This document shows, in pieces, positions 1 through 64,000 of a stretch of 64,000 bases of DNA. Position numbers and translations under genes: made by a program. Within the stretch, counting starts at the first letter, position 1; each line of letters starts with the position of its first letter. The stretch comes from Lysobacterales bacterium (lineage in GTDB: Bacteria; Pseudomonadota; Gammaproteobacteria; Xanthomonadales; Xanthomonadaceae): the NCBI GenBank assembly GCA_019510125.1, contig JAEKKX010000011.1, forward strand, positions 62,001 through 126,000, written 5' to 3'. The notes under the pieces are model-generated. The model did not search any database and was not told where the DNA came from. It worked only from the letters and a program-made list of their open reading frames with translations.

Positions 1-174
1 GCAGCCCATCCCGAACTGCACCTGCGCCAGCCCCGGGAAGGCGTCGCGCAGCGGGCGGCCGTGGACGTGGTGGACGTTGCGCAGCGGCATGGCCTCGGCG
101 CGGCCGGGCAGCGCGCGCTCCGGTGCGGGCATGCGCTGCTTCCACGCGCCCACGCCGAGCAGGGATTCGAACAT
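1..174 (-). CDS. msrA: Peptide-methionine (S)-S-oxide reductase MsrA, N-terminal part (cut by window edge)
   Basis: The reverse strand opens with ATG at 174 and reads 58 codons to the window edge. The translation starts [20 protein letters not shown] and ends QVQFGMGC, the start of the MsrA active-site motif GMGCFWG, so the last visible codon is the catalytic cysteine. MsrA reduces the S-epimer of methionine sulfoxide in proteins using thioredoxin. The stretch of about 50 residues before the catalytic Cys matches the longer MsrA type of xanthomonads as I remember it. The remaining two thirds of the gene lies outside the window. Confidence 0.85.
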
Positions 175-288
175 GGCGGACTCCGGTGACGGAAAAGGGT
201 CGACGCGATACGGGAGGCGGGGAGCGGGCTTCCCGGTGCGTCGCGACCGCAAAGATGCGTCGCGCGGGGGCCCGATTCAAGCCGCCGT

Positions 289-2523
289 TCAGGCGGTGGC
301 CGGGCGCGCGACGAACACCGCCGGCGCCACGCTCACCCGGTTGCGGCCGCCGCGCTTGGCGGCGTAGAGCGCCTTGTCCGCCCGCTCGACCAACTGCTGC
401 GGGTTCGCGTCCTGGGCCAGCATGGTGGCGACGCCGATGCTGACCGTCATCCGCAGCGGCCGCTCCTGGTGGCGCAGCTCGGCCGCCTCCACCGCGAGCC
501 GGAGCTGTTCGGCGATGGCCCGCGCCATCTCGGTCTGGCGGCCGGGCAGCACGACCAGGAACTCCTCGCCGCCGTAGCGCCCGAACTGGTCCTCGTCCAC
601 CAGCCCGGCGCCGATCAGGCGCGCGATCTCGCGCAGGCAGTGATCGCCCGCGGCATGGCCCATGCGGTCGTTGACCGATTTGAAGTGGTCGACGTCGATG
701 TAGAGCACCGACAGCGGCAGGCCCTGGCGATGCGCCTGCGGGAAGATGCGGGACAGCGCCTGGTCGATGCTGCGCCGGTTGAGCGCGCCGGTCAGCGCAT
801 CGACTTCGGCCGTATGCCGCAACTGCAGCGCGGTCAGCGCCTCGTCGATCTGCAGCACCGCGATCCGCGCCAGTTCGCGCGCGATCGACAGTTCGTCCGG
901 GTGGAAGACCATCGCGCCGGTGCGTTCCAGCATCAGCGCACCCCACGACGGCGCCCGCACCGGCAGCGACACCGCGGCCTCCACCGCGACCGGCACGGCT
1001 TCGCCGCTGCGCGACACCGGCTGCTGCACGTCGATGTTGATCGCCAGTTGCTGGCGCAGCGCCGGCAGCCGCGGGACGGCGCGCTCGGCCAGCGCCTCCA
1101 GCGCAGCGCCGGGATGCGCGGCCAGGGTGTCGCGTCCGTGATGGCCGCGCAGGATGGCGAGCATCCGGTCGGCGGGGACGATCCGGCGCAGGTGGTCGAG
1201 CAGCAGGCGCATCGCCATCGGCTGGATCTCTTCCTCCGGCAGGCCGCGCAGGGCCAGTTGCAGCGCGGTCAGCAGTTCGGTGCGCACCGCCTCGCGGTAC
1301 ATGCGGCGCTCGGAGTCCGCGCGCGCGCGCTGCTCGCGATCGCGCTGCTCGCGGTAGCGGCTGATCCGGCTGATCAGGCCGACGCTGATCGTGGCCGCGG
1401 CGACCACGACCGCCGCCTGGTAGCCGACGCGGACCCACGCCGAATCCGGGAGCAGGGCGTGCGCGCCGAGTTCGCGGGCCACCATGGTCAGGGCGATGCC
1501 GACCACCGCCAGGGCCATCCCGGGCGAGAACGGCACCCGCCGCGACCACGCGTCCTTGACCAGCCACAGCGCGACGCCGCAGCCGAGCAGCCAGACCACG
1601 GGCATCAGCCACACGACGACCCCGTCGCCCAGGCGGCCCGCCGCCGCGACCAGTGCGGCCAGCGCCAGCAGCCCCAGCGCGCCCCGGCGCACGCCGCGGG
1701 CCAGTCCCGGCCGGCTCTGGGCGGTGTCGGCGTAGCGCAGCAGGATGGCGAGCCCGGAGGCCTCGAACACCAGCGACACCATGTGGATCCCGGCGCCGCC
1801 GAGCCGGCGGAAGGCGCCGAACGGGTCGATGGCGTACAGGTGGCCGTTGGCCACCGCCAGCATCAGCGTCGCCGCCAGGCAGAAGGCGAACAGCGAGAGG
1901 AAACTCGCGTCGCGGGAGGCGAAGAACAGCGCCAGCATCAGCAGCGCGATCGTGACCAGGCTGGCATAGGCCACGGTCAGCAGGATCGTGGCCCGCTGCA
2001 TCTCGCGGGCGGCGAGGGCCTCGGACATCAGCGCCGGGCGCACCGCGGTGTCACGCAGGGCCGAGGCCGCCAGCACCAGGCGGATGTCGCCCTCCCAGGT
2101 CGACGGCAGGCGGAACAGGTAGCCGGCCGGCATCGGGCCATCGTCGGGCCCGGCCTCGAGGAAGCTGCGCTCGCCGCTGTCCCAGGCGTCGTCCACGCGC
2201 AGGCGCACCGACGCCAGCGGCACCCGCGGGATCCAGATCACCCACTGCGGCGATTCCGGCGTGCGCGGCGGCAGCACGAAGCGCAGTTCGGCCTGCGCCG
2301 GACGCGGATCGGTGGCGCGGACCGCCAGCGTGCGGTCGTCCGGGCCCAGCTTCGGCAGGCGTCCGTCGAGGTCCGGCAGCGGGGTCATGCGCAGCGCCAG
2401 CGGCTGCTCCACCGGGGATTCCGCATGGCCGGGAGACAGCGCGTACAGGCCGAGCACGAGCACCAGCGCCATGCCGAAGACACGGAGCCAGACGCGCGGA
2501 CGGTCCCATTCGACGAACGCCAT
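289..2523 (-). CDS. Membrane-bound diguanylate cyclase (7TM-DISM sensor, GGDEF)
   Basis: 744 residues from ATG at 2523 (a TTG two codons upstream is less likely). A hydrophobic N-terminus is followed by a periplasmic 7TMR-DISM-like sensory region (about 45-175), seven membrane segments (about 180-385), a short charged linker, a GAF-like region (about 425-560) and a C-terminal GGDEF domain. The active-site loop is GGEEF at about 651-655, so synthesis of c-di-GMP from two GTP is expected. The inhibitory RxxD I-site normally nine residues before GGEEF reads VDED, so product inhibition may be absent. It is transcribed alone, between msrA and the divergent glnS; the ligand is unknown. Confidence 0.9.
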   Translation of the reverse strand: MAFVEWDRPRVWLRVFGMALVLVLGLYALSPGHAESPVEQPLALRMTPLPDLDGRLPKLGPDDRTLAVRATDPRPAQAELRFVLPPRTPESPQWVIWIPRVPLASVRLRVDDAWDSGERSFLEAGPDDGPMPAGYLFRLPSTWEGDIRLVLAASALRDTAVRPALMSEALAAREMQRATILLTVAYASLVTIALLMLALFFASRDASFLSLFAFCLAATLMLAVANGHLYAIDPFGAFRRLGGAGIHMVSLVFEASGLAILLRYADTAQSRPGLARGVRRGALGLLALAALVAAAGRLGDGVVVWLMPVVWLLGCGVALWLVKDAWSRRVPFSPGMALAVVGIALTMVARELGAHALLPDSAWVRVGYQAAVVVAAATISVGLISRISRYREQRDREQRARADSERRMYREAVRTELLTALQLALRGLPEEEIQPMAMRLLLDHLRRIVPADRMLAILRGHHGRDTLAAHPGAALEALAERAVPRLPALRQQLAINIDVQQPVSRSGEAVPVAVEAAVSLPVRAPSWGALMLERTGAMVFHPDELSIARELARIAVLQIDEALTALQLRHTAEVDALTGALNRRSIDQALSRIFPQAHRQGLPLSVLYIDVDHFKSVNDRMGHAAGDHCLREIARLIGAGLVDEDQFGRYGGEEFLVVLPGRQTEMARAIAEQLRLAVEAAELRHQERPLRMTVSIGVATMLAQDANPQQLVERADKALYAAKRGGRNRVSVAPAVFVARPATA

Positions 2524-3008
2524 GGTCAACCGTTCATCGCGATCATCCGGACCTTCCCGATCCCTCGCCGATCTCCCGCGGCCGGACGCAGGTCGCCGCC
2601 GACGCGCACTGCGCGCCGTATCGATGCGCGACGCGCGGACGGACCGGCATCGCCGCCTCCGCGCTTTCGCCGCCTGCGATCATCATCCTTCCCCACTCGT
2701 TGCGCCCCGTGGCGACCCGCTTTCCCGACATCACACTAGCACCGGCAAGCGGCGCCCGCAGCGACCTTCCGCCGCGGTCTGGACGGACGGCAGGCACACT
2801 GCGACGGATGTCGGGGAGCACTTTCGCAAACGATTGATATTCCGCACGGAATCGGTCCCGCGACAAGCGCCGCAGAGGCCCGGCGGACACCCGGCCGACG
2901 GCACCCCCCCGGCCCACCGCCCCCGCCGGACCGGCCCTCGGGCACCCTGCTAGACTGGCGGTTTTCGCCCAAGCTCCGCGTTTTCACGCCCCACGTTTCA
3001 GGCCGCAG
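2524..3008. other. Intergenic region between diguanylate cyclase and glnS
   Basis: 485 nt without a convincing gene. Open frames here have no recognisable protein pattern. Near the right end there is a TAGACT hexamer at 2951-2956 that could be the -10 element of glnS, giving a leader of about 45 nt. The upstream promoter of the divergent cyclase must also lie here, but I cannot place it. Confidence 0.5.
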
Positions 3009-4760
<1,752 letters not shown>

Positions 4761-4816
4761 CCGCGCGAGCGCAGGTCCGGATCGCGCTCCCGCTCCCACG
4801 CCACAAGGAGACCGCC

Positions 4817-5263
4817 ATGCGCCTGTCGCTCCCGCTCGCCACCCTGCTCGTCGCGCTGTCGCTGACCGCGTGCAGCGCGCCCGCGCCTGCGCCGGAATCG
4901 CCGCAGGCCGGCACGACCACGCCGGCGCCGCCCGTCGCGGCGACGCCCGCACCGACGCCGCCCAAGGCGGCGCCCGCGCCGGTCGCGCCGACCCCGGTCG
5001 AACACGCGGGCGGCGCCAACCCGATGGCGCCCGACCGCAGTTGCCGCACCGACGCCGACTGCGCGGTCAAGGACGTCAGCAACTGCTGCGGCCGCTTCCC
5101 GCTGTGCGTGAACAAGGACGCGAAGGTCGATCCCGGCGCCGTGCGCGCGCAGTGCGCGAAGGACGGCATGGCCTCGACCTGCGGCTTCCAGGAGGTCGGC
5201 GGCTGCCAGTGCGTGCAGGGCCGCTGCGAGAACCTGCCCAGCGGCGCGCCGGTGGCGATGTGA
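4817..5263 (+). CDS. Cysteine-rich lipoprotein of unknown function
   Basis: 148 residues from ATG 4817, preceded by a strong AAGGAG ribosome site. The N-terminus MRLSLPLATLLVALSLTAC is a type II signal peptide with lipobox LTAC, so the mature protein should be lipid-anchored. A Pro/Ala-rich linker (about 24-65) leads to a C-terminal domain with about ten cysteines (for example RSCRTDADC, SNCCGRFPLC, GGCQCVQGRC) that probably forms disulfides in the periplasm. I do not recognise the family. The stop codon overlaps the start of the deaminase gene (TGATG), so the two are probably cotranslated. Confidence 0.8.
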   Translation: MRLSLPLATLLVALSLTACSAPAPAPESPQAGTTTPAPPVAATPAPTPPKAAPAPVAPTPVEHAGGANPMAPDRSCRTDADCAVKDVSNCCGRFPLCVNKDAKVDPGAVRAQCAKDGMASTCGFQEVGGCQCVQGRCENLPSGAPVAM

Positions 5264-5838
5264 TGCTGCTCGCCCAGGTCCACCTCACCCTGCCCGTCTG
5301 GGTCCACGACGCCGTCGACGCCTCGCGCGCCTACGCGAGCGATGCCGAGAAGGTGTCGCTGGCGATCGCGCTGTCGCGCGGCAACGTCGAGCACGGCAGC
5401 GGCGGCCCGTTCGGCGCCGTCGTCTTCGGCGCGGACGACCGGATCGTCGCGGTCGGCGTCAACCGCGTGCTGCCGCAGACCTGCTCGGTCGCCCACGCCG
5501 AGATGATGGCGTACATGCTGGCGCAGCAGCGCACCCAGCGCGCACGGCTCAACTTCGACGACGACGGTCGCGCGGTCGGCCCGATCACCCTCGCCACGTC
5601 CTCGCAGCCCTGCTGCCAGTGCTACGGCGCCACGATCTGGGCCGGCATCGACCGCCTGCTGATCGGCGCCCGCGCCGAGGACGTGATGGCGCTGACCCCT
5701 TTCGACGAAGGCCCGCTGCCCGCGGACTGGATCGGCGAACTGGAAAAGCGCGGCATCGCCGTGACCCGGGACATCGAGCGCGCCGCCGCGTGCGACGTGC
5801 TGCGGGCGTATGGCAGCGGCGGCGGCGGGAAATACTGA
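5263..5838 (+). CDS. Nucleoside/guanine deaminase-like zinc enzyme
   Basis: 191 residues from ATG 5263, overlapping the lipoprotein stop by one base. The cytidine deaminase-like fold is indicated by GGPFGAVVF, the zinc and catalytic motif AHAEM (His78, Glu80) and PCCQC (Cys117, Cys120). The spacing fits the TadA/guanine deaminase group, which hydrolytically deaminates a purine or pyrimidine base or nucleoside; the substrate cannot be fixed from sequence. The last codons (LRAYGSGGGGKY) are part of a sequence that is repeated in degenerate form three more times downstream, so the 3' end of the gene lies inside a repeat array. Confidence 0.88.
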   Translation: MLLAQVHLTLPVWVHDAVDASRAYASDAEKVSLAIALSRGNVEHGSGGPFGAVVFGADDRIVAVGVNRVLPQTCSVAHAEMMAYMLAQQRTQRARLNFDDDGRAVGPITLATSSQPCCQCYGATIWAGIDRLLIGARAEDVMALTPFDEGPLPADWIGELEKRGIAVTRDIERAAACDVLRAYGSGGGGKY

Positions 5839-6431
5839 TCCCCCGTCATCCTCGCGCATGCGAGGACCCAACCTTGGTCGTCGCCGAAACGTGGGTCTCC
5901 GCTTGCGCGGGGATGACGGCAACGCTGCCGGGATCCCACCCTGCAATGCTGCGCGCCTATGGCAACGGCAACGGCAACGGCAATGACAGTGGCAGTGGCA
6001 GCGGCGGCACGGCAAATACTGATCCCCCGCCATCCTCGCGCATGCGAGGACCCAACCTTGGTCGTCGCCGAAACGTGGGTCCCCGCTTGCGCGGGGATGA
6101 CGGCAACGCTGCCGGGATCCCTCCCTGCAATGCTGCGCCTACGGCAATGGCAATGGCAATGGCAGTAGCGGCGGCGGCGGCGCGGCAAATACTGATCCCC
6201 GACATCCTCGCGCATGCGAGGACCCAACTTTGTCGCCGCCGAAACGTGGGCCCCCGCTTGCGCGGGGATCACGGCAACGCTGCCGGGATCCCACCCTGCA
6301 ATGCTGCGCGCCTACGGCAATGAGGGCATCGGCGCGGGAAATACTGATCCCCCCGTCATCCTCGCGCATGCGAGGACCCAACCTTGGTCGTCGCCGAAAT
6401 GTGGGTCCCCGCTTGCGCGGGGATGACGGCA
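5830..6431 (+). repeat. Four-copy tandem array of an imperfect palindrome with hexamer-repeat spacers
   Basis: A core of about 90 bp begins at 5830, 6014, 6187 and 6339 (periods 184, 173 and 152). Each starts AAATACTGATCCCC, then has GTCATCCTCGCGC at the left and GCGCGGGGATGAC at the right, which pair as the ends of a long imperfect hairpin. Spacers contain GCTGCCGGGATCCC, then ATGCTGCGCGCCTA(T/C)GGCAA and a variable number of GGCAAC/GGCAAT hexamers, which explains the changing period. The spacer resembles the 3' end of the deaminase gene. Some spacer frames are open but this is not a believable gene. Not CRISPR: the units are too long and nearly identical throughout. Confidence 0.9.
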
Positions 6432-6436
6432 AGTTC

Positions 6437-6458
6437 GTAGGGCGGGCCCTGGCCCGCC
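6437..6458 (+). repeat. Single GTAG-type REP palindrome
   Basis: GTAG followed by an 8-bp perfect stem GGCGGGCC / GGCCCGCC with a CT loop. This GTAG-plus-hairpin layout is the REP (SMAG-like) element known from Stenotrophomonas and relatives. It sits 6 bp after the last copy of the tandem array. Confidence 0.8.
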
Positions 6459-6576
6459 ATTGCGGCCGCTCGGTCGCGACGGACCGCCATCGGAACCGCC
6501 TCGATCATCCGCGCGTCGCCTCGAAGGTGGGCGGCCGAGGGCCACGCCTGTCCCGGCGCAAGCCGGGAGTCGACCC

Positions 6577-6582
6577 TACAAT
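6577..6582 (+). promoter_or_regulatory. -10-like TACAAT directly upstream of rlmM (leaderless candidate)
   Basis: TACAAT is followed by six bases (GCCCGC) and the rlmM ATG. Transcription starting 6-8 nt after a -10 box would begin at the start codon, and no Shine-Dalgarno sequence is seen at normal spacing. No clear -35 box. The same layout recurs at several other genes in this window. Confidence 0.45.
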
Positions 6583-6588
6583 GCCCGC

Positions 6589-7752
6589 ATGACCCCAGGC
6601 CTCCTCTGCTACTGCCGCGCCGGTTTCGAGCCCGAGCTCGCCGGCGAACTGACCGATCGCGCCGCGGAGGCGGGGCTCGCCGGCTACGCGCGCACCGAGC
6701 GCAACGCCGGCTACGCGCTGTTCCTGTCGGGCGACGATGGCGGCGACGACGACGGCGGCGACGCGCTGACGCAGGCGCTGCCGTTCGCCGACCTGATCTT
6801 CGCGCGGCAGAAACTGCTGCTGATCGCCGAACTGCGCGACCTGGACCCGAAGGACCGCATCGCGCCGATGCTGGCGGCGCTGACGGCTTTTGCTACCGCT
6901 TTTCGCAGGAGCGACGTCAGTCGCGATCACGGTACGGATCCTTCGCACGCGGGGTCGCGACTGACGTCGCTCCTACGAGCAGGGCGCTTCGGCACGCTGG
7001 TCGTCGAACATCCGGATTCCGACGACGCCAAGCCGCTCGCCGGCCTCGCCCGCAGCTTCGGCAACGCGCTGCGTCCCGCGCTGCGCAAGGCGGGCCTGCT
7101 GGCCGCGCAGGACGACGACCGGCTGCCGCGGCTGCACGTGTGCTTCGTCGCCGGCGACCACGCCTTCCTCGCGATCGGCGACCCGCGCGACAGCGCACCG
7201 TGGCCGATGGGCGTGCCGCGGCTGAAGATGCACGCCGACGCGCCGTCGCGCTCGGCGCTGAAGCTCGAGGAGGCGCTGCTGACCCTGCTCACCGCCGACG
7301 AGCGCGCGCGCCTGCTGCGCGAGGGCATGCGCGCGGCCGACCTGGGCGCCGCGCCCGGCGGCTGGACCTGGGTGCTGACCCGGCACGGCATCCACGTCAC
7401 CGCGATCGACAACGGCCCGCTGCGCCCGCACGTGATGGAGACCGGCCTGGTCCAGCACCTGCGCGCGGACGGGTTCGCGTGGCATCCGCCGAAGCCGCTG
7501 GACTGGATGGTCTGCGACATGGTCGAACAGCCCTCGCGGGTCGCCGCGCGCATGGCCGAGTGGTTCCGCGAAGGCTGGTGCCGGCACGCCGTGTTCAACC
7601 TGAAGCTGCCGATGAAGAAGCGCTGGCACGAGACCCGCCTGTGCCTCGACCGCTTCGCCGCCCAGGCCGGCCGCCCGCTGACGATCCGCGCGAAGCAGCT
7701 CTACCACGACCGCGAGGAGATCACGGTGTTCGCGACGCCGGCGAAAGCGTGA
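6589..7752 (+). CDS. rlmM: 23S rRNA 2'-O-ribose C2498 methyltransferase RlmM
   Basis: 387 residues from ATG 6589. The N-terminal THUMP-like part (GLLCYCRAGFEPELAGEL) is followed by a Rossmann methyltransferase with the SAM-binding motif AADLGAAPGGWTWVL and the catalytic NLKLPMKKRW region. It methylates the ribose of C2498 in 23S rRNA. Residues about 100-130 do not fit the family: between LDPKDRIAPMLAAL and RFGTLVVEHPDSD, where relatives have only a few residues, there is an extra stretch of about 30 encoded by a REP palindrome at 6907-6974. The frame is kept. The RlaP-type nucleotidyltransferase starts 4 nt downstream. Confidence 0.95.
   Translation: MTPGLLCYCRAGFEPELAGELTDRAAEAGLAGYARTERNAGYALFLSGDDGGDDDGGDALTQALPFADLIFARQKLLLIAELRDLDPKDRIAPMLAALTAFATAFRRSDVSRDHGTDPSHAGSRLTSLLRAGRFGTLVVEHPDSDDAKPLAGLARSFGNALRPALRKAGLLAAQDDDRLPRLHVCFVAGDHAFLAIGDPRDSAPWPMGVPRLKMHADAPSRSALKLEEALLTLLTADERARLLREGMRAADLGAAPGGWTWVLTRHGIHVTAIDNGPLRPHVMETGLVQHLRADGFAWHPPKPLDWMVCDMVEQPSRVAARMAEWFREGWCRHAVFNLKLPMKKRWHETRLCLDRFAAQAGRPLTIRAKQLYHDREEITVFATPAKA
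6907..6974 (+). repeat. Palindromic REP element inserted in frame in rlmM
   Basis: Perfect 20-bp inverted repeat: left arm 6907-6926 and right arm 6955-6974, both built on GGAGCGACGTCAGTCGCG, with a 28-bp loop. On the reverse strand the right arm begins GTAGGAGCGACG, the GTAG start of xanthomonad REP elements; the left arm has GCAG instead. It lies wholly within rlmM and adds about 23-30 codons without a stop. Confidence 0.9.
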
Positions 7753-7756
7753 TCCC

Positions 7757-8572
7757 ATGACGACCGAATTTCCGCCCCATCCCGCCATCCCCGCCGACGT
7801 CCACGCCGAGATCCTGCGCCGGCTGCGGCGCGCGGAAGCCGAGCACGGCGTCCGCATCCTGCTGGCGGTCGAATCCGGCAGCCGCGCCTGGGGCTTCGCC
7901 TCGCCCGATTCCGACTACGACGTGCGCTTCGTCTACGCGCATCCGCCGCGCTGGTACCAGGCGGTCGACCTGGAGGAGAAGCGCGACGTCATCGAGTACC
8001 CGATCGTCGACGACATCGACCTCAACGGCTGGGACGTGCGCAAGGCGCTGCGGCTGTTCCGCAAGTCCAATCCCGCGTTCGTGGAATGGATCCAGTCGCC
8101 GATCCGCTACCTCGAGCGCGGCGCGTTCGCCGCCGAGGCGCGCCGGCGGCTGCCGGAGGTCTACTCGGTCACGAACGGCCTGTACCACTACCGCAGCATG
8201 GCCAGGACCAACCATCGCGGCTACCTGCGCGAGGACCGGGTGCGGCTGAAGAAGTACTTCTACGCGCTGCGTCCGCTGCTGGCCGTGCTCTGGCTGGAGC
8301 GGCACGCGACCCCGGCGCCGATCGCGTTCGAGGCGCTGCTGCCCCTGATCGACGATCGGCCCGCGCTGTTGGCCGACATCCGCGACCTGCAGGCGCGCAA
8401 GCGCGTCGCCCCGGAAACCTGGGTCGGGGACGCGGTGCCCTCGCTCGACGCCTTCATCGAGCAGACGCTGGCGCGACTGGAAGGCCTCCGGCCCGACGCA
8501 GAAACGCGCGGCGACGTGCTGCCCGCGCTGAACACGCTGTTCCATCGCGTGCTGGACGAAATCGGCGACTGA
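7757..8572 (+). CDS. RlaP-type nucleotidyltransferase (predicted RNA repair polymerase-beta family)
   Basis: 271 residues. The minimal nucleotidyltransferase motif is clear: ESGSRAWGF (Gly41-Ser42) followed by PDSDYDVRF (Asp53, Asp55), the GS...DxD metal-binding signature of the DNA polymerase beta superfamily. The rest (FVEWIQSPI, HYRSMARTN, LKKYFYALRPLLA) agrees with the RlaP/YcgL family (Pfam PF10127), placed in RNA repair pathways by comparative genomics; its activity is not well established. It starts 4 nt after rlmM and is probably cotranscribed with this rRNA methyltransferase. Confidence 0.82.
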   Translation: MTTEFPPHPAIPADVHAEILRRLRRAEAEHGVRILLAVESGSRAWGFASPDSDYDVRFVYAHPPRWYQAVDLEEKRDVIEYPIVDDIDLNGWDVRKALRLFRKSNPAFVEWIQSPIRYLERGAFAAEARRRLPEVYSVTNGLYHYRSMARTNHRGYLREDRVRLKKYFYALRPLLAVLWLERHATPAPIAFEALLPLIDDRPALLADIRDLQARKRVAPETWVGDAVPSLDAFIEQTLARLEGLRPDAETRGDVLPALNTLFHRVLDEIGD

Positions 8573-8609
8573 GCGCGACACCCGCTTCCGGCCCGTCGCA
8601 TCCGTCTGC

Positions 8610-8615
8610 TAAGTT
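8610..8615 (+). promoter_or_regulatory. -10-like TAAGTT six bases before the EIIA start (leaderless candidate)
   Basis: TAAGTT, then GGCGGG, then ATG at 8622. The GGCGGG abuts the ATG and cannot serve as a ribosome site at that spacing. No -35 element identified. Confidence 0.35.
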
Positions 8616-8621
8616 GGCGGG

Positions 8622-9014
8622 ATGGCCGTCGGCATCCTCCTCGTGACCCACCCCGGCGTCGGGACCGCGCTCGTCGCCGTCGCGACCCGGCTGCTGCGCC
8701 AGTTGCCGCTAAAGACCGAGGCGTTCGAGGTCGCGTTCGACGCCGACCTCGACCTCACCCTGCCGCAGGCCAGCGCAGCGCTGCGCCGGGTGGACGGGGG
8801 CGACGGGGTGCTGGTGCTGACCGACCTGTACGGCGCCTCGCCCAGCAACCTGGCGGCGAAGCTGGCCCGGCTGGGCACGCCGGTGCGGCGGGTGGCGTCG
8901 CTCAACCTGCCGATGCTGCTGCGTGTAATGAACTACGCCGAGCTGCCGCTCGACGAACTGCCCGCGGTCGCGGCCGCCGGCGCGCGCAACGGAGCGATCT
9001 TCGATGACGCCTGA
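8622..9014 (+). CDS. PTS mannose/fructose-family EIIA-like phosphocarrier
   Basis: 130 residues, a stand-alone EIIA of the mannose class. The phosphorylatable histidine is His10 in GILLVTHPGVG, and the DLYGASPSNLA segment is typical of this fold. It should accept phosphate from HPr encoded 36 nt downstream. No EIIB or EIIC sugar permease is present here, so as in other xanthomonads the chain EI-HPr-EIIA is more likely a regulatory phosphorelay than a sugar transporter. HPr kinase and RapZ, often neighbours in this order, are not in this window. Confidence 0.9.
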   Translation: MAVGILLVTHPGVGTALVAVATRLLRQLPLKTEAFEVAFDADLDLTLPQASAALRRVDGGDGVLVLTDLYGASPSNLAAKLARLGTPVRRVASLNLPMLLRVMNYAELPLDELPAVAAAGARNGAIFDDA

Positions 9015-9050
9015 CGCCGCCGACCGCTCCCGCTTCCCGGAAACATCGCC

Positions 9051-9320
9051 ATGATCGAACGAGAACTGCCCATCCTGAACCGCCTCGGCCTGCACGCCCG
9101 CGCCACCGCCAAGCTGGTGCAGACGGTGTCGCCGTTCCGCTGCGCGGCCACGATCTCGGCCAAGGGCCGCGAGGTCAACGCCAAGAGCATCATGGGGGTC
9201 ATGCTGCTGGCCGCCGGCCAGGGCAGCACGGTGATCGTGCGCGTGGACGGCGAGGACGAGGAGGCGGCCATGGCCGCGATCTCCGCGCTGTTCGAGCGCC
9301 GCTTCGACGAGGATAGCTGA
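9051..9320 (+). CDS. ptsH: Phosphocarrier protein HPr
   Basis: 89 residues. The EI-dependent phosphorylation site is His15 in RLGLHARA, and a regulatory serine is present as Ser46 in NAKSIMGVM, so the protein could be controlled by an HPr kinase/phosphorylase encoded elsewhere. It sits between the EIIA and EI genes and ends 5 nt before ptsI, so the three form one operon. Confidence 0.95.
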   Translation: MIERELPILNRLGLHARATAKLVQTVSPFRCAATISAKGREVNAKSIMGVMLLAAGQGSTVIVRVDGEDEEAAMAAISALFERRFDEDS

Positions 9321-9325
9321 GACGC

Positions 9326-11059
9326 ATGAGACGGGTCCTCTCCGGCCAGGGGGCATCGCGCGGCGGCGCGCTGGGGCGCGCGCGCGTACGCCTGCCGCAT
9401 GCGCTGGACGTGGTCGAGGACCGGATCGAGCCCGAACTGGTCGAGGCCGAGGTCGCGCGCATGCACGCCGCGGTCGATGCGGTGCGCGAGGAAATGCACG
9501 CGCTGCGCGACCGCCTGCACGGCGCGCTCGCGCACGAGGTCGGCGAATTCCTCGACCTGCACGCGCTGCTGCTGGACGACCCCGAACTGCTGGCCGGCCT
9601 CGAAGGCCTGATCCGCACCGGCCGCTACACCGCCGACTACGCCCTGCGCCTGCAGCGCGACCGCATCGCCGCGGTGTTCGACGGCATGGACGACGCCTAT
9701 CTGCGCAGCCGCATCGACGACATCGACCAGGTCGTCGGCCGCCTGCACGCCGCGCTGCACCGGCGCGAGGCCGAACTGCAGGGCATCGCCGGCGACATCC
9801 TGGTCACCGACAGCGTGGCGCCGACCGAACTGGCGCAACTGCACGCCCAGGGCGTGCTGGCGGTGGTCACCGCCGGCGGCAGCCCGCTGTCGCACACCTC
9901 GATCCTCGCCCGCAGCCTGCACGTGCCGCTGGTGATCGGCGCCGCGCAGGCGCTGCAGAAGGTCAACGACGGCGACGTGCTGGCGGTGGATGGCGGCAGC
10001 GGTCTGGTGATCCTGGAGCCGAACGCCGACGACCTGCGCGCGCACCAGGGGCGCATGCGCGAGTACGCGCGCGAGCGCAAGCAGCTCCACCGGCTGCGGC
10101 GCGAACCCACGCGCACGCTCGACGGGGTCGACATCAAGCTGTGGGCCAACGCCGAGTCGCGCGAGGACGTGGCCGAGGCGCACGCGCTGGGCGCCGCCGG
10201 CGTCGGCCTGTACCGCACCGAATTCCTGTTCATGCACCGCCCGGCGGAACTGCGCCACACCCTGCCCGACGAGGAGGAGCAGTTCCGGGCCTATCGCGAC
10301 CTGGTGCTGGGGATGACCGGGCGCACGGTGACCATCCGCACCCTCGACATCGGCGCGGACAAGGCCGACAGCACCGGGCTGGCGCTCACCGACGAGCCCA
10401 ACCCGGCGCTGGGCCTGCGCGGCGTGCGCCTGTCGCTGGCGCGGATCGACCTGTTCCGCACCCAGTTGCGCGCGATCCTGCGCGCCAGCGGCTACGGCCC
10501 GCTGCGGGTGCTGGTGCCGATGGTCAGCGGCCGCGAGGAACTGCTCGCGGTGCGCACGCTGCTGCGCGACGTGCAGCGCGAACTGCGCGCCGAGGGCCAG
10601 GCGATGGCCGAACACGTGCCGGTCGGGGCGATGATCGAAGTGCCGTCGGCCGCGATCGCGCTGCAGACCTTCATCGCCGACACCGACTTCCTGTCGATCG
10701 GCACCAACGACCTGGTCCAGTACCTGCTCGCCGCCGACCGCACCAACGAAGCGCTGGGCGATCTGTATTCGCCGCTGCATCCGGCGGTGCTGCGGCTGTT
10801 GTTCGACGTCATCCGCGCCGCGCGCACGCAGAAGAAGCCGGTGGCGGTCTGCGGCGAGATCGCCGGCGACCCGCTGTTCGCGCCGGTGCTGCTGGCGCTG
10901 GGGCTGGAGGAGTTCAGCCTGCACCCGGGGACGCTGCTGGAGGTGCGCCGGGCGATCCGCGGCCTCGACCTGTCGGCCCTGCGCAGCCGGGCCGCGATCC
11001 TGCTGCGCGCCCGCGACCGCGCCGGCATCGAGCGCTGGCTGGCGCGCGTGGCGACGTGA
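9326..11059 (+). CDS. ptsI: PTS enzyme I (phosphoenolpyruvate-protein phosphotransferase)
   Basis: 577 residues, normal length for enzyme I. It transfers phosphate from PEP to HPr. The active-site histidine is His190 in TAGGSPLSHTSILARS. The C-terminal PEP-binding barrel is recognised from GLYRTEFLFMHR, TIRTLDIGADK and SIGTNDLVQYLLAADR with CGEIAGDP near the end. Last gene of the EIIA-HPr-EI operon except for the small membrane protein whose GTG start overlaps its stop. Confidence 0.95.
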   Translation: MRRVLSGQGASRGGALGRARVRLPHALDVVEDRIEPELVEAEVARMHAAVDAVREEMHALRDRLHGALAHEVGEFLDLHALLLDDPELLAGLEGLIRTGRYTADYALRLQRDRIAAVFDGMDDAYLRSRIDDIDQVVGRLHAALHRREAELQGIAGDILVTDSVAPTELAQLHAQGVLAVVTAGGSPLSHTSILARSLHVPLVIGAAQALQKVNDGDVLAVDGGSGLVILEPNADDLRAHQGRMREYARERKQLHRLRREPTRTLDGVDIKLWANAESREDVAEAHALGAAGVGLYRTEFLFMHRPAELRHTLPDEEEQFRAYRDLVLGMTGRTVTIRTLDIGADKADSTGLALTDEPNPALGLRGVRLSLARIDLFRTQLRAILRASGYGPLRVLVPMVSGREELLAVRTLLRDVQRELRAEGQAMAEHVPVGAMIEVPSAAIALQTFIADTDFLSIGTNDLVQYLLAADRTNEALGDLYSPLHPAVLRLLFDVIRAARTQKKPVAVCGEIAGDPLFAPVLLALGLEEFSLHPGTLLEVRRAIRGLDLSALRSRAAILLRARDRAGIERWLARVAT

Positions 11060-11418
11060 TCGACGGACGGCCGCCGCCGGACCCGGAACGGATCGCGCGC
11101 TGGGAGGACCACGCGGTGCGGCTGCTGGCCGCACGCGACGCGCCGGACAGCGTGGTCGATGCGCTGCGCCACCTCGGCTGCCCGAAGGACCTCGCGCAGG
11201 AGATCGTCGCGCGCAGCAAGGCCCCGGCGACGTCGCTGCTGCGGCGCAAGGGCGTCGGCATCCTGCTGACCGGGCTGGGCATGATCGTCGCCAGCCTGCT
11301 CGTCGCGGCATTCGCCGCCAGCGCCGATGTCCACGTCTTCAGCGGGCGGATGCTCTGGCTGCTGATCCTCGGCATCGGCACCGCGTTCTACGGCTTGTTC
11401 CAGATCGTCTTCGGCTGA
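11056..11418 (+). CDS. Small membrane protein of unknown function at the end of the PTS operon
   Basis: 120 residues starting from GTG 11056, whose first four bases overlap the ptsI stop (GTGA), indicating translational coupling. The N-terminal half is a soluble helical segment (about 10-55, with RHLGCPKDLAQEIVARS); two transmembrane helices follow (about 65-88 and 95-118). No family recognised. Its place suggests a role near the phosphorelay, but this is inference only. Confidence 0.7.
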   Translation: MIDGRPPPDPERIARWEDHAVRLLAARDAPDSVVDALRHLGCPKDLAQEIVARSKAPATSLLRRKGVGILLTGLGMIVASLLVAAFAASADVHVFSGRMLWLLILGIGTAFYGLFQIVFG

Positions 11419-11435
11419 CGCCGACCCCGATGCAC

Positions 11436-11513
11436 GCTCGGTAGAGCGGCCTTCAGGCCGCTGCTGTTGGCGTCATCTCGAAAGGCAGCGGCCTGAAGGC
11501 CGCTCTACCGAGC
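11436..11513. repeat. Head-to-head pair of GTAG REP elements (BIME-like)
   Basis: Perfect 28-bp inverted repeat: 11436-11463 and 11486-11513, separated by 22 bp. Each arm carries GTAG followed by its own small hairpin AGCGGCCTTCAGGCCGCT. The same element with 26-bp arms occurs at 27044-27129. It lies between the convergent PTS operon and purL and could also act as a bidirectional terminator. Confidence 0.9.
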
Positions 11514-11526
11514 GAATGCCTGCCCC

Positions 11527-11638
11527 ACGGCGCGCGGCAGTGCCGCGCAGCCGCCGTCGCTGGCTGAAGCCCCCGGCCCGCCGCAGCGCGGCGGGCGTTC
11601 GCGACGGCGCGCGGCAGTGCCGCGCAGCCGCCGTCGCT
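11527..11638. repeat. 35-bp direct repeat of a hairpin next to the purL stop codon
   Basis: The sequence at 11527-11561 recurs without mismatch at 11604-11638. Each copy contains the hairpin GCGCGGCAGTGCCGCGC. The second copy runs up to the first base of the purL stop anticodon triplet (11638-11640). The 42 bp between copies contains another GC hairpin (CCCGCCGCAGCGCGGCGGG). Function unknown; possibly transcript-end stabilisation for purL. Confidence 0.75.
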
Positions 11639-14600
11639 CACCCCACCGACACGCGGGCGTTGCGGAACATGCGCAGCCACGGCGCGTCTTCCGGCCACTC
11701 GGCGGGATGCCAGCTCAGGTTGGCGCTGCGCGGGGTGCGTTCGGGGTGCGGCATGAGGATGGTCACCCGGCCGTCGCGGGTGGTGAGGCCGGCGATCGCG
11801 TCCTCCGAACCGTTCGGGTTGGCCGGGTAGCTCGTCGCCGGGGCGCCGTCGCCGGCGACGTAGCGCAGGGCGACGGTCGCGGCCATGCGGTCGGCGGGCA
11901 CGTCGAACGCGACCCGGCCTTCGCCGTGGGCGATCGCCACCGGGAGCCGCGAACCGGCCATGCCGCGGAAGAACAGCGACGGCGAATCGACGACCTCCAG
12001 CATCCCGAAGCGCGCCTCGAACTGCTCGCTGCGGTTGCGCAGGAAGCGCGGCCAGTGCTCGGCGCCGGGGATGATCGCCTTGAGCTGCGACAGCATCTGG
12101 CAGCCGTTGCACACGCCCAGCGCGAAGCTGTCGGGGCGGGCGAAGAACGCCGCGAACGCGTCGCGCAGCGCCGGGCGCTCCAGGATCGAGGTCGCCCAGC
12201 CGCGGCCGGCGCCGAGCACGTCGCCGTAGCTGAAACCGCCGCAGGCCGCGAAGCCGGCGAAGCCGTCCAGCGCGACGCGTCCGGCGATGAGGTCGCTCAT
12301 GTGCACGTCGACCGCGGCGAACCCGGCGCGGTCGAAGGCCGACGCCATCTCGATCTGGCCGTTGACGCCCTGCTCGCGCAGGATCGCCACGCGCGGACGC
12401 GCGCCGGTGGAAATGTACGGCGCGGCCACGTCCCCGGCGGCATCGAAGGTGAGCTTCGGCTGCAGGCCCGGGGCATCGAAGCGGCGCACCGCGGCGCGCT
12501 CCTCGTCGGCGGATTCGGGGTTGTCGCGCAGGCGCTGCATCGCGTGGGTGACCGACCACCAGGCGTCGAACAGCGCCTCCCAGCGCCACTCGGCCAGCAC
12601 CTCGCCGTCCTCCAGCACGCGCACCGCGGCGGCGGTGGTCGGGCGGGCGATGCGCTGCGCGCATTCGATCAGGCCGTGGCGGGCGACGAGGTCGGCGAAC
12701 TCGGCGCGATCCTCCTCGGCGATCTCCACGATCAGGCCCAGCTCCTCGGTGAACAGGGTGCGCAGCGGATCGTCGCCCCAGTCGTCGAGCTGCAGGTCGA
12801 GGCCGACGTGCGAGGCGAACGCCATCTCGCACAGCGCGGCGAAGGCGCCGCCGTCGGAACGGTCGTGGCAGGCGCGGACCAGGCCGCGCCCGCGGGCGTC
12901 GCGCAGCAGCTCGAACAGCGCGCGCAGGCGTTCGGGATCGTCGAGGTCGGGCACGGCGTCCTCGCCGTGACGACCGCCGAAGCCGTCGTACACCTGCGCC
13001 AGGATCGATCCGCCCAGGCGCTTGCGGCCGGCGCCGAGACCGATCAGCCACAGTTCGGTGCCCGGCTCGCGCGAGAGCAGCGGCGTCAACTGGCCGCGCA
13101 CGTCCTCGACCGGCGCGAACGCGGTGACGATCAGCGACACCGGCGACACCGACTTGTGCGCCTCGCCGGCCTGCTGCCACTGCGCCTGCATCGACAGCGA
13201 GTCCTTGCCGACCGGGATGCTGAGGTCGAGCTCGGGGCACAGCGCCATGCCGACCGCCTTCACCGCGTCGAACAGGCGCGCGTCCTCGCCGGCGTGGCCG
13301 GCGGCGGCCATCCAGTTCGCGGACAGCTTGACCCGGTCGAGCGACGCGACCGGCGCGGCGAGCAGGTTGGTGATCGCCTCGCCGACGGCCATCCGCGCGG
13401 CGGCGGCGGCGTCGATCAGCGCCAGCGGGGTGCGCTCGCCGATCGCCATCGCCTCGCCGGAGAAAGTGTCGAAGCCCGACAGTGTGATCGCGCAATCGGC
13501 CACCGGCATCTGCCACGGCCCGACCATCTGGTCGCGCGCAGTCAGGCCGCCGACGCTGCGGTCGCCGATCGTGATCAGGAACGACTTCGCGGCCACCGCC
13601 GGGTGCGCGAGCACGCGCAGGCCGGCCTCGTGCAGGTCGATGGTCTGGCCGTTGAGCACCGGCCACGCGGTGGCCTTCGGACGACGCGCGTCGCGGTGCA
13701 TCTTCGGCGGCTTGCCGAACAGCACGTCCATCGGCAGGTCGATCGCGGGCGCCACCGGCGCGACGCCGGCGACGGCGCCCTCGCCCACCACCAGCCGCTC
13801 CTCGGCGGTCGCGGCGCCGACGACTGCGAACGGGCAGCGCTCGCGCTCGCAGATCGCGGTGAAGTCGGCCAGCCGGTGCGGGGCGACGCCGAGCACGTAG
13901 CGCTCCTGCGATTCGTTGCACCACAACTGCATCGGCGACAGCGACGGATCGTCGGTGGGCACCTTCGCCAGGTCGATCGTGCCGCCGACCGACGAGTCGT
14001 GCAGCAGTTCGGGGATCGCGTTCGACAGGCCGCCGGCGCCGACGTCGTGGACGCTGAGGATCGGATTGTCCTCGCCCAGCGCCACGCAGCGGTCGATCAC
14101 TTCCTGGCAGCGGCGCTCCATCTCCGGGTTGTCGCGCTGCACGCTGGCGAAATCGAGGTCTTCGGCGCTCTCGCCGGAGGCGACCGAACTGGCCGCGCCG
14201 CCGCCGAGGCCGATCAGCATCGCCGGGCCGCCGAGCACGATCACCGCGTCGCCGGGCGACAGCGACTTCTTCGCCACCATCGGCCGGTCGACGGCGCCGA
14301 GGCCGCCGGCGAGCATGATCGGCTTGTCGTAGGCGCGGACCAGGCCGGTGTCGGGCTCGCGGACTTCGAAGCTGCGGAAATAGCCGGCGAGGTTGGGCCG
14401 GCCGAACTCGTTGTTGAACGCGGCCGCGCCGAGCGGGCCGTCGAGCATGATCTCCAGCGCCGGCGCCATCCGCGGATTGAGCGCGCGTTCGCCTTCCCAG
14501 GGCTGCGGCAGCGTGGGGATGCGCAGGTGCGAGACGCTGAAGCCGGCGAGGCCGGCCTTGGGCTTGCCGCCGCGGCCGGTCGCGCCCTCGTCGCGGATCT

Positions 14601-15537
14601 CGCCGCCGGCGCCGGTGGAGGCGCCCGGGAACGGCGAGATCGCGGTCGGATGGTTGTGGGTCTCGACCTTGATGCAGAACGCGCTCGGGGTTTCGCCCTC
14701 GGCGCGGTATTCCAGCGTGACCGGATCGGGCCGGAACCGCTTCGCCGGGTAGCCCTCGACCACCGCGGCGTTGTCGCTGTACGCCGACAGCGTGTACGCC
14801 GGGGTCTGCGCGTGGGTGTGGCGGATCATCCGGAACAGCGACTGCGGGCCGCCGTTGTGCAGCGCCTCGCGGCCGTCGACGGTCCACGAGGCGTTGAAGA
14901 TCTTGTGCCGGCAGTGCTCGGAGTTCGCCTGCGCGAACATCATCAGCTCGACGTCGTGCGGGTCGCGGCCCAGCGCGGCGTAGCGCTCGCGCAGGTAGGC
15001 GATCTCGTCGTCGGCCAGGGCCAGCCCGAGGCGGGCGTTGGCCGCTTCCAGGTCGGCCAGCGGGATCACGTCCAGCGCGCCGCGCGCCGGCGCCGAGAAC
15101 AGCGCCGCGGCCTCGCCGGGATCGGCGAGCAGCGACTGGGTCATCGGGTCGTGCAGCGCCTTCGCCAGCGCGGCGCGGACGGCGGCGTCATCGGGGAAGC
15201 CGACGAGGTCGATGCGCATGCCGCGCTCGACCCGGAGCACCGGCTGGCCGGCGCCGCGCAGCAGCTCGGTGGCCTTGCTGGCCCAGGGCGAGATCGTGCC
15301 CAGCCGCGGCGCGACGAAGCGCGAGACCGCGCCCTCGGCCGGCGCGGCGGAGGCCGCCTGCGCTTCGAGGATGCGGTCGAGAGTGGCGGCGTCGGGCGTC
15401 CGCCCCGGTTCGGGACGGACCCAGTACACCCACCAGGCGCCGGCGACGCGGACGCCCGGGGCGATGGCTTGGAGGCGGGATTCGAGCCGTTCGCGGCGGA
15501 AAGGCGACAGGGCCGGACGGCCCTCGAGGACGATCAT
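11638..15537 (-). CDS. purL: Phosphoribosylformylglycinamidine synthase (single-chain FGAM synthase)
   Basis: 1299 residues, the large single-chain PurL of gammaproteobacteria. It converts FGAR, glutamine and ATP to FGAM in purine synthesis. The N-terminal PurS-like part starts [20 protein letters not shown]; the central AIRS-like halves include [19 protein letters not shown]; the C-terminal glutaminase has the nucleophile in [12 protein letters not shown] and the His/Glu end [10 protein letters not shown]. Start ATG 15537; a TACAAT at 15566-15571 on the reverse strand is a good -10 candidate with a leader of about 20 nt. Confidence 0.97.
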
Positions 15538-15565
15538 GTCCGGTACACGTCAGCGCGGGCCGGCG

Positions 15566-15571
15566 ATTGTA
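15566..15571 (-). promoter_or_regulatory. Candidate -10 element of purL
   Basis: Reverse strand reads TACAAT 28 bases before the purL ATG. No PurR-like operator was recognised. Called on the hexamer and its place only. Confidence 0.4.
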
Positions 15572-15664
15572 CCGGAAGCGGTCCCGCCGGGCCGTGGGCG
15601 GCCGGCGGGACCGGGGGCGAGGCCGATCGTGCGGCCCCGGCCCGGCGAACCGCGGGGCGGCGGC

Positions 15665-16486
15665 TCAGCGGCCGCCGGCCGGGGTGCCCGAGCCCGGCTT
15701 GCGCTCGGCGGCCAGCTTGTCCAGCGCTTCGAGCATGGCCGGCGGGTCCATGTAGCCCGGCAGCACCTCGCCATCCAGGTCGACGATCATCGGCGTGCCC
15801 TGCAGGCCCAGGCGCTGGCCCAGCTTGTACTCGGCGGCGACCGGGTTGTCGCAGCGCTTGGGCGGCACCGGCTGGCCGTTCTTGGCGTCGGTCAGGGCCT
15901 TGCGGCGATCGGCCGAGCACCACACCGACTCCATCGCCAGCGCGTCGGGGCTGCCCAGCCCGGCGCGCGGGAAGGCGAGGTATTCGATCGCGATGCCGAG
16001 CTTGTTGTACTCGCCGATCTGCGAGTGCAGCTTGCGGCAGTAGCCGCATTCGATGTCGGTGAACACCGCGACGGTGTGCTTGGCCGGGCCCACCGGGGCG
16101 AAGACGATGCGATCGCTGACCGGGACCTTCGCCAGTTCCTCGCGGCGCAGCGCGTTGAGGCCGTCGCGGCCGATGTCGCGCTTTTCCTTCAGGTCGTAGA
16201 CCGAGCCCTGCAACATGTAGCGGCCGTCGTCGCTGAAGTAGAGGGTCTGGCCGTTGACGATGGCTTCCTGGAAGCCGGCGATCTCGGCCGGGCCGACGCG
16301 GTCGGGGACGAGGCGCGGGTCGAGCTTCTTCAGCTCGGCGCGGACCATCGCGTCCTTGGACGCGTCCGCCGGGCGCGCGGGCGCCTTGTCGCCGGCGGCG
16401 GCGGCCTTGTCGGCGGCGGCGGGAGTGGACTGCGCGCAGGCGGACAGGCTCAGGGCGCACAACAGGGCGAACACCGGGAATTTCAT
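15665..16486 (-). CDS. dsbC: DsbC-type thiol:disulfide interchange lipoprotein
   Basis: 273 residues from ATG 16486; a start five codons upstream is possible but has no better ribosome site. The N-terminus MKFPVFALLCALSLSAC is a lipoprotein signal. After an Ala-rich linker comes a DsbC dimerisation-like domain and a thioredoxin fold with the redox pair CGYC in FTDIECGYCRKLHSQ, and the cis-proline loop LQGTPMIV. It would isomerise wrong disulfides in the periplasm. Cys pairs in VWCSADRR and PKRCDNP match the structural disulfide of DsbC. It lies 127 nt downstream of purL on the same side of the genome but reads in the same direction as xerD. Confidence 0.92.
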   Translation of the reverse strand: MKFPVFALLCALSLSACAQSTPAAADKAAAAGDKAPARPADASKDAMVRAELKKLDPRLVPDRVGPAEIAGFQEAIVNGQTLYFSDDGRYMLQGSVYDLKEKRDIGRDGLNALRREELAKVPVSDRIVFAPVGPAKHTVAVFTDIECGYCRKLHSQIGEYNKLGIAIEYLAFPRAGLGSPDALAMESVWCSADRRKALTDAKNGQPVPPKRCDNPVAAEYKLGQRLGLQGTPMIVDLDGEVLPGYMDPPAMLEALDKLAAERKPGSGTPAGGR

Positions 16487-16683
16487 ACGCGTCGATTCCA
16501 TCGAAGGGCGGGAAGGCGGGGACTGGGACCGCGGCGGGGGCGGCCGAGTTCAGCGCCGAGGGGGCGTTGTCGGCCGATTGTCGCACGCACGGGACGCCGC
16601 CGACCGTGCCGGAAGCGCCCCTTCCACGCACGCGATTCCCGGCGGTGGGCGGCCGCCGGCGCCCATTCGCCGAGGCGCCGCGG

Positions 16684-17661
16684 TCAGGCCCGCGGGTGGT
16701 GCTGCGCGTGCAGGCGCTTGAGCTGTTCGCGCGCCACCAGGGTGTAGATCTGGGTCGTGGACAGGCTGGCGTGGCCCAGCAGCATCTGCAGCGCGCGCAG
16801 GTCGGCGCCGTGGTTCAGCAGGTGGGTGGCGAAGCTGTGGCGGAGCCCGTGCGGGCTGATCCGGCGCGGATCGATCCCCGCGACCGCGGCCAGCCGCTTC
16901 ACCAGCGCCCAGAACGCCTGCCGGGTCGGCGGGGTGCCGTCGGCGTCGAGGAACAGGGCCGGCGGCGCGCGCTTCCCGGCCAGCGCCGGCCGCGCCTCGG
17001 CGAGGTAGCGCTGCAGCCAGTGCTGGGCCTCCTCGCCCAGCGGCACCAGCCGCTCGCGCCCGCCCTTGCCGGTGACCCGCAACGCGCCCTGGCGCAGGTT
17101 GACCGCGGTCGCGGGCAGGCCGACCAGCTCGCTCACGCGCAGCCCCGCGGCGTACATCAGTTCGAGCATCGCCCGGTCGCGCAGCCCGATCGGCGTGGCG
17201 GTGTCCGGCGCGGCCAGCAGCGCCTCGATCTCGCGTTCGGCCAGCGCCTTGGGCAGCGACCGCGGCAGCTTCGGCGGGTCGAGCAGCGCGGTCGGGTCGT
17301 CGCTGCGCGCGCCGCGGCGCACCTGCAGGCCGAAGAACGCGCGCAGGGTCGACAGCAGCCGGGCGTTGCTGCGCGGCGAATAGCCCTCCCGGGTGCGCCA
17401 GGCGAGGTAGTCGAACAGCACCGCGCGATCCGCGCCGGCGAGCCCGCCGCCGGCCCCATCGCGCCAGCGCGCGAAGCCTTCGAGGTCGCGCCGGTAGCTG
17501 GCCTGGGTCTGCCGCGAAAGCCCGTGCTCGGCCCAGATCGTCTCGACGAACGCGTGGATCGCCGTCGCATCGGCGTCGCGCAGCGGCGGCAGCGCGAGGA
17601 CCTGTTCGCGGCGCTGCGCCGGGGTGCGGGCGGGTGGGCGTGACGACGTGCTGGCAGCCAT
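16684..17661 (-). CDS. xerD: Site-specific tyrosine recombinase XerD
   Basis: 325 residues from ATG 17661. XerD acts with XerC at dif to resolve chromosome dimers. The N-terminal SAM-like core-binding domain ([16 protein letters not shown]) is followed by the catalytic domain with the Arg in [13 protein letters not shown], Lys in [42 protein letters not shown] with the nucleophilic Tyr. It is divergent to the RDD gene, only 41 nt away, and a -10-like TACCCT lies exactly 6 nt before the ATG, so a leaderless message is possible. Confidence 0.95.
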
Positions 17662-17667
17662 GCGCAC

Positions 17668-17696
17668 AGGGTAGCGCGGGCGCGATCCCGTATCCT
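17668..17696. promoter_or_regulatory. Compact divergent promoter between xerD and the RDD gene
   Basis: In the 41-bp gap both genes have a -10-like hexamer 6 nt from the ATG: reverse-strand TACCCT at 17668-17673 for xerD and forward TATCCT at 17691-17696 for the RDD gene. The hexamers are so close that each promoter's -35 region would fall inside the opposite transcript or gene. No ribosome-binding site is seen for either. Confidence 0.45.
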
Positions 17697-17702
17697 GTCG
17701 CG

Positions 17703-18185
17703 ATGACCGCGACCGATACCGCCCCCGACGCATCGCCCGCCGCACCCGCCGCCGAGCCGGCCCGGCCGCAGGCCCTCGTCGGCCGCCGCCTGCTGGCGTT
17801 GCTGTACGACCTCTTCCCGATGCTCGGCGTGTGGTTCCTGGTCGGGGTGATCGCGCTGATCGCGCACCGCGGCGACGCCATCCACGCCGACACCCTCGCC
17901 GGCTGGCTCGAACTGATCGCGCTGTGGACCGTCACCGGGCTCTACGCCACCGTCAGTTGGCGCCGCGGCGGCCAGACCCTCGGCATGCGCCCCTGGCGCG
18001 TGCGGGTGACCGGCCGCGACGGCAAGACGCCCTCGCTGCGCGCGCTCTGGCTGCGCTACGCCGTCGGCACCGCCTCGCTGCTGTTCGCCGGCCTCGGCTT
18101 CTGGTGGGCCTGGCTCGACCGCGACCGCCTCGCCTGGCACGACCGCGCCAGCGGCACGCGACTGGTGCGGATTCCGAAGAAATAG
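17703..18185 (+). CDS. RDD family membrane protein
   Basis: 160 residues from ATG 17703. After a Pro/Ala-rich N-terminus, the RDD domain begins [15 protein letters not shown] with Arg and Asp residues in the first helix, then two or three transmembrane helices and the typical [16 protein letters not shown] loop and [17 protein letters not shown] end. RDD proteins are small inner-membrane proteins of mostly unknown role, some tied to ion exchange or secretion. It lies divergent to xerD; the lower-GC kinase gene follows after 14 nt. Confidence 0.88.
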
Positions 18186-18199
18186 CGGGAAAATCGCCA

Positions 18200-18649
18200 A
18201 TGGAAATGGTCATCTTCATCGGCGCGCAGGGTTCGGGAAAATCCACTTTCTTCCAAGAACGGTTCCGCGATACGCATCTGCGGATCAATCTGGACATGCT
18301 CCGTACCCGCCACCGCGAACGCGGCATCATCGATGCATGCCTCGCATTCAAACAGCCGCTCGTGATCGACAACACCAACCCGACCCAGGACCAGCGAGCC
18401 GTCTATCTGAAGAAGGCCAGAGCGGCGAAATTCGCGGCGACCGCCTATTTTTTCGACGTTCCCGGGGAACATCTCCTGGCCAGAAATGCGCAGAGAACGG
18501 GCAAGGCCCGCGTTCCCGAGCGCGCTGTGCTTTCAACGCTCCGCATGCTGCAGCGCCCGTCCAGGGAAGAGGGTTTTGACGCCATCTACACGGTGTGCGC
18601 GTACGGCAACGGAGAATTCTCCGTCGAAGAGATTGCAGATGAAATTTGA
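18200..18649 (+). CDS. Small P-loop kinase, polynucleotide/Zeta-like (AAA_33)
   Basis: 149 residues from ATG 18200. Walker A is GAQGSGKST at 8-16; VIDNTNPTQ downstream is the DNTN motif seen in the kinase domains of T4 Pnk-like and bacterial Pnkp-like enzymes, and a lid region follows with several arginines. It likely phosphorylates a 5'-OH of RNA or a small substrate. Base composition is visibly lower in GC than neighbours. It overlaps the Thg1-like gene by 11 nt, so the two act together; a 5'-end RNA repair role is an inference from that pairing. Confidence 0.8.
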   Translation: MEMVIFIGAQGSGKSTFFQERFRDTHLRINLDMLRTRHRERGIIDACLAFKQPLVIDNTNPTQDQRAVYLKKARAAKFAATAYFFDVPGEHLLARNAQRTGKARVPERAVLSTLRMLQRPSREEGFDAIYTVCAYGNGEFSVEEIADEI

Positions 18650-19403
18650 CGATCTGGATCGCAAGCTGCGCACCTTCGAGAGCGCCAACGATGATGTCGT
18701 CCTGCCGGGGATCCACATCGTGGCCCGGCTGGACGGCAGGAATTTCACGCGCCTGACCAAGACCGAATGGAAGCTCGAGACGCCTTTCGACGAGCGCTTT
18801 CGCGACGCGATGCTGGCGACCACGCGGCACCTGATGTCCTGCGGATTCACGACACTGTACGGATACACGCAAAGCGACGAAATTTCACTGCTGTTCCACC
18901 CCGAGGACGACACCTTCGACCGGAAGCTCCGCAAGATACTCTCCGTGCTCGCCGGCGAGGCAAGCGCATGCTTCAGCCTGGAGATGGGACGACTGGCGAC
19001 GTTCGACGCACGCGTTTGCCAACTTCCCTCGGATGAGCTCGTGATCGAGTATTTCCGCTGGCGTCACGAGGACGCGCACCGGAACTCGCTCAACGCGCAT
19101 TGCTACTGGCTGCTGCGAAAGCGCGGCGCGAGCGCAGGCGAGGCGACAAGGGCACTATCGGGCCAGAGCTCGGCGGAAAAGAACGAATTGCTGTTCTCGC
19201 ACGGCATCAACTTCAACGATCTGCCTGCGTGGCAAAAGCGCGGCGCCGGAATCTTCTGGGAAAACCATCGCAAGATCGGGCGGGATCCGAGAACGGGAAA
19301 GGAAGTCGAAACCACGCGCCGCAGGCTGGCGCAGGACATGAACCTGCCGCTCGGCGACGACTACTCCCAGTTCATCGAGCGATTGCTGCAGACCACGAAC
19401 TGA
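18639..19403 (+). CDS. Thg1-like 3'-5' RNA polymerase (tRNA-His guanylyltransferase family)
   Basis: 254 residues from ATG 18639. The family signature is clear: HIVARLDGRNFTRLTK (metal-binding Asp32) and YGYTQSDEISLLF (Asp80, Glu81), the two carboxylate sites of Thg1. SSAEKNELLFSHGINFNDLP and the AHCYWLLRK segment also fit bacterial Thg1-like proteins. Eukaryotic Thg1 adds G-1 to tRNA-His; bacterial homologues repair truncated tRNA 5' ends by templated 3'-5' addition. The gene overlaps the upstream kinase gene and shares its lower GC, so the pair was probably acquired together. It is convergent to lptG, 40 nt away. Confidence 0.9.
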   Translation: MKFDDLDRKLRTFESANDDVVLPGIHIVARLDGRNFTRLTKTEWKLETPFDERFRDAMLATTRHLMSCGFTTLYGYTQSDEISLLFHPEDDTFDRKLRKILSVLAGEASACFSLEMGRLATFDARVCQLPSDELVIEYFRWRHEDAHRNSLNAHCYWLLRKRGASAGEATRALSGQSSAEKNELLFSHGINFNDLPAWQKRGAGIFWENHRKIGRDPRTGKEVETTRRRLAQDMNLPLGDDYSQFIERLLQTTN

Positions 19404-19443
19404 ACCCGAACGCACTTCACCATGCGAAGGACCGGGTCGGGCC

Positions 19444-20556
19444 CTACCCCGTCCTGCGCTTGAACAGCACCGCCGACAGCAGCAGCATGGCGATCGCGGG
19501 GATCAGGTAGGCGATGCGGTAGTCGAACTTGAACACGCCGGCGAGGCGCACGAACTGGGTCTGGATCAGCCAGAAGCCGAGCGAGAACAGGATGCCCATG
19601 AACAGGCGCTTGCCGAGGCCGCCGCTGCGCAGCGAGCCGAACGCGAACGGGATCGCCAGCAGGCACAGCACCAGCACGTTCACCGGGTAGAACCACAGGC
19701 CCCAGTAGAACTCCTGGTATTCGCTGGCGTCCAGCCCGTTGCGCTGACGGTATTCGATGCCGGCCTTGAGCTGGTCGCTGGTCATGTAGCGCGGGCGCCA
19801 GATGTCGCGGGTGGTCGCGGCCAGCGCGGTGGCGTCGAGCCGCGAGGCCCAGCGCTCCTCGGGGGCGGTGGTGCGGGTCGCCGAGCGGCCCTCGAACCGG
19901 GTGCGCTCGACCTGGCGCAGCAGCCACTCGCCGCGGGAGTGCTCCGCGGTGCCGGCATGCACGATCGACGCCAGCCGGCCGTCGGGGCCCAGCTCGAACA
20001 GGCGCACGTCGTTGAGCTGCAGCCACTGGCGGCCGCCCTCGCTGCGCTCCTCGCCGGTCTGGGCGTTGAGGAACACGTCGCCCTCGCGCGCCCACAGGCC
20101 GGAGTACTGGGCGACGATGACGTTGTTGGATTTCGCCGCGGCCTTGAGCGTGTCCGCGCGGCGCTGGGCCCAGGGGCCGAGGGTGTCGCCGTTGACCACC
20201 ATCAGCGCGGTCAGCACGCCGAGGCTGAGGATGACCGACAGGCTGATCCGGCGCCGCGACAGGCCCAGCGCGCGCAGCACGGTCAGTTCGGAACTGGAGG
20301 CGAGCTGTCCGAGGCCGATCATCGCGCCGATGACCGCCGCGTACGGGAACAGCATGTACATGCGCCGCGGCAGGCTGTAGGCGACGTTGGTGGCCGCGGC
20401 CAGGAAGTCGTAGCGGCCGGTGCCGACGTCGCTGATCTCCACCAGCAGGCCGCTGATCAGCGCGTCCAGCCCCACCAGCACGCCCCAGGTCAGCAGCACG
20501 GTGCTCAGCACCACGCGGCCGATGTAGAGGTCGTGGATCTTCGGGAACGGCTTCAT
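19444..20556 (-). CDS. lptG: LPS export ABC transporter permease LptG
   Basis: 370 residues from ATG 20556, overlapping the lptF stop by 4 nt (ATGA). Three N-terminal membrane segments with the coupling region SSELTVLRALGLSRRRIS, a periplasmic beta-jellyroll, and three C-terminal segments (FYPVNVLVLCLLAIPFAFGSLRSGGLGKR). With LptF and the ATPase LptB it extracts lipopolysaccharide from the inner membrane and passes it to LptC/LptA. Confidence 0.95.
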   Translation of the reverse strand: MKPFPKIHDLYIGRVVLSTVLLTWGVLVGLDALISGLLVEISDVGTGRYDFLAAATNVAYSLPRRMYMLFPYAAVIGAMIGLGQLASSSELTVLRALGLSRRRISLSVILSLGVLTALMVVNGDTLGPWAQRRADTLKAAAKSNNVIVAQYSGLWAREGDVFLNAQTGEERSEGGRQWLQLNDVRLFELGPDGRLASIVHAGTAEHSRGEWLLRQVERTRFEGRSATRTTAPEERWASRLDATALAATTRDIWRPRYMTSDQLKAGIEYRQRNGLDASEYQEFYWGLWFYPVNVLVLCLLAIPFAFGSLRSGGLGKRLFMGILFSLGFWLIQTQFVRLAGVFKFDYRIAYLIPAIAMLLLSAVLFKRRTG

Positions 20557-21674
20557 GCCTGCCCCGCCAACGGTGCGCGCGCCGGCCGCGGCCTGCGGAC
20601 CGCGCCGTCGCGGGCGTACATCCAGATCCCGACGACGAGCACCGGCACCACCAGCCACCACAACCCGACTGCGGTCGGCAGCTTGCCGTCCTGCAGCCAC
20701 TGCGTGCCCAGCATCATCAGGAACACGCCGAACAGGTAGATCAGGAAGCCGACGGCCAGGTTGCCGTAGCGCGCCTGGCGTGGACCGCTGCGCGAGAGCG
20801 GGATCGCCAGCAGCGCAAAGCCCAGGGTCAGCAGCGGCGGCGCCAGCCGCGAGTGGAGCTGCGCGATCGCCTCCCGGCCGGGGATCCCCAGCAGCGCGGT
20901 CGTGGGCTGCAGCGCGACTTCGTCGACCCGCCGCCGCGGACCGGTGTCCGCCGGCAGCAGCACTTCGTTGCCGGCGTAGCGGACCAGACGGAAATCCCGC
21001 CCGGCGCCGGTCAGCGGCCCTTCGACCTCGAAGCCCTGCTCCAGCCGCAGGTAGCGGTCGCGCTGGTCCTGGGTGGCCGCCTGCACCGACAGCCGGCCGG
21101 TCGCCGACGTGGTCACGTCGAAGCGGTCCTGCTTCTGGCGGTAGATGAAGACCCGCTGCAGTTCGCGGTTGTCGGGCGACATGGCGCCGACATAGATCAC
21201 GCCGCCGCCGCCCGGCAGCTCGGTGAAGCGGCCCGGCTCCATGCCCGCGATCAGCAGGTTGCGGCCGGCTTCCTCGATCATTCGCGCCGAGGTGCGGTCG
21301 GCCCAGGGGCCCAGCCACAGCGAGCACAGCGCGACCATCGCGATCACCGGCACTGCCATCCACGCCAGCGGCCGCAGCATCCGCCGCGGGCCGACGCCGA
21401 TCGACACCAGCACCGGCATCTCGGCGTCGCGGTACAGCCGGCCCATGGCCAGCATCAGCCCCAGCATCACCGCCAGCGGCAGGATCAGCGGCAGCCACTT
21501 CAGGAACACCAGCCCCAACTGGGCGAGCAGCATCCCCGCCGGCACCTTGCCCCGGGCCACGTCGCCCAGCACGTCGGCGAAGGCCCCGCCCACCAGCACG
21601 ATCAGCAGCACCACCAGCACCGCGAAGGTGTTCTGGGCGAATTCGCGGCTCAGGTAGCGGTCCAGCTTCGACAT
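20553..21674 (-). CDS. lptF: LPS export ABC transporter permease LptF
   Basis: 373 residues from ATG 21674 (a GTG two codons upstream is also possible). Starts [20 protein letters not shown]; six transmembrane helices flank a periplasmic jellyroll, and the cytoplasmic coupling helix region reads [17 protein letters not shown]. It is the partner of LptG in the LptB2FG complex. It is divergent to pepA, as is usual in gammaproteobacteria. Confidence 0.95.
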
Positions 21675-21928
21675 CGTCACGGGGCGTCCGGGCGCCGGGC
21701 ACCCGGCGGGGGCTTTGCTTTAAACTTCGGGGTTCTGCGCGCCGCGGCCGATCGACCGACTGGCGCCGGGCGCCGCCGGCACCGACCCGGGACCCGCGGG
21801 GCGCCGGGCGATTGTACGGAGGCCCCCCTCGGAAAGGCAGGCTACCTGAATGCCCGCGCCCGCGGCGGTTCAGGCTGGCGTGGCCGCCGCCGACGCGCAG
21901 CTTCCTCTCGTCCGTACGGAACCGATCC

Positions 21929-23434
<1,506 letters not shown>

Positions 23435-23436
23435 CG

Positions 23437-23862
23437 GTGCCCCGCGCCGACTTCTACCTGATCCAGAAGCCGCGCTTCCGCGAGGAGCCGCTGCGGCTGG
23501 TGTGCGAGCTGGCGCGCAAGGCGTACGACGCCAACCTGTGGACGCTGGTGCTGGCGCGCGACGCGGCGCAGGCGGAGGCGCTGGACGAGCTGCTGTGGGC
23601 GTTCGACGAGGACGCCTACATCCCGCACCAGATCGCCGGCACCGACGATGAGGACGACCTCACGCCGGTGCTGATCGCCTCGCCCGATGAGGACGTGCCG
23701 CTGCGGGCGCTGGTGATCAACCTGCGCGACGCGCCGGTCGAGGGCGGATTCGAGCGCGTGCTCGAGGTCGTGCCCGCCGACGAATCCGCGCGCGGCCCGC
23801 TGCGCGAGCGCTGGAAGCAGTACCAGGCGCGCGGGCTCGAAGTGAAGAAATACGACATGTAA
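23437..23862 (+). CDS. holC: DNA polymerase III subunit chi
   Basis: 141 residues from GTG 23437, two nt after the pepA stop. [26 protein letters not shown] is the HolC N-terminus; the [24 protein letters not shown] segment and PHQIAG match chi, which links the clamp loader to SSB. Gene order pepA-holC-valS is conserved in gammaproteobacteria. The psi partner holD is also in this window, at 27688-27972. Confidence 0.9.
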
Positions 23863-23889
23863 GTGCGCCGCCCCCATCGTTCGCGCTCG

Positions 23890-23945
23890 TCCTTGCCTCT
23901 CCCCGCGCGCGGGGAAAGGAGGGCCGAAGGTCGGGTGAGGGGCCA
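23890..23945. repeat. Dispersed intergenic palindrome-type repeat between holC and valS
   Basis: CCTCTCCCCGCGCGCGGGGA forms a hairpin and is followed by AAGGAGGGCCGAAGGTCGGG and TGAGGGG. This wording is like a repeat found often between genes in Xanthomonadaceae genomes, recalled rather than searched. Only one copy is seen in this window. Confidence 0.5.
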
Positions 23946-23981
23946 TCACGACTCCCCAGACTTGAACAGCGACAAGACCCC

Positions 23982-26900
23982 ATGACCACGCTCGCCTCCG
24001 GCTACGAACCCAAGGACTTCGAATCCCGCCTCTACGCCGAGTGGGAAGCGAGCGGCGTCTTCGCGCCGCAGGGCGACGGCCCCGCCTACACCATCCTGCT
24101 GCCGCCGCCGAACGTCACCGGCACGCTGCACATGGGCCACGCGTTCCAGCACACGCTGCAGGACGCGCTGATCCGCTACCACCGCATGCGCGGCTATCGC
24201 ACGCTGTGGCAGATGGGCACCGACCACGCCGGCATCGCGACCGAGATGGTGGTCTCGCGCAACCTCGCGCTGGAAGGCAAGGGCGAGACCCGCGATTCGC
24301 TGGGCCGCGAGGCCTTCATCGACCGGGTGTGGGAATGGAAGCAGCAGTCCGGCGGTACCATCGAGCGCCAGATGCGCCGCCTCGGCGCCTCGGGCGACTG
24401 GTCGCGCAGCGTGTTCACGATGGACCCGATCGCCTCCGAGGCGGTGATCGAGGCGTTCGTGAAGCTGCACGCCGAAGGCCTGATCTACCGCGGCCAGAAG
24501 CTGGTGAACTGGGACCCGGTGCTGAAGACCGCGATCTCCGACCTCGAGGTGGTGAGCGAGGAGGAGAACGGCTTCCTGTGGTCGATCGCCTACCCGCTGG
24601 CCGACGGTGCGACCTACGAACACGTCGAACACGACGCCGACGGCAACGAGACCCTGCGCGAGACCCGCGACCGCCTGATCGTGGCCACCACCCGCCCCGA
24701 GACGATGCTCGGCGACGTCGCGGTGATGGTGCATCCGGAAGACCCCCGCTACGCGCACCTCGTCGGCAAGCAGGTCCTGCTGCCGCTGTCCGACCGCCGC
24801 ATCCCGATCATCGCCGACGACTACGTCGACCGCGCCTTCGGCACCGGCGTGGTGAAGGTGACGCCTGCGCACGATTTCAACGACAACGCGGTGTGGCAGC
24901 GCCACGAAAAAAGTGGTGTTTTCGATGACATGCCGAATCGCGGCCTTATTAATATCTTTTCGCCTTCCGCACGGATCCTCCACGAACCAGATGGCTGGAT
25001 TCGAAACGAAAACACTTCCCTAAGAGACCCCTCGCATGCGGGCGGACCCGATGTCGCGTCAGAGCGAGCAATGTCGGACCGTGAAGCACACAAACTCACA
25101 CTGGCCGATCTGGATTCTCTGGAATCAATTCCAGAACGGTACCAAGGCCTGGACCGCTTCGAAGCCCGCAAAGTCATCGTCGCCGACCTCGAAGCCGCCG
25201 AGCTTCTGGTCGAAACGAAACCGCACAAGCTGCAGGTGCCGCGCGGCGACCGCACCGGCCAGGTGATCGAGCCGTATCTCACCGACCAGTGGTTCGTGAA
25301 GATGGACGAATTCGCGCGCCGCGGCCTGGAACTGGTCGAGAACGGGTCGGTGAAGTTCGTGCCGCCGAACTGGATCAACACCTACCGCCACTGGCTGGAG
25401 AACATCCAGGACTGGTGCATCAGCCGCCAGTTGTGGTGGGGCCACCGCATCCCGGCGTGGTACGACGACGCCGGCAACGTGCATGTGGGCCGCAACGAGG
25501 CCGAAGTACGTGCGAAGGTCGGCGACATCCCGCTGCGCCGGGACAACGACGTGCTGGAAACCTGGTTCTCCTCCGCGCTGTGGCCGATCAGCACCATGGG
25601 CTGGCCGAACCCCGAGGCGATGCGCGAACGCGGTTTCGACCAGTTCGTGCCGAGCAGCGTGCTGGTCACCGGCTTCGACATCCTGTTCTTCTGGGTGGCC
25701 CGAATGGTGATGATGACCGACCACTTCATGCCGGCCGACGCGCCCGACGCCAAGCGGGTGCCGTTCCGCGACGTCTACATCACCGGCCTGGTCCGCGACA
25801 AGGACGGTCAGAAGATGTCGAAGTCCAAGGGCAACATCCTCGACCCGCTGGACATCATCGACGGCATCAGCGAGGACGCGCTCGTCGCCAAGCGCACCAC
25901 CGGCCTGATGAAGCCGCAGGACGCGCCGAAGATCGAGAAGGCCACACGCAAGGAGTTCGGCGGCGGCATCGCCCCGCACGGCGCCGACGCGCTGCGCTTC
26001 ACCATGGCCGCGCTCGCCGGTCCCGGCCGCGACATCAAGTTCGACATGGCCCGCTGCGAGGGCTACAAGAACTTCTGCAACAAGCTGTGGAACGCCACGC
26101 GCTTCGCGCTGATGAACACCGAAGGGTTCAGCGCCTCCGGCACGCCGCAGCCGAAGACCGACGCCGAGCGCTGGATCCTCTCGCGCCTGGCGAAGGTCTC
26201 GGCCGAGGCCGCGACCCATTTCGCCGACTACCGCTTCGACCTGCTGTCGCAGGCGCTGTACGAGTTCGCCTGGAACGAATTCTGCGACTGGTTCGTCGAG
26301 CTGGCGAAGCCGGCGCTCAGCGGCGACGACGCCGAGGCCGCGGCGAGCACGCGCCACACCCTGCTGCATGTGCTGGAAACGCTGCTGCGCCTGCTGCACC
26401 CGCTGATCCCGTTCGTGACCGAGGAACTGTGGCGCCACGTCGCGCCGAAGCTGGGGATCGAGGCGCCCAGCATCTGCGCCCGCCCCTACCCGCAGGCTGC
26501 CGATGTCGACGCCGCCGGCTATGCGTCGGCCGAGGCCGACATCGAATGGGTCAAGGCCGTGGTGTCGGCGGTGCGCAGCATCCGCAGCACGCTGGGCATC
26601 TCGCCGTCGAAGCAGGTCTCGCTGCTGTTCCGCGGCGGCGACGCCGTCGACGCGGCGCGCGTCGCGAAGTTCGCGGCGTCGCTGAAGTTCCTGCTGAAGC
26701 TCGACGCCGTCGACACCATCGCCGGCGAACCGCCGGCGGCCGCGCCGGCCGTGGTCGGCGACCTGCAGTTGTTCGTGCCGCTGGAAGGCCTGGTCGATCT
26801 CGACGCCGAGCGCACGCGCCTGGACAAGGAAATCGTCAAGGTGGCCGGCGAGAAGGACAAGAGCGAAGCCAAGCTCGCGAAGTTCGGCGGCAACGTGCCG

Positions 26901-26990
26901 CCGGCGGTGGTCGAGCAGGAACGCCAGCGCCTCGCCGACTGGACGGGCAAGCTCGCGGCGCTGCAGGAACAGCGCGGACGGCTGGGGTGA
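23982..26990 (+). CDS. valS: Valyl-tRNA synthetase
   Basis: 1002 residues, about 30-60 more than usual. Class I synthetase: HIGH-type motif TGTLHMGH (HMGH 50-53), KMSKS at 611-615 in [11 protein letters not shown], and a C-terminal coiled-coil arm ([21 protein letters not shown]). It charges tRNA-Val and edits Thr-tRNA-Val through the CP1 domain. Residues about 308-386 of this editing domain come from a patch (24905-25140) with much lower GC and extra residues between [10 protein letters not shown] and [11 protein letters not shown]. The frame is intact and flanking motifs are normal. Confidence 0.96.
24905..25140 (+). other. Low-GC, foreign-looking patch inside valS
   Basis: The stretch contains AT-rich runs such as CACGAAAAAAGTGG and CTTATTAATATCTTTTC, unlike the surrounding coding sequence. 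It encodes about 40 residues ([34 protein letters not shown] and following) that I do not know from other ValS proteins. The middle has a short palindrome-like piece CCTCGCATGCGGG that resembles the core of the tandem array at 5830-6431. Confidence 0.65.
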
Positions 26991-27043
26991 GGCGGCGCGC
27001 GCGCGATGGCGTGCGCGCGATGCGCGGGGACCGCGACGCGACC

Positions 27044-27129
27044 CGGTAGAGCGGCCTTCAGGCCGCTGCCCATCTTGTCGGAAGGTGTTTCAGGGAACGG
27101 AAAGCAGCGGCCTGAAGGCCGCTCTACCG
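27044..27129. repeat. Second copy of the head-to-head GTAG REP pair
   Basis: Perfect 26-bp inverted repeat, arms 27044-27069 and 27104-27129, identical in sequence to the inner part of the arms at 11436-11513; the 34-bp spacer differs. It lies in the convergent gap between valS and rimI. Confidence 0.9.
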
Positions 27130-27196
27130 ATGCGATGTGTGCGGCCGATTTGATGGCATTCGCGATCTCGCGGATGCCGCGAAACGTCGAAACGTC

Positions 27197-27691
27197 CTAC
27201 CCCTCCAGCAGCTCCATCGCCATCACGATCGCATCCTCGCGGCCCATGTGCGCCGGGTAGTAGCGCGGGCGGCGGCCGATCTCGTTGAAGCCTTCGTCGT
27301 GGTACAGCGCGATCGCCTTCGGGTTCGACGGCCGCACTTCCAGGAAAATGCGCGCCGCGCGCTGCTGGCGCGACAGCCGGATCAGGGCGCGCAGCAGGCG
27401 CCGGCCGTGGCCGTGGCCCTGCGCCTCGGGCGCGATGCAGATGTTGAGGATGTGCGCCTCGCCGGCGGCGACGCTGAGGATGCCGTAACCGATCACCACC
27501 TCGCCCTCGACCAGCAGCCACGCCGGATAGCAGGCGTTGAGGCAGTCGCGGAAGATGCCCACGGTCCACGGGAAGGCGTAGGCGCGGGTCTCGATCGCCA
27601 TCACCATGTCGAGGTCGCTCTCGCGCATCGCGCGCAGCGTGGTCGGGGGCAACGCCCCGGCGATATCCGGCGTGGACGGCTCGGCGCTCAC
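27197..27691 (-). CDS. rimI: Ribosomal protein S18 alanine N-acetyltransferase RimI
   Basis: 164 residues from GTG 27691, which overlaps the holD stop (GTGA). A GNAT acetyltransferase: FPWTVGIFRDCL, the acetyl-CoA loop PEAQGHGHGRRLL and the end ARIFLEVRPSNPKAIALYHD, GFNEIGRRPRYYP match RimI. It acetylates the N-terminal alanine of S18. The holD-rimI pairing is the same as in E. coli. An internal ATG (MRESDLDM) would give a shorter product that lacks about 20 N-terminal residues. Confidence 0.92.
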   Translation of the reverse strand: MSAEPSTPDIAGALPPTTLRAMRESDLDMVMAIETRAYAFPWTVGIFRDCLNACYPAWLLVEGEVVIGYGILSVAAGEAHILNICIAPEAQGHGHGRRLLRALIRLSRQQRAARIFLEVRPSNPKAIALYHDEGFNEIGRRPRYYPAHMGREDAIVMAMELLEG

Positions 27692-27972
27692 GCCGACGGG
27701 CGCCTCAGCGCGCGCAACTGCGGCCACAGCGCGCGCTTGGCCGCGGGATCGCGGCGCAGGCGCTCGGGCGCGGGCCAGCCGCGGGCGATGCGCGGCGCGT
27801 CCGCGGCCTCGCGCGAACGTCCGGCGGCGCGCAGCAGCGCCAGCACCAGCGGGTCGTCCGACAGCGTCGCGGGACTTTCGTCGCCGGCCGTCGCCAGCAC
27901 GATGCGCTGCACCGGCAGCCCCATCGCCGCCAGCATCTCGCATTGCAACGGGTCCCAGACGGTGGCGTTCAC
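27688..27972 (-). CDS. holD: DNA polymerase III subunit psi (HolD-like)
   Basis: 94 residues from GTG 27972, overlapping the pssA stop. Weakly conserved, but LQCEMLAAMGLPVQRI at the N-terminus and LRRDPAAKRALWPQLRAL at the C-terminus resemble the ends of E. coli HolD (QLQQLGITQW... and LRANPTARAALWQQI). Shorter than the E. coli protein (137). The holD-rimI order supports the call. Psi bridges chi to the clamp loader; chi is encoded 4 kb away. Confidence 0.68.
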   Translation of the reverse strand: MNATVWDPLQCEMLAAMGLPVQRIVLATAGDESPATLSDDPLVLALLRAAGRSREAADAPRIARGWPAPERLRRDPAAKRALWPQLRALRRPSA

Positions 27973-28751
27973 GCGCCCTCCGCGGCGCCCCCGCGGCGCG
28001 CCATGCGCCGGGCGATCAGCGGCCCGAACAGCGCGAACGTCGCGAACACGCCCAGCAGCACCTTCGGCGGATCGATCACCAGGCCGATGATCGCCGCGAT
28101 CACCAGCAGCGGCACGACGAACGGCACGCGGTCGGCCTGCGGGCCCTTGCCGCCCTTGAAGCTGGGGTAGCGGAAGCGGCTGACCATCAGCAGCCCGGCG
28201 AACACCGTCACCGCCAGCGCCGGGTAGCGCAACTGCTCGCCGGTCCAGCCGAGGTCGTGCAGGGTCCAGACGAAGCTGGCCATCAGGCCGGCGGCCGAGG
28301 GCGACGGCAGGCCGATGAACCAGCGCTTGTCGACGGTGCCGACCTGGCTGTTGAAGCGGGCCAGCCGCAGCGCCGCGCAGGCGGCGTACAGGAACGCCCC
28401 CAGCCAGCCGATCTTGCCCAGGGTCGGGTTGTCCAGCTTCAGCGACTCCAGCGCCCAGTGGTACATCACCAGCGAGGGCGCCATGCCGAAGCTGATCAGG
28501 TCGGCCAGCGAGTCGTACTGCACCCCGAACTCGGTCTGGGTGTTGGTCATCCGCGCGACCCGGCCGTCGAGGCCGTCCAGCACCGCGGAAATGAAAATCG
28601 CCACGCAGGCGGCGCCGAACCGGCCCTGCGATGCGGCGATGATCGCGAAGAACCCGGAGAACAGCGCGCCGGTGGTGAACAGGTTCGGCAGCAGGTAGAT
28701 GCCGCGGTTGCGGCGCGGCGCGGCGGGGGCGGCGGGGTCGGGCTGGCTCAT
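27969..28751 (-). CDS. pssA: CDP-diacylglycerol--serine O-phosphatidyltransferase
   Basis: 260 residues from ATG 28751. The CDP-alcohol phosphotransferase motif is complete: LDGLDGRVARMTN followed by GVQYDSLAD with the expected spacing of Asp residues. About seven membrane helices. It makes phosphatidylserine, the precursor of phosphatidylethanolamine, in the inner membrane; this is the type II (membrane) enzyme, not the E. coli type. holD and rimI follow with overlapping starts. A -10-like TACACT is exactly 6 nt before the ATG. Confidence 0.95.
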   Translation of the reverse strand: MSQPDPAAPAAPRRNRGIYLLPNLFTTGALFSGFFAIIAASQGRFGAACVAIFISAVLDGLDGRVARMTNTQTEFGVQYDSLADLISFGMAPSLVMYHWALESLKLDNPTLGKIGWLGAFLYAACAALRLARFNSQVGTVDKRWFIGLPSPSAAGLMASFVWTLHDLGWTGEQLRYPALAVTVFAGLLMVSRFRYPSFKGGKGPQADRVPFVVPLLVIAAIIGLVIDPPKVLLGVFATFALFGPLIARRMARRGGAAEGA

Positions 28752-28757
28752 GCGGCC

Positions 28758-28763
28758 AGTGTA
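28758..28763 (-). promoter_or_regulatory. -10-like TACACT before pssA (leaderless candidate)
   Basis: Reverse strand: TACACT, six bases GGCCGC, then ATG. No Shine-Dalgarno at normal spacing. Same spacing as at rlmM and yqgE. Confidence 0.45.
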
Positions 28764-28897
28764 CCGGAGCCGATCCGCCGCGCTTCGCCCGGACCGGGCC
28801 GGGGCCGCGGGAGCGGTCGCGCTTGCGCCGCCCGCGCCGGGGTGTTGCAATCCCGCCATCGCAGGGGGCCCCGTCCGCCATTTCCGCAGGTAACGCC

Positions 28898-29281
28898 ATG
28901 ATCCGCGCGCTCAGCACCGCCCTCCTCGCCGCTTCCGTCCTCGCCGCCGCGACCGCGTCCGCCGGCGAGGTCTACCAGTGGAAGGACGCCAACGGCGTGA
29001 CCCACTACTCGCAGACGCCGCCGGCCCAGGGCAAGTTCCAGCAGCGGACGATCACCCAGCACGTCAGCGCGGCGGCGCCCGCCCAGCCGACCGCCGAACG
29101 GACGGTGTCGCCCCAGTGCGCCACCGCCCAGCGCAACATCGAACTGCTGCAGGGCGGCAGCCGGCTGCAGGTGGACAGCAACGGCGACGGCCAGCCCGAC
29201 GGCGACCTCGACGACGCCGACCGCCAGAAGCAGCTCGAGATCGCCCAGACCGTGGCCCGGGTGAACTGCGGCGAGCGCTGA
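28898..29281 (+). CDS. Exported DUF4124 protein
   Basis: 127 residues from ATG 28898. Signal peptide [22 protein letters not shown], then the DUF4124 core [20 protein letters not shown] near the mature N-terminus and two cysteines (QCATAQ, VNCGER) that may form a disulfide. The charged middle [13 protein letters not shown] could bind calcium but this is a guess. DUF4124 proteins are common periplasmic proteins of unknown role in this order. Confidence 0.85.
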
Positions 29282-29354
29282 ACCCGGCCGCCGGGCAGCG
29301 GACCCCGGCGACATCGGGCAAAATGCGGGGTTCGACCCCCCGCGAGCCCGTCCG

Positions 29355-31076
29355 ATGCGCCTGTCGCAGTTCCATCTCCGCACCGAAAAGGAAACTCCCG
29401 CCGACGCCGAAGTCGTCAGCCACCGGCTGATGCTCCGCGCGGGCATGCTGCGCAAGCTCGCCGCCGGCCTCTACACCTGGAGCCCGCTGGGCCTGCGCGT
29501 GCTGCGCAAGGTCGAGGCCGTGGTCCGCGAGGAAATGGATCGCGCCGGCGCGATCGAACTGCTGATGCCGACCATCCAGCCGCGCGAGCTGTGGGAGGAA
29601 ACCGGCCGCTGGCAGAAATTCGGCGGCCAGTTGCTGAAGATCAGGGACCGCAAGGAAGCCGAATACTGCTACGGCCCCACCGCCGAGGAAGTGATCACCG
29701 ACTTCGCGCGCCAGGAACTGAGCAGCTACAAGCAGCTCCCGGTGAACTTCTACAACATCCAGACCAAGTTCCGCGACGAGATCCGCCCGCGCTTCGGGGT
29801 GATGCGCGCGCGCGAGTTCCTGATGAAGGACGCGTATTCGTTCCACATCGACGACGAATCGCTGCACGCCGAATACCGCAACATGTACGACACCTACGGC
29901 CGCATCTTCACCCGGCTGGGGCTGAAGTTCCGCGCGGTGTTCGCCGACACCGGCGCGATCGGCGGCAGCGCCTCGCACGAATTCCAGGTGCTGGCGGAAT
30001 CCGGAGAGGATGCGATCGCGTTCTCCGACGGCTCGGATTACGCCGCGAACATCGAACTGGCCGAAGCCGTGTCGCCGGGCGAACGCGGCGCCGCCACGGA
30101 GACCCTGCGCAAGGTCGACACCCCGACCCAGAAGACCTGCGAGGAGGTCGCCGCGCTGCTCGGCATTCCGCTGCAGCGCACGGTGAAATCGGTGGCGCTC
30201 ATGGGCGTGGACGCCGAGGGCGCGCCGCAGTTCGTGCTCGCGCTGGTGCGCGGCGACCACCTCGTCAACGAGATCAAGCTGGCGAAACTGCCCGGCCTCG
30301 CCGAATACCGCCTCGCGACCGAAGCCGAAATCCTCGAGCACCTCGGCAGCGAACCCGGCTTCCTCGGCCCGATCGCGCCGAAGCAGGCCATCCGCGTGGT
30401 CGCCGACCGCACGGTCGCCGCGATGCACGACTTCGTGGTCGGCGCGAACGAGGCCGGTTTCCACATCGCCGGCGTGAACTGGGGCCGCGACGTGCCGGAA
30501 CCCGACCACGTCGCCGACATCCGCAACGTCGTCGCCGGCGATCCCTCGCCGGACGGCAAGGGCACGCTGGGCATCGCGCGCGGCATCGAGGTCGGCCACG
30601 TGTTCGCGCTCGGCCGCAAGTATTCCGAGGCGATGGGCATGACCGTGCTCGACGCCAGCGGCAAGGCCGCGATTCCCGCGATGGGCTGCTACGGCATCGG
30701 CGTGAGCCGCATCGTCGCGGCCGCGATCGAGCAGAGCCACGACGAGGCCGGCATCGTCTGGCCCGAGCCGATGGCGCCGTGGCAGGTCGCGATCTGCATG
30801 ATCAACCCGAAGAACGATCCGGCCGTCGCCGCCGCCGCGCAGGCGCTGTACGACGAACTGAATGCCGCCGGCGTGGAAACGCTGCTCGACGACCGCGGCC
30901 TGCGTCCGGGCCCGATGTTCGCCGACATCGAACTGATCGGCATCCCGCATCGCGTGGTGGTGTCCGAGCGCGGGCTCGCCGCCGGCACGTTCGAATATCG
31001 CAGCCGCCGCGCGAGCGAGGCCGAATCGCTCGATCGCGAAACGCTGCTCGGCAGATTGCTGCCGCGGCGCGATTGA
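29355..31076 (+). CDS. proS: Prolyl-tRNA synthetase (prokaryote type)
   Basis: 573 residues, usual for the bacterial form. Class II synthetase: N-terminal [20 protein letters not shown], motif 2 around [19 protein letters not shown], the YbaK-like INS editing domain (about 225-400, with [12 protein letters not shown] and [13 protein letters not shown]) and motif 3 [17 protein letters not shown]. It charges tRNA-Pro and removes Ala. A GCGGGG/CCCCGC hairpin lies in the short leader (about 29323-29341). Confidence 0.96.
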
Positions 31077-31209
31077 CGGTCGCGATCGATCGCAGGATGC
31101 GTCGGGCCGCGGAATCCGGGCTTTTTTGCGACCGGATTCCGCTTTCGATTCCATTTCCGGCGCGCCGACCCGGTTTCCGTCGAATATCCCCGATATTCAA
31201 GGGCCCGTT

Positions 31210-31237
31210 TTGAAGGAAATCGGAAATCGATTATGAT
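31210..31237 (+). promoter_or_regulatory. Sigma70-type promoter of hns
   Basis: TTGAAG at 31210-31215 and TATGAT at 31232-31237 separated by 16 bp, in a stretch that is AT-rich for this genome. It leaves a leader of about 54 nt before the ATG. Confidence 0.6.
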
Positions 31238-31297
31238 CGGCGCGCTCCCCGCGGCCTTGTTTCCGCCCGGAGATTCCCTTCGTCACCCGGAGTCACA

Positions 31298-31651
31298 ATG
31301 GCATTCGATCTGAAAGGGTTCTCGCAAAAAGACCTGGACTCGCTCATCAACCAGGCCCAGAAGCAGAAGTCCGCAATGAACAAGCGCAAGCCGATCGCCG
31401 GCGTCCGCAAGAAGCTCGTCGCGCTGGCCAAGGCCGAGGGCTACACGATCGCCGAACTGTTCGGTGGCGCCAAGGCCGCCGAAGGCAAGACCCGGAAGGC
31501 GTCGAAGACCGCCGGCCGCAAGGTGCCGCCGAAGTACCGCAATCCGGCCAACCCGAAGGAAACCTGGACCGGTCGCGGCAAGCAGCCGCGCTGGCTCGCC
31601 GACCAGGTCAAGAAGGGCAAGAAGGTCGAAGAGTTCCTGATCAAGAAGTAA
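31298..31651 (+). CDS. H-NS-family nucleoid protein
   Basis: 117 residues. An N-terminal helical oligomerisation segment (MAFDLKGFSQKDLDSLINQA) and a Lys-rich linker lead to the C-terminal DNA-binding domain KYRNPANPKETWTGRGKQPR followed by WLADQV, with the minor-groove loop TGRGKQPRW (the QGR-type AT-hook). H-NS proteins bind AT-rich and acquired DNA and silence it. It has its own promoter and a terminator hairpin at 31682. Confidence 0.92.
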   Translation: MAFDLKGFSQKDLDSLINQAQKQKSAMNKRKPIAGVRKKLVALAKAEGYTIAELFGGAKAAEGKTRKASKTAGRKVPPKYRNPANPKETWTGRGKQPRWLADQVKKGKKVEEFLIKK

Positions 31652-31681
31652 GTCGCGCGCCTCCACGGTATCGCGCACCGG

Positions 31682-31712
31682 CAGAGCGGCCTTCGGGCCG
31701 CTCTGTTCGTTT
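31682..31712 (+). terminator. Rho-independent terminator after hns
   Basis: 10-bp perfect stem CAGAGCGGCC / GGCCGCTCTG (31682-31691 and 31696-31705) with a TTCG tetraloop, followed by TTCGTTT. The stem wording resembles one half of the GTAG REP elements at 11436 and 27044, so a REP may have become the terminator. Confidence 0.7.
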
Positions 31713-31747
31713 GAGGGTTGGACGCCCGGAAACGAGGACCGCCCGCT

Positions 31748-32986
31748 TCAGAGATTGCGCCGGGTCGGGATCAGGATGTTGCCGAACAGCAGCCCCGCGA
31801 CCAGCGCGAGCAGGATGTTGAGCGCGGCCAGCATCGCCGCCTGGCCGGCCTCCATGCTCTGTTCCTGCACCAGCGCGAGCAGCCCGCGCAGGCTGGCGCT
31901 GCCGGGCACCAGCATGATGATGCCCGGCAGGCGCACCAGCGCGCCGGGACGATTGAACCAGCGCGCATAGGCGTTGCCCGCCGCGGTCGTCGCCAGCGCG
32001 GCGACGAACACGCCGGCGGAGCTGCCCCATTCGCCGCCGACGAAGCGCGAGATCAGATAGCCGGCCGCCGCCGACAGCATCACCAGCGGATAATCGCGGC
32101 GCCCGGCGCGGAACAGCACGGCGAAGGCGTAGGTGCCGAGCAGCAGCGCCAGGCCTTCGACCCACATCGGCTGCGGGCGCAGCGCGCGCACCTCGGGATG
32201 GAGCCCGATCATCTCCGCGCCGTTCAGCGCCACCAGCATGCCGATGGCGAGCTTGAGGATCGTGGTCATCGCGCCGGCGAAGCGCGCGGTGCCGGACACG
32301 AGGTTCTGGTTGGTGAGTTCGTTGACCGCGTTGGTCAGCGACATGCCGGGCATCAGCACAATCAGCGACGAGATGATGACCGTGTTGAGGTTGAGCGGGC
32401 CGATGAAACTCGCCACCAGCACCGCCACCGAGCCGGCGGCCATCGCCGCGAGCGCATCGCTGGCTTCCTTGAGCCGCGGCCGGGTCTGGGTCGCCCAGTC
32501 GAGCAGGCCGATCAGCAGGCCAGTGACGCCGGCCACGGTGATATCCAGCCACGGCAGCCGCCACAGCCCCGCCACCGCCGCCGCCGACAGGCCGAAGGCG
32601 AGCACCGCGATGGTCCGCCCGCGCCAGCCGCCGGGGCGTTCGAGCGCGCGCAGCGCGGCATGGCCGGCTTCCAGGTCCAGCGCGCCGGTGGTCACCTCCT
32701 CGGCGATGCGGTCGGCCTCGCACAGCTTGTAGAGGTCGGTCTCGCCCGGCGGCATGCGGACCACGCGGACGGTGTCCCGGCGGCCGCGGCCGGCCTCGCC
32801 GAAGGACAGGATCATGCCGGTCGGGTTCGACCACACCCCACATTCGAGCCCGAGCTGCGCCGATACCGCCATGACCGCGCCCTCGAGGCGGTGGGCGGTG
32901 GTGCCGTAGGCGTGCAGGCGGCCGGCCAGTTCGACCACGAAATCGACGCGCGCGGCGTGGTCGTGGCGCTGCAGTGCGGCGTTCAT
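31748..32986 (-). CDS. ThrE-type threonine/serine exporter family membrane protein
   Basis: 412 residues. The N-terminal soluble domain (DFVVELAGRLHAYGTTAHRLE) and about ten membrane helices in two blocks, including LMPGMSLTNAVNELTNQNLVSG and LPGIIMLVPGSASLRG, match the one-chain ThrE family (ThrE and ThrE_2 domains). Members export threonine and serine in Corynebacterium; the substrate here is not shown. It is convergent to hns. Confidence 0.88.
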   Translation of the reverse strand: MNAALQRHDHAARVDFVVELAGRLHAYGTTAHRLEGAVMAVSAQLGLECGVWSNPTGMILSFGEAGRGRRDTVRVVRMPPGETDLYKLCEADRIAEEVTTGALDLEAGHAALRALERPGGWRGRTIAVLAFGLSAAAVAGLWRLPWLDITVAGVTGLLIGLLDWATQTRPRLKEASDALAAMAAGSVAVLVASFIGPLNLNTVIISSLIVLMPGMSLTNAVNELTNQNLVSGTARFAGAMTTILKLAIGMLVALNGAEMIGLHPEVRALRPQPMWVEGLALLLGTYAFAVLFRAGRRDYPLVMLSAAAGYLISRFVGGEWGSSAGVFVAALATTAAGNAYARWFNRPGALVRLPGIIMLVPGSASLRGLLALVQEQSMEAGQAAMLAALNILLALVAGLLFGNILIPTRRNL

Positions 32987-33071
32987 GGCGGGGCGGGCAT
33001 CGCGACGTGGCCCCGGCGGGGCGGCAAGGCCGGCATGGTATCCGATCCGGTCGCCGGTCCCGTCGGCGTGT

Positions 33072-33986
33072 TCACTGCGGCGGTTCAGCCGCCGTCAACG
33101 CGCGCTGCAGCGCGGCGACGAAGCGATCGGCCGCGTCCGGCGCCTGCACGAAGAACAGCGAGGGCTCGGTCAGTTCCAGTTCCAGCAGCCGCGGCGCGCC
33201 GTCGGCGTCGCGGATCAGGTCGATCCGCACGTACGGCAGCGGCGCGCCGGTGCGCGCGTGCAGCGCGGCGAGCACGGCCTCGCCCGCGCGGCGCTCGTCG
33301 TCGTCGGGCGTGCGCGCGGCGATCGCGTCGGGCAGCGCGGTGTGGTCCAGGCCGGTCGCGTCCGGCCGCAGCAGCGCCGCCTTGCGGATCGCGTGGCTGA
33401 AGACGCCGTCGAAATACAGCAGCGCGGTTTCTCCGCGGACATCGACGGCGTCGAGGTAGGGCTGCAGCATCGCGTCGCGGCCGGCGTCGAGCAGCGTGCC
33501 GACCTGGTTGGCGGCGGCGAGGCCCTGCGTGCGCCGGTAGCGCTGGGTGTCGTGCGAACCGGCGCTGACGGTCGGCTTCACCACGATCTCGGCGGCGTCG
33601 GCGAACGCGGCGAAGGCTTCGTCCACCGCCGGCAGCGGCTCGGCATCGGGCGCGACGAACCGCGTCGGCACCACCGCCACGCCGGCGGCCTCGAGATCGG
33701 CCAGGTAGCGCTTGTCGGTGTTCCAGCGCACCACCTCGGGCGGATTCAGCAGCCGGGTCGCGCCCGCCACCCGGTCGCACCAGTGCAGGAACGCCTCGCG
33801 ACGGAGGTGGTAGTCCCACGGCGAGCGCAGCACCACGGCGTCGTAGCGGGCCCAGGAGACCGTGTCGTCGTCCCAGGCGCGGACTTCGGCGGCGAGCCCG
33901 GCGCGATCGCAGGCCGCCAGCAGCGGCGGCATGTCCTCGTCGAGGGAAGCGGAGGCGATGGCGATGACGAAGGCGATGCGGGTCAT
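33072..33986 (-). CDS. ATP-grasp domain protein
   Basis: 304 residues from ATG 33986 (a GTG two codons upstream is less likely because a -10-like TAGACT lies exactly 6 nt before this ATG). Starts MTRIAFVIAIASASLDEDMP; RSPWDYHLRREAFLHWCD, NPPEVVRWNTDKRYL, IVVKPTVSAGSHDTQR and YVRIDLIRD ... LELELTEPSLFF are the pattern of a small ATP-grasp ligase family that includes the cycloserine ligase DcsG. It likely joins a carboxylate to an amine; the substrate is unknown. Confidence 0.82.
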   Translation of the reverse strand: MTRIAFVIAIASASLDEDMPPLLAACDRAGLAAEVRAWDDDTVSWARYDAVVLRSPWDYHLRREAFLHWCDRVAGATRLLNPPEVVRWNTDKRYLADLEAAGVAVVPTRFVAPDAEPLPAVDEAFAAFADAAEIVVKPTVSAGSHDTQRYRRTQGLAAANQVGTLLDAGRDAMLQPYLDAVDVRGETALLYFDGVFSHAIRKAALLRPDATGLDHTALPDAIAARTPDDDERRAGEAVLAALHARTGAPLPYVRIDLIRDADGAPRLLELELTEPSLFFVQAPDAADRFVAALQRALTAAEPPQ

Positions 33987-33992
33987 CGGCAC

Positions 33993-33998
33993 AGTCTA
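33993..33998 (-). promoter_or_regulatory. -10-like TAGACT before the ATP-grasp gene (leaderless candidate)
   Basis: Reverse strand TAGACT, then GTGCCG, then ATG at 33986. The spacing of six bases equals that at xerD, pssA, rlmM and yqgE. Confidence 0.4.
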
Positions 33999-34034
33999 GC
34001 CAGCCGGCGGCCGGCGTCCATGCACCGACATTCC

Positions 34035-34078
34035 CCAAAGTACGGTGTGTCCCGCCGGAAACGGGCGGTACACTTTGG
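34035..34078. promoter_or_regulatory. Inverted repeat upstream of scoA
   Basis: Outer arms CCAAAGT (34035-34041) and ACTTTGG (34072-34078), with inner pairing CCGCC / GGCGG around a GGAAACG loop. It lies between the ATP-grasp gene and scoAB and could be an operator or an RNA hairpin in the scoAB leader. No known binding site recognised. Confidence 0.45.
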
Positions 34079-34123
34079 CCCCCACCGGTCGCCCCCACGC
34101 GACCCGATCACCGAGGAACCACC

Positions 34124-34168
34124 ATGACCCTCCCGCAACACGCGCGCCTGCGCCAGGTGCCGGCATGA
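34124..34168 (+). CDS. 14-codon leader ORF overlapping scoA start
   Basis: ATG at 34124 with a good ribosome site GAGGAA six bases upstream encodes [14 protein letters not shown] and stops at TGA 34166-34168, overlapping the scoA ATG (34165) as ATGA. It is out of frame with scoA. The main scoA start itself has no clear ribosome site, so scoA is probably translated by coupling to this leader. A peptide function is not implied. Confidence 0.5.
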
Positions 34169-34877
34169 GCAAGCGCAAAGTCTTCGCGTCCGCCGACGAG
34201 GCCCTGCGCGGCCTGGTCGCCGACGGCCAGACCCTCGCGGTCGGCGGTTTCGGCCTCTGCGGCATCCCCGAGGCGCTGATCGCCGCCCTGCGCGATTCCG
34301 GCGCCAAGGGCCTGACCGCGATCTCCAACAACGCCGGCGTCGACGGCTTCGGCCTGGGCATGCTGCTGGAGACGCGCCAGATCAGGAAGATGATTTCGTC
34401 CTACGTCGGCGAGAACAAGGAATTCGAGCGCCAGTATCTCGCCGGCGAACTCGAACTGGAATTCAATCCGCAGGGCACGCTGGCCGAGCGCCTGCGCGCC
34501 GGCGGCGCCGGCATCCCGGCGTTCTTCACCCGCACCGGCTACGGCACCGTGGTCGCAGACGGCAAGGAGACGCGCCAGTTCCCCGACGGCCACTGGTACG
34601 TGCTGGAGACCGCGCTGAAGGCCGACGTCTCGCTGGTGAAGGCGTGGAAGGCCGACGAGGCCGGCAACCTGGTGTTCCGCAAGACCGCGCGCAACTTCAA
34701 CCCGGCCTGCGCGATGGCCGGCAAGGTCTGCGTGGCCGAGGTCGAGGAACTGGTCGGGATCGGCGACATCGACCCGGACCACGTCCACCTGCCCGGCATC
34801 TACGTCGACCGCATCGTGGTCAACCCGACCCCCGAGAAACGCATCGAACAGCGCACCGTGCGCCAGGGAGAGAAGTG

Positions 34878-34878
<1 letters not shown>
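34165..34878 (+). CDS. scoA: Succinyl-CoA:3-ketoacid CoA-transferase subunit A
   Basis: 237 residues. [30 protein letters not shown] and [20 protein letters not shown] are typical of the alpha subunit. With ScoB it moves CoA from succinyl-CoA to acetoacetate, allowing ketone body use. Translation is probably coupled to the 14-codon leader. scoB starts with a one-base overlap (TGATG). Confidence 0.95.
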
Positions 34879-35507
<629 letters not shown>

Positions 35508-35534
35508 CCGGTTCCGCCCGCGGCGTCTCCCCCC

Positions 35535-35566
35535 GGAAGCCGGCCCCGCGCCGGCTTCCGCCGTTT
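35535..35566 (+). terminator. Hairpin after scoB
   Basis: 10-bp stem GGAAGCCGGC / GCCGGCTTCC (35535-35544 and 35550-35559) with a 5-base loop, followed by GCCGTTTCC. The U-tract is poor, so termination efficiency is uncertain. Confidence 0.55.
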
Positions 35567-35604
35567 CCGGCCCCGGGGAGCGGCGGCGCTCGTGACCGAT
35601 CCCG

Positions 35605-35610
35605 TACAAT
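35605..35610 (+). promoter_or_regulatory. -10-like TACAAT before yqgE (leaderless candidate)
   Basis: TACAAT, GGCCGC, ATG at 35617. The transcript would start at or next to the start codon; no Shine-Dalgarno sequence. Confidence 0.45.
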
Positions 35611-35616
35611 GGCCGC

Positions 35617-36183
35617 ATGCTGCCCGAGACGACCGCCCTGGCCAATCAGTTGCTGATCGCCGTGCCATCGCTGGCCGATCCGAACTTCTCGCGCGCCGTC
35701 GCCCTGATCTGCCAGCACGACGCGGACGGCGCGATGGGCCTGATCCTCAACCGCCCCTCCGAGTACACCCTCGGCGACGTGCTCGACCAGATGGGCATCG
35801 ACGGCGGCGCGCCCGCGCTGCGCGAACGCCGGGTGCTCGCCGGCGGGCCGGTCCATCCCGAACGCGGCTTCGTCCTGCACGACGGCGAACCGCGCTGGGA
35901 TTCGACCCTGCAGGTGACCGACGGCCTGTACGTCACCACCTCCCGCGACGTGCTCGAAGCCCTCGCCCGCGGCGAAGGCCCGCAGCGGGTCATCGTGGTG
36001 CTCGGCTGCGCCGGCTGGGGCGCGGGCCAGCTCGAACAGGAGCTGGCCGACAATAGCTGGATCACCGCCGACCACGACGACGCCCTGCTGTTCTCGCTGC
36101 CGCTGGACGACCGCTGGGAGGCCGCCGCCGGCCGCATCGGCGTGGACATGCGGCGGATGACCGACTACAGCGGTCATGCCTGA
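35617..36183 (+). CDS. YqgE/AlgH family protein (DUF179)
   Basis: 188 residues. [55 protein letters not shown] and [15 protein letters not shown] are the family blocks. The biochemical role is unknown; in Pseudomonas a homologue (AlgH) affects alginate. It precedes ruvX with an 8-nt overlap, an arrangement conserved in proteobacteria. Confidence 0.93.
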
Positions 36184-36640
36184 GCCGCTGCGCGCCGACG
36201 CCACCGTCCTGGGCTTCGACGTCGGCGCCCGCCGCATCGGGGTCGCGGTGAGCACCGGCTTCGGCCTCGGCGCGCGCGCGCTGGCCGTGGTCGACGTCCA
36301 CGACGAACAGATCGACTGGAAGGCGGTCGAGAAGCTGCATCGCGAGTGGCGTCCGGCCGGCTTCATCGTCGGCGATCCGATGACCCTGGACGGCGGCGAC
36401 CAGCCGATCCGCCGGCGCGCGCGCGCGTTCGCGCGCGAACTGCTGGCCCGCTTCCGCCTGCCCGTCGCGATGATGGACGAACGCAACAGCTCGCAGGAGG
36501 CCGCGCGGCGCTTCGCCGCCGACCGCGCCGACGGCCGTCGCCGTCGCCGCGACGCCGACCTGCTCGACGCCGAGGCCGCCGCGGTGATCGTCGAACGCTG
36601 GCTGGCCGCGCCGCAGGATGCCCTTCCGCTCGAGGAGTGA
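36176..36640 (+). CDS. ruvX: Holliday junction resolvase-like / pre-16S rRNA nuclease YqgF
   Basis: 154 residues from ATG 36176. RNase H-like fold with the first catalytic Asp in [16 protein letters not shown], then GDPMTLDG and [11 protein letters not shown], and an Asp near the end ([10 protein letters not shown]). E. coli YqgF is essential and matures the 16S rRNA 5' end. It overlaps yqgE and ends 7 nt before pyrB. Confidence 0.92.
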
Positions 36641-36647
36641 TGCCCCC

Positions 36648-37661
36648 GTGACCCCGAACAGCCTGTTCCCCAACACCCTCGGCTACAAGTCGGAGCTGCA
36701 GACCGACGCCGAGGGCGTGCTGCACCACCTGCTGACGCTCGACGGCATGAGCCGGGCGACGCTCTCGCGCCTGCTCGACCGCGCGCAGGAATTCGCCGAC
36801 GGCCAGGACGCGCCGGAGGCCCTGCGCGGCACCGCGGTCTGCACGCTGTTCTTCGAGCCTTCCACGCGCACCCGGCTGAGCTTCCAGCGCGCGGCGCAGC
36901 GGCTCGGCGCCGACGTGCTGAACTTCGACGCCGCCACCTCGTCGACCACCAAGGGCGAGACTGCGCGCGACACGCTCAAGAACATCGAGGCGATGGGTGT
37001 ACGCGGCTTCGTCATCCGCCACCACGAGGACGGCGTGCTCAACGAACTCGCGCGCCACATCGATCCGGACACCCGCCTGATCAACGCCGGCGACGGGCGC
37101 AGCGCGCATCCGACCCAGGGCCTGCTCGACATGCTGACCCTGCGCCAGGCCCGCGGCGAGGATTTCTCCCGGCTCGGGGTCGCGATCGTCGGCGACGTGC
37201 TGCACTCGCGCGTCGCCCGCTCCGACCTGCATGCGCTGCGCACGATGGGCGTGCGCGACATCCGGATCTGCGGCCCGGCCGCGCTGCTGCCGCCGGTGGA
37301 CGACAGCGGCGGCATGCTCCACGGCTGCACCGTGACCCGCGATCTGGACGAAGCGATCGAGGGCGCGGACGTGCTGATGATGCTGCGCCTGCAGCGCGAA
37401 CGCATGGAGCAGGGCCTGGTGACGTCGCTCGAGGACTACCACCGCGACTACGGCCTGACCGAGGCCCGCCTCAAGCGCGCAGCGTCCGACGCCGTGGTGA
37501 TGCATCCCGGCCCGATCAACCGCGGCGTGGAGATCGACGACGCCGTCGCCGACGGCCCGCAATCGCTGATCCTGCGCCAGGTCGCCAACGGCGTGTTCGT
37601 GCGCATGGCGGTGCTGGAGGCGCTGCTGGCGAAGCCGAAACGGGACGACGCCGCCGGCTGA
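36648..37661 (+). CDS. pyrB: Aspartate carbamoyltransferase catalytic subunit
   Basis: 337 residues from GTG 36648, with GAGGAG 11 bases upstream; an ATG ten codons earlier would overlap ruvX. Carbamoyl-phosphate motif FEPSTRTRLSFQ, KGETARDTLKN, and the HPTQGLLDML loop are complete. It makes carbamoyl-aspartate in pyrimidine synthesis. Neither pyrI nor a pyrC-like partner lies next to it. The yqgE-ruvX-pyrB cluster is typical for gammaproteobacteria. Confidence 0.95.
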   Translation: MTPNSLFPNTLGYKSELQTDAEGVLHHLLTLDGMSRATLSRLLDRAQEFADGQDAPEALRGTAVCTLFFEPSTRTRLSFQRAAQRLGADVLNFDAATSSTTKGETARDTLKNIEAMGVRGFVIRHHEDGVLNELARHIDPDTRLINAGDGRSAHPTQGLLDMLTLRQARGEDFSRLGVAIVGDVLHSRVARSDLHALRTMGVRDIRICGPAALLPPVDDSGGMLHGCTVTRDLDEAIEGADVLMMLRLQRERMEQGLVTSLEDYHRDYGLTEARLKRAASDAVVMHPGPINRGVEIDDAVADGPQSLILRQVANGVFVRMAVLEALLAKPKRDDAAG

Positions 37662-37676
37662 CGCAGCGCCGGCCGG

Positions 37677-38531
37677 TCAGCGGCGCTTCTGCGCGAACAG
37701 CCACGGCCACAGGTCCGGCGTGCCCGAGTACGCCGGGTCCCAACTGTTGTGGTTGGCGTCGGGGAATTCGGTGTAGCGCACATCGCCGCCGACGGTCTGG
37801 AAGGCGGCGTGGGTCAGGCGATCCTCCCGCGGCGGCACCAGATCGTCCTTCGCGCCGTGGAAGATCCACACCGGCACGTGCTTCAGGCGCCGCGCGAGCG
37901 CGGCGGCGGGGTCGGACTCGCCGCGCAATGGAGTAACGTAAAGATCGCGTTCGTCGCGCGGCGCGGTCAGCGCGCCGCACACCGGGACCAGTGCGGCGAA
38001 GCGATGCGGCTGCATCAGCGCCAGCTCCCACGTGCCGTAGCCGCCCATCGACAGCCCGGTGAGATAGGTGCGGTCGGGGTCGCCGTGGAACTCGCGCATC
38101 GTCGCGTCGAGCGCGGCGAAGGCGATGTCGGCGGCCGTGTCCTTCCAGTCGCTGTCGTCCGGCGCCTGCGGGAACACCACCACCGCCGGAAAGTCGTCGG
38201 CGTGCGCCCGCAGGTACGGGCCAAGGCCCACGCGCGTGGGCTTGTCGCCGTCGCTGCCGCGTTCGCCGGTGCCGTGCAGGAACATCACCACCGGCACGCG
38301 GCCGTGGCGGAAGCGGGCGGCGGGCACGAAGACCTGGTAGCGCCGGTCGGCGCCGCCGATGCGCACGCTGCGTTCGACGAATGCACCGCCGGCATCGCCC
38401 GCGGCGGAGCCCGGAGCGAGACCCGGGACGGGAGCGGTGGCGCAGCCGGCCAGCAGCGTCAGCGCGGCGGCGATCAGGGCGAGGCCGCCGCGGCGGACGC
38501 CTTGCGCGGCGGGGAGACGCAACAGGCCCAT
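37677..38531 (-). CDS. Lipoprotein alpha/beta hydrolase (esterase/phospholipase-like)
   Basis: 284 residues from ATG 38531. Lipoprotein signal with LTLLAGCA. The hydrolase core has VVMFLHGTGERGSDGD (oxyanion region), nucleophile Ser in YLTGLSMGGYGTWELAL, and probable Asp and His in GAKDDLVP and DANHNSWDPAY. This is the pattern of predicted peptidases/PHB-depolymerase-like esterases (COG4099). Substrate unknown. It is convergent to pyrB. Confidence 0.88.
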   Translation of the reverse strand: MGLLRLPAAQGVRRGGLALIAAALTLLAGCATAPVPGLAPGSAAGDAGGAFVERSVRIGGADRRYQVFVPAARFRHGRVPVVMFLHGTGERGSDGDKPTRVGLGPYLRAHADDFPAVVVFPQAPDDSDWKDTAADIAFAALDATMREFHGDPDRTYLTGLSMGGYGTWELALMQPHRFAALVPVCGALTAPRDERDLYVTPLRGESDPAAALARRLKHVPVWIFHGAKDDLVPPREDRLTHAAFQTVGGDVRYTEFPDANHNSWDPAYSGTPDLWPWLFAQKRR

Positions 38532-38694
38532 GGCGCCGGCTCCAGCGAGGTCGAGGCGTCGAGTGTCGCCGATCGCCCGCCGGAATGCGCGATGTAATCG
38601 CCGTGGAACGACGCCTGTTGGGACCGCCGCGCCTGCGGCAGAGCCGGGCGGCGGTCGGGGCCGCGCCCCATCCCCGCGCCTCCTGCGGACCCGC

Positions 38695-39147
38695 TCACGC
38701 CGCGTCCCAGCGCTCCGGCAGCGCCAGCCCGTCGCGCGCGTCGTCCCAGACCAGCGACGCGATGCGCCAGCCCGCCGGCGTGTCCACGCACTGCAGGCTC
38801 TTGACCCCGCGCACGTCGAAGGCGACGCCGTCGCGGACGCCGACCTTGCGGTACAGGCTCCAGCGATGCACGACATGGCCGCGGCGCTCGCTGCGGGCGT
38901 CGAGCTCCCATTCGTCGAAATCGCGCAGTCCGCCGTCGCCCAGGATCGCGCGCCGGGTTTCGATGAACCGGGTCACGTCGAACACTTCCGGCGCCGGTCC
39001 GACCGCCTTGACGATGACCGCCTCCGGCAGGAACACCCCGCGCAGCGTGTCCACCGGCGCGGCCGCACCGTCACGGGTGCGGAACGCCGCGTACAGGCGC
39101 GCGACGAGCGCGTCGATGGCGATGTCGTCGGCGCCGTCCGCGTCCAC
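38695..39147 (-). CDS. SnoaL/DUF4440-like small protein
   Basis: 150 residues from GTG 39147, three nt after the mgtE stop. The NTF2-like pattern is seen in LVARLYAAFRTRDGA, LRGVFLPEAVIVKAV, VTRFIETRRAIL and the last strands GVKSLQCVDTPAGWRIASLVWDD. Such proteins are small cytoplasmic ligand binders or enzymes without a fixed function. Cotranscribed with mgtE. Confidence 0.75.
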   Translation of the reverse strand: MDADGADDIAIDALVARLYAAFRTRDGAAAPVDTLRGVFLPEAVIVKAVGPAPEVFDVTRFIETRRAILGDGGLRDFDEWELDARSERRGHVVHRWSLYRKVGVRDGVAFDVRGVKSLQCVDTPAGWRIASLVWDDARDGLALPERWDAA

Positions 39148-39150
39148 GGT

Positions 39151-40512
39151 TCAGCGCAGGAGGATCAGGGTCGCGAGGCCGAGGAAGGACAGGAAGCCCA
39201 TCACGTCGGTCACCGTGGTCAGGATCACGCCGCCGGCCAGCGCCGGATCGAACCCCATCCGTTTCACCGCCACCGGCACGAACACGCCGCCCAGCGCGGC
39301 CGCGGTGAAGTTGATCGTCAGCGCGAGGCCGATGACCAGCGACAGCTTCCAGTCGCCGAACCAGGCCAGCACGATCAGTGCCAGCAGCAGGCCGATGCCG
39401 ACGCCGTTGATGATCGCGATCCGCACTTCCTTCCACACCAGCGCGCCCACGTTCGTCGCGCCGATCTGGCCGAGCGCGAGGCCGCGCACCATCAGCGCCA
39501 GCACCTGGGTGCCGGCGTTGCCGCCCATGCCGGCGACGATCGGCATCAGCACCGCCAGCGAGACCAGGTGCGAGATCGTGCCCTGGAACTGGCTGACCAC
39601 CGACGCGGCCAGGAACGCCGTCGCCAGGTTGATCGTGAGCCACAGCATGCGCCGGCGGAACGCGCGGCGCACCGGCGAGAACAGGTCTTCCTCCTCGTTC
39701 AGGCCGGCCGCGGACATCACCTGGTGCTCGGCCTGGTAGCGGATGATGTCGACCACGTCGTCGATGGTGATGCGGCCGAGCAGCACGTTGTTGTCGTCGA
39801 CCACCGGGGCGCTGATCCAGTCGTGGTCGGAGAACATCCGCGCGACTTCGTCGGCGGTCTCGTCCACGCCGATCGCCGGCTGCTCGTCGTCGACGAGCTG
39901 GTTCACCGGCGTGTTGGCGTCGCGGGTCAGCAGCGACTGCAGCGCGATGCGGCCGAGGTACTGGTGGCGGCGGCTGACCACGTACAGGTGGTCGGTGTGC
40001 TCCGGCAGCTCGCCGCGCAGTCGCAGGTAGCGCAGCACGACATCGACGGTGGTGTCGGCGCGCACCGTCACCACGTCGGGATTCATCAGGCGGCCCGCGG
40101 TGTCCTCGTCGTAGGACAGCACCTGCTCCAGGCGCTCGCGGTTCTCGCGGTCCATCGACTTCAGGACCTCGTCGATCACCGTGTCCGGCAGGTCCTCGAC
40201 CAGGTCCGCGAGGTCGTCGATGTCGAGGTCCTCGACCGCCGCGACCAGTTCGTCCGGGTCCATCTCCGCGATCAGGCCCTCGCGGACCTCCTCGCCGACG
40301 TGGACCAGCACCTCGCCGTCGTCCTCGGGGTCCACGAGGCCCCAGACGACCTCGCGCTTGCCCGGCGGCAGGGATTCGAGGAGGTTGCCGATTTCGGCCG
40401 GCGACAGCGTGTTGACCAGCCGCTTCACCGGGCCCAGTCGCCCGCTGTCCAGCGCGTCCGAGAGCAGACGCAACTGGCGCGCGGTCTTGTCGTGGCGGAT
40501 GGTCTCGGCCAT
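39151..40512 (-). CDS. mgtE: Magnesium transporter MgtE
   Basis: 453 residues. N-terminal helical domain (LSPAEIGNLLESLPPGKR), a CBS pair (MNPDVVTVRADTTV and ISAPVVDDNNVLLGRITIDD) and five C-terminal membrane helices with AGMGGNAGTQVLALMVRGLALG, the pore region. MgtE is a Mg2+-gated magnesium channel; cytosolic Mg2+ closes it through the N and CBS domains. In some xanthomonads mgtE follows the PTS genes; here it is 28 kb away. Confidence 0.95.
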   Translation of the reverse strand: MAETIRHDKTARQLRLLSDALDSGRLGPVKRLVNTLSPAEIGNLLESLPPGKREVVWGLVDPEDDGEVLVHVGEEVREGLIAEMDPDELVAAVEDLDIDDLADLVEDLPDTVIDEVLKSMDRENRERLEQVLSYDEDTAGRLMNPDVVTVRADTTVDVVLRYLRLRGELPEHTDHLYVVSRRHQYLGRIALQSLLTRDANTPVNQLVDDEQPAIGVDETADEVARMFSDHDWISAPVVDDNNVLLGRITIDDVVDIIRYQAEHQVMSAAGLNEEEDLFSPVRRAFRRRMLWLTINLATAFLAASVVSQFQGTISHLVSLAVLMPIVAGMGGNAGTQVLALMVRGLALGQIGATNVGALVWKEVRIAIINGVGIGLLLALIVLAWFGDWKLSLVIGLALTINFTAAALGGVFVPVAVKRMGFDPALAGGVILTTVTDVMGFLSFLGLATLILLR

Positions 40513-40915
40513 GCGAAGGTTCCGGTGGCGGGAGGCGCACCCTTCGAGGCGGGGCCACGACGGCGCGACGGGCTATCTGTCCATGGCGCGCATTATCGCC
40601 CCTGATCGCCGCCCTGCCCACCCCCTGCCGACCCGCACCGCGCCCCCCGCACCCGTCATTTCATCCCGAGCGCAGCGAGCCACCTGCCCCGAATCGCGCC
40701 CGCAACGGACGCCGCCCGCAGGTCCCATCGCGATCCGGCATCCCGCTCGGCGTGTTCCATCGCGGCATTCCATTCGCGGAATGGACGAACAGGCATGCAC
40801 GACGCGCATGCTCCGCCAAAAGCGGCGTGCACCGCGGCGCATCGATCGCGATCCGGAACGCCTGCCGCGGCTTCCGCCGCTCCCGCGGGAGAGGGCACCG
40901 GGCGGGAAACAACAC
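40513..40915. other. Intergenic region between mgtE and the HAD-phosphatase gene
   Basis: 403 nt with no gene I can support. On the mgtE strand a GATAAT hexamer lies at 40592-40597 and may be its -10 box, followed by a three-codon ATG GAC AGA TAG frame. The middle has short GC palindromes but no known repeat or riboswitch was recognised. Confidence 0.45.
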
Positions 40916-40948
40916 GGCGAACGCGCGCTGCTCGCCCGCGCGTTCGCC
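40916..40948 (-). terminator. Hairpin at the end of the trp operon
   Basis: 12-bp perfect stem GGCGAACGCGCG / CGCGCGTTCGCC (40916-40927 and 40937-40948), overlapping the last base of the HAD gene stop. On the transcribed strand it is followed by TGTTGTTTCCC, a weak U-tract. Confidence 0.6.
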
Positions 40949-41679
40949 TACACCCCGTCCCCGCCCCGCCCCGGGCAGCCCCAGTTGAGGATCTGCGTTC
41001 CCGGGGGCAGCACGCGGCGGAACATCGCGACGCGCTGCGGCTTGGGGTTCACGACGACCGGGCGCTGCGCGGCCTGCAGCAGCGGCAGGTCGGCGCTGCT
41101 GTCGGAGTAGGCGGCGGCGACGGGTGCGGTGTAGCCGGCCTCGCGCAGCATCGTCATCTTCATGCGGTAGTGGCAGTGGCGCAGCGCGCCGATCGCGCCG
41201 AACTTCGGGCCGACGATCGTGCCGATCACCGGCAGGTCCTCGTGGGCGACGAAGGCGAGGATCGCGCGGGCCAGTTCCGGCGGCGCGCCGGTGGCGACGA
41301 CGACGTTGTCGCCGGCTTCGCGATGCAGGCGCAACACGTCCAGCGCGATCGGCAGCAGCCGCGCGCGGATCGCCTCGGCGTGCGCGGCGACGTAGCGGTC
41401 GGTGGCGAGGTTGAAATCCGCGGTGGTGCGCATGCCCAGCGTGCCCACCCACACGAACGCGGAGATGCCGCGGCGGCGCGTGGGCATCCACGCGACCATC
41501 GGGCCGGCGATCGGCGCGATCAGCAGCGCCAGCGCGCAGCGCCACCAGTCGCGCTCGATCAGCCACTTGAACAGGTGGCTGCCGGAATCGCCGTCGTACA
41601 GCGTGTGGTCGAAGTCGAACACCACCAGCGGCGCGTCGGCCGCGGAGGCCGCGGGACCTGCATGCTTCAACGCGCTCAT
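40948..41679 (-). CDS. HAD-superfamily hydrolase, subfamily IB (PSPase-like)
   Basis: 243 residues from ATG 41679, which overlaps the trpC stop (ATGA). Motif I is [17 protein letters not shown]; motif II is [10 protein letters not shown]; the last acidic motif is [14 protein letters not shown] membrane-like hydrophobic segment ([16 protein letters not shown]) is common in this subfamily. Phosphatase activity is likely; the substrate is unknown. It closes the trpG-trpD-ABM-trpC operon. Confidence 0.88.
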
Positions 41680-42524
41680 GCGGGGAAGAACAGCGTCTTC
41701 AGCGCCGCGCCCGGATCGGCTTCGCGCATGAAGGATTCGCCGACCAGGAAGGTGTCGACGCCCGCGGCGAGCATCCAGTCGACGTCGGCGCGGGTGGCGA
41801 TGCCGCTCTCGGTGACGAGGATGCGGTCGGCCGGCACCGCGTACTTCAGCGACAGCGTGGTCGCCAGCGACACCTCGAAGGTGCGCAGGTTGCGGTTGTT
41901 GACGCCGATCAGCGGCTGCCGGCCACCGATCGCGGGCAGGCGCAGCGCGCGCTGCAGTTCGTCGGCGTCGTGGACTTCGACCAGCACGTCGAGCCCGAGG
42001 TCCATCGCTTCGCGATGGAGCAGCGCCATCGTGGCGTCGTCCAGCGCCGCGACGATCAGCAGGATGGCGTCGGCGCCGAGCACGCGCGCCTCGACGGCCT
42101 GGTACGGGTCGATCGTGAAGTCCTTGCGCAGCACCGGCAGCGCGCACGCGGCGCGCGCCTGCTGCAGGTAGGCGTCCGCGCCCTGGAAGAAATCCACGTC
42201 GGTGAGCACCGACAGGCAGGCGGCGCCGGCGGCTTCGTAGCGGGCGGCGATCGCGGCGGGGTCGAAGTCGGCGCGGATCACGCCCTTCGACGGGCTGGCC
42301 TTCTTCACCTCGGCGATGACCGCGGGCAGGCCGGCGTCGCGCTTCGTCGCGATCGCCGCCGCGAACCCGCGCGCGGGCGGCGCGTCGGCCAGGCGCGCGC
42401 GCAGCGCGTCCAACGGCGCGCGCGCGCGGCGATCAGCGACCTCCTCCGCCTTGCGGTCGAGGATGCGCTGCAGGATGTCCGCGCGTCGCGCGTCGCTGGG
42501 GGAGGCGGTGGCGTCGTTGCTCAT
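41676..42524 (-). CDS. trpC: Indole-3-glycerol phosphate synthase
   Basis: 282 residues from ATG 42524. TIM barrel with [55 protein letters not shown] and [12 protein letters not shown]. It closes the indole ring in tryptophan synthesis. Not fused to trpF. Overlaps both neighbours by 4 nt. Confidence 0.96.
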
Positions 42525-42871
42525 GGGGTTGTCTTCGCGAACCAGTCGTAGGCGCGTTCGACCCTGGCGACGCGCGTGATGTAGCGGGTGTACCAGTCGC
42601 GGCGGCCGCGGTTGCGGGTCGCCGCGTGCTCGGCCTGGTGCTTCCAGGCGAGGATGTCGTTCTCGCTGCGCCAGTAGCTGATGGTGATGCCGACGCCGTC
42701 GGCGCCGCGCACCGATTCCACGCCGAGATAGCCCGGCTGCTGCGCGGCGAGTTCGAGCATGCGTTCCGCGGCCTCGGCGTAGCCTTCGGCGTCGGCGCCG
42801 TTGCGCAGCGAGGTGAACATCACCGCGTAGTACGGCGGCTCCGGGGTGTTCGCGAATGCGGTCTGCGACAT
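42521..42871 (-). CDS. Antibiotic biosynthesis monooxygenase (ABM) domain protein inside the trp operon
   Basis: 116 residues from ATG 42871. ABM ferredoxin-like fold: [34 protein letters not shown] and [20 protein letters not shown], the last motif typical of the heme-oxygenase-like/ABM group. It overlaps trpC by 4 nt and lies 8 nt after trpD, so it is made with the tryptophan enzymes. A link to indole or anthranilate chemistry is possible but only inferred. Confidence 0.85.
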
Positions 42872-42879
42872 GGGAGGGC

Positions 42880-43914
42880 TCAGGCCGCGGCCAGCGTCTG
42901 CGTGGTGGCGATGAAGTGTTCGAGCCTGGCGCGGGCATCGCCGCTGGCGATCGCCATGCGCGCGGCGTCGATGCCGTGGGCGATGCTGTCGGCGACGCCG
43001 GCCACGAACAGCGCGGCGCCGGCGTTGAGGCAGACGATGTCTCGCGGCAGCCCCGGCTTGTTCTCCAGCGCCTCCAGCAGCATCGCCTTCGACTCGATCG
43101 CGTCCTCGACCCGCAGGTTGCGGCTGGCAGCCATCGCGATGCCGTAGTCCTCGGGATGCACTTCGTATTCGCGGACGACGCCGTCGCGCAGTTCGCCGAC
43201 CAGCGTGGCCGCGCCCAGCGACAGCTCGTCCATGCCGTCGCGGCCCCACACCACCAGCGCGCGGCGGGCGCCGAGTTCCTGCAGCACGCGCGCCTGGATG
43301 CCGACGAGGTCGGGGTGGAACACGCCCATCAGGATGTTCGGCGCGCCGGCGGGATTGGTCAGCGGGCCGAGGATGTTGAAGATCGTGCGCACGCCCATCT
43401 CGCGGCGCACCGGCGCGACCACCTTCATCGCCGGGTGGTGCACCGGCGCGAACATGAAGCCGATCCCGGTGGCGTCGATGCAGGCGGCGACCTGCGCGGG
43501 CGGCAGTTCGATGTGCGCGCCCAGCGCTTCGAGCACGTCGGCGCTGCCGGACTTCGAGGACACGCTGCGGTTGCCGTGCTTGGCGACCTTCGCGCCCGCG
43601 GCGGCGACCACGAACATGCTCGCGGTGGAGATGTTGAAGGTGTGCGCGCCGTCGCCGCCGGTGCCGACGATGTCGACCAGGCGCTCGCGATCGCGCACCT
43701 CCACGCGGTTCGAGAATTCGCGCAGCACCGAAGCCGCGGCGGCGATCTCGCCGACCGTCTCCTTCTTCACGCGCAGGCCGGTGAGGATCGCCGCGACCAT
43801 CGACGGCGAGACTTCGCCGCGCATGATCTGGCGCATCAGGTCGACCATCTCGTCGTGGAAGATCTCGCGGTGCTCGATGGTCCGCTGCAGGGCTTGCTGG
43901 GGCGTGATCGACAT
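42880..43914 (-). CDS. trpD: Anthranilate phosphoribosyltransferase
   Basis: 344 residues. The PRPP loop [36 protein letters not shown] and [12 protein letters not shown] are all intact. Second step after anthranilate in tryptophan synthesis. Second gene of the operon, 37 nt after trpG. Confidence 0.96.
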
Positions 43915-43951
43915 GGGTATCCGGAAGATCGACAGGCGGCGCGGGCCGCGC

Positions 43952-44527
43952 TCAGGCGGCGCGCGCGAGGAAGTTCTTCAGCAGCGCGTGGCCGTGCTCG
44001 GTGAGGATGGATTCGGGATGGAACTGCACGCCTTCGACCGGATGGTCGCGGTGGCGCAGGCCCATGATCTCCTCGACGCTGCCGTCCTCGTTCTCGGTCC
44101 AGGCGGTCACTTCCAGCGCCTCGGGCAGGCTGTGGCGGTCGACGACCAGCGAGTGGTAGCGCGTGGCCTCGTAACCGTCGGGCAGGCCGGCGAACACGCC
44201 CTTGCCGGCGTGGCGGATGCGCGAGGTCTTGCCGTGCATGATCCGGCCGGCGCGGACGACGTCGCCGCCATAGGCCTGGCCGATGCTCTGGTGGCCCAGG
44301 CACACGCCGAGGATCGGGATGCGGTCGCCGAGGCGGCGGATCACCTCCACCGACACGCCGGCCTCGTTCGGGGTGCAGGGCCCGGGCGAGATCACGATGC
44401 CCGCGGGCTGCAGGGCGTCGATCCCGTCGACGGTGAGTTCGTCGTTGCGGACCACCTTCACGTCCGCGCCCAGCGACTGGAAGTACTGGACGAGGTTCCA
44501 GGTGAAGCTGTCGTAGTTGTCGATCAT
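43952..44527 (-). CDS. trpG: Anthranilate synthase glutaminase component
   Basis: 191 residues from ATG 44527 (a GTG three codons upstream is possible). Class I glutamine amidotransferase: [16 protein letters not shown], oxyanion [12 protein letters not shown], nucleophile Cys in [15 protein letters not shown], and the His-Glu pair in [14 protein letters not shown]. It supplies ammonia to TrpE, which is not in this window and is not just upstream. It may also serve as PabA. Confidence 0.95.
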
Positions 44528-44641
44528 CAGCAGCACGACAGCGGTCTCGCGGTCGAGGGGGGAGCGACAATGTAGCAGGCGACCGCCCGCGAGGGCAGGT
44601 CGGACGGGACGCGGCGCGGCGCGGAAACGGCCGCCGCGGGC

Positions 44642-46207
44642 TCAGCGCCGGTCGACGGCGCCGCGCGGGCGCGGCCGGTGCGCGGGCGCGGCGCCGGCGT
44701 CCACCGGGACGGGCGCCTGGACGGTCGGCACCTTGCGCGGCGGCCGGCGCACCGACACCACGAAGCCTTCCGCGGTCGCCGCGTCCACGGTCACCCGGAA
44801 GGCGAAGTCCGGCGAGGTCCACATCTCGCCGACCTTGAACATGCTGCCCTCGTTGTTGGCGCGGTTCGCCGGCGGCGTGTCGGCATCCACGCTCCACGCC
44901 GGTTCGCCGCGCGAGGTGTCGACCGAGTGGATGATGACCGCGTCGCCGGCCAGCCTGTTCTCGTAGTTGCCGACGCGCTTGCGCACTTCGACGACGTAGT
45001 AGCGGGTGCTCTGGTCCGGATAGCCCAGCACCAGCATCTGCACGTTGGACGACCCGGCCAGGCTGGCCCGGTCCAGGGCCAGCGACGTCGCGCCGCTGCC
45101 GGCGTTGATCGTCCGCTTGCGCGCGGCGGCGACCCAGCCCAGCCGGTTCCGCGAATACTGGCCGATGTGCTTGGGCAGCGTGCCGTAGGTGGCGTTGGGC
45201 ACGGCGTTGTTCCAGGCGTCGCTCATCACGTCCCACGGATTGTCGTAGGGGTCGCTGTCGGCGTCGGAATTGTTGGCGTGCGGCAGGCCGTAGCCGTGGC
45301 CCATCTCGTGGCACAGCGGCGCGAGGTTGCCGAACGACCACGGCGGGTTCCAGGTGGTGCTCCAGCACTTGTTGACGCCATCGAGCGTCGCGCACCGGCT
45401 GCCGCCCCAGGCGTAGCCGTCGAGGTCGCCGTTGAACATCATGTTGACGCCCTGCACGCCGCCGTTCACCGCGAAATTCACGTCGGCGTCGTGCGCGGCC
45501 ACGCAGTCGGTGAACAGCTTGCCGAGGTCGGCCTTGTCCTTGCCGTTGGCGTCCTTGGTGACGTAGTAGTCGCGCGGCTGCGGCAGCGTGGCCCAGCCGT
45601 AGGCGTCGCTGCCGGCGAGGTTGACCTGGTTGTAGGACACTTCCTGCCAGTAGTTGCCGAGCTGGCCGACGGCGGTGCCGTACTGGCCCTGGAAGAAGGC
45701 GCGGGTCTTCTGCTCGGTGGCGATGTCGCTGAACTTGCACATCAGCGTGACCCAGACCGTGGTCCCGCTGATCTTGGACGGGAATTCCGCCGCCTTCGCG
45801 GGCGCGAGGTCGCCCACCGGCACGATCGCGTCGATGACCGGCGCGGCCGCCCCGCGCTTGGCCGCGGCCGGCGCCAGCGACACCGCGACCCGCTTGCCGA
45901 ACAGCGCGTGCAGGTCGCCGGCGGCGCGCAGCGCCTGGTCGGGATCCAGTGCGTGGCGGGCGCCGGCGTCGTCCACCAGCGTCGCGCGGAACTGCGGCGC
46001 CGCGCCGGCCGCCTTCGGCGCCGGGTCGGCGTCGCCCCAGACCAGTTCCAGCCGGCCGACCAGCAGGGCGGGGGCGGCGACCGGGCCGCGATCGGGAGCG
46101 GCCCGTCCGGCCAGGATCGCTCCGCGGGGACCGGCCGCGGACTGGTCGGCGCAGCACAGGGCGAACACGATGGCCGCAAGGGCCGCGAGGGCGGACGGAC
46201 GGGGCAT
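44642..46207 (-). CDS. Secreted zinc metalloprotease (metzincin-like, M6-type)
   Basis: 521 residues from ATG 46207 with a signal peptide (MPRPSALAALAAIVFALCCA). A propeptide-like region leads to the catalytic domain: VTLMCKFSDI, GNYWQEVSYNQVNL, then the zinc motif CHEMGHGYGLPH (HExxHxxGxxH) and a Met-turn in NPWDVMSDAW. This fits the metzincin clan, near the M6/immune inhibitor group. Likely secreted and used for protein digestion. The last 25 residues are basic and Pro-rich. Confidence 0.88.
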   Translation of the reverse strand: MPRPSALAALAAIVFALCCADQSAAGPRGAILAGRAAPDRGPVAAPALLVGRLELVWGDADPAPKAAGAAPQFRATLVDDAGARHALDPDQALRAAGDLHALFGKRVAVSLAPAAAKRGAAAPVIDAIVPVGDLAPAKAAEFPSKISGTTVWVTLMCKFSDIATEQKTRAFFQGQYGTAVGQLGNYWQEVSYNQVNLAGSDAYGWATLPQPRDYYVTKDANGKDKADLGKLFTDCVAAHDADVNFAVNGGVQGVNMMFNGDLDGYAWGGSRCATLDGVNKCWSTTWNPPWSFGNLAPLCHEMGHGYGLPHANNSDADSDPYDNPWDVMSDAWNNAVPNATYGTLPKHIGQYSRNRLGWVAAARKRTINAGSGATSLALDRASLAGSSNVQMLVLGYPDQSTRYYVVEVRKRVGNYENRLAGDAVIIHSVDTSRGEPAWSVDADTPPANRANNEGSMFKVGEMWTSPDFAFRVTVDAATAEGFVVSVRRPPRKVPTVQAPVPVDAGAAPAHRPRPRGAVDRR

Positions 46208-46330
46208 GGCGGGCGCCTCGGCGACAGGTCGGCGGATCGTAGCACCGGGGTCCGACGCGAACCGCGACCGGTGCCGCGGTGCCCGCTCCGGTAAGCTGTC
46301 GGGAACCGCCGTTCGTCGATTGCCGCCCCC

Positions 46331-47257
46331 ATGCCCCATCTGGAACTCACCCTGCGCTGCCGCGAGGCGGACCAGCCGCGCTACGAACACGCGCTCGAAG
46401 ACGTCGGCGCGCTCGCGGTCACCCTGCTCGACGCCGAGGCCGAGACCCCGAACGAGCGCGCGATCCTGGAGCCGGGCGTCGGCGAGATGCCGATCTGGAA
46501 CGCGGTCGCGCTGTCGGCGCTGTTCGAAATCGACACCGACCCGCTGATCCTGCTGGCGGCGCTGGAGGCGTTCGACCCCGGCCTGGACTGGACCGGCGCG
46601 ACGTTCCGCAAGGTCGAGGACCAGGACTGGGAGCGGGCGTGGATGGACCAGTACGTGCCGCTGCACTTCGGCGCGCGGACCTGGATCGTCCCCTGGAACC
46701 ACGCCCTGCCCGAGGGCGCCGACGCCGCCGACGCGGCGGTGGTGCGGCTCGACCCGGGGCTGGCGTTCGGCTCCGGCACCCACCCGACCACCGCCCTGTG
46801 CCTGCGCTGGCTGGACGGACTGGCGGCCGAGGGCGTGCTGCAGGGCCGCACCGCGCTGGATTTCGGCTGCGGCAGCGGCATCCTGGCGCTGGCCGCGCTG
46901 AAGCTCGGCGCGGCGCGCGCGGTCGGCGTCGACAACGACCCGCAGGCGATCCTCGCCACCACCGACAACGCCGAGCGCAACGGCGTCGGCGATCGCCTCG
47001 CGGTGCATCTGCCGCAGGACGAACCGGAGGCGACCTATCCGGTCGTCGTCGCCAACATCCTCGCCAAGTCGCTCGATGCGCTGGCCGACACCCTCGCCGC
47101 GCGGGTCGCCCCCGGCGGCCGGATCGCGCTGTCGGGCATCCTCGACGGCCAGCAGGCGCCGCTGCTGGAGCGCTACGCGCCGTGGTTCGACGCCCTGGTC
47201 GTCGCCCACGAGGGCGACTGGGTCCGCATCGACGGCCGCCGCCGCGCGGACGCCTGA
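46331..47257 (+). CDS. prmA: Ribosomal protein L11 methyltransferase
   Basis: 308 residues. N-terminal substrate domain, then [31 protein letters not shown] and the SAM motif [20 protein letters not shown], ending [14 protein letters not shown] (N-I-L). It trimethylates L11. A TAAGCT hexamer at about 46292 may be its -10 element. Confidence 0.95.
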
Positions 47258-47271
47258 CCCGCGACGCATGC

Positions 47272-47277
47272 TTCAAT
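47272..47277 (+). promoter_or_regulatory. -10-like TTCAAT before the zinc-ribbon gene
   Basis: TTCAAT, AGCGCG, ATG at 47284. Weaker hexamer than at the other sites but the same six-base spacing. Confidence 0.3.
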
Positions 47278-47283
47278 AGCGCG

Positions 47284-48174
47284 ATGTTCATCAACTGCCC
47301 GTACTGCAAGGCGCTGGTGTCCACCGATCCGGTGACGGATCTGCCGCCGGTGCGCTGCCCGCACTGCGACAGCATGCTGCGCCGCGATCCCGACGCGCTC
47401 GACGAGGACGAGACCCAACCGCTCGACGTCGCCGCGCTGCTGCGCACGCCGTACGCCGCCGGCGCGCCGGCGGCCTCGCCGACGACGGCGGACGCGGCGG
47501 TCACCGACGCGGCGGTCACGGACGCAGCCGTCGCCCGGAGCGAAGAGCTCGTCGAAGTCGAACAGCACACCGACGCACGCGCCCCCGGCACGCCCGCAGC
47601 GGCGGCCGCTGCAACCGCCACCGCGCCCGCCGTCGCCGTGTCGCCGGCGCGCCCGCGACGCACGCGCGGCATGCCCAGCTTCGTCCACGGGCCCGCGCGC
47701 CCGGCAGGCCCGCGCGAGCGCTGGCTGCCGATCGCGGTCGGCGCGCTGAGCGTGCTGCTCGCGCTGCAACTGCTGCTGGCGGACCGGGCGCGCCTCGCCG
47801 GCGATGCGCACTGGCGCCCGCTGCTGGAGGCGGTCTGCGGCGCGCTGCGCTGCGCGCTGCCGCCGTGGCGCGAACCGGCCGCGTTCACGCTGGTGCAGCG
47901 CGACGTGCGCCAGCATCCTTCCCTGCCCGGCGTGCTGCGGGTCACCGCCACGTTCCGCAACGATGCGCGCTGGGCGCAGCCGTGGCCGCGCCTGCGGCTG
48001 ACGCTCACCGACGGCAACGGCCGTGCGGCCGGCCAGCGCAGCTTCGATGCCCGCGAATACCTCGGCGGTGCGCCGAGCCAGCCGCTGCTCGCCGGCGGCG
48101 AAAGCGCGGCCGTGGCGATGGACATCCTCGAACCGGCGTCCGACATCGTCGGCTACGACTTCACGTTCCGCTGA
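47284..48174 (+). CDS. Zinc-ribbon, single-pass membrane protein (DUF3426)
   Basis: 296 residues. [15 protein letters not shown] and [12 protein letters not shown] form an MJ0042-type zinc ribbon; a long Ala-rich linker (with a TDAAV repeat) leads to one membrane helix ([20 protein letters not shown]) and a periplasmic DUF3426 domain with the pair [12 protein letters not shown]. Conserved between prmA and fis in this order; function unknown. TTCAAT lies 6 nt before the ATG and no ribosome site is seen. Confidence 0.88.
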
Positions 48175-48467
48175 ACCGCGGCGGCGACGACGCGACCTCC
48201 CGTCGCCGGCGAAACACCGGGCCGGCGGCAGGCGATACCGCGACGATACCGGAACGATGCGCGCAGCCAACGAGAAAAGCTCCCATTGCCGGACAATCAG
48301 CGCGCGACGCGCCATTCATCGGGAAATCCCGCGTGGAAACGCCGGATCGGCCGCGTTCACCATGGCAGCGCCCGGACGGCCACGCTAGACTCTCCGCCCC
48401 GCCGATACCGGCGGAGCGGCCAGGGACGGGGCCGCGCTGGGCACATCTCTCCGCCGGGACCTCGTTC

Positions 48468-48737
48468 TTGAACGCCGAACGCCACGACGCCGCACCCCGT
48501 TCCGCTCCGCGCGTGCCGCTGCGCGAGCACGTCGCGCATTCCGTGCGCCGCTACATCGGCGATCTCGACGGCGCGGACACCTCGAACCTGTACGAAGTCG
48601 CGCTGCGCGAACTGGAGATCCCGCTGTTCGCCGAAGTGCTGCGCCACTGCGACGGCAACCAGAGCCGCGCCGCGGCGATGCTCGGGATCCACCGCGGCAC
48701 GCTGCGCAAGAAACTCAAGGATTACGGGCTGGCCTGA
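48468..48737 (+). CDS. fis: DNA-binding protein Fis
   Basis: 89 residues if started at TTG 48468 (MNAERHD...), the length of xanthomonad Fis; no ATG or GTG fits better. The C-terminal helix-turn-helix is very well conserved: [20 protein letters not shown] then KDYGLA. Fis bends DNA and tunes rRNA and growth-phase promoters. A TAGACT at 48386-48391 is a possible -10 element. Lies between the zinc-ribbon gene and purH. Confidence 0.88.
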
Positions 48738-48781
48738 GCCGGGCGCCAATCGTCCGCGCCGGGTCGCCGGACCGCCTCGTC

Positions 48782-48787
48782 TATAAT
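48782..48787 (+). promoter_or_regulatory. -10 element of purH
   Basis: Consensus TATAAT 33 bases before the purH ATG. The -35 region at the right distance (CCGGGT) is poor, so an activator or extended contacts may be needed. Confidence 0.5.
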
Positions 48788-48819
48788 CGCGGCCTCCCCG
48801 CCGCAGTGCCCCCGCCCCC

Positions 48820-50409
48820 ATGACCAGCCCGCTTTCCGGCGCCCCGGTGACGATTCGCCGCGCGCTCCTGTCCGTGTCCGACAAGACCGGCCTGATCGAC
48901 CTCGCCCGCGCCCTCGCCGCCCGCGGCGTCGAACTGATCTCCACCGGCGGCACCGCGAAGGCGATCCGCGACGCGGGCCTGCCGGTGCGCGACGTCAGCG
49001 ACGTCACCGGCTTCCCGGAAATGATGGACGGCCGGGTGAAGACGCTGCATCCGCTGGTCCACGGCGGCCTGCTCGGCCGCGCCGGCATCGACGACGCGGT
49101 GATGGCCGAACACGGCATCGGCGCGATCGACCTGCTGGTGCTGAACCTGTATCCGTTCGCCGCGGTGTCGGCGAATCCGGCGAGCAGCTTCGAGGACGTC
49201 ATCGAGAACATCGACATCGGCGGCCCGGCGATGCTGCGCAGCGCGGCCAAGAACTTCGCCCGCGTCGCGGTGGCGACCGATCCGTCGCAGTACGCCGCGC
49301 TGGTCGAGGAACTCGCCGCGAACGACGGCGCGCTCTCCGGCCGCACCCGCTTCCGGCTCGCGGTGGCCGCGTTCGACAACGTCGCCTTCTACGACGCCTG
49401 CATCAGCAACCACCTGTCGTCGCTGGGCGAGGACGGCGAACGCCGGCTGTTCCCGGCGCAGAACAACAGCAATTTCGTCAAGGTGATGGACCTGCGCTAC
49501 GGCGAGAACCCGCACCAGCAGGCCGCGTTCTACCGCGACCTGTGGCCGGTGCCGGGCACGCTGGCGACGTTCGCGCAGTTGCAGGGCAAGGAGCTGAGCT
49601 ACAACAACCTCGCCGACGCCGACGCCGCGTGGGAATGCGTGCGCCAGTTCGGCACGGCCACGCCGGCGTGCGTGATCGTCAAGCACGCCAATCCGTGCGG
49701 CGTGTCGGTCGCGTCCAGCGCGCTCGAGGCCTACGAACGCGCCTACGCGACCGATCCGACCTCGGCCTTCGGCGGCATCCTCGCGTTCAATGTGCCGGTC
49801 GACGGCGCGACGATGAAGACCATCCTCGATCGCCAGTTCGTCGAGGTGCTGATCGCGCCCGACTACGCCGACGAGGCGCTCGCCTATGCGAAGAAGAAGG
49901 CCAACGTGCGCGTGCTGCGCATCCCGCACGGCGACGGCCGCAACAACATCGACGTCAAGCGCGTCGGCTCCGGCCTGCTGATGCAGACCGCCGACGTCCG
50001 CGAAGTGACCGCCGACGAACTCAGGGTGGTGACCAGGCGCGCGCCGACCGAAGCGCAGCTCGCCGACCTGCTGTTCGCCTGGCAGGTGGCGAAGTTCGTG
50101 AAGTCGAACGCCATCGTCTACGCGAAGGACCTGCAGACGATCGGCGTCGGCGCCGGGCAGATGAGCCGCGTGTATTCCGCGCGCATCGCCGGCATCAAGG
50201 CCGACGACGCCGGCCTCGTCGTTCCCGGTTCGGTGATGGCCAGCGACGCTTTCTTCCCGTTCCGCGACGGCATCGACGCCGCGGCGCAGGCCGGCATCGC
50301 CGCCGTCATCCAGCCCGGCGGCTCGATGCGCGACCAGGAAGTCATCGACGCCGCCGACGAGCACGGCCTCGCCATGGTGTTCACCGGCGTGCGCCATTTC
50401 CGGCACTGA
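48820..50409 (+). CDS. purH: Bifunctional AICAR formyltransferase/IMP cyclohydrolase
   Basis: 529 residues. The N-terminal IMP cyclohydrolase domain ([42 protein letters not shown]) is joined to the AICAR transformylase domain with [18 protein letters not shown] and [13 protein letters not shown] (Lys-His catalytic pair). Last two steps of IMP synthesis. purD follows two small genes later. Confidence 0.97.
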
Positions 50410-50461
50410 GCCCCGCCCGGTGCCGCCGCGGCGCCGGCCCACGATCCCCGGGATATCCCGC

Positions 50462-51298
50462 ATGAAGCGACTGCCCTTGCTCCTCGCCACGCTCGGCGCC
50501 ACGGCGGCGTTCGCCGCGACGCCGGCGCCGCCCGCGCCGCGGCCGCCGTACAGCCCGCTCACCACGCCGGCCGCCGGCGTCGTCACCGACGCCGAGGTCC
50601 TGCGCCTGCTGCGCACGGCCTATCCGGGCGAGGCGGTGTCGCTGAAGGGCGAATGGAAGGCGAAGGCCGCGCATCGCACCGACGACGCACCCGCGCCGTC
50701 GCTCCGCAGCGTCTGCGCCGATTCCGGCCTGCAGGCTCCGGGCCCGCGCCTGGTCGCGGTCTGCGCCAGTTTCGACGACGCCGGCCACGCGCAGGCGGGC
50801 GAAGTCGATCTGTTCCAGTTGCTCGACCCGCGCGGCGGGCAGACCCAGGCGCGCATCGGCGCGCGCGAACGCGGCGTGCAGACCGGCGCGTGGGGCGCGC
50901 CCGGCGACGTGGCGCTGGTGGAGATCGGCAGCCGGCGCACCGCATTCGCGCTGTCCAGCGCGTTCACCAACATGGGCTGGACCACCGAAAGCGTGTCCCT
51001 GCACCAGGCCGACGACGACCGCTTCGTCGAGCGCCTGGCGTTCGCGACCCACCTCGACAACACCGGCGAGTGCGATCCCGACGGCGACCGCGGCTGCCGC
51101 GCGCGCTCGGTCTCGCTCGACTGCACCCTGCGCGTCGATCCCGCCAAGGCCGACCGCGGCTTCTACGCGCTCAGCATCGACATCGCCGGCGAACGCGGCG
51201 GCCGCAAGGTCAAGCGCAGCATCCCGACGACGTTCGACGGCACCCGCTATCGCGTCGCCCCGCGCGTGCTGGTGCGGGACGGGTGCGATCAAGGGTGA
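50462..51298 (+). CDS. Exported protein of unknown function
   Basis: 278 residues from ATG 50462. Signal peptide [18 protein letters not shown], a Pro-rich mature start, then a soluble domain with four cysteines ([26 protein letters not shown]). No family recognised. It separates purH from purD. Confidence 0.75.
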
Positions 51299-51346
51299 TG
51301 AACCGCCTGAACTTTCATGCCCATGCGCAATGTCCGGGGTATTGAT

Positions 51347-51781
51347 GTGTCCTTCTTTACGACGTCACTGCGGCCGTTGCTGCTGATTCCCTGCCTCGCG
51401 GCAAGTGGATGCTTGTTTGAAACACCCAGTTCCAGTTTCGCAGATCGCGCAGACGCCGAGCACAGCGAACTGTTCCACAAGGGCTGGCTGCCAGAGTGGA
51501 TTCCACCGTCCGCCAAGCGGATCCGCGAAAAGCATGACATCGACAGCAATGCGACGCTGATCCGATTCGAGTTCTCGCCGCCGGACCACCCCCCGTTTGG
51601 CAAGGCATGTGTGGAGACGACACACGAGGCACTGGAATTCACCTGGCTCGACGCCTACTGGTGGCCGACGCACGACGTCCTGGCGAGGATGCCGCACGTC
51701 TACCATTGCCCTCTTGATTCCGGTTATCTCGCCATCCCCGCAGAGGGTGGCCTCGCCTATTTCTGGAGAACCCGCGCATGA
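51347..51781 (+). CDS. Small putative lipoprotein of lower GC, overlapping purD
   Basis: 144 residues from GTG 51347 (preceded by CCGGGG); starts at 51317 or 51323 would add ten or eight residues before the signal sequence. The N-terminus [20 protein letters not shown] then GC looks like a lipoprotein signal. The rest is soluble with many aromatic residues ([13 protein letters not shown]). Not recognised. Its stop overlaps the purD ATG (ATGA), so translation is coupled. GC is lower than in neighbours, suggesting later insertion. Confidence 0.7.
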
Positions 51782-53067
51782 AACTCCTCGTCATCGGTTC
51801 CGGCGGCCGCGAACACGCCCTCGCCTGGAAGCTCGCGCAGTCGTCGCGCGTGAGCGAAGTGCTGGTCGCGCCGGGCAACGCCGGCACGGCGACGGAGGCG
51901 AAGTGCCGGAATGCCGCAGTGAAGGCGACGGACCTCGACGGCCTCGTCGCGCTGGTGCGCGCCGAAGGCGTGGCGGTGACGGTGGTCGGGCCGGAAGCGC
52001 CGCTGGTGGCGGGCGTGGTCGATCGCTTCCGCGCCGAAGGCCTGCGCGTGTTCGGCCCGACGGCCGCGGCGGCGCAACTGGAAGGCAGCAAGGCGTTCGC
52101 GAAGGATTTCCTCGCCCGCCACGGCATCCCGACTGCGTACTACGCCGTGCACACCGATGTCGATGCCGCGCTCGCTTACATCCGCGAGAAAGGAGCACCC
52201 ATCGTGGTCAAGGCCGACGGCCTGGCCGCGGGCAAGGGCGTGATCGTGGCGATGACGCAGGCCGAGGCCGTGGCCGCGGTGCGCGACATGCTGTCGGGCA
52301 ACGCGTTCGGCGCCGCCGGAGCGCGGGTGGTGATCGAGGAATTCCTCGACGGCGAGGAAGCCAGCTTCATCTCGATGGTCGACGGCGTCACCGCATTGCC
52401 GATGGCGACCTCGCAGGACCACAAGCGCGTGGGCGACGGCGACACCGGCCCGAACACCGGCGGCATGGGCGCGTACTCGCCCGCGCCGGTGGTCACGCCC
52501 GAGGTGCATGCGCGGGTGATGCGCGAGGTGGTCGAGCCGACCGTGCGCGGCATGGCCGCCGACGGCGTACCGTTCACCGGTTTCCTCTACGCGGGGCTGA
52601 TGATCGACGCGGCCGGCGCGCCGAAAGTGATCGAATTCAACGTGCGCTTCGGCGACCCGGAAACGCAGCCGGTGATGCTGCGGCTCGACAGCGACCTGCT
52701 GGACCTGGTCGAGGCCGCGATCGACGGCCGCCTGCACGCTGTCGAGGCGCGCTGGAGTCCGCAACCGTCGCTGGGCGTGGTGATGGCCGCCTCGCCCTAC
52801 CCCGACACGCCGCGCAGCGGCGACGTCATCCACGGTCTCGACGCGCCGCAGCCGGCGCACGCCAAGGTCTTCCACGCCGGCACCGCGTTCGACGCCGGCG
52901 GCCGCGTGGTCACCGCCGGCGGCCGCGTATTGTGCGTCTGCGCCCGCGGCGACACCGTCGCCGACGCGCAGCGCGAAGCCTACGCCGCGCTGGCGAAGAT
53001 CGGCTGGGACGGCGAATTCCACCGCAGCGACATCGGCTGGCGGGCGGTGGCGCGGGAGCGGGGCTGA
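51778..53067 (+). CDS. purD: Phosphoribosylamine--glycine ligase
   Basis: 429 residues from ATG 51778. [18 protein letters not shown] starts the N-domain; the ATP-grasp core has [49 protein letters not shown] and [14 protein letters not shown]. It makes GAR in purine synthesis. Confidence 0.97.
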
Positions 53068-53068
53068 G

Positions 53069-53539
53069 TCACTTCGACGGCCGGTAGCGGACGATGCGCA
53101 CGTCCGCTGCCGTTTCCACGGATGCGAAGGCATCGCGCATGGTCGCGAGCGCGTCGGCTTCACGGAAGCCGCCGGAGCCTGCGCCGATCACCGGAAACGC
53201 GACCGAGGCGAAGCGCTCGGCCGCGACGATGTCCATCGTGGATCGCACCGAATCGCGGATCGACTGCTCCGACGCACGCCACAGCAGATCGATGCCGGCC
53301 ACATGGACGATGGCCTTGAACGGCAGGCGGCCCGCCGACGTCAGTCGCGCCTGTCCGAGCGGCAACGGCCCGGTGCGTCCGATCTCGATGAAAGGCCGCA
53401 GGCCGCCGCGGCGCTTGATCGCCCCCGACACGCCCTGCGGCAGCAGCAGCCACCACGGGATGACGTTCCGGTTCCAGGCATTGACGATGACCTCGACCGG
53501 CTGGTCCAGCAGGTCGCCATCGACGATCGCGGGGATCAC
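53069..53539 (-). CDS. Macro-domain protein
   Basis: 156 residues from GTG 53539. Macro fold: MIPAIVDGDLLDQPVEVIVN then AWNRN in the ADP-ribose-binding position, the substrate loop FPVIGAGSGGF and a VHVAGIDLLWRAS segment. Such proteins bind or hydrolyse ADP-ribose linkages. It reads opposite to purD (1 nt apart) and lies downstream of two XRE regulators, in a block that may be accessory. Confidence 0.85.
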   Translation of the reverse strand: MIPAIVDGDLLDQPVEVIVNAWNRNVIPWWLLLPQGVSGAIKRRGGLRPFIEIGRTGPLPLGQARLTSAGRLPFKAIVHVAGIDLLWRASEQSIRDSVRSTMDIVAAERFASVAFPVIGAGSGGFREADALATMRDAFASVETAADVRIVRYRPSK

Positions 53540-53554
53540 GGAGCAGTCGCCCTG

Positions 53555-53956
53555 TCAGCGCTTCTTCGCCGCCTTCGCCGGCGCGTGCTGCTTCGACAGT
53601 TCCTCGATCAGGCTGCGGACCAGCTTGCGCTGCGAGGCCGGAAGCCTGAGGAATGTCTCGATCGCGAGCTGGTCGTGCGGGTTCATCCGCCACTCGCCGC
53701 GGGTCTCGCGGACGTGTTTGTCGCTGCCGAACTGCAATTGCTGCGGTTCCATCGACAGCATCCGCGCCAGCGCGCGCATGTTGCCCTGCCGGGGCATGGC
53801 GCGGCCGTTGAGCCAGCCGGAGATCGCCTGCTGGGAGACGGGTTCGCCGCCGAAACGGGCGAGCAGGCGCACGAGTTCGGCCGGACTCTCGCTCATTCCG
53901 GCTTGGCGCAGAGCGGCGCGCAAGCGCTCGCTGAAAGCGTCTTGTTCGGTCTTCAT
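53555..53956 (-). CDS. XRE-family transcription regulator 1
   Basis: 133 residues from ATG 53956. An N-terminal CI/Cro-type helix-turn-helix (RLRAALRQAG, recognition region PVSQQAISGWLNGRAMPRQG, then MRALARMLSM and EPQQLQFG) and a C-terminal helical tail rich in Lys (APAKAAKKR). Close paralogue of the next gene. A near-perfect 21-bp palindrome begins right next to its start codon, so it is likely to repress itself. Confidence 0.88.
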   Translation of the reverse strand: MKTEQDAFSERLRAALRQAGMSESPAELVRLLARFGGEPVSQQAISGWLNGRAMPRQGNMRALARMLSMEPQQLQFGSDKHVRETRGEWRMNPHDQLAIETFLRLPASQRKLVRSLIEELSKQHAPAKAAKKR

Positions 53957-53977
53957 TCACCGACCTTAGGCCGGTGA
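53957..53977. promoter_or_regulatory. 21-bp palindrome at the XRE1 start codon (probable operator)
   Basis: Arms TCACCGACCT and AGGCCGGTGA around a central T; nine of ten positions pair. It directly abuts the ATG of XRE1 on the upstream side, so a bound protein would block transcription or initiation. A related site abuts the start of the XRE2 gene. Confidence 0.65.
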
Positions 53978-54021
53978 GACGCCCGGTGTGAAAGACGTGC
54001 TTGTGGATCAAATCCCCCGGA

Positions 54022-54414
54022 TCAGGGCTTGCGCGCCCCGCCGGAACGGACGAATTCGTCGATGACCTGGCGCAGCAGCCGGCGCTGGGCCGGGGGCAAC
54101 TGCAGATAGGCCTCGATGGCCAGTCGGTCGCGCGGATCGAGGCCACCCTCGGTCCGATCCTCGCGTCCACGCTTGTCGTCGTCGCCGTATTGCAACTGCT
54201 GCGGCTCCATTGCCAGCATCTTCGCCAGCGCCCTGAGATTGGTCTGCCTGGGCATCGCCCGCCCCCTCAACCACCCGGAGACGGCTTGCTGCGACACCGG
54301 CTCGCCGCCGAAGCGCGCGAGCAAACGCACCAGTTCGACCGGGCTCTCGCCGAGGCCCGCCCTGTGCAACGCAGCGCGCAGCCTCTGGCTGAACGCGATC
54401 TGTTCATTGCGCAT
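54022..54414 (-). CDS. XRE-family transcription regulator 2
   Basis: 130 residues from ATG 54414. Roughly 60 percent identical to XRE1 by eye: RLRAALHRAGLGESPVELVR, PVSQQAVSGWLRGRAMPRQT, LRALAKMLAMEPQQLQYG; the C-terminus is DPRDRLAIEAYLQLPPAQ followed by RRLLRQVIDEF. The two arose by tandem duplication. It is divergent to the type III Res-like gene, with a 105-bp gap. Confidence 0.88.
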   Translation of the reverse strand: MRNEQIAFSQRLRAALHRAGLGESPVELVRLLARFGGEPVSQQAVSGWLRGRAMPRQTNLRALAKMLAMEPQQLQYGDDDKRGREDRTEGGLDPRDRLAIEAYLQLPPAQRRLLRQVIDEFVRSGGARKP

Positions 54415-54474
54415 CACCTGACGTCGGGCCGGTGCACGCCAGCATTGGAAAGATGTGGTTTGTACCATATCAAA
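54414..54474. promoter_or_regulatory. Divergent control region of XRE2 and the Res-like gene
   Basis: TCACC at 54414-54418 and GGTG at 54431-54434 frame a site that resembles the XRE1 operator with a one-base longer left part (TCACCTGAC then GGGCCGGTG). Further right an AT-rich stretch has TTTG-N8-CAAA at 54459-54474, an imperfect palindrome in a region fit for promoters in both directions. The second site could be another operator. Confidence 0.5.
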
Positions 54475-54519
54475 CTTTTTGTTAGCGTGCGGCTCCACCG
54501 ATGACAGGGAGGGCCTGGG

Positions 54520-56667
54520 ATGCCGAACATGCGGACCGAGCGGTCGCGGCATCGGTGCCGGGACGAATCGCTTCCGCCGCCCGGCATCGCCGGGACCGGA
54601 CCGATCACATCCGCAGCGCCGCCGCTGGCGCTGGCCCTGGAGTACGCCGCGCGCGCCCTGCTGGCCGAACTGGAGGCGCCAGCCAGCGGCCGCACGCCGC
54701 GACGCGCCCCAGGCGCACTGCTTCTTCAACGGCTGTCGCCGGTCGGCGTGGAACTGCTGCAGTGGTGGTGCGCCGAGCGCGTGTGCCGGACCCGCACCGA
54801 CAACTTCAACGCGGCGCAGCGGCAGGCGCTGGTCCACCTGCTGCTGGCGCACGAGGCCCTGCGCAGCGACGATGCAGACATCCTGCATCAGCGCGCCTGC
54901 GGGTCGCCCTCGCGCCGCGATCTTCCCCGCGGCATCCCGGAACGCGCGCACCACGCGCTGCGCCTCGCTCCGGGCAGCGGCCTGCGCTGGGTGCTGCAGG
55001 CGCTGATCGTCTGGCGCTGGGCGCACGCGCCCGACGATCCTGCGTCGCCCTGGCGGATGACCGCGATCGCGGCGACGCCGGGCATCGCCGACCGGCTGCG
55101 CCGCGCGCTGTCGAACCAGGACACCGCCAGCCTGCATCGCCACGCCCGGCTGTTCCTGCCGCCCGGCCGCCGCGCGGCGTTCCGCGAATGGCTGGACCGC
55201 GCTTGCGCGGGGCCGTCGCCGGCGCTGCGCGTGATCGACGCGACCGTCGCCGGGGTCGCGCCGGCGGGGCCGCTGACCCTGATCGCCGAGCGTCGCACCG
55301 GGCCCGGCGCCGGAGCGCCTGCGCGTCTGCGCGTGGACCTGCGCACCGACGCGGGCGGCGCCGGGCCGGTGCCGCTGACCGCGTTCGACGTCGCCCGTGC
55401 GGTCCGCCGCGGCGCGTGCAAGCTGCCGACGCTGGTGCCGATCGCCCGCACCGGCGCGGCGCTGCCCGCGACCCCGCCGCGACGCGCGGGCCTGCGCCCC
55501 CGCCTCGGCCGGATCCATCGCGCGCAACTGGAAGCGGGCCTGCGCGAACTGCGGGCCCGCGACGAGCCCTTCGCCGCGCTCGATCCCGCGCGGCGTCCGC
55601 GCATGGCCCTGTTCTGCGATGCGCCGGCCACGCTGCGGGCGGCGCGCCGCTGGCTGCGCGACGCTGGTTTCGCCGCCGATGCGGTGGCCCCGGCACGCGA
55701 CGCGACGCCGGCGCCGCAGGTCCGGGTGACCCTCGACACGCTGCCGCCGCGGGCGAGCCTTGCCGACCCGCGGGTCTGCGTCGTGGTCGCGCTGCGCAGC
55801 CATCGCGCGCCCGGCGGCGGCGCGGCGTCCGCCGAATCGATGCTCGCCGCCGGCGGGGCGCTGCTGTGGCCGGAGCCGGAGTTCGCCGAACTGCGCGACG
55901 AGATGCTGGAGCGCGCCGGTCGCGGCCGGCCGCCGCGGCATCGGCTGGACGTGCTGGCGGTGATCGACGACCCACGCTGCCGGCCGGACTACGCGGGCCT
56001 GCCGCACGCGCCGCCGGCCGAGGCCGACGTGCCGGCGACGGACGACTTCTTCCTGCCCGGCCAGCGCGACGATGCGGCGCTCCACGACCTGGCGATCCCG
56101 CCGGACTGCACCGCCCCCGCGGGCGCAGACCCGGAGCGGCTGCGCGACGCGCCACGACGGCTGTTGCGCCGGCGCCGGACGACGCCGGTGCGCAAGTCGG
56201 TGACGACCCACGCCGCCTGCGACGATCGCAACGGCGGACTGCAGGCCGCCTTCGTGGCCGCCGCCGAGGCCGATCCCCTGGTCGAAAGCCACGCGCTGCT
56301 CGACCCGCGGCGGCAGGCGCTGCGCGCGCACGAGGCGCTGCTGGCGCGCGCCCCGGACGGCGCCGGCTGGCCGGAAGCGCTGGTGCGCACCGCGGAACGC
56401 GTCTACCTGGTGGATTTCCAGGCGTCCTGTCCCGCCGCGCCGGTCCCGCCGACGCCCGGCGAACGCGCGCTGGCGCTGTGGCTGCGCCATGTCGACGCCC
56501 TGCCGCCGCGGCAGCGCGACGACCGGCGCTGGTGCCGGGCCTCGCTGCCGGCGCCGCTGTTCTGGTCGTGGAAGCGCAGCGGCGGCGCGCTGTCCCATCT
56601 GCTCGCCAGACTGGCCGACGCGTCGACGCCGACGCGACTCGTGCGGTCGCCCTGGACCTCGCCCTGA
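54520..56667 (+). CDS. Degenerate type III restriction helicase/nuclease-like protein
   Basis: 715 residues from ATG 54520, with GGGAGGG upstream. Unannotated by obvious motifs, but several blocks resemble type III Res DEAD/DEAH proteins: FNAAQRQALVHLLLAHEAL (about 96-114), LAPGSGLRWVLQALIVWRWA (about 149-168), LHRHARLFLPPGRRAAFREW, LRELRARDEPFAALDP then RPRMALFCDA (about 342-368) and WPEALVRTAERVYLVDFQA (about 617-635). Where relatives have A-T-G-T/S-G-K-T this protein has APGSGLR, losing the Walker Lys and Thr; where they have PD...ETK it has PE...DFQ, losing the nuclease Lys. It is also shorter, with the DEAD-box region reduced. Likely inactive as an enzyme yet with an intact frame. Regulated perhaps by XRE1/2. 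Confidence 0.6.
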   Translation: MPNMRTERSRHRCRDESLPPPGIAGTGPITSAAPPLALALEYAARALLAELEAPASGRTPRRAPGALLLQRLSPVGVELLQWWCAERVCRTRTDNFNAAQRQALVHLLLAHEALRSDDADILHQRACGSPSRRDLPRGIPERAHHALRLAPGSGLRWVLQALIVWRWAHAPDDPASPWRMTAIAATPGIADRLRRALSNQDTASLHRHARLFLPPGRRAAFREWLDRACAGPSPALRVIDATVAGVAPAGPLTLIAERRTGPGAGAPARLRVDLRTDAGGAGPVPLTAFDVARAVRRGACKLPTLVPIARTGAALPATPPRRAGLRPRLGRIHRAQLEAGLRELRARDEPFAALDPARRPRMALFCDAPATLRAARRWLRDAGFAADAVAPARDATPAPQVRVTLDTLPPRASLADPRVCVVVALRSHRAPGGGAASAESMLAAGGALLWPEPEFAELRDEMLERAGRGRPPRHRLDVLAVIDDPRCRPDYAGLPHAPPAEADVPATDDFFLPGQRDDAALHDLAIPPDCTAPAGADPERLRDAPRRLLRRRRTTPVRKSVTTHAACDDRNGGLQAAFVAAAEADPLVESHALLDPRRQALRAHEALLARAPDGAGWPEALVRTAERVYLVDFQASCPAAPVPPTPGERALALWLRHVDALPPRQRDDRRWCRASLPAPLFWSWKRSGGALSHLLARLADASTPTRLVRSPWTSP

Positions 56668-56734
56668 ACCGGGCCACGCAACTCTGCTAGGCTCGCCCCG
56701 ACCCGCCGGCGGAGGCCGGCACCGCGGAGCGCGC

Positions 56735-58660
56735 ATGGCCCACCATCAGACCGACCTGCTGCGGCAGCGCCGCTTCCTGCCGTTCTTCTCGGTGCAGTCG
56801 CTGGGCGCGTTCCTGGACAACGTCTACCGGCAGAGCATCATCGGCCTGCTGTTCTGGATGGGCGTGAGCACCGAGGAGCGCACGCTGTACGCGAACCTCG
56901 CGCCGGCGCTGTTCATCCTGCCGTTCTTCCTGTTCTCCGGCATCGCCGGGCAGATCGCCGAGAAGCTGGAGAAGTCGCGGCTGATCCGCATCACCACGGT
57001 CATGGGCATCGCGGTGATGGCGGTGGCCGCGGTCGGGTTCCTGCTGCACAGCCTGCCGCTGCTGCTGGCCGCGCTGTTCTTCCTCGGCGTGCATTCGACC
57101 CTGTTCGGCCCGGTGAAGTATTCGATCCTGCCGTCGGTGCTCAAGCCCGAGGAGCTCACCGGCGGCAACGGCCTGGTCGAGATGGGCACGTCGCTGTCGA
57201 TCCTGGTCGGGATGATCGTCGGCGGCCTGATCTTCCAGCTCGCCGGCGCGCACGGGCCGCAGGTCGCGGCGCTGGCGGTGCTGGCGATCGCGTTCGCCGC
57301 CTACTTCGCCAGCCGCGCGGTGCCGCCGTGCGACGCCGGCGCGCCGGAGCTGAAGATCCAGTGGAACCCGATCCCCGAATCGGTGCGCATGCTCGCGCTC
57401 ACCCGCCGGCAACTGGCGGTGCGCAATTCGGTGCTCGGCGTGTCGTGGTTCTGGTTCGTGGGCACGGTGCTGACCTCGCAGTTGCCGGCCTACGCCGAGC
57501 TGCACATGGGCGGTGGCCAGCACCAGTCGCTGTACATCTTCGCGCTGGCGCTGTTCTCGATCGGCACCGGCATCGGCTCGATGCTGTGCGAACGGCTGTC
57601 GGGCCGAGTGGTCGAGATCGGCCTGGTGCCGCTGGGCGCGTTCGGGATGAGCGCGTTCCTGTTCGACCTGTACTTCGCGCGCAGCGGGGCGTCGCCGGCC
57701 ACCGACCTGGGCGTGATCGACTTCCTGCGCCAGCCGGGAAGCTGGCGGATCGCGCTGGACCTCACCGGCGTCGGCCTGTTCACCGGCCTGTTCGTGGTGC
57801 CGCTGTTCGCGCTGATCCAGAGCCGCACGCCGAAGCGCGAACTGTCGCGGGTGATCGCCGGGGTCAACATCCAGAACGCGATCTTCATCGTGCTGGCGGC
57901 CGGGCTGGGGGTCGCGCTGCAGATGAAGTCGCTCACCCTGGGTGGCATCACCGTGCCGATGCCGGGGCTGAGCATCCCGCAGGTGTTCCTGGCGCTGGCG
58001 ATCGCCAACACCCTGGTGGCGCTGTGGATCTTCACCATCGTGCCCGAGTTCTTCATGCGCTTCCTGAGCTGGGTGCTGGTGCGCACGCTGTACCGGCTGA
58101 AGCTGCACGGGATCGAGCGGCACGTGCCGGACGAGGGCCCGGCGGTGATCGTCTGCAACCACGTCACCTACATGGACGCGCTGGTGCTGTCGGCCAGCAT
58201 CCCGCGACCGATCCGCTTCGTGATGTACTACAAGATCTTCAACGTGCCGGTGATGCGCTGGATCTTCCGCACCGCCAAGGCGATCCCGATCGCCGGCGCG
58301 AAGGAGGACCCGGAGATCATGCGGCGGGCGTTCGAGGAGATCGACGCCGCGCTGGCCGACGGCCAGCTCGTCGGCATCTTCCCGGAGGGGGCGCTGACCC
58401 GCGACGGCGCCATCGCGCCGTTCAAGGCCGGCGTGGAAAAAGTGCTGGAACGACGCCCGGTGCCGGTGGTGCCGATGGCGCTGAAGAACATGTGGACCAG
58501 CATGTGGAGCAAGCGCGACGGTCGCCTGGCGCGGATGCGCGTGCCGCGACGCTTCCGCGCGCACGTGGACGTGGTCGCGGGCGAGCCGGTGGACGGGCGC
58601 GAGGCCGGGGCCGCGATGCTGGAGGCGCGGGTGCGGGCGCTGCGCGGCGACGCCGCCTGA
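56735..58660 (+). CDS. MFS lysophospholipid transporter - PlsC acyltransferase fusion
   Basis: 641 residues from ATG 56735. Residues 1 to about 430 form a 12-helix LplT-like MFS domain (RRFLPFFSVQSLGAFLDNVYRQ reads as its first segment). A PlsC domain follows with VCNHVTYMDALVL (H-x4-D), GIFPEGALTRDG and VPVVPMALKN. The usual third domain of the long fusion, an AMP-forming acyl-ACP synthetase as in Aas, is missing. It probably brings in and reacylates lysophospholipids. Confidence 0.88.
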   Translation: MAHHQTDLLRQRRFLPFFSVQSLGAFLDNVYRQSIIGLLFWMGVSTEERTLYANLAPALFILPFFLFSGIAGQIAEKLEKSRLIRITTVMGIAVMAVAAVGFLLHSLPLLLAALFFLGVHSTLFGPVKYSILPSVLKPEELTGGNGLVEMGTSLSILVGMIVGGLIFQLAGAHGPQVAALAVLAIAFAAYFASRAVPPCDAGAPELKIQWNPIPESVRMLALTRRQLAVRNSVLGVSWFWFVGTVLTSQLPAYAELHMGGGQHQSLYIFALALFSIGTGIGSMLCERLSGRVVEIGLVPLGAFGMSAFLFDLYFARSGASPATDLGVIDFLRQPGSWRIALDLTGVGLFTGLFVVPLFALIQSRTPKRELSRVIAGVNIQNAIFIVLAAGLGVALQMKSLTLGGITVPMPGLSIPQVFLALAIANTLVALWIFTIVPEFFMRFLSWVLVRTLYRLKLHGIERHVPDEGPAVIVCNHVTYMDALVLSASIPRPIRFVMYYKIFNVPVMRWIFRTAKAIPIAGAKEDPEIMRRAFEEIDAALADGQLVGIFPEGALTRDGAIAPFKAGVEKVLERRPVPVVPMALKNMWTSMWSKRDGRLARMRVPRRFRAHVDVVAGEPVDGREAGAAMLEARVRALRGDAA

Positions 58661-58795
58661 CGCGCCCGTCATGCCGGCCGCGCCGGCGGACGTTTGCACG
58701 GCGCGGCGGAATCGGCACAATGCGCCCAGATGCGTATCGCGGCCGCTCCGGGGAAACGGGCGACCGTTCACGTCCACCCCCCGAGGAGTTTCCGC

Positions 58796-59110
58796 ATGAA
58801 TACCGCCACCGCGCCCGGCAGCGTGCCCAACCATCTCGCCTGGGCGATCATCGCGACGGTGCTCGCGACCTGCCTGTGCTGTCCGCTGGGCCTGCTGGGC
58901 ATCGTCGCCATCGTCCAGTCCAACAAGGTCAACACGCTGCTGAACCAGGGCGACCTGGAAGGCGCGCGGCGCGCGTCCGACAGCGCCAAGACGTGGTGCT
59001 GGGTCGCCACCGCGCTGGCCATCATCGGCCTGGTGCTCAACATCGCCTGGTTCGCCATGGGCGGCACCGCCGCGTACCTCGAACAGATCCAGCAGATGCA
59101 GGGCCGCTGA
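58796..59110 (+). CDS. CD225/dispanin-family membrane protein 1
   Basis: 104 residues from ATG 58796 with GAGGAG upstream. CD225 pattern: PNHLAWAIIATVLATCLCCP then LGLLGIVAIVQSNKVNTLLN and a second helix after GARRASDSAKTW. Double cysteine before Pro is typical of the family (IFITM-like). Two transmembrane segments. First of a cluster CD225 - DUF2752 - CD225. Confidence 0.87.
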   Translation: MNTATAPGSVPNHLAWAIIATVLATCLCCPLGLLGIVAIVQSNKVNTLLNQGDLEGARRASDSAKTWCWVATALAIIGLVLNIAWFAMGGTAAYLEQIQQMQGR

Positions 59111-59117
59111 GCCGGGC

Positions 59118-59531
59118 ATGTTGGCGCTGCGCGCCACCGACAAGCTGGTGCTGGCGACGGTCGCATGCGCGGCCGTCGTCGGCGTCTGGCTGCTGCGCCA
59201 TTACGACCCGAACGCGGTCGGCAACTTCTTCCCGAAGTGCCTCTTCCACGAGACGACCGGGTACTGGTGCATCGGCTGCGGCCTGACCCGCGCGCTGCAC
59301 GCGCTGGCGCACGGCGACATCGCCCGCGCGTTCTCGATGAACCCGCTGGCGATGATCGTGCTGCCGCTGCTGCCGCTGATGGTGCTGCACGAACGCGGCG
59401 TCCGTCCGCGCGCGCTGCAGCCGATGATGGCGGTGGTGATGGCGCCGAAACTGTGGATGGTGCTGCTGCCGGCCTACTGGATCGCGCGCAACCTGCCGTG
59501 GTGGCCGTTCTCGCTGCTGGCGCCGGGCTGA
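59118..59531 (+). CDS. DUF2752 membrane protein
   Basis: 137 residues, 7 nt after the CD225 gene. KCLFHETTGYWCIGCGLTRA is the DUF2752 signature with three Cys, then HALAHGDIARAFSMNPLAM and two more membrane helices. Function unknown; DUF2752 genes are often next to CD225 genes. Confidence 0.87.
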   Translation: MLALRATDKLVLATVACAAVVGVWLLRHYDPNAVGNFFPKCLFHETTGYWCIGCGLTRALHALAHGDIARAFSMNPLAMIVLPLLPLMVLHERGVRPRALQPMMAVVMAPKLWMVLLPAYWIARNLPWWPFSLLAPG

Positions 59532-59570
59532 CCCGCCCGCCGCCCTTCCGTCCGATCGACCAGGACCGCC

Positions 59571-59849
59571 ATGACCGGAACGCAGCCACCGCCCTTTCGC
59601 GAACACATCCCGAACCACATGGTGTGGGCGATCCTGACCACGCTGTTCTGCTGCCTGCCGTTCGGCATCGTGTCGATCATCCACGCCGCGCGGGTCGACA
59701 GCCTCAGCGCCGCCGGCGACATCGCCGGCGCCCGCGCGTCCTCGGACAAGGCCCGCTTCTGGGCGATCGTCTCGGCGGTCTCGCTGCTCGCGATCGTCCC
59801 CCTGTACATCGTGATCCTGATCCTGGCCGCCGCGTCCGGGGGCCACTGA
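59571..59849 (+). CDS. CD225/dispanin-family membrane protein 2
   Basis: 92 residues. IPNHMVWAILTTLFCCLPFG with SIIHAARVDSLSAAGDIAGA and DKARFWAIVSAVSLL is the same family as the first CD225 protein but clearly diverged. Two membrane helices. Forms a three-gene operon with the two preceding genes. Confidence 0.87.
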   Translation: MTGTQPPPFREHIPNHMVWAILTTLFCCLPFGIVSIIHAARVDSLSAAGDIAGARASSDKARFWAIVSAVSLLAIVPLYIVILILAAASGGH

Positions 59850-59899
59850 ACCGGCGGCCGTCGCCGGACGGTTCATCGAGCGAGTGCCAGACTGCCGCG

Positions 59900-60568
59900 A
59901 TGCCGTCCCCCGCCCGTCGATTCCCGATCGTCACGCTGCTCGTCCTCGCGCTCGGCGCGGCCGTCCCCGGCTGGACGCCGCCGGTGCGGGCCCAGCAGTC
60001 CGCCCTCAACCGCTGCGAGTCCCCGGCCGGCGGCACCATCTACACCGACCGCCCCTGCGACAGCCTCGGCGCGATCCCGCGGGTGGTCCGCGGCGTGCCG
60101 TCGCCCGCCGGGTCGGGCCCCTACCGGAGCGGCTGCGCCCGCACCCTGCCGGCGCTGAGCGCGGCCATCACCGCGGCGATCGACGCCCACGACGTCAACG
60201 GCTTGGCCTCGGTCTACCACTGGGTCGGCCAGAACGCGCAGAGCGGCGACCGCATCCTGCAGCAGCTCCAGGCCATCGCCGACCGGCCACTGGTCGACAT
60301 CGTCGTGCTGCGCGCCGCGCCGCGCCCGGCCGAGGTCGAACCCGCCCCCGCGATCGACGCCGGGGACGCACCGCCGCCACCATCGGGGCCGACGCCGACG
60401 CACGCCGCGCCGCCGGCCGCGGCCACCGACGACACGCCGCCGCCCACGCCGCGCCGCGCGCCGGCGGTGGGGCTGCGCCTGGAGCAGACGCTGAAGAACG
60501 GCAGCACGCCGTCGCGCACCGTGTTCGGTCTGCGCCGGCATCTCGACTGCTGGTGGGTCGTGCTCTGA
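59900..60568 (+). CDS. Exported DUF4124-like protein with Pro-rich region
   Basis: 222 residues from ATG 59900. Signal peptide MPSPARRFPIVTLLVLALGA, a Cys-containing piece NRCESPAGGTIYTDRPCDSL (DUF4124-like), a helical middle (DAHDVNGLASVYHWVGQNAQ), a Pro/Ala-rich linker, and a C-terminal piece ending HLDCWWVVL. Role unknown; probably periplasmic. Confidence 0.75.
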   Translation: MPSPARRFPIVTLLVLALGAAVPGWTPPVRAQQSALNRCESPAGGTIYTDRPCDSLGAIPRVVRGVPSPAGSGPYRSGCARTLPALSAAITAAIDAHDVNGLASVYHWVGQNAQSGDRILQQLQAIADRPLVDIVVLRAAPRPAEVEPAPAIDAGDAPPPPSGPTPTHAAPPAAATDDTPPPTPRRAPAVGLRLEQTLKNGSTPSRTVFGLRRHLDCWWVVL

Positions 60569-60779
60569 ACCGCGGCCGCCGGCCCCGTCCGGCGATTCCG
60601 AGACGCACTTTGCGACATACGCCGGCGCATGTCGCGATGCAGCTTGCGCACCTCCGCGGCGCGTGCGCACGATGCCCGGACAGGGCGTCCGGGTCGTTCC
60701 CGAACATCCCATGGTCCCGACATCGCCACCCGGCCCGGACGCCGCGGTGCGCGGGACCGATACCAAGGAGAGGTCAATC

Positions 60780-62051
60780 ATGAAGCGTTCCACGCTCGCC
60801 ATCGCGCTGTCCGCGCTCGCCGTCGTCGCCACGCCGGCCTTCGCCGCACAGACCGCCGCACCGTCCCTGTTCTCCTCGCCCAAGGCCCAGCAGGCCGGCC
60901 TCGTCGCCGACCCGAGCTATCGCGCGCTCGTCGCCGACCGCGCCACCGTCTCGGTGCAACTGCTGCAGGCCGACGCCTCGCTGATCGAGGCCAAGCGCGA
61001 CGCCCTGTCGCTGGGCGACGCCGGCATCGCCTACCAGCGCTACAGCTACCGCAACGAAGACGGCACCCAGGTCTGGTACGGCACGCTCGGCCGCAGCTTC
61101 GCCGGACTGGACGGCATCCTCGCCAAGACCGGCGAGATCGCCGACGATCCGAGGAACTCGGTGATGATCGTCCGCAACGGCGACAAGCTCACCGGCACCA
61201 TCCGCAAGAACGGCGAGCTGTACGCGCTGCGTCCGCTGAGTTCCGGCGGCCACGCGCTGGTCCGCATCGACGAAAGGAAGATGCCGCCCGACCATCCTGC
61301 GGCCGACTACGCCAAGATCTACCGCCAGTCGCTGCACAACGGGCGGCTGCTGCGCAGGCAGGCGCCGGACACCGCCCCGTCGGCCGCCAAGGCCAACGCC
61401 ATCATCCGCGTGCTGGTCGCCTACACCCCGTCCGCGGCCAGCGCCAGCGGCGACATCGTCGGCCTCGTCGACCTCGCCGTGGCCGAGACCAACCAGGGCT
61501 ACGTCAACAGCGGCGTGGCCATCACGATGCAGCTCGCGGCGCGCGTGGCGGTGAGCTACACCGAGTCGGGCAGCTTCAGCACCGACCTGTCGCGGTTCCG
61601 CGGCACCGCCGACGGCTACATGGACTCGATCCACACCACCCGCAACAGCAGCGCCGCGGACGTGGGCGTGCTGCTGATCAACAACAGCTCGTCGTGCGGC
61701 CTGGCCTCCGCCATCGGCTCGACCGCGAGCACCGCGTTCGCCGCCGCGCACTGGAGCTGCGCCACCGGCTACTACTCGTTCGGCCACGAGATCGGCCACC
61801 TGCAGTCCGCGCGCCACGATCCCGCCACCGACCCGACCACCACGCCGTACGCCTACGGCCACGGCTACCGGTCGCCGACCAGCGCCTGGCGCACGATCAT
61901 GGCCTACGACTGCCCCAGCGGCTGCACGCGCATCAACTACTGGTCCAACCCCGCCAAGACCTACGGCGGCCAGGCCATGGGCACCACGTCGGTCAGCCAC
62001 AACCAGCGGGTGCTGAACAACACCGCGGCGACGGTGGCGGCCTTCCGCTGA
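60780..62051 (+). CDS. Secreted reprolysin-like zinc metalloprotease with an altered zinc motif
   Basis: 423 residues from ATG 60780 (AAGGAG upstream). Signal peptide MKRSTLAIALSALAVVATPA, a propeptide of about 200 residues, then the M12B-like domain: IRVLVAYTPSAA, DLAVAETNQGYVNSG, zinc motif FGHEIGHLQSARHD and Met-turn TIMAYDC. The consensus is HExxHxxGxxHD; here the conserved Gly is Ser. The three His and the Glu are intact. Typical of secreted proteases of Lysobacter and relatives. Ends with a strong terminator. Confidence 0.9.
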   Translation: MKRSTLAIALSALAVVATPAFAAQTAAPSLFSSPKAQQAGLVADPSYRALVADRATVSVQLLQADASLIEAKRDALSLGDAGIAYQRYSYRNEDGTQVWYGTLGRSFAGLDGILAKTGEIADDPRNSVMIVRNGDKLTGTIRKNGELYALRPLSSGGHALVRIDERKMPPDHPAADYAKIYRQSLHNGRLLRRQAPDTAPSAAKANAIIRVLVAYTPSAASASGDIVGLVDLAVAETNQGYVNSGVAITMQLAARVAVSYTESGSFSTDLSRFRGTADGYMDSIHTTRNSSAADVGVLLINNSSSCGLASAIGSTASTAFAAAHWSCATGYYSFGHEIGHLQSARHDPATDPTTTPYAYGHGYRSPTSAWRTIMAYDCPSGCTRINYWSNPAKTYGGQAMGTTSVSHNQRVLNNTAATVAAFR

Positions 62052-62076
62052 GCCGGCACGCTCGCGGACGCGGCAC

Positions 62077-62104
62077 GGAACGGGGCCCTCGGGCCCCGTT
62101 TCCG
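62077..62104 (+). terminator. Terminator hairpin after the metalloprotease gene
   Basis: Stem GAACGGGGCCC / GGGCCCCGTTTC-type pairing around a short CTC loop, followed by TTCCGTTCC. The inverted repeat is close to perfect over about 12 bp; the T-tract is short. Confidence 0.6.
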
Positions 62105-62142
62105 TTCCGCCGGCGCGGCGGCGTCCAGCGGCGGCCCCCTGC

Positions 62143-62148
62143 TAGAAT
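62143..62148 (+). promoter_or_regulatory. -10-like TAGAAT upstream of ilvE
   Basis: TAGAAT lies 29 bases before the ilvE ATG, between the metalloprotease terminator and the gene. No -35 box stands out. Confidence 0.35.
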
Positions 62149-62177
62149 CCCGGTCCTCCCGCGAACGGAACACGGTC

Positions 62178-63095
62178 ATGGCGCAGCAGTACCCCGAGTG
62201 GATCTGGCACAACGGCGCGATCAAGCGCTGGGCCGAGGCCACGACCCACGTGATGGCCCACGTGGTGCATTACGGTTCGTCGGTGTTCGAGGGCATCCGC
62301 TGCTACGACACGCCCGACGGCCCGATCATCTTCCGCCTGACCGACCACAACCGTCGCCTGTTCGCCTCGGCGAAGATCTACGCGATGCAGCTCCCGTACG
62401 ACCTGGACGCGATCAACGCCGCTTGCCGCGACGTGATCAAGGCCAACGGCAACACTACCGACTACCTGCGTCCCGTGGCCTATCGCGGCCTCGGCGGCTT
62501 CGGGCTGTCGGCGGACACGCCCATCGACGTCGCCGTCGCGACCTGGAAGATGGGCCAGTACCTCGGCGCCACCGTGCTGGAGGAAGGCATCGACGCCTGC
62601 GTGTCCAGTTGGCAGCGCTTCGCCCCGAACACCATCCCGGCCGGCGCCAAGGCCGGCGGCAATTACCTGTCCGGCCAGCTCGTCGCGCGCGAAGCGCGTC
62701 GCCTGGGCTTCGGAGAAGGCATCGCGCTCGCATCCACCGGCCTGCTCAGCGAAGGCGCCGGCGAGAACCTGTTCCTCGTGTTCGACGGCGCGCTGCACAC
62801 CACCCCGGTCAGCGCCGCGCTGCTCAACGGCATCACCCGCAACACGATCATCACCCTCGCCCGCGACGCCGGCATCGAGGTGATCGAACGCGACCTGCCG
62901 CGCGAGTACCTCTACCTGTGCGACGAACTGTTCATGTGCGGCACCGCCGCCGAGATCACCCCGATCCGCTCGGTCGACGGCCGCCAGGTCGGCGCCGGCA
63001 AGCCCGGCCCGGTGACCCGGCGCCTGCAGGAGTTGTTCTTCGGCCTGTTCAACGGCAAGACGCCGGACAAGCGCGGGTGGCTGGAGCGGGTGTGA
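62178..63095 (+). CDS. ilvE: Branched-chain amino acid aminotransferase
   Basis: 305 residues. Fold-type IV PLP enzyme: HYGSSVFEGIRCYDT, YLRPVAYRGLGGFG, and the PLP lysine in AGAKAGGNYLSGQLVAREA, with SEGAGENLFLVFDG and GTAAEITPIRSVDGR. It makes Leu, Ile and Val from their oxo acids with glutamate. Confidence 0.96.
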   Translation: MAQQYPEWIWHNGAIKRWAEATTHVMAHVVHYGSSVFEGIRCYDTPDGPIIFRLTDHNRRLFASAKIYAMQLPYDLDAINAACRDVIKANGNTTDYLRPVAYRGLGGFGLSADTPIDVAVATWKMGQYLGATVLEEGIDACVSSWQRFAPNTIPAGAKAGGNYLSGQLVAREARRLGFGEGIALASTGLLSEGAGENLFLVFDGALHTTPVSAALLNGITRNTIITLARDAGIEVIERDLPREYLYLCDELFMCGTAAEITPIRSVDGRQVGAGKPGPVTRRLQELFFGLFNGKTPDKRGWLERV

Positions 63096-63162
63096 GCACA
63101 AAAAATGCTGAGTGATATGCTCGAACCGCTCCTGCATTGGGAGCCTTGGCCAAGGAATAACC

Positions 63163-63423
63163 ATGAAAAATTCAGGCAATATCCTACTTCTGCTTTTAGC
63201 AGCATCCAGTTTCAATGCCACGGCACAAGTCAAGCCGCCTTCACCGCCACCTCCGACTCCTGCGCCGTCACCAGCACCGGCACCATCGCCTGATCCCACT
63301 TGGCCATTTCCGACACCCGTCATCATCACTGAAGGGCAAACCCCTGATGATGACGGCACCAAGCCTTATATTCGTTATTGCACCCCTGAAGACATTGACA
63401 ATGGAGTTGATGGTTGCCAATAG
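63163..63423 (+). CDS. Small secreted proline-rich protein
   Basis: 86 residues from ATG 63163, with ribosome site AAGGAA. Signal peptide MKNSGNILLLLLAASSFNAT, then a Pro/Ala/Ser repeat (PPSPPPPTPAPSP), then an acidic end with two Cys (YCTPEDIDNGVDGCQ). GC is clearly lower than in the rest. It has its own terminator. No family recognised. Confidence 0.75.
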   Translation: MKNSGNILLLLLAASSFNATAQVKPPSPPPPTPAPSPAPAPSPDPTWPFPTPVIITEGQTPDDDGTKPYIRYCTPEDIDNGVDGCQ

Positions 63424-63450
63424 GGCCTCCATGACACACTTCGTTTATCA

Positions 63451-63480
63451 GGCTGGACTGAAAAGTCCAGCCTTTATTTT
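63451..63480 (+). terminator. Strong Rho-independent terminator
   Basis: Nine-bp perfect stem GGCTGGACT / AGTCCAGCC with a GAAA loop, followed by TTTATTTT. The best terminator in the window; serves the small secreted protein gene, pointing away from the convergent kinase gene. Confidence 0.88.
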
Positions 63481-63503
63481 GGCGAGGACTTTTTCAATGC
63501 CTC

Positions 63504-64000
63504 TCAGCTCTCAAAGCGCAAAGACGCTACGACGCCTCTATCGGCACCTGGCACCACGCGCACGCGCCAGCCGTAGAGTGCGCACAGGCGGCGCACGATC
63601 GACAGGCCGATGCCGCCGCCCTGGGTGTGCTCGGCGTGGCTGCCGCGGTAGCCGCGCTCGAACAGGCGCGCGGCGTCCTCGGCGCTGAGGCCCGGACCGC
63701 TGTCGATCACGTCCACCGCGGATTCGCCAAGGCGCACCACGACCTCGCCCTGCTGCGTGTACTTCACGGCGTTGCCGACGAGGTTGCTCAGCGCCACCGT
63801 GACCGCCGCCTCCGGCGCGTCGACGACGAGCTGCCCCGGCGCGCCGTCGAGGCGCAGTTCCAGCGGCTTGCCACCGAGCTGGCCGCGGTGGGCGTCCAGC
63901 AGTTGCTCGGCGATGCGGCCGACGTCGGCCGCGCCGTGGCCGCGTTCGTTGCGCGACAACAGCAGCAGCGCGCCGATCAGGTCGGTGCACTGCTGTTCGG
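63504..64000 (-). CDS. Sensor histidine kinase, C-terminal part (cut by window edge)
   Basis: The reading frame runs from beyond position 64000 to the stop at 63504, about 165 residues. The ATPase domain is complete: N box NLVGNAVKYTQQG, G1 DVIDSGPGLS, RLFERGYRGS, and G2 GGGIGLSIVRRL. The piece CTDLIGALLLLSRNERG at the left end of the protein fragment belongs to the helix after the phosphorylated His. Sensor part and partner regulator lie outside the window. Confidence 0.85.
   Translation of the reverse strand, partial: EQQCTDLIGALLLLSRNERGHGAADVGRIAEQLLDAHRGQLGGKPLELRLDGAPGQLVVDAPEAAVTVALSNLVGNAVKYTQQGEVVVRLGESAVDVIDSGPGLSAEDAARLFERGYRGSHAEHTQGGGIGLSIVRRLCALYGWRVRVVPGADRGVVASLRFES

Follow-up and report, generated by a model that had tools for sequence, protein, structure and literature searches.

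Organization of the locus

We analyzed a 64,000-nucleotide stretch of the genome of a Lysobacterales bacterium, referred to here as the window. Between purD and a gene for an MFS-acyltransferase fusion, it carries a gene for a type III Res-like protein whose catalytic motifs are lost (pseudo-Res), and two tandem XRE regulator genes lie upstream on the opposite strand (Table 1). The order purD, XRE (reverse strand), pseudo-Res (forward strand), MFS-acyltransferase gene is constant across the genus loci, to the extent that their contigs cover it. In the window, the first conserved residue of the MFS-acyltransferase protein is encoded ∼80 bp past the pseudo-Res stop codon.

Table 1. Features of the pseudo-Res locus, with positions and strands in the window and residues of pseudo-Res
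Feature	Position	Strand	Description
purD	51778..53067	+	Left flank of insertion site; Pfam GARS domains
XRE2	53555..53956	-	Tandem paralogue of XRE1; 133 aa; Pfam HTH_3 27.5 bits
XRE1	54022..54414	-	Divergent HTH_3 regulator; 130 aa; Pfam HTH_3 26.9 bits, cutoff 23
Putative XRE operator TATCAAACTTTTTGTTA	54468..54484	+	Near-palindrome between XRE1 and pseudo-Res, conserved in genus
Pseudo-Res gene	54520..56667	+	715 aa; type III Res-like, catalytic motifs lost
Former Walker A	54967..54987	+	Residues 150-156, APGSGLR; ATGTGKT in intact relatives
DEAH and SATP segments missing	∼55291..55389	+	Residues ∼258-290; boundaries approximate, alignment gapped
Former PD-(D/E)xK site	56371..56421	+	Residues 618-634, PE...VDFQ; PDF...ETK in intact relatives
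C-terminal block APLFWSWKR	56551..56577	+	Residues 678-686; strongly conserved in dead copies
MFS-acyltransferase fusion gene	56747..58660	+	Right flank; Pfam MFS_1, Acyltransferase; start approximate

The two XRE proteins are 67% identical, and both gene positions were matched in all 10 of the other genus loci that cover the region. In one species (G002, locus L021, 10067-10457), the matches to XRE2 fall in two frames, which may reflect a frameshift or an error of assembly. Across the genus, the ∼75-bp stretch between XRE1 and pseudo-Res shows high conservation. It contains TATCAAACTTTTTGTTA, which in L026, L029, and L030 is a perfect palindrome, TAACAAA-N3-TTTGTTA. A small HTH_3 protein, a divergent arrangement, and a palindrome between the genes are the features of a controller-type HTH regulator, and the palindrome is a putative binding site for it. 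By eye, the corresponding stretch of intact and reduced modules elsewhere (L031, L062, L070, and L115 to L117) has a different repeat, around CTTTCAT, which suggests that the putative operator changed along with the regulator. An earlier note on this DNA listed neither the XRE genes nor the near-palindrome.

Translation confirmed the frame of 715 codons without a stop that the note had described, and an RBS-like gggag precedes its ATG (judged by eye). This open frame is weak evidence by itself, because a 904-aa antisense ORF covers the same DNA. That ORF (54022-56736, reverse strand) spans pseudo-Res, shares its frame with XRE1, and cautions against trusting open frames in a GC-rich genome.

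Homology and distribution of pseudo-Res

The relationship to type III Res proteins proposed in the earlier note is weak in a direct profile comparison but is made firm by an intact homologue. The best profile for both intact and dead Res is NCBIfam NF046055 (BPTD_3080 family restriction endonuclease), of which neither is a member: pseudo-Res matches it with an E value of 0.00085 and 17.4 bits, against a curated cutoff of 800. The homologue, encoded in a genome of another genus (G012; L031:7692-10631, 980 aa), matches the same profile with an E value of 4.8e-57 and 193.6 bits, again under the cutoff, and Pfam ResIII with an E value of 2.6e-11. It has all of the motifs ATGTGKT, DEAHH, DFSATP, QTIGRGLRL, and PDF...ETK. 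Pseudo-Res and this protein match on three separate stretches (P0001; E = 8.6e-20, 3.9e-15, and 1.7e-14), and through it pseudo-Res is homologous to the Res helicase-nucleases.

Pfam and PADLOC scans of the pseudo-Res protein gave nothing usable, and phage records gave no match. Comparison with solved structures yielded no significant similarity in sequence or fold. Sequence searches of the PDB returned zero matches, and Foldseek found none at E ≤ 0.001 (best E = 0.21) with an AlphaFold2 model built from 11 genus sequences (pLDDT 60, pTM 0.47; much of residues 35 to 270 and parts of the C-terminal domain at fair confidence). The top Foldseek ranks were mostly SF2 helicases (E values of 0.2 to 1), which agrees weakly with the Res link.

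Among 59 genomes searched at the protein level, counting that of the window, 12 had pseudo-Res homologues, namely, 11 of the window's genus and G012. Within the genus, all 11 genomes examined have the gene and the matches are free of stops, although in G006 it is divided between two contigs. A pattern-based scan with the alignment of the dead family, covering one genome from each of 84,980 species and identifying genes by exact sequence, recovered 10 loci. Because all 10 belong to the window's genus, the dead form appears to be confined to it, within the reach of the scan. Binning error is not the cause, because one of the genomes (G004) consists of a single contig.

Loss of both catalytic centers

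We aligned 22 intact and 10 dead Res copies, leaving out that of G006 (gene cut between contigs). The note had read the P-loop as APGSGLR and an altered nuclease site as PE...VDFQ and had concluded that both catalytic centers were lost. Both readings hold, and the two centers are lost in 10/10 dead copies and 0/22 intact relatives. Inspection of conservation near residues 149 to 157 and 617 to 635, a check that it had proposed, showed that all 10 aligned genus copies share the losses. The Walker lysine is present in all 22 intact proteins and absent from every dead one, so that no GKT remains, and the residue after it is T in 22/22 intact and R in 10/10 dead copies. In the nuclease site, the lysine is lost from all 10 dead copies, leaving none with a complete motif; PD or an acidic residue persists in some.

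The loss exceeds the first description, as DEAH and SATP are gone too. DEAH is absent from all of the dead copies, and SATP is deleted, except that a single copy has one residue aligned there; at the DEAH/SATP positions, a few dissimilar residues line up. One of the motif VI arginines is lost in 10/10 dead copies and the other in 9/10, and motifs V and VI are unrecognizable in pseudo-Res. In these families, such residues underlie ATPase and PD-(D/E)xK nuclease function. Judged by its motifs, pseudo-Res should have neither a working ATPase nor a working PD-(D/E)xK nuclease.

Much of the rest of the protein is conserved. Defining a conserved column as one shared by at least 95% of the intact and 90% of the dead copies, we counted 92 columns that are conserved in each of the two sets. 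The residue is identical between the sets in 72 of these, and in the other 20 each set has its own fixed residue; 107 of the 520 columns conserved in intact Res are deleted in the dead copies. The C-terminal block APLFWSWKR reads WSCKR in three dead copies, and residues 678, 679, and 683 of pseudo-Res are fixed differently from the intact relatives.

Purifying selection on pseudo-Res

Pseudo-Res is under purifying selection, weaker than that on its neighbors, and the constraint is moderate. Of eight pairs analyzed by pairwise codon maximum likelihood (custom script; not independent, because pairs have genomes in common), seven were usable and gave omega values of 0.189, 0.121, 0.114, 0.176, 0.247, 0.213, and 0.172, with dS at 1.1 to 1.8 in four of them. 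The eighth pair (WIN/L022) was saturated (dS 11) and excluded. An omega of 1 was rejected in all seven (2dlnL of 37 to 352), and neutral simulations of three pairs, 60 for each, had minima of 0.69, 0.73, and 0.46, versus observed values of 0.19, 0.12, and 0.21. Wrong-frame controls gave omega values above 1, with the exception of antisense frame 1 (0.22 to 0.29), whose low omega arises because it shares wobble positions with the sense frame; 6 to 9 codon pairs had to be dropped for stops in this antisense frame and none in the sense frame. For purD, omega was 0.03 to 0.05 across seven pairs, two of them with just 72 codons; it was 0.02 to 0.06 for the MFS-acyltransferase gene in five pairs, and 0 to 0.11 for XRE1 in six kept rows; an XRE row (L030/L026) that probably mixed two paralogues was dropped.

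The note had left a choice between a fresh pseudogene and a retained nonenzymatic role. The first does not stand in view of the low omega and of genus-wide retention with shared losses, and the second is favored. The dN/dS check on orthologues that it suggested returned low omega together with the same substitutions across the genus, not the relaxed selection, omega near 1, and random disruption of a pseudogene. We consider it very unlikely that pseudo-Res is just a dying restriction gene, its frame open merely because stops are rare in GC-rich DNA. Few stops in the other frames, the overlapping antisense ORF, and clear young decays in the family (G351 with a split Res, G731, G732, G767, and G719) would all fit such a view. 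Opposed to it are the rejection of omega = 1 at values of 0.11 to 0.25 in the seven usable pairs, simulations that never came down to the observed omega, and losses common to 10/10 copies, alongside conservation of 92 columns in intact and dead Res alike. The young decays, moreover, show the opposite pattern, with catalytic residues kept in what remains.

It is scarcely credible that the frame is kept only against polarity on the downstream MFS-acyltransferase gene or to carry transcription or translation into it. The two genes are indeed co-directional, and the first conserved residue of the downstream protein lies ∼75 to 240 bp past the pseudo-Res stop in the loci compared. However, selection for openness preserves no particular residues, and pseudo-Res retains 72 ancient residues as well as the APLFWSWKR block. 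In five relatives, furthermore, purD and the MFS-acyltransferase gene lie ∼40 to 700 bp apart without any gene of this kind in the interval.

Intact cassettes and the insertion site

The note had seen no Mod methyltransferase gene nearby, and this absence extends through the genus: no linked Mod was matched in any of the genus loci (L020 to L030). Searches of the whole genomes gave Mod matches in 8/11, partial only and at 30 to 54% identity, and in the window's genome no close Mod relative was found. At the same purD/MFS-acyltransferase junction, G012 carries an XRE gene, Mod (N6_N4_Mtase, 3.1e-36), and the intact Res. The junction of nine other relatives had no XRE, Mod, or Res match, and in five of these the flanking matches are 0.04 to 0.7 kb apart; the gap in G017 is ∼0.34 kb by coordinates alone. 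Because relatives lack a cassette there and G012 has one, we regard the junction as an insertion site. It accepts other insertions as well, since in G016 it holds a gene for a FUSC-like membrane protein (L128, 6118-8487, reverse strand). In an XRE tree, from which XRE2 of L021 was left out (two frames) and in which the L027 labels may be swapped, the G012 XRE falls outside the genus group; its cassette may thus be a separate arrival and need not be the direct ancestor.

All 23 chromosomal loci of the live type that were examined (L031, L062 to L069, and L101 to L114, with Res split in L069) have Mod, and 22 of them have a detectable divergent XRE; in L112, none was detected in the stretch fetched. 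A single XRE match was seen in 20 of the 22 loci with XRE matches, and in L067 (G086, 9933-13036), Mod was matched as two pieces ∼1.05 kb apart. Among 395 family genomes, live copies that are near complete and at least 71% identical numbered 8 (query included), and one further copy was split. Live Res also matched 61 plasmid records, 12 over at least 80% of its length, with 51 to 58% identity among the matches listed, and 28 of the 61 are predicted to be conjugative. On plasmid Apa386Bp3 of Acetobacter pasteurianus, an annotated methyltransferase adjoins Res (WP_020944730/WP_020944731, methyltransferase and DEAD/DEAH helicase), and pLB1 carries a "putative type III restriction-modification enzyme" with no methyltransferase annotated beside it.

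The Res of the intact XRE-Mod-Res cassettes (L031 of G012, Apa386Bp3, and pLB1) is homologous to pseudo-Res along the retained blocks. The intact chromosomal cassettes resemble the window in the divergent XRE upstream of 22/23 and, in G012, in the junction occupied. They have Mod, the helicase motifs, and PD...ETK, whereas the window's genus has none of these but two XRE genes.

Reduced modules in other genomes

Five further genomes hold modules that, in the stretch fetched, lack Mod and consist of a divergent XRE and a diverged Res fragment with altered catalytic motifs. One (L070) keeps an N-terminal part of Res, with GAGTIQ and VAGR, and another (L115) keeps the N-terminal and middle parts, with PGEARI and VDEGEPP. 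The other three, L116 (G593), L117 (G558), and L119 (G472), come from three genera of another family and keep only the C-terminal part, in frames of 330 to 379 aa that are 36 to 48% identical. Their nuclease motifs read PHF...VDLH, PDF...VELH (lysine alone lost), and PRY...VDLD, respectively, so that the catalytic lysine has become His or Asp. Pfam gave nothing usable for the fragments of L115 to L117 and L119, and omega for the three C-terminal-only modules was saturated and left unused. In the XRE tree, a single clade (support 0.98) unites L116, L117, and L119; L115 is placed among live XREs, and L070 groups with live L064 and L068, adjoining the genus clade. Reduced modules thus seem to have arisen several times, although support for the deep nodes is low (0.47 for the genus clade).

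These modules bear on whether pseudo-Res might be a partner or effector of the XRE pair, acting as co-repressor, anti-repressor, or sensor in a small host switch with no part in cassette defense. This is conceivable, if somewhat improbable. It would suit the XRE1 omega, which is below that of pseudo-Res, the highly conserved intergenic stretch, and a divergent arrangement kept both in the genus loci and in the five other reduced modules. Yet 22 of the 23 live-type loci also have a divergent XRE, and because intact cassettes have it, the pairing of XRE with Res is an inherited one that does not prove a new partnership. The other reduced modules also keep quite different parts of Res, and XRE2 may be broken in G002.

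A probable domesticated restriction subunit

Homology to Res, motif loss, absence of Mod, synteny, selection, and regulator duplication are established here at the level of sequence comparison. We think it quite likely that pseudo-Res is a retained, domesticated pseudo-restriction subunit. A mobile XRE-Mod-Res (type III-like) cassette would have entered the purD/MFS-acyltransferase junction in an ancestor of the genus. Mod would then have been lost, and Res would have shed both catalytic centers and the DEAH/SATP segment. What was left of Res is held by purifying selection behind the conserved operator-like palindrome and the two tandem XRE genes, whose products may control the pseudo-Res promoter. 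Pseudo-Res itself presumably acts by binding protein or DNA rather than by catalysis. EcoP15I Res operates as part of a Mod2Res1 complex and is believed to be stabilized by Mod (PMC4005696); purifying selection on a Res without Mod therefore suggests another, probably binding, role. Weighing against a retained subunit are its omega of 0.11 to 0.25, several times the 0.02 to 0.06 of its neighbors, the possibility that one regulator copy is broken in G002 (XRE2 of L021, in two frames), and the mediocre structural model without a significant Foldseek match.

To our knowledge, few pseudoenzymes derived from restriction subunits and with evidence of selection are known. The type III Res proteins of EcoP15I and EcoPI have the plan of an SF2 helicase with a RecB-family nuclease, which would have been that of the pseudo-Res ancestor as well (PMC4005696, PMC4490356); pseudo-Res differs from them in lacking the ATPase site, the nuclease site, and Mod. 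Like the solitary restriction endonucleases described by Ershova et al. in 2012 (PMC3488263), it is a restriction gene without a methyltransferase, and active-site mutation is one possible explanation offered there for solitary restriction genes. The parts of that paper considered here do not describe a Res that is dead in both centers, under selection across a lineage, and accompanied by its regulators, and separated type III systems were not identified in that study. In titles and abstract starts of the open-licence literature, we found no genus-wide selected Res with both centers dead, Mod lost, and the regulator duplicated. Solitary restriction genes are thus known, whereas the case here is a restriction pseudo-subunit, genus-wide and under selection: both Res centers and the partner are gone, yet the rest is conserved across the genus, and further reduced copies occur elsewhere in the regulator tree. 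The locus is a clean setting in which to study what a restriction subunit can do other than cleave DNA and whether selfish restriction cassettes are turned by hosts into protection against such cassettes.

As to what the domesticated subunit does, it is possible, though we hold this only tentatively, that pseudo-Res is a decoy or dominant-negative Res that, with the XRE regulators, blunts the establishment of live cassettes of its own family that enter the cell. We give this role about the same weight as that of a partner of the XRE pair, and these are the two leading readings. Mutual exclusion through regulators is reportedly the theme of a 1998 study by Nakayama and Kobayashi. A review (PMC3874152) attributes to resident units an "immunity" to killing after loss of a restriction plasmid and also speaks of vaccination and anti-addiction effects. 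Members of the live family are mobile and occur on plasmids. Two findings argue against a decoy: no close Mod relative was found in the window's genome, and pseudo-Res has lost parts of the helicase, motif V among them, with which EcoP15I contacts DNA (PMC4490356). In genomes with a reduced module, no live cassette was seen, and by our estimate fewer than one was expected. A still more speculative and rather doubtful extension is that loss of Mod repeatedly yields modules of XRE and dead Res, retained by the host as an anti-restriction "vaccine" in which the dead subunit and the regulators poison or preempt incoming live copies. If so, the window's genus would have a fixed, genus-wide locus of this kind with a duplicated regulator.

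Young inactivations in the cassette family

Ordinary decay is apparent in the cassette family as well, since young deletions and a split Res are seen, but to judge from the remaining motifs, it looks different from the dead form of the genus. In three young Res deletions, L121 (G767), L123 (G732), and L124 (G731), the remaining part retains its catalytic residues, and Mod is deleted in two; these are possibly first steps toward reduced modules. The live-type Res of L069 (G351, 6912-9847) is split into two frames near residue 463 beside an intact Mod, a young inactivation.
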